Assembly: GCA_016219765.1 (NCBI GenBank)
Contig: JACRKM010000042.1
Span: forward strand, 1-9,305
Length of the DNA: 9,305 nt
From: Candidatus Woesearchaeota archaeon
GTDB taxonomy: Archaea; Nanobdellota; Nanobdellia; Woesearchaeales; UBA11576
Direction: 5' to 3'
A model generated the notes under the pieces. The model saw nothing but the letters and a program-made list of their open reading frames with translations, was not told the origin of the DNA and did not search any database. The position numbers were made by a program, and so were the translations under genes. This document shows, piece by piece, positions 1 through 9,305 of this stretch; the stretch's first letter is position 1; every line of letters starts with the position of its first letter.

Positions 1-417
1 TCTCAAGAGCGGGCACGCCTGCGGCGCGCCCACTGAGAGTTGTGACGACAGCAGGAGGCCTGCACCACCACGCCAAGCTCGTGATAGTGAATGCGCCTCT
101 CGCTAGCCGACATCCCCCGATGTGCCTTCCCCATAAGGGAGTGCCTCCCTTATTATCGAAAATCAAAGATTTTCGGAACATCCAGACTATCTGGATGCAA
201 CCCACCCCAAGACGGGCATGAAGCCCGTCGAATCATAACAAGTCTCATCACTTTCGTCGTCCGATTGGAGCGCAGCGGAAATCGGACTGGAGTTCGAGTG
301 CCAGCGGATCGATGGCCGCTGGGGGCGTTCAACTTGTCGGAGTGTTTGTGTATCTTTCTATCTCTCGCAAAAGGGCCGTGGTGGTGAGTGTGCCGGCGCT
401 ATTTTCTACAGAGCCGG
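1..417. repeat. Element A: hairpin-rich modular repeat (left end may lie outside the window)
   Basis: No gene is supported here. The stretch is a chain of hairpins: 11-31 (9-bp stem, one mismatch, loop TGC), 51-63 (5 bp, loop AGG), 110-123 (5 bp, loop CCCC), 133-153 (9 bp, TGC), 157-175 (8 bp, AAA), 179-197 (8 bp, CTA), 211-229 (7 bp, ATGAA), 259-287 (8 bp, 13-nt loop) and 301-322 (7 bp, 8-nt loop). A perfect 10-bp inverted repeat, CACCACCACG at 63-72 and CGTGGTGGTG at 377-386, encloses most of them. The block GCTCGTGAT (77-85), the block starting CGACATC (108-122), CTTGTCG (333-339), CTATCTCTCGC (358-368) and GTGCCGGC (390-397) recur in the same order in element B. The part 133-241 recurs inverted in element C. 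No target duplication is visible, and the left boundary is uncertain because the window begins here. Confidence 0.7.
133..241 (+). repeat. Hairpin block of element A shared with element C
   Basis: The 21-nt palindrome at 133-153 (stem ATAAGGGAG, loop TGC) is found exactly, reverse-complemented, at 5220-5240. The part 198-241 (CAACCCAC, then a 7-bp stem with loop ATGAA, then GAAT and AACAA) matches the reverse complement of 5179-5219. The stem is GACGGGC/GCCCGTC here and GGCAGGC/GCCTGCC in C. The two base-pair differences are fully compensated and the loop is unchanged. Copy A carries 44 extra nt (154-197) holding two more perfect 8-bp hairpins with 3-nt loops. Confidence 0.8.
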
Positions 418-438
418 AGTAAACCAATGATGATGAGG

Positions 439-798
439 CTACATTAACTGCAACGTGCCGGTTATTTGATCGATCACTTTTTCGTCATCTGGTCCAATGG
501 CCGCGCACGTGATCGTGCCAGGCTCGACTACTGTATGGCCCCCATCGGTTATGACGGCGGTCGTTAAGTTGTTCTCCTTTGCCATCTGTACATACTTGAA
601 CAGATTCTGCTGATCAACAACTTTGAGCACAACCTTTTTTTGCCCCTGCTGGTGCCACGCCTTCAGATGCTCTTTTGGAGACCGAATGCTTGCCTCCACC
701 GCGGCGTGCGCTGCTTGTGCTGCCATCTTCCCTTTGGGCAGCTTGAGATCTTGCCGCACCAGAATGACCATCTTGTACGCTACTGTCTCTGAGCTCAT
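439..798 (-). CDS. pth2: Peptidyl-tRNA hydrolase, Pth2 family
   Basis: This cytosolic enzyme frees tRNA from stalled or dropped-off peptidyl-tRNA by hydrolysing the ester bond. At 119 residues it has the full usual archaeal length. The family N-terminal signature is visible: KMVILVRQDL (9-18), then KGKMAAQAAHAA (22-33), which supplies the conserved lysine and helix. The second signature, TDGGHTVVEPGT (84-95), contains the conserved Asp85. The ATG start has no Shine-Dalgarno, but a TATA box sits about 25 bp upstream, so the mRNA is probably leaderless. Element B lies just beyond that promoter, and element A lies downstream of the stop. The gene appears to be transcribed alone. The family assignment is secure. 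Confidence 0.96.
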   Translation of the reverse strand: MSSETVAYKMVILVRQDLKLPKGKMAAQAAHAAVEASIRSPKEHLKAWHQQGQKKVVLKVVDQQNLFKYVQMAKENNLTTAVITDGGHTVVEPGTITCAAIGPDDEKVIDQITGTLQLM

Positions 799-820
799 GG
801 TTTTTTATGAGGCACCGTCT

Positions 821-830
821 TATTTAAAAT
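821..830 (-). promoter_or_regulatory. TATA box of pth2
   Basis: Read on the minus strand this is ATTTTAAATA. It is centred about 27 bp upstream of the pth2 ATG, which is right for a transcript starting at or next to the start codon. It lies outside element B, so that insertion spared the core promoter. Confidence 0.65.
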
Positions 831-835
831 CTTCC

Positions 836-1083
836 ATTGCCGGGCGCCATTGAAAAGTTGTGCATACTGCGTGCCGGCACCATTGCGGCGTGCTGCGCAC
901 ACCTTCATTCGTTCAACACCGCTGCCGGCTCGTGATGCGGGATTCTGTTCTGTCGGGTCGACATTCCCCGATGGGGCGTCCCCCTTGTCGACATGAAAGC
1001 AAGATTCGCTATCTCTCGCGTCAGGGCAGCGGTGTTGAACGTGCCGGCACTCTTGGATTTTTCAATGACGCCTATTGCCGGGC
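836..1083. repeat. Element B: inverted-repeat element flanked by direct repeats
   Basis: The sequence ATTGCCGGGC occurs at 836-845 and again at 1074-1083, bracketing an inverted pair GGCGCCATTGAAAA (843-856) / TTTTCAATGACGCC (1059-1072) with one mismatch. Further in lie two copies of the self-complementary GTGCCGGCAC (871-880, 1041-1050) and a perfect 16-bp inverted repeat, GTTCAACACCGCTGCC (911-926) with its complement at 1025-1040. The centre folds into nested stems: GTCGACA/TGTCGAC (957-963, 986-992) around CCCC-GAT-GGGG (966-976). The blocks at 928-936, 959-973, 984-990 and 1009-1019 match element A in order. The direct repeats could be a 6-7 bp target duplication, but the edges overlap the inverted repeat, so the exact ends are uncertain. 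No coding sequence is supported. Confidence 0.7.
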
Positions 1084-1117
1084 ATGATGCCCATTACTTT
1101 CTCTTCTTTTCTCTTCT
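1080..1117 (+). terminator. Possible plus-strand terminator after element B
   Basis: A small hairpin with the core GGGCATGATGCCC (1080-1092) is followed by a pyrimidine tract made of a perfect 10-bp tandem repeat, TTTCTCTTCT (1098-1107, 1108-1117). Hairpin plus U-rich tract is the form expected for stopping a transcript that crosses B rightwards. It overlaps the stop codon of the minus-strand peptidase gene and would shield that gene from antisense transcription. The hairpin core differs by one base from the one at 214-226 in element A. Confidence 0.35.
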
Positions 1118-2199
1118 TAGAAATGCGTAAGATCTACAAAACCCTGATTCTTCGGAAGAAACCGCGGACGAGACAGTCCAGTTACTTCTGTAAGTAATGG
1201 CGCGTGTTCAACGCCTATCTTACCCCAGTAGAGATCTTGCAATTCACCCTTGTCTTCCAGAAATTTCTTAACGGTAAAGTACCCTTCGAGGTACACAAAG
1301 TCTTTTGGGAAACCACCGCGCTTGGAAGTATCAGCAAGGCCTCGTTTCACCCTGAGTGCGAGTTTGAATGCCGCATCATCACCAAGCCGCTCCAGAAAAT
1401 ATTTGTAGATCTTCGAGAAAGAACGGTCTTGGCTCATTTTGACCGCAATCGCGCGCGCAGCGTACAAGCGCATCGTCTCTGCAGAGAGCAGGCCAAACCG
1501 TTCTTCATTAAATACTGCAAGACCCTCTTCGGTGGCTAAGTACTGGGGAAAACCTGACAAGAATATCCTAAATGGCTGCGCTCGGCCATTTTCCGCGCGA
1601 AGCACGTGTGTACCGATCTCGTGCACGATTAGCCTCTGAATGTATTGATGGGAGAAGCAGGCATCTTTGCGGATAAAAACACACTTATCTGCAACAGATA
1701 CCGCAGCAAGAGAACTCATCTCCTTTTGTTTTACTATGTAGGGAAAACCGTAATGGATCAGCTCCGCCCGAAGAATGTGCGCCGCCTGAGCCGCGCTTAC
1801 TACGCTTTTTTCATTTTGCGATTCTAATGACATTAGCTCCGCAGCGCGTGCAAGCGTAGACTCTTTTGGAAACCCGCACACCTTCTTTGCAAATATGCTG
1901 AACTTCGGCGTGCCGATGCAACGCATCATCTCGCACTTGTCTATGAAAATATCCCGCTTTTGCGTAAGCAATGAGCCTAACACCGAATCATGATCGTCAA
2001 CCGCGTCGAGCTCCTCTTCCACATTGTCTGGATTGTGCGGGAGATTCGAATATCGGAACTGAGGCTCGTAGTTCTCGTCAACTAACACTTTCTGTTTTTC
2101 TTCATCAATGTTGGCCGGGTTAATCGCGAGAAACGAAATCTTGCTTGTCGCCTCGTGCAATGCCGCATCAATGCTTTTCAGTAAGAAGAACTCACTCAC
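1117..2199 (-). CDS. DUF1704/MATCAP-like zinc metallopeptidase
   Basis: This 360-residue protein belongs to the DUF1704 family, whose eukaryotic members (MATCAP) are zinc carboxypeptidases acting on tubulin C-termini. The bacterial and archaeal members have no settled substrate. The zinc motif HEIGTH is at residues 193-198, and a downstream TEEGLAVFNE (223-232) carries the probable third ligand, Glu225. The latter corresponds to the QEGLA motif from which some annotations take their name. No signal peptide or membrane segment is seen, so it is probably cytosolic. The start is GTG: GAGGTG at 2206-2211 (complement strand) lies 6 nt upstream, and a TATA-like stretch lies about 45 bp upstream. 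Length and motifs look intact. The archaeal substrate is unknown. Confidence 0.88.
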   Translation of the reverse strand: MSEFFLLKSIDAALHEATSKISFLAINPANIDEEKQKVLVDENYEPQFRYSNLPHNPDNVEEELDAVDDHDSVLGSLLTQKRDIFIDKCEMMRCIGTPKFSIFAKKVCGFPKESTLARAAELMSLESQNEKSVVSAAQAAHILRAELIHYGFPYIVKQKEMSSLAAVSVADKCVFIRKDACFSHQYIQRLIVHEIGTHVLRAENGRAQPFRIFLSGFPQYLATEEGLAVFNEERFGLLSAETMRLYAARAIAVKMSQDRSFSKIYKYFLERLGDDAAFKLALRVKRGLADTSKRGGFPKDFVYLEGYFTVKKFLEDKGELQDLYWGKIGVEHAPLLTEVTGLSRPRFLPKNQGFVDLTHF

Positions 2200-2205
2200 T
2201 GTCTA

Positions 2206-2211
2206 CACCTC
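2206..2211 (-). promoter_or_regulatory. Shine-Dalgarno site for the DUF1704 gene
   Basis: On the minus strand this is GAGGTG, 6 nt before a GTG codon. It decides the start, because GTG is otherwise a weak candidate. Confidence 0.75.
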
Positions 2212-2238
2212 TAAACGCCGGTAAGTATATTCTCGTTA

Positions 2239-2250
2239 CTATAAATATTT
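2239..2250 (-). promoter_or_regulatory. TATA box of the DUF1704 gene
   Basis: On the minus strand the A/T-rich run AAATATTTATAG lies 40-51 bp upstream of the GTG. It predicts a leader of about 15-20 nt, long enough to carry the Shine-Dalgarno seen at 2206-2211. Confidence 0.5.
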
Positions 2251-2386
2251 TCTGAAGAACTAAAGGAATTTGCGGTAGATTTTGCGAGATTGTTCATGTG
2301 CATAATATTCAGTTATTGGCGCCGTTTAAACAACAATATTCCACGCCACATTTTGGACAGGCTATATAAGCTGCTGTTAGCGGCTC

Positions 2387-4279
2387 CTAAAATAAAACTG
2401 TGAAGAATTCCTTGATTCTATTCCAGACGCGTGTAAGCACCTTTGGCGATTCAGGTGCAGAAGGAAGCTCCAACGGGTTCGCTGTCGGCGTGATTGTTTC
2501 GTTCACTGACTCGTTCTTTTCTTGTGAAGTATTTTTCTCTTGTGAGACCTGCACCGCAGTCGCATTTTGTGAGTCATTTTGTGATTCCGTTTTTGGCTGA
2601 GACGCAAGATCGATTATCACTTCCGTTTCAATTGTATACAACTTTCCATTTGCCTGCTCTGCGCTTAAGCTTCTCTGGATGGTTAGCGTTTTCTGGTTAT
2701 ACGTGAGCGGCAGTATGATGGTGTAATTCAATGCATCCTTTTCTTCACCCATTTCAACTGAGTCAAAGTCAGCATCGCGCTTTCCAACAGTACTTATCCC
2801 CTTTGGAACGATGTCGATAATACTTACATCGGTAAGTTTTTCCTTCAGAATCTTTAGCTTTACATTAACTTTCACCGACCCGCCATTAATTGATGCCTCT
2901 GGAATAACTTGTATGAGCGTCTCTTTTGGTGTTACGATGAGATTCTTTTGTGCTTCAAACTGCATTGGGCTTCCTGCAAGATTCTTGTGCGAACCGCTGA
3001 CCCTCACGAAGTACGACGTCTCTCGCGCGACAGCCGGGAGCTTGATACTCTTCGAATAAACAGTCTTTGACCCGCCAAGAGCGATGCTTTCGTTCACTTT
3101 CTGAATGGCGGGTATCAAGTTACTTGCTACGTCAAGATCATACAAGCTGATGTCTCGCGATCCCGCGTTCTTTATAGTGATCGTTACAGTGACCGAATCA
3201 CCTCCGACGCCGCGTTCCTGGGCGATATCGATACTCGGAACAATGTCTGCAAGGCCCACACGAAGAGTTTTCACAGAAGAATCGTCGAACGCAGTTTCAT
3301 GAATAAATGATTTAACTGTTGAAGTTATATTGTATTTCCCTTTATCAAACGTCTTAATCTTTACGTAGAACTCTTTGGTCGCCCCTTTGGCGACAGATGT
3401 TGACGTGGTAAGCTGATTGTTGCTCTGCTTAAATTCCTGTGACTTTTCCGTGATAATCAGGCCAGCGGGCACAGCGATAAGCAGTTGTGAAACTTCCAGC
3501 GCACTCGTCGCATCATTGTTTGTTATATTAACCAAATACGCGGACTCCTCGTTCAGAATCACGCTCTCTTGTGAAAGGCCTGTCTCGATTTCAATCGGCG
3601 TGACGACTTTTATATGCAGAGGATCAACAGTGATGGGCGTGGTCTTTCCATCAAAATAATAAGAACTTTCGAATGTGACATCAAAGTCTTTATACTGCAG
3701 TCCTTTGACGATCGATTCGATCGTCTTCTTCTCGCCTGGAAGAAGCGTACCTTTCCAGATCACCTGGCTCCCGAGCGACGCCATGCCTACTGAGGAGCCT
3801 GTAATCGTTGCCTGGATCGGTACTAGTGCACGAACTTCTACGTCGGATGCGCGCTCTTCGCCCGTATTTTCAATTGTGATTGTAAGCGTTGCAGGTTCGT
3901 TCACCCCTATGACAGATTTATCTACACCTGCGCTAACACTTAGCGCTGGAACGATTTCGGTAACTCTCAAAGATGTACGGCCCACTACGCGGTAACCTTC
4001 CTCGTCATCGATTTCAGTTGTGTTTGCATCGTCAATACAGTATTCACGCGTGCCCAGTTTCTTGCAGGCTCCGACAGCGAAAATCATTATCGCTTCTCCT
4101 GCATGAAGAGATACTTTTCCATTGCCGGGATAGTATTTCAATGAATGATTGACGCCGCTAATCGAGAAAACATCATTATCGTATACGTATTGATTAAAAA
4201 TTTCAGCTCCAATGGCTGTGGTCGTTGTGATGATAAGAAGAAGTACGACAATCGCGAGTTTGCGAAGCATCCGTTTCAT
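2387..4279 (-). CDS. Secreted surface protein with about four CARDB-like Ig repeats
   Basis: This 630-residue protein has a Sec signal peptide (basic start, hydrophobic 9-23, likely cut after IGA at 23-25). A small N-terminal domain with two cysteines (Cys72, Cys81) could form a disulfide. Roughly four beta-sandwich repeats follow, at about 111-225, 229-343, 347-447 and 454-558. Each has the pattern TLTITIENTG / TVTITIKNAG typical of CARDB and related cell-surface repeats. Residues 561-612 form a polar Ser/Asn/Glu linker with five N-glycosylation sequons (Asn568, 572, 583, 589, 593). The protein ends in an aromatic, basic amphipathic helix (RVWNRIKEFFTVLF) with no true membrane anchor. Its role is probably adhesion or envelope structure; no enzymatic motif is seen. 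The ATG has no strong Shine-Dalgarno, and TATA-like runs lie upstream. Confidence 0.85.
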   Translation of the reverse strand: MKRMLRKLAIVVLLLIITTTTAIGAEIFNQYVYDNDVFSISGVNHSLKYYPGNGKVSLHAGEAIMIFAVGACKKLGTREYCIDDANTTEIDDEEGYRVVGRTSLRVTEIVPALSVSAGVDKSVIGVNEPATLTITIENTGEERASDVEVRALVPIQATITGSSVGMASLGSQVIWKGTLLPGEKKTIESIVKGLQYKDFDVTFESSYYFDGKTTPITVDPLHIKVVTPIEIETGLSQESVILNEESAYLVNITNNDATSALEVSQLLIAVPAGLIITEKSQEFKQSNNQLTTSTSVAKGATKEFYVKIKTFDKGKYNITSTVKSFIHETAFDDSSVKTLRVGLADIVPSIDIAQERGVGGDSVTVTITIKNAGSRDISLYDLDVASNLIPAIQKVNESIALGGSKTVYSKSIKLPAVARETSYFVRVSGSHKNLAGSPMQFEAQKNLIVTPKETLIQVIPEASINGGSVKVNVKLKILKEKLTDVSIIDIVPKGISTVGKRDADFDSVEMGEEKDALNYTIILPLTYNQKTLTIQRSLSAEQANGKLYTIETEVIIDLASQPKTESQNDSQNATAVQVSQEKNTSQEKNESVNETITPTANPLELPSAPESPKVLTRVWNRIKEFFTVLF

Positions 4280-4300
4280 ATGTACACATCTTTTATTTGA

Positions 4301-4310
4301 GATTTATTGT
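4301..4310 (-). promoter_or_regulatory. Probable TATA box of the surface-protein gene
   Basis: On the minus strand this is ACAATAAATC, centred about 27 bp upstream of the ATG, which suggests a leaderless transcript. A second A/T run at 4291-4298 is closer than the usual spacing. Confidence 0.4.
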
Positions 4311-4347
4311 CGTCGCTTGTTAATATAATTTTCTTTCTCACATATGT

Positions 4348-4998
4348 TTATCGTGCTTGCATTTTTCGTTCGAATCGCCAGGCACCAACATCAATACGCT
4401 GGACGCGTTTGCGATGAAATTCGTGTATCGCCTTGAGAGGAAACGCAAACCGCCAATGGTGCGTGATGCGCATACCGTGATCGCCGGCAACGGCGTGTAT
4501 GAATGATGCAGTAGATTCTTTGTGCATACTGTATACTGTGGATGCAAGCTCAAATGCTTTGAACAAGAAGTCTCTGTCTGCGTGTGCAGATTTCGTGCCA
4601 AACGGCGGATTCTGGATCACAACATCGACTGGCTGTGCAAATTCGGCAATTGGCTTATTCACTATTGCCGCCCGCCGCTGAAGTTTTAACATTTTAAGGC
4701 TCTCTTCTGCGATCTTCAACGCTGACAGATCTACATCCACAAGGAACACCTTCTTTGCACCCAGCAGCAGAGCTCCGATTCCAAGGAGGCCGGTACCGCA
4801 ACCAAGGTCGGCAATCGTCTTATTTTCAATGTCTCCTTGTAATTTAGCGTTCCATAATAATTCCGCGGCTACTTGCGAGTCTGTATGGTGCTGTTCGAGC
4901 TTCACTTGCGGGTTGTCGAAGACGCGCAAATGAGAAAGTGCAACTGCGAGTGACGATAGCGAGGTTATGGCTATAGATTCTAATTTTTTAGGGTTCAT
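4348..4998 (-). CDS. METTL5-like SAM-dependent RNA N6-adenine methyltransferase
   Basis: This 216-residue Rossmann-fold enzyme resembles the archaeal counterparts of METTL5 (COG2263), which methylates one adenine of small-subunit rRNA together with a Trm112-type partner. The SAM-binding motif DLGCGTG is at 64-70, and the acidic end of strand 2 is VDVD (87-90). The catalytic NPPFGTK (130-136) is the N6-adenine signature, and its GTK extension is characteristic of this group. The C-terminal strand FHRKRVQRIDV resembles the family end. No membrane segment is seen, so it is cytosolic. The ATG lies about 27 bp downstream of a TATA-like box and has little Shine-Dalgarno. MITE-like element C begins 50 bp upstream of the start, just behind that promoter. 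The exact target in this organism is inferred. Confidence 0.87.
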   Translation of the reverse strand: MNPKKLESIAITSLSSLAVALSHLRVFDNPQVKLEQHHTDSQVAAELLWNAKLQGDIENKTIADLGCGTGLLGIGALLLGAKKVFLVDVDLSALKIAEESLKMLKLQRRAAIVNKPIAEFAQPVDVVIQNPPFGTKSAHADRDFLFKAFELASTVYSMHKESTASFIHAVAGDHGMRITHHWRFAFPLKAIHEFHRKRVQRIDVGAWRFERKMQAR

Positions 4999-5020
4999 CG
5001 CTGCTTTCTCGCCATGGTGC

Positions 5021-5032
5021 TTTTTATGTTTT
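5021..5032 (-). promoter_or_regulatory. TATA-like box of the methyltransferase gene
   Basis: On the minus strand this is AAAACATAAAAA. It is 23-34 bp upstream of the ATG and 8 bp from the target duplication of element C. Confidence 0.4.
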
Positions 5033-5039
5033 CTATTTC

Positions 5040-5293
5040 GTTTAATGGTATTTGTTTAGCTAATCACTCTCACAGCGCCGCCACCGACCTGCGAGCTGGC
5101 GGAAAACGGATACGATGCCACAGCTCTTGGAAAACATAGTCCGCTTTCACATACATACGAGTTGTGAATGATTGCGTATTGTTATTCGGCAGGCTTCATG
5201 CCTGCCTTGATGTGGGTTGATAAGGGAGGCACTCCCTTATCGAGCGTCAGTGGCGGCGCTGTGAGCATAAGAGCTAAACAAATACGTTTAATG
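5040..5293. mobile_element. Element C: MITE-like non-autonomous transposon with 8-bp target duplication
   Basis: The element body is 5048-5285 (238 bp). A perfect 14-bp terminal inverted repeat starts GTATTTGTTTAGCT (5048-5061), with its complement at 5272-5285. A second inverted pair of 16 bp, CTCACAGCGCCGCCAC (5069-5084), has its complement at 5250-5265. The body is flanked by GTTTAATG at 5040-5047 and 5286-5293, an 8-bp direct repeat expected from staggered target cutting. The interior holds hairpins at 5078-5102 (CCGCCA/TGGCGG), 5146-5168 (TTCACA/TGTGAA), 5188-5206 and 5220-5240. The last two match element A in reverse orientation. No transposase is encoded, so it would have to be moved in trans. 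The transposase family cannot be named from these ends. Confidence 0.82.
5179..5240 (-). repeat. Hairpin block of element C matching element A
   Basis: Read on the minus strand, the palindrome at 5220-5240 (loop TGC) is followed directly by CAACCCACATCAA, then a 7-bp hairpin with loop ATGAA (5188-5206), then GAATAACAA. This is the element A block without its two extra hairpins. The hairpin stem differs from A by two compensated base pairs. Confidence 0.8.
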
Positions 5294-5458
5294 CAATAAA
5301 AATCTATTTGATGCCTATTTGATTGGCAGCGGTCCGAAATTTCGACACCACTATGACGCCATTTTATGCCAGTTAGAAGCATGAATTAATGCCCTTACGC
5401 CGTATAAGCCTCTTTTCCGATGAAAGGAAACAAAGGAACTGAAGGAAAAAACGGAAGG

Positions 5459-5466
5459 TTTAAATA
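5459..5466 (+). promoter_or_regulatory. Distal TATA box with purine-rich BRE-like flank
   Basis: TTTAAATA is preceded by the purine run GGAAGG, like a TFB-recognition element. It predicts a start near 5488-5492, about 100 nt before the winged-helix gene. The same TTTAAATA core is seen before pth2 and before the double zinc-ribbon gene. Confidence 0.55.
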
Positions 5467-5560
5467 TGAGGGGCTCATAAAAGGCTCATAAAATCAACCT
5501 GCAAAACATAGTGATTCCAAGCAGTGTCTTTCAATGAATGTGTTTGAATACAATAATGAA

Positions 5561-5567
5561 TATAAAA
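5561..5567 (+). promoter_or_regulatory. Proximal TATA box of the winged-helix gene
   Basis: TATAAAA lies 28-34 bp before the GTG at 5595. It would start transcription near 5590, giving a very short leader. Confidence 0.55.
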
Positions 5568-5594
5568 TCATGGTGATGACAATAGCAGCAAGGG

Positions 5595-6197
5595 GTGTAT
5601 GGGTTGGGTAACAAAAAAGAGAGTACTCTGAGTGCTGTATCGGCTTCTTCAGCTAACGCGCGTCCAACAACTTTTCCAAAAGATCTTCCGCAGCTTGACA
5701 GCATGTTGCGTAATTCATTTGCTGCGATCAAGGAAGAGTTTGACGAACACTTGCAAGCCATCAATGAGAACACTGCTGAACTCCAATATCACACGAACTA
5801 CCTGGACGAGCTTGATCGCCGTATTACAAAACTCGAAGAGAAAATAGACGCAACGCATCTTATGCTCAAACAACTCCTGCGTGAAAGCAGGCTCAATATT
5901 TCGCTTTCGCATGACGAACAAAAGATATTCTTGATCCTTTATACGCATGAGAAATTCATCTCCGCAGAGAATATTGCGCGAAAGTGCGAGATTGCAGTCG
6001 ATCTCGTCAACGAATGCCTGGCCTCTATCCAGGACAAGGGAATTCCAATCCTTAAGGATGTGCTCGACGGCAAGACGTTTTACAAACTTGAAAATGCATT
6101 CAAGCAGCGCCAGGCCAAAGAAAACATCATCGCGATCAGCAATGAAATCACAAAACAGTACCAGAACAAACTCCTCAATGAGTTTTTCAGCAATTGA
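5595..6197 (+). CDS. Coiled-coil protein with winged-helix domain, function unknown
   Basis: This 200-residue soluble protein has a polar N-terminus (1-28), a long heptad-like helix (about 31-97, including LDELDRRITKLEEKID), a winged-helix-like domain (about 103-168) and a C-terminal helix (170-198). In the wHTH part, DEQKIFLILY is helix 1, SAENIARKCEI is helix 2, DLVNECLASIQDKG is the recognition helix and DGKTFYKLE is the wing. It could be a dimeric DNA-binding regulator or a chromatin-associated factor, but I recognise no named family. The start is uncertain: GTG at 5595 follows a TAG in frame, while TTG at 5604 has GGGGTG 6 nt upstream and may be the true start. It has its own promoters and ends before a strong hairpin. 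Confidence 0.8.
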   Translation: MYGLGNKKESTLSAVSASSANARPTTFPKDLPQLDSMLRNSFAAIKEEFDEHLQAINENTAELQYHTNYLDELDRRITKLEEKIDATHLMLKQLLRESRLNISLSHDEQKIFLILYTHEKFISAENIARKCEIAVDLVNECLASIQDKGIPILKDVLDGKTFYKLENAFKQRQAKENIIAISNEITKQYQNKLLNEFFSN

Positions 6198-6233
6198 TCA
6201 ACTTTTCTACATGTCTAACCTCTAAACCAAACT

Positions 6234-6277
6234 GGCACGTGCGGCGACGCGCGTGCCGACACCCCCTTTTTCTTCTT
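6234..6277 (+). terminator. Hairpin plus T-rich terminator after the winged-helix gene
   Basis: A 10-bp stem, GGCACGTGCG/CGCGCGTGCC (one G-T pair), closes a GCGA tetraloop (6234-6257). It is followed by a pyrimidine tract with T runs (6267-6277). It sits 37 nt after the stop codon and before the next promoter. The GC-rich stem resembles sequences in elements A (11-31) and B (871-897), so it may be a repeat fragment that has become a terminator. Confidence 0.55.
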
Positions 6278-6306
6278 CATCAAATTCTTCCCTTATCAAA
6301 GCAAAT

Positions 6307-6314
6307 TTTATAAG
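6307..6314 (+). promoter_or_regulatory. TATA box of the membrane zinc-ribbon gene
   Basis: TTTTATAA is centred about 27 bp before the ATG at 6338. There is no Shine-Dalgarno, so the transcript is probably leaderless. Confidence 0.6.
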
Positions 6315-6337
6315 TTGTTCAGTGTTTATACCTAGTA

Positions 6338-6751
6338 ATGTCCACTCTCCTGCTCGTCTTCATTCTCTACTTATTCGTATTAATCTTTGCTGTTTTCCTC
6401 TCCCATTTGGATTCTCTAGTTAAGTGGGTCAACCATACATTCATTAGGACGTCTTCGTCCGAAGTTGATAGTCATGACTTCGTCATGATTTGTCCGAACT
6501 GTGGACAAACTGACGTATCGCCAGATTTAACAAAGGAGATGATTTCTTGGAAGGGCATTACTCGATACAAATGTAACTCTTGTGAATTTAGTACTCCGGG
6601 CATTATCAAGATTCCAAAGAGGGATGTCGACGCTTTCCGGAAGCGAATACAGCAAAAATCTCCAGAGACGAAGGAGTGGCTTCGAGTGATTTCTTCAAGC
6701 AAAGGAATTATTCCTCAAATGTTCTCTGCCCGAAAGAAAATAAAGCGGTAA
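6338..6751 (+). CDS. Single-pass membrane protein with C4 zinc ribbon
   Basis: This 137-residue protein has one hydrophobic helix at the N-terminus (about 3-22). A soluble domain follows with a zinc ribbon of the form CPNCG (Cys52, Cys55) and CNSC (Cys79, Cys82), 23 residues apart. The tail is basic (ARKKIKR at the end). With few positive charges before the helix and many after it, the ribbon is most likely cytoplasmic. The ATG is used without a leader, about 27 bp from a TATA box. I recognise no named family. The form fits a small membrane-tethered zinc protein of uncultivated archaea, and its function is unknown. It stands between the winged-helix gene and asnS with its own promoter, so co-transcription is not implied. 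Confidence 0.8.
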   Translation: MSTLLLVFILYLFVLIFAVFLSHLDSLVKWVNHTFIRTSSSEVDSHDFVMICPNCGQTDVSPDLTKEMISWKGITRYKCNSCEFSTPGIIKIPKRDVDAFRKRIQQKSPETKEWLRVISSSKGIIPQMFSARKKIKR

Positions 6752-6842
6752 CCGTTACGGCAAGATGTCGATGGACTGATTCTCTCGTTCGGCTTTTAGC
6801 TGGGTTTTCCTTGCCATGACAGTCAAAAACAGAGCACAATCC

Positions 6843-6850
6843 TTTTATAC
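6843..6850 (+). promoter_or_regulatory. TATA box of asnS
   Basis: TTTTATAC lies 21-28 bp before the ATG at 6871 and no Shine-Dalgarno is present. This indicates a leaderless asnS mRNA. Confidence 0.65.
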
Positions 6851-6870
6851 ACTTTCTCGTTTCTCGCCCT

Positions 6871-8166
6871 ATGGACTTCATCAGCATCAAGAAAGCCATG
6901 AAGCAGGGCTCAGGAGATGTGGCTATCAGAGGCTGGTGCTATCGCGCCCGCGGCAGCAGCAAACTGCGGTTCATCATACTGCGCGACTCCACCGACATTA
7001 TCCAGTGCGTAGTAGAGAAGGAAAAAGTCTCTGAACAATCATGGACCGGCGCTGAAAAGACTGACATCGAAGCGTCAGCAGAAGTTATTGGCGAGATCGT
7101 GCCTGATGCCCGCGCACCTACAGGCTTTGAAATAAAGGTCAAAGACTTCAATTTGATAGGCCAGAGTGTCGGCTGGCCCATACAAAAGGATCAATCAACG
7201 GAACTTCTTGCAGACCTAAAACACCTATGGCTAAGATCAAGATATATGACATCTATACTCAAGATCAGAAGCACCGTGTTTGGCGCGATCAATGAGTATT
7301 TCAGGAAGGAAGGATTCTACGAATTTCAAAGCCCGATATTCCAGGCGACGCAGGCAGAAGGCGGCAGCACGCTGTTTCCTGTTGCATACTTCGGTAAGAC
7401 AGTTTACCTCGCACAGACTTGGCAATTATACGCAGAGCCCGCGATATTCTCTCTCGAGAAGATATACTGCATCGCACCAAGTTTCCGAGCGGAGAAATCG
7501 AAGACAAGCAGGCATCTTACAGAATACTGGCACGCAGAGATGGAAGTTGCGTGGGCGAATTTTGAAGACATCCAAAACCACGGGGAGGCGCTCATCAAAC
7601 ACGTCGTCAGAAAAGTTCTCACATGCAACAAAGAAGAGTTAAGACTGTTGAATCGCGACACAAAAATATTGGAGACAGTCGCGAATGCACCGTTCTATAG
7701 GATGACATATTCCGATGCACTGCGGGTATTGAATGAGAAATGCAGCATTGAGATTGAATGGGGCAAGGACTTAAGAACAATCGAGGAGGACGAACTGAGC
7801 AAACTCTATAACAACTTCATCATCGTCACGCACTACCCGAAGCTCGTCAAAGCCTTCTATATGAAAGAAGATGATGCGAACGCCGACGTCGTCCATGGCT
7901 GTGACTTCATCGCACCAGAATGCTATGGGGAAGTCATCGGCGGCTCAGAGCGAGAGAGTGATTTGGACAAGCTCAAGGCAAGGCTTATTGAGATGGGCGA
8001 GAATCCCGAGCACTACAACTTCTATCTTGACACACGACGATACGGCAGCGTGCCGCATGCGGGATTCGGGATGGGAGTTGAGCGGCTGATCGCATGGATC
8101 TGCAAGCTTGAGAACATCAAGGACGCAATACCCTTTCCCAGGACGATGATTCGGACGACGCCATGA
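6871..8166 (+). CDS. asnS: Asparaginyl-tRNA synthetase (class IIb)
   Basis: This cytosolic enzyme joins asparagine to tRNA-Asn using ATP. Its 431 residues match the family length. The N-terminal OB fold that reads the anticodon covers about 15-100 (VAIRGWCYRARGS and onward). The class II catalytic core follows: EGGSTLF (163-169), the amino-acid pocket region YLAQTWQLYAE (179-189), motif 2 SFRAEKSKTSRHLTEYW (204-220), GEVIGGSERE (353-362) and motif 3 GFGMGVERL (398-406). The RHLTEYW form of motif 2 and the absence of an AspRS-type insertion favour AsnRS over AspRS. Its presence argues that Asn-tRNA is made directly here, without needing amidation by GatCAB. The gene converges with the next small gene, 10 bp between the stops. 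Confidence 0.96.
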   Translation: MDFISIKKAMKQGSGDVAIRGWCYRARGSSKLRFIILRDSTDIIQCVVEKEKVSEQSWTGAEKTDIEASAEVIGEIVPDARAPTGFEIKVKDFNLIGQSVGWPIQKDQSTELLADLKHLWLRSRYMTSILKIRSTVFGAINEYFRKEGFYEFQSPIFQATQAEGGSTLFPVAYFGKTVYLAQTWQLYAEPAIFSLEKIYCIAPSFRAEKSKTSRHLTEYWHAEMEVAWANFEDIQNHGEALIKHVVRKVLTCNKEELRLLNRDTKILETVANAPFYRMTYSDALRVLNEKCSIEIEWGKDLRTIEEDELSKLYNNFIIVTHYPKLVKAFYMKEDDANADVVHGCDFIAPECYGEVIGGSERESDLDKLKARLIEMGENPEHYNFYLDTRRYGSVPHAGFGMGVERLIAWICKLENIKDAIPFPRTMIRTTP

Positions 8167-8176
8167 GTCTGTGGCT

Positions 8177-8341
8177 TCACTTCAGTTTTTTCATAAGACC
8201 TTGAAGAAATTCTGAATACTTGGTTTCTCCTTTCAGCAGCTGCGCAGGCTGATCACCACGTTTCTCGTCGGCTGTAATTTCAGCGAGATGTTCTTTGACC
8301 AGGGCAGCTAACAATTTCTTCTCGTCATTTGTGAATGTCAT
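8177..8341 (-). CDS. Small helical protein, function unknown
   Basis: This is a 54-residue protein read from ATG 8341. A longer frame opens upstream (to 8386), but GAGGTG at 8346-8351 (complement strand) lies 4 nt before this ATG and decides the start. The sequence is charged and mostly helical: an N-terminal helix (NDEKKLLAALVKEHLAEI), a polar loop (DEKRGDQPAQ) and a C-terminal helix ending in basic residues (FLQGLMKKLK). There is no signal, membrane segment or metal motif. Small acidic/basic two-helix proteins of this kind are common in archaea and bacteria without known function. It converges with asnS. A TATA-like TTTTTACATA at 8371-8380 (minus) fits a leader that includes the ribosome site. 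Confidence 0.7.
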   Translation of the reverse strand: MTFTNDEKKLLAALVKEHLAEITADEKRGDQPAQLLKGETKYSEFLQGLMKKLK

Positions 8342-8345
8342 GCGC

Positions 8346-8351
8346 CACCTC
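8346..8351 (-). promoter_or_regulatory. Shine-Dalgarno site for the small helical protein
   Basis: GAGGTG on the minus strand, 4 nt before ATG 8341. It favours the 54-residue start over the longer open frame. Confidence 0.7.
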
Positions 8352-8401
8352 TTTTTTAAACTGCAAAATGTATGTAAAAACAGCAAATGATTCGTGCATC
8401 T

Positions 8402-8791
8402 TCACAAGTTCGTAACCCAGTCAGGGTTCTGCTGCTTATCGCGATCAGTGAACACTTGCGGCTTATTGCAATACGGACAGTTTGCGCTCGGCGGCAAACT
8501 CTGCGCGCGTGAGAACTCGTAACTGCAATTCCTGCAACGGTAATAATACACAGAACTCAGCTGTGCACTGCGTTCACGCTCTCGCTCAACCTTGAGCGGC
8601 TCACACACATTGCGTACTCCTTGAAATCCCTTCTTTGGAGCGGCTCGTGGTGGTGCTGCACCTCTGCTTGCTTCATCACAGTCAACACAGATAAGGCCGC
8701 TTTCATCGGCTTTGTGGCGCATACGCTGCACAGAAGTCTTTTTTTTGCAATATCTGCACGTCATTCGTTCTGGATGATCTTCGAGATCCAT
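8402..8791 (-). CDS. Double zinc-ribbon protein, function unknown
   Basis: This is a 129-residue soluble protein from ATG 8791. The open frame could start at a TTG two codons earlier, but TGAGGT at 8798-8803 lies 6 nt before the ATG and directly abuts the TTG, so the ATG is preferred. It carries two separate zinc sites. The first is TCRYC (Cys12, Cys15) with CVDC (Cys35, Cys38). The second is RCRNC (Cys86, Cys89) with CPYC (Cys105, Cys108), a rubredoxin/ribosomal-style ribbon introduced by VYYYRCRNCSYEF. A basic, Ala/Pro-rich linker (about 41-80) with an unpaired Cys63 joins them. It may bind nucleic acid or a protein partner. I recognise no named family. Confidence 0.78.
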   Translation of the reverse strand: MDLEDHPERMTCRYCKKKTSVQRMRHKADESGLICVDCDEASRGAAPPRAAPKKGFQGVRNVCEPLKVERERERSAQLSSVYYYRCRNCSYEFSRAQSLPPSANCPYCNKPQVFTDRDKQQNPDWVTNL

Positions 8792-9305
8792 GGTCAAACC
8801 TCACTTTTGTATTATTTCCCTCTTTTTTGTTCTTCGTGCTGCGCGATATAGCTATTTTACTATTTAAACCTTGCTCGCGCAGTATAAAAACATCTGCAGA
8901 CAATTCACGTTTCGTTGTGTTTTGTTGCTGTGTAAACATCTATGTCCATCTATGTCGGGTGTGTAGTAGCCTCTCACTTTTTTTCTCCCACGTTCTGAAT
9001 AGTTTGTTCTGTTCTTCTGTTTTTGAGAATACTCTGATTGCATCTTTCCAACGCTCACTTTTTTTGACAATTTTATTGGAAAATGCCGAGCGTGATAAAT
9101 TATACTTTAATCCCGACACAAACAAGGGATTGCGCCGAATGAATAATTTCGACTTCTATATGTATTCTGAGATAATTACGCTTTGTGATGATCCAGATTT
9201 TTGTCTGGATGAAGTCTTTGCCTTGTCGGTTTTTTAGCAGCTCCATCTGACTGATAAATTTTCACGATGTGGAGAAAAACGGAGAATAAGAACAAAAAAA
9301 TAAAA
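8792..9305. other. 514-bp region without a convincing gene
   Basis: Open frames here have poor composition (many Phe, Cys and Ser on the plus strand; Lys/Asn-rich fragments on the minus strand) and lack start signals. A 48-codon minus-strand frame at 9100-9246 exists but has no ribosome site or correctly placed TATA box. Visible structure includes the inverted repeat 8839-8882 around a TATA box, TATAAAAA at 8883-8890 (plus), and a perfect 10-bp tandem repeat CATCTATGTC (8937-8946, 8947-8956). CTCACTTTTTTT occurs at 8973-8984 and again at 9054-9065. A hairpin, ATCCAGA/TCTGGAT, lies at 9191-9210. The plus TATA and T-runs would allow a short RNA from about 8912 to 8984, but nothing identifies one. 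Confidence 0.5.
8839..8882. promoter_or_regulatory. Inverted repeat around a TATA box upstream of the zinc-ribbon gene
   Basis: CTGCGCGA (8839-8846) and TCGCGCAG (8875-8882) form a perfect 8-bp inverted repeat, 28 bp apart. Between them lies TATTTAAA (8861-8868), which reads TTTAAATA towards the zinc-ribbon gene. It predicts a leader of roughly 45 nt that would include the Shine-Dalgarno at 8798-8803. The arms could be a split operator for a repressor or an activator; that is inference. Confidence 0.45.

Follow-up and report, generated by a model that had tools for sequence, protein, structure and literature searches.

Hairpin modules within MITE-like elements of a Woesearchaeota archaeon and the compensated changes in their stems

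Here we report that a hairpin block at positions 133-241 of a contig of a Candidatus Woesearchaeota archaeon is no lone structured RNA. It forms the hairpin-rich interior of an element that is MITE-like, present in many copies and bounded by terminal inverted repeats. The window, i.e. the whole stretch of DNA that was analysed (9,305 bp; contig C170), belongs to an incomplete genome of 1.09 Mb in 178 contigs that is 81% complete (G000, the own genome below), and was compared with a second genome of the same genus (G001) and with further genomes. Covariation is the usual proof of a functional RNA, and the block carries paired-base changes relative to an inverted copy of its hairpin module at 5184-5240, which lies within different ends. 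In the reading that we consider the most probable, the elements are non-autonomous transposons and the module went from one element family to another through template switching or recombination at its hairpins. The copying of arms or hairpins in DNA, more than selection for a working RNA, is likely to lie behind the paired-base changes.

Results

Three elements lie in the window: a B-family end (1-415), a D-family element (843-1072) and an A-family element (5048-5285). Their parts, with the evidence in brackets, are as follows.

1..415, + strand: B-family element, right part, its left end lying beyond the contig start (end pattern; complete copies)
63..74, + strand: left arm of the core stem, CACCACCACGCC (core-stem collection; permutation test)
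259..287, + strand: hairpin GTCCGATT...AATCGGAC, common to other long elements (element comparison)
301..322, + strand: hairpin CCAGCGG...CCGCTGG, common to other long elements (element comparison)
374..386, + strand: right arm of the core stem (core-stem collection; permutation test)
402..415, + strand: right terminal repeat of the B element, TTTTCTACAGAGCC (terminal-repeat pattern)
835..842, no strand: near-duplicate left flank of the D element, CATTGCCG (agrees with the right flank in 7 of 8 bases)
843..1072, + strand: D-family element, short form, with the common core and without the module; ends GGCGCCATTGAAAA and TTTTCAATGACGCC
1073..1080, no strand: near-duplicate right flank of the D element, TATTGCCG
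5040..5047, no strand: left target duplication of the A element, GTTTAATG (row L031)
5048..5285, - strand: A-family element with terminal repeats GTATTTGTTTAGCT / AGCTAAACAAATAC (end pattern; end pairing)
5286..5293, no strand: right target duplication of the A element, GTTTAATG (row L031)

With up to one mismatch allowed, terminal repeat A (GTATTTGTTTAGCT) was matched 106 times in the own genome, terminal repeat B (GGCTCTGTAGAAAR) 57 times and terminal repeat C (GGTTGGTGCGAAAW) 42 times, and the reversed-pattern controls gave 2, 1 and 0 matches, respectively. The ends in the loci examined were paired by a script into 33 A-A rows, 15 B-B rows (two of which are one element), 16 C-C rows and 7 rows with unlike ends. 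An exact 8-bp target duplication flanks 25 of the 33 A-A rows and an exact 9-bp duplication 8 of the 15 B-B rows; for the 16 C-C rows the script detected no exact long duplication, and imperfect duplications next to CC/GG extensions were seen there by eye. The D family comprises four copies (the window element and three more), three of which have exact 8- or 9-bp duplications, the window copy having the near-duplicate flanks listed above. Like-ended elements are 146-509 bp long and too short for a transposase gene. The MITE-like character of these sequences is given by their paired terminal inverted repeats (A, B, C and D), their target duplications and their many dispersed short copies.

Among the seven rows with unlike ends, the three B-A rows are nesting artefacts and an 859-bp A-B row probably consists of two unrelated ends; the three credible elements (one A-C, two B-C) all lack a target duplication, which fits recombination between elements. 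These three, each of which combines a C end with an A or B end, are found on contigs C175 (L059), C162 (L011) and C30 (L124) of the own genome. On contigs C133 (L040) and C113 (L109), a B left end is interrupted at the same place by an A element (238 and 155 bp, respectively), with the duplication GAAAATCT in both cases. Several contigs start or stop within element copies (the window at position 1; C88, C118, C67, C101 and C173 of the own genome), so that the assembly breaks there and copies are undercounted.

Within the taxonomic order, the A element was matched in 5 of 59 genomes, the own genome included. A-like ends around different interiors occur in another genus of the family (G006, L033, L039, L043 and L046; G009, L035), and no A end was seen at the three loci of G002 that match the A element. 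No match was found to the A element among plasmid records or to window positions 1-417 among phage records.

Repeat search and covariance model R1 identified positions 133-233 (+ strand) and 5184-5240 (- strand) as copies of one module, in which hairpin 1 (ATAAGGGAGTGCCTCCCTTAT) is followed by the linker CAACCCAC and by hairpin 2 (seven-pair stem, ATGAA loop). The model, which was built from module copies of the same kind as the two that it scored, gave 76 bits for the copy at 133 and 91 bits for the copy at 5184. The parts of the module in the window are as follows.

133..153, + strand: hairpin 1, ATAAGGGAGTGCCTCCCTTAT (pattern search; module alignment)
157..175, + strand: extra hairpin CGAAAATC-AAA-GATTTTCG, long module form only (alignment A1)
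179..197, + strand: extra hairpin CATCCAGA-CTA-TCTGGATG (alignment A1)
198..205, + strand: linker CAACCCAC (comparison of module copies)
211..229, + strand: hairpin 2, GACGGGC-ATGAA-GCCCGTC (alignment; hairpin-2 listing)
5184..5240, - strand: inverted module copy, short form, with hairpin 2 GGCAGGC-ATGAA-GCCTGCC (repeat search; model R1)

A preliminary description of this DNA had claimed that palindrome, linker and ATGAA loop are kept in both window copies and that the stem of one hairpin differs at two base pairs with pairing retained; both statements are borne out, the two differences between the hairpin-2 stems GACGGGC/GCCCGTC and GGCAGGC/GCCTGCC being compensated. The copy at 133 has two additional hairpins (157-175 and 179-197) between palindrome and linker, which the copy at 5184-5240 lacks; the hairpin of 179-197 has two more compensated forms, in L008 and L009 (alignment A1).

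The supposed two copies are members of a large family, far beyond chance. A BLAST search with positions 121-245 gave 48 matches in the own genome, and a degenerate pattern for hairpin 1 that tolerated up to one mismatch was found 38 times in the own genome and 21 times in G001, with no match for the reversed-pattern control in either genome; with the same pattern, hairpin 1 was not found in G002 or G006, and viral contigs held no exact match. As many as 55 of the 59 hairpin-1 matches in the two genomes were free of mismatches. The ninth pair of hairpin 1 was G-C 28 times and A-T 27 times and never mixed, though the pattern left each side free. Three alleles of hairpin 1 (GTGCC, ATGCT and ATACT around the loop) were found in both species, which argues for old alleles that were copied often and not for 55 independent changes.

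The four terminal-repeat families share hairpin interiors. The interiors of L012 (a B element) and L135 (a C element) are identical in 352 of 398 columns. Their ends differ, with 22 gaps among the first 30 columns of the alignment and, among the last 30, 12 identities and 10 gaps. Hairpin 1 is present in 10 of 33 A, 5 of 14 B and 4 of 16 C elements, in the single A-C element, in one of two B-C elements and in D element L207. At the place where longer elements carry the module together with further hairpins, a simple inner hairpin is found in short B, C and D elements (207-234 bp). Copies of the module lie in either orientation and within several types of element, and in some of them hairpin 2 is substituted by unrelated hairpins; the copies are dispersed palindromic modules that merge and shuffle.

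Hairpin 2 is fully paired in 23 of 27 copies, as GGCAGGC/GCCTGCC (15), GACGGGC/GCCCGTC (6) or GATGGGC/GCCCATC (2). Uncompensated stem changes, which at the rate of loop changes would according to the preliminary description refute a maintained fold, give a mixed picture: four of the 27 copies are broken, two of them recombinant-like and two possibly by one-sided mutation. In L004 and L006, the left arm GACGGGC is combined with the right arm GCCTGCC and with the downstream sequence GAATACCGACGA, as in the GGCAGGC copies L008 and L011, and the simplest reading would be a crossover or template switch within the five-base loop. The left arm GACAGGC of L007 and L009 may be due to partial exchange or to one-sided mutation. 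L041 has a paired GGCAGGC hairpin ahead of GAATAACGACACGAC, which elsewhere follows GACGGGC (L014, L052), and either the whole hairpin would have been exchanged or the change compensated. Point mutation or compensation can also explain L007, L009 and L041.

The compensated differences hold in further copies from the own genome and G001. Alignment A1 contains 26 module copies of the two species in 20 distinct rows and takes in 26 of the 27 listed hairpin-2 copies, L028 being omitted, as is L005, which is cut by a contig end. In this alignment, 98.9% of the 448 stem cells are paired, two-sided changes occur at 7 of 32 pairs (29 cells), and the covariation score is 0.105; none of 500 shuffles reached the observed value of any of these four measures. 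Pairing falls to 35-48% when the partner is shifted by one to three columns. The hairpin-2 pair 80/96 is broken in 4 of 20 rows, and the eight pairs of the second hairpin of the alignment are invariant. Further pair types number 8, a value equalled or exceeded by all 500 shuffles (mean 9.7). The compensated changes amount to a few old hairpin alleles copied many times, and independent compensations are far fewer than copies.

The core stem that encloses the interior is paired at 89.7% of the positions in its inner 13 columns, versus 80.6% after permutation (maximum 86.3%; reached in 0 of 3000), in 55 of 67 pattern matches with 27 distinct arm pairs and a register that allows for a bulge. Most of the 12 matches dropped are due to chance, but L222 and L224 have a right arm without a left one, and L206 repeats a retained row in another register. 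L210 and L218 stayed in the set in spite of their poor pairing.

At tRNA-Arg(CCT), both species have a tRNA 5' piece (27-29 identical bases), then the module and then the intact tRNA. The own genome has there a second such unit (12 identical bases) and a downstream 3' piece (13 identical bases) not found by search in G001. Comparable units lie ahead of tRNA-Ser genes in both genomes, with matches to model R1 in L251, L296, L345 and L368 (E values of 2e-7 to 1e-4). The model gave no match at E ≤1 in 31 loci from G002 and G006 (30) and G009 (1). At tRNA-Leu(CAG) of the own genome, the tRNA 3' end and its flank are repeated directly over 31 bases, with hairpins between the two copies; the G001 copy with the same tRNA-Leu(CAG) sequence has no such direct repeat. 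Most of the tRNA genes surveyed (23 tRNA matches in the own genome, 43 in G001) are without such pieces. Partial tRNA ends and modules beside intact tRNAs were seen on contigs C76, C165, C53, C132 and C46 of the own genome (L250, L307, L308, L162, L242) and on C27, C142, C94 and C234 of G001 (L344, L362, L345, L368). In three cases of the own genome (Arg, Ser, Leu), the 3' piece is absent from the corresponding G001 locus.

No autonomous element with A, B or C ends was found among the matches to PF01609 and PF12762. PF01609 had no match in the own genome and 8 in G001, none of these 8 loci having an A, B or C end (up to two mismatches) and the candidate ends of four of them differing from A, B and C; PF12762 had no match in either genome. 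A check of the unpaired A ends for distant partners and long ORFs, judged by ORF length and first residues only, recognised no transposase.

Discussion

From the compensated changes, the preliminary description had concluded that the fold is maintained, as in a structured RNA or a DNA hairpin recognised by a protein. Pairing is indeed kept under sequence change, and in more copies and stems than were compared there, but neither a structured RNA nor a protein-bound hairpin is implied, since G.T mismatches are not in excess and the blocks lie inside elements with terminal repeats and target duplications. If a working RNA were made from one strand, G.T would be expected to outnumber A.C among the one-sided stem changes of that strand. 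Among 67 folded elements, one of which is without known orientation and one of which was counted twice, single stem mismatches (no wobble pairs allowed, + strand letters) were 28 A.C and 23 G.T when the + strand was folded, and 25 A.C and 29 G.T when the - strand was folded; these counts are small, and the two foldings largely see the same mismatches. The lack of a G.T excess speaks against a single functional RNA strand that tolerates wobble. A structured RNA or RNA processing signal whose fold is under selection and which rides in mobile elements by chance would account for the strong covariation and for the position of the module between the tRNA 5' piece and the intact tRNA-Arg in both species, where it would be transcribed if a promoter lies upstream of the piece. 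We nevertheless hold this explanation to be quite unlikely: besides the equal, if small, numbers of G.T and A.C mismatches, the module occurs in both orientations and several element types, with hairpin 2 swapped for unrelated hairpins in some copies, and the Rfam scan of the window gave two weak matches, both below the family cut-off. Nothing of relevance came from a tRNA scan of the window.

Selection on a DNA hairpin would produce covariation just as well, which counts against our preferred reading. So do the result that no transposase with matching ends was found among the PF01609 and PF12762 matches and the restriction of exact long duplications to 8 of 15 B-B rows and none of 16 C-C rows. 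The hairpins might be kept as DNA cruciforms that are recognised by a protein (a transposase or a nucleoid protein) for movement or persistence; the stems remain paired, hairpins 1 and 2 have short loops with little variation, and the mismatch types are symmetric, as expected for DNA. The module is absent, however, from 23 of 33 A, 9 of 14 B and 12 of 16 C elements, and since many elements have intact ends and duplications without it, the module is not needed for movement, which leaves recognition of a cruciform an unlikely explanation. Mobilisation of the modules as REP-like palindromes by a RAYT (TnpA-REP) transposase is suggested by their shortness and by their many dispersed copies in both orientations, but appears very improbable. 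In a listing of 45 copies, in which those equal in the upstream 12 and the first 60 bases were merged, no conserved GTAG or CGTC tag was seen by eye at the hairpin-1 foot, and the elements around the modules have terminal repeats that are long and duplications of 8-9 bp. Near two tRNA-linked copies, letters of the GTAG/CGTC type lie within the tRNA piece. An integron attC-like nature of the tRNA-linked arrays was also considered but is not adopted here.

In the transfer of modules between non-autonomous elements that we favour, transposases acting in trans would move the elements, and hairpins would be exchanged and their arms homogenised during DNA replication or repair. Copying of one arm or of a whole hairpin would keep the stems paired without selection for an RNA. 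We infer this exchange, through template switching or recombination, from the mosaic elements, from the elements with unlike ends and from the copies L004 and L006. We put forward only tentatively, and consider somewhat unlikely, a wider picture in which small hairpin modules form a genome-wide pool in this archaeal genus and travel by DNA template switching from one structured site to another. Modules would then cross between unrelated transposon families, build up hairpins within hairpins and enter tRNA genes, where a duplicated tRNA end would be left behind and the tRNA itself kept intact.

The nearest analogues would be the GC clusters of yeast mitochondria and the BOX elements of pneumococci. 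Yeast mitochondrial GC clusters (GC42) are described as short dispersed palindromic modules that merge and shuffle (PMC4478555), and among mitochondrial double-hairpin elements, double hairpins and palindromes in both orientations are known (PMC4478555, PMC2670323, PMC2800124). As described in excerpts of these sources, they are organellar, and GC clusters have very short flanking repeats (AG or ACT), whereas the archaeal modules stand at tRNA genes as well as in elements whose terminal repeats are long and whose duplications measure 8-9 bp. BOX is described as a modular, folded, MITE-like repeat of variable length (PMC3049150), with one set of modules (A, B, C) in the excerpt used here, whereas in the archaeal system one hairpin pool is common to four terminal-repeat families. 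The excerpts of the accounts of GC clusters (PMC4478555) and BOX (PMC3049150) do not mention several terminal-repeat families sharing one hairpin pool. REP and REPIN sequences are likewise small dispersed palindromes (PMC3733652, PMC3116915), but the archaeal module lacks the foot tag and lies inside larger elements. Among the matches listed from the open-licence literature on archaeal and DPANN mobile repeats, no such system was apparent from title or start of abstract.

Template switching has been proposed to create perfect stems and compensatory changes in RNA genes (PMC8794818); in the excerpt of that work, the authors call their own evidence for the upkeep of short stems circumstantial. 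The proposal concerns RNA genes there, whereas in the archaeal elements template switching would act on mobile DNA, and the elements lend themselves to natural tests of the theory that template switching maintains hairpins. Strong covariation that goes together with marks of mobile DNA and, in two copies, of loop exchange is a warning for RNA discovery by covariance models. The elements also provide, from an archaeal lineage, a further example of hairpins shuffled between transposon families and of modules located at tRNA genes.

Some minor observations concern the same genomes. In G001, tRNA matches of more than 100 bases on contigs C304, C32, C142 and C234 (L357, L352, L369, L362, L368) apparently contain introns able to hold hairpins. 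A tight cluster of five tRNAs on contig C158 of G001 (L350) looks bacterial by eye and is possibly a contamination of the assembly. Window positions 1117-2199 (- strand) encode a protein that matches Pfam MATCAP (PF08014, tyrosine carboxypeptidase family) with an E value of 2.6e-56, in an archaeal genome.
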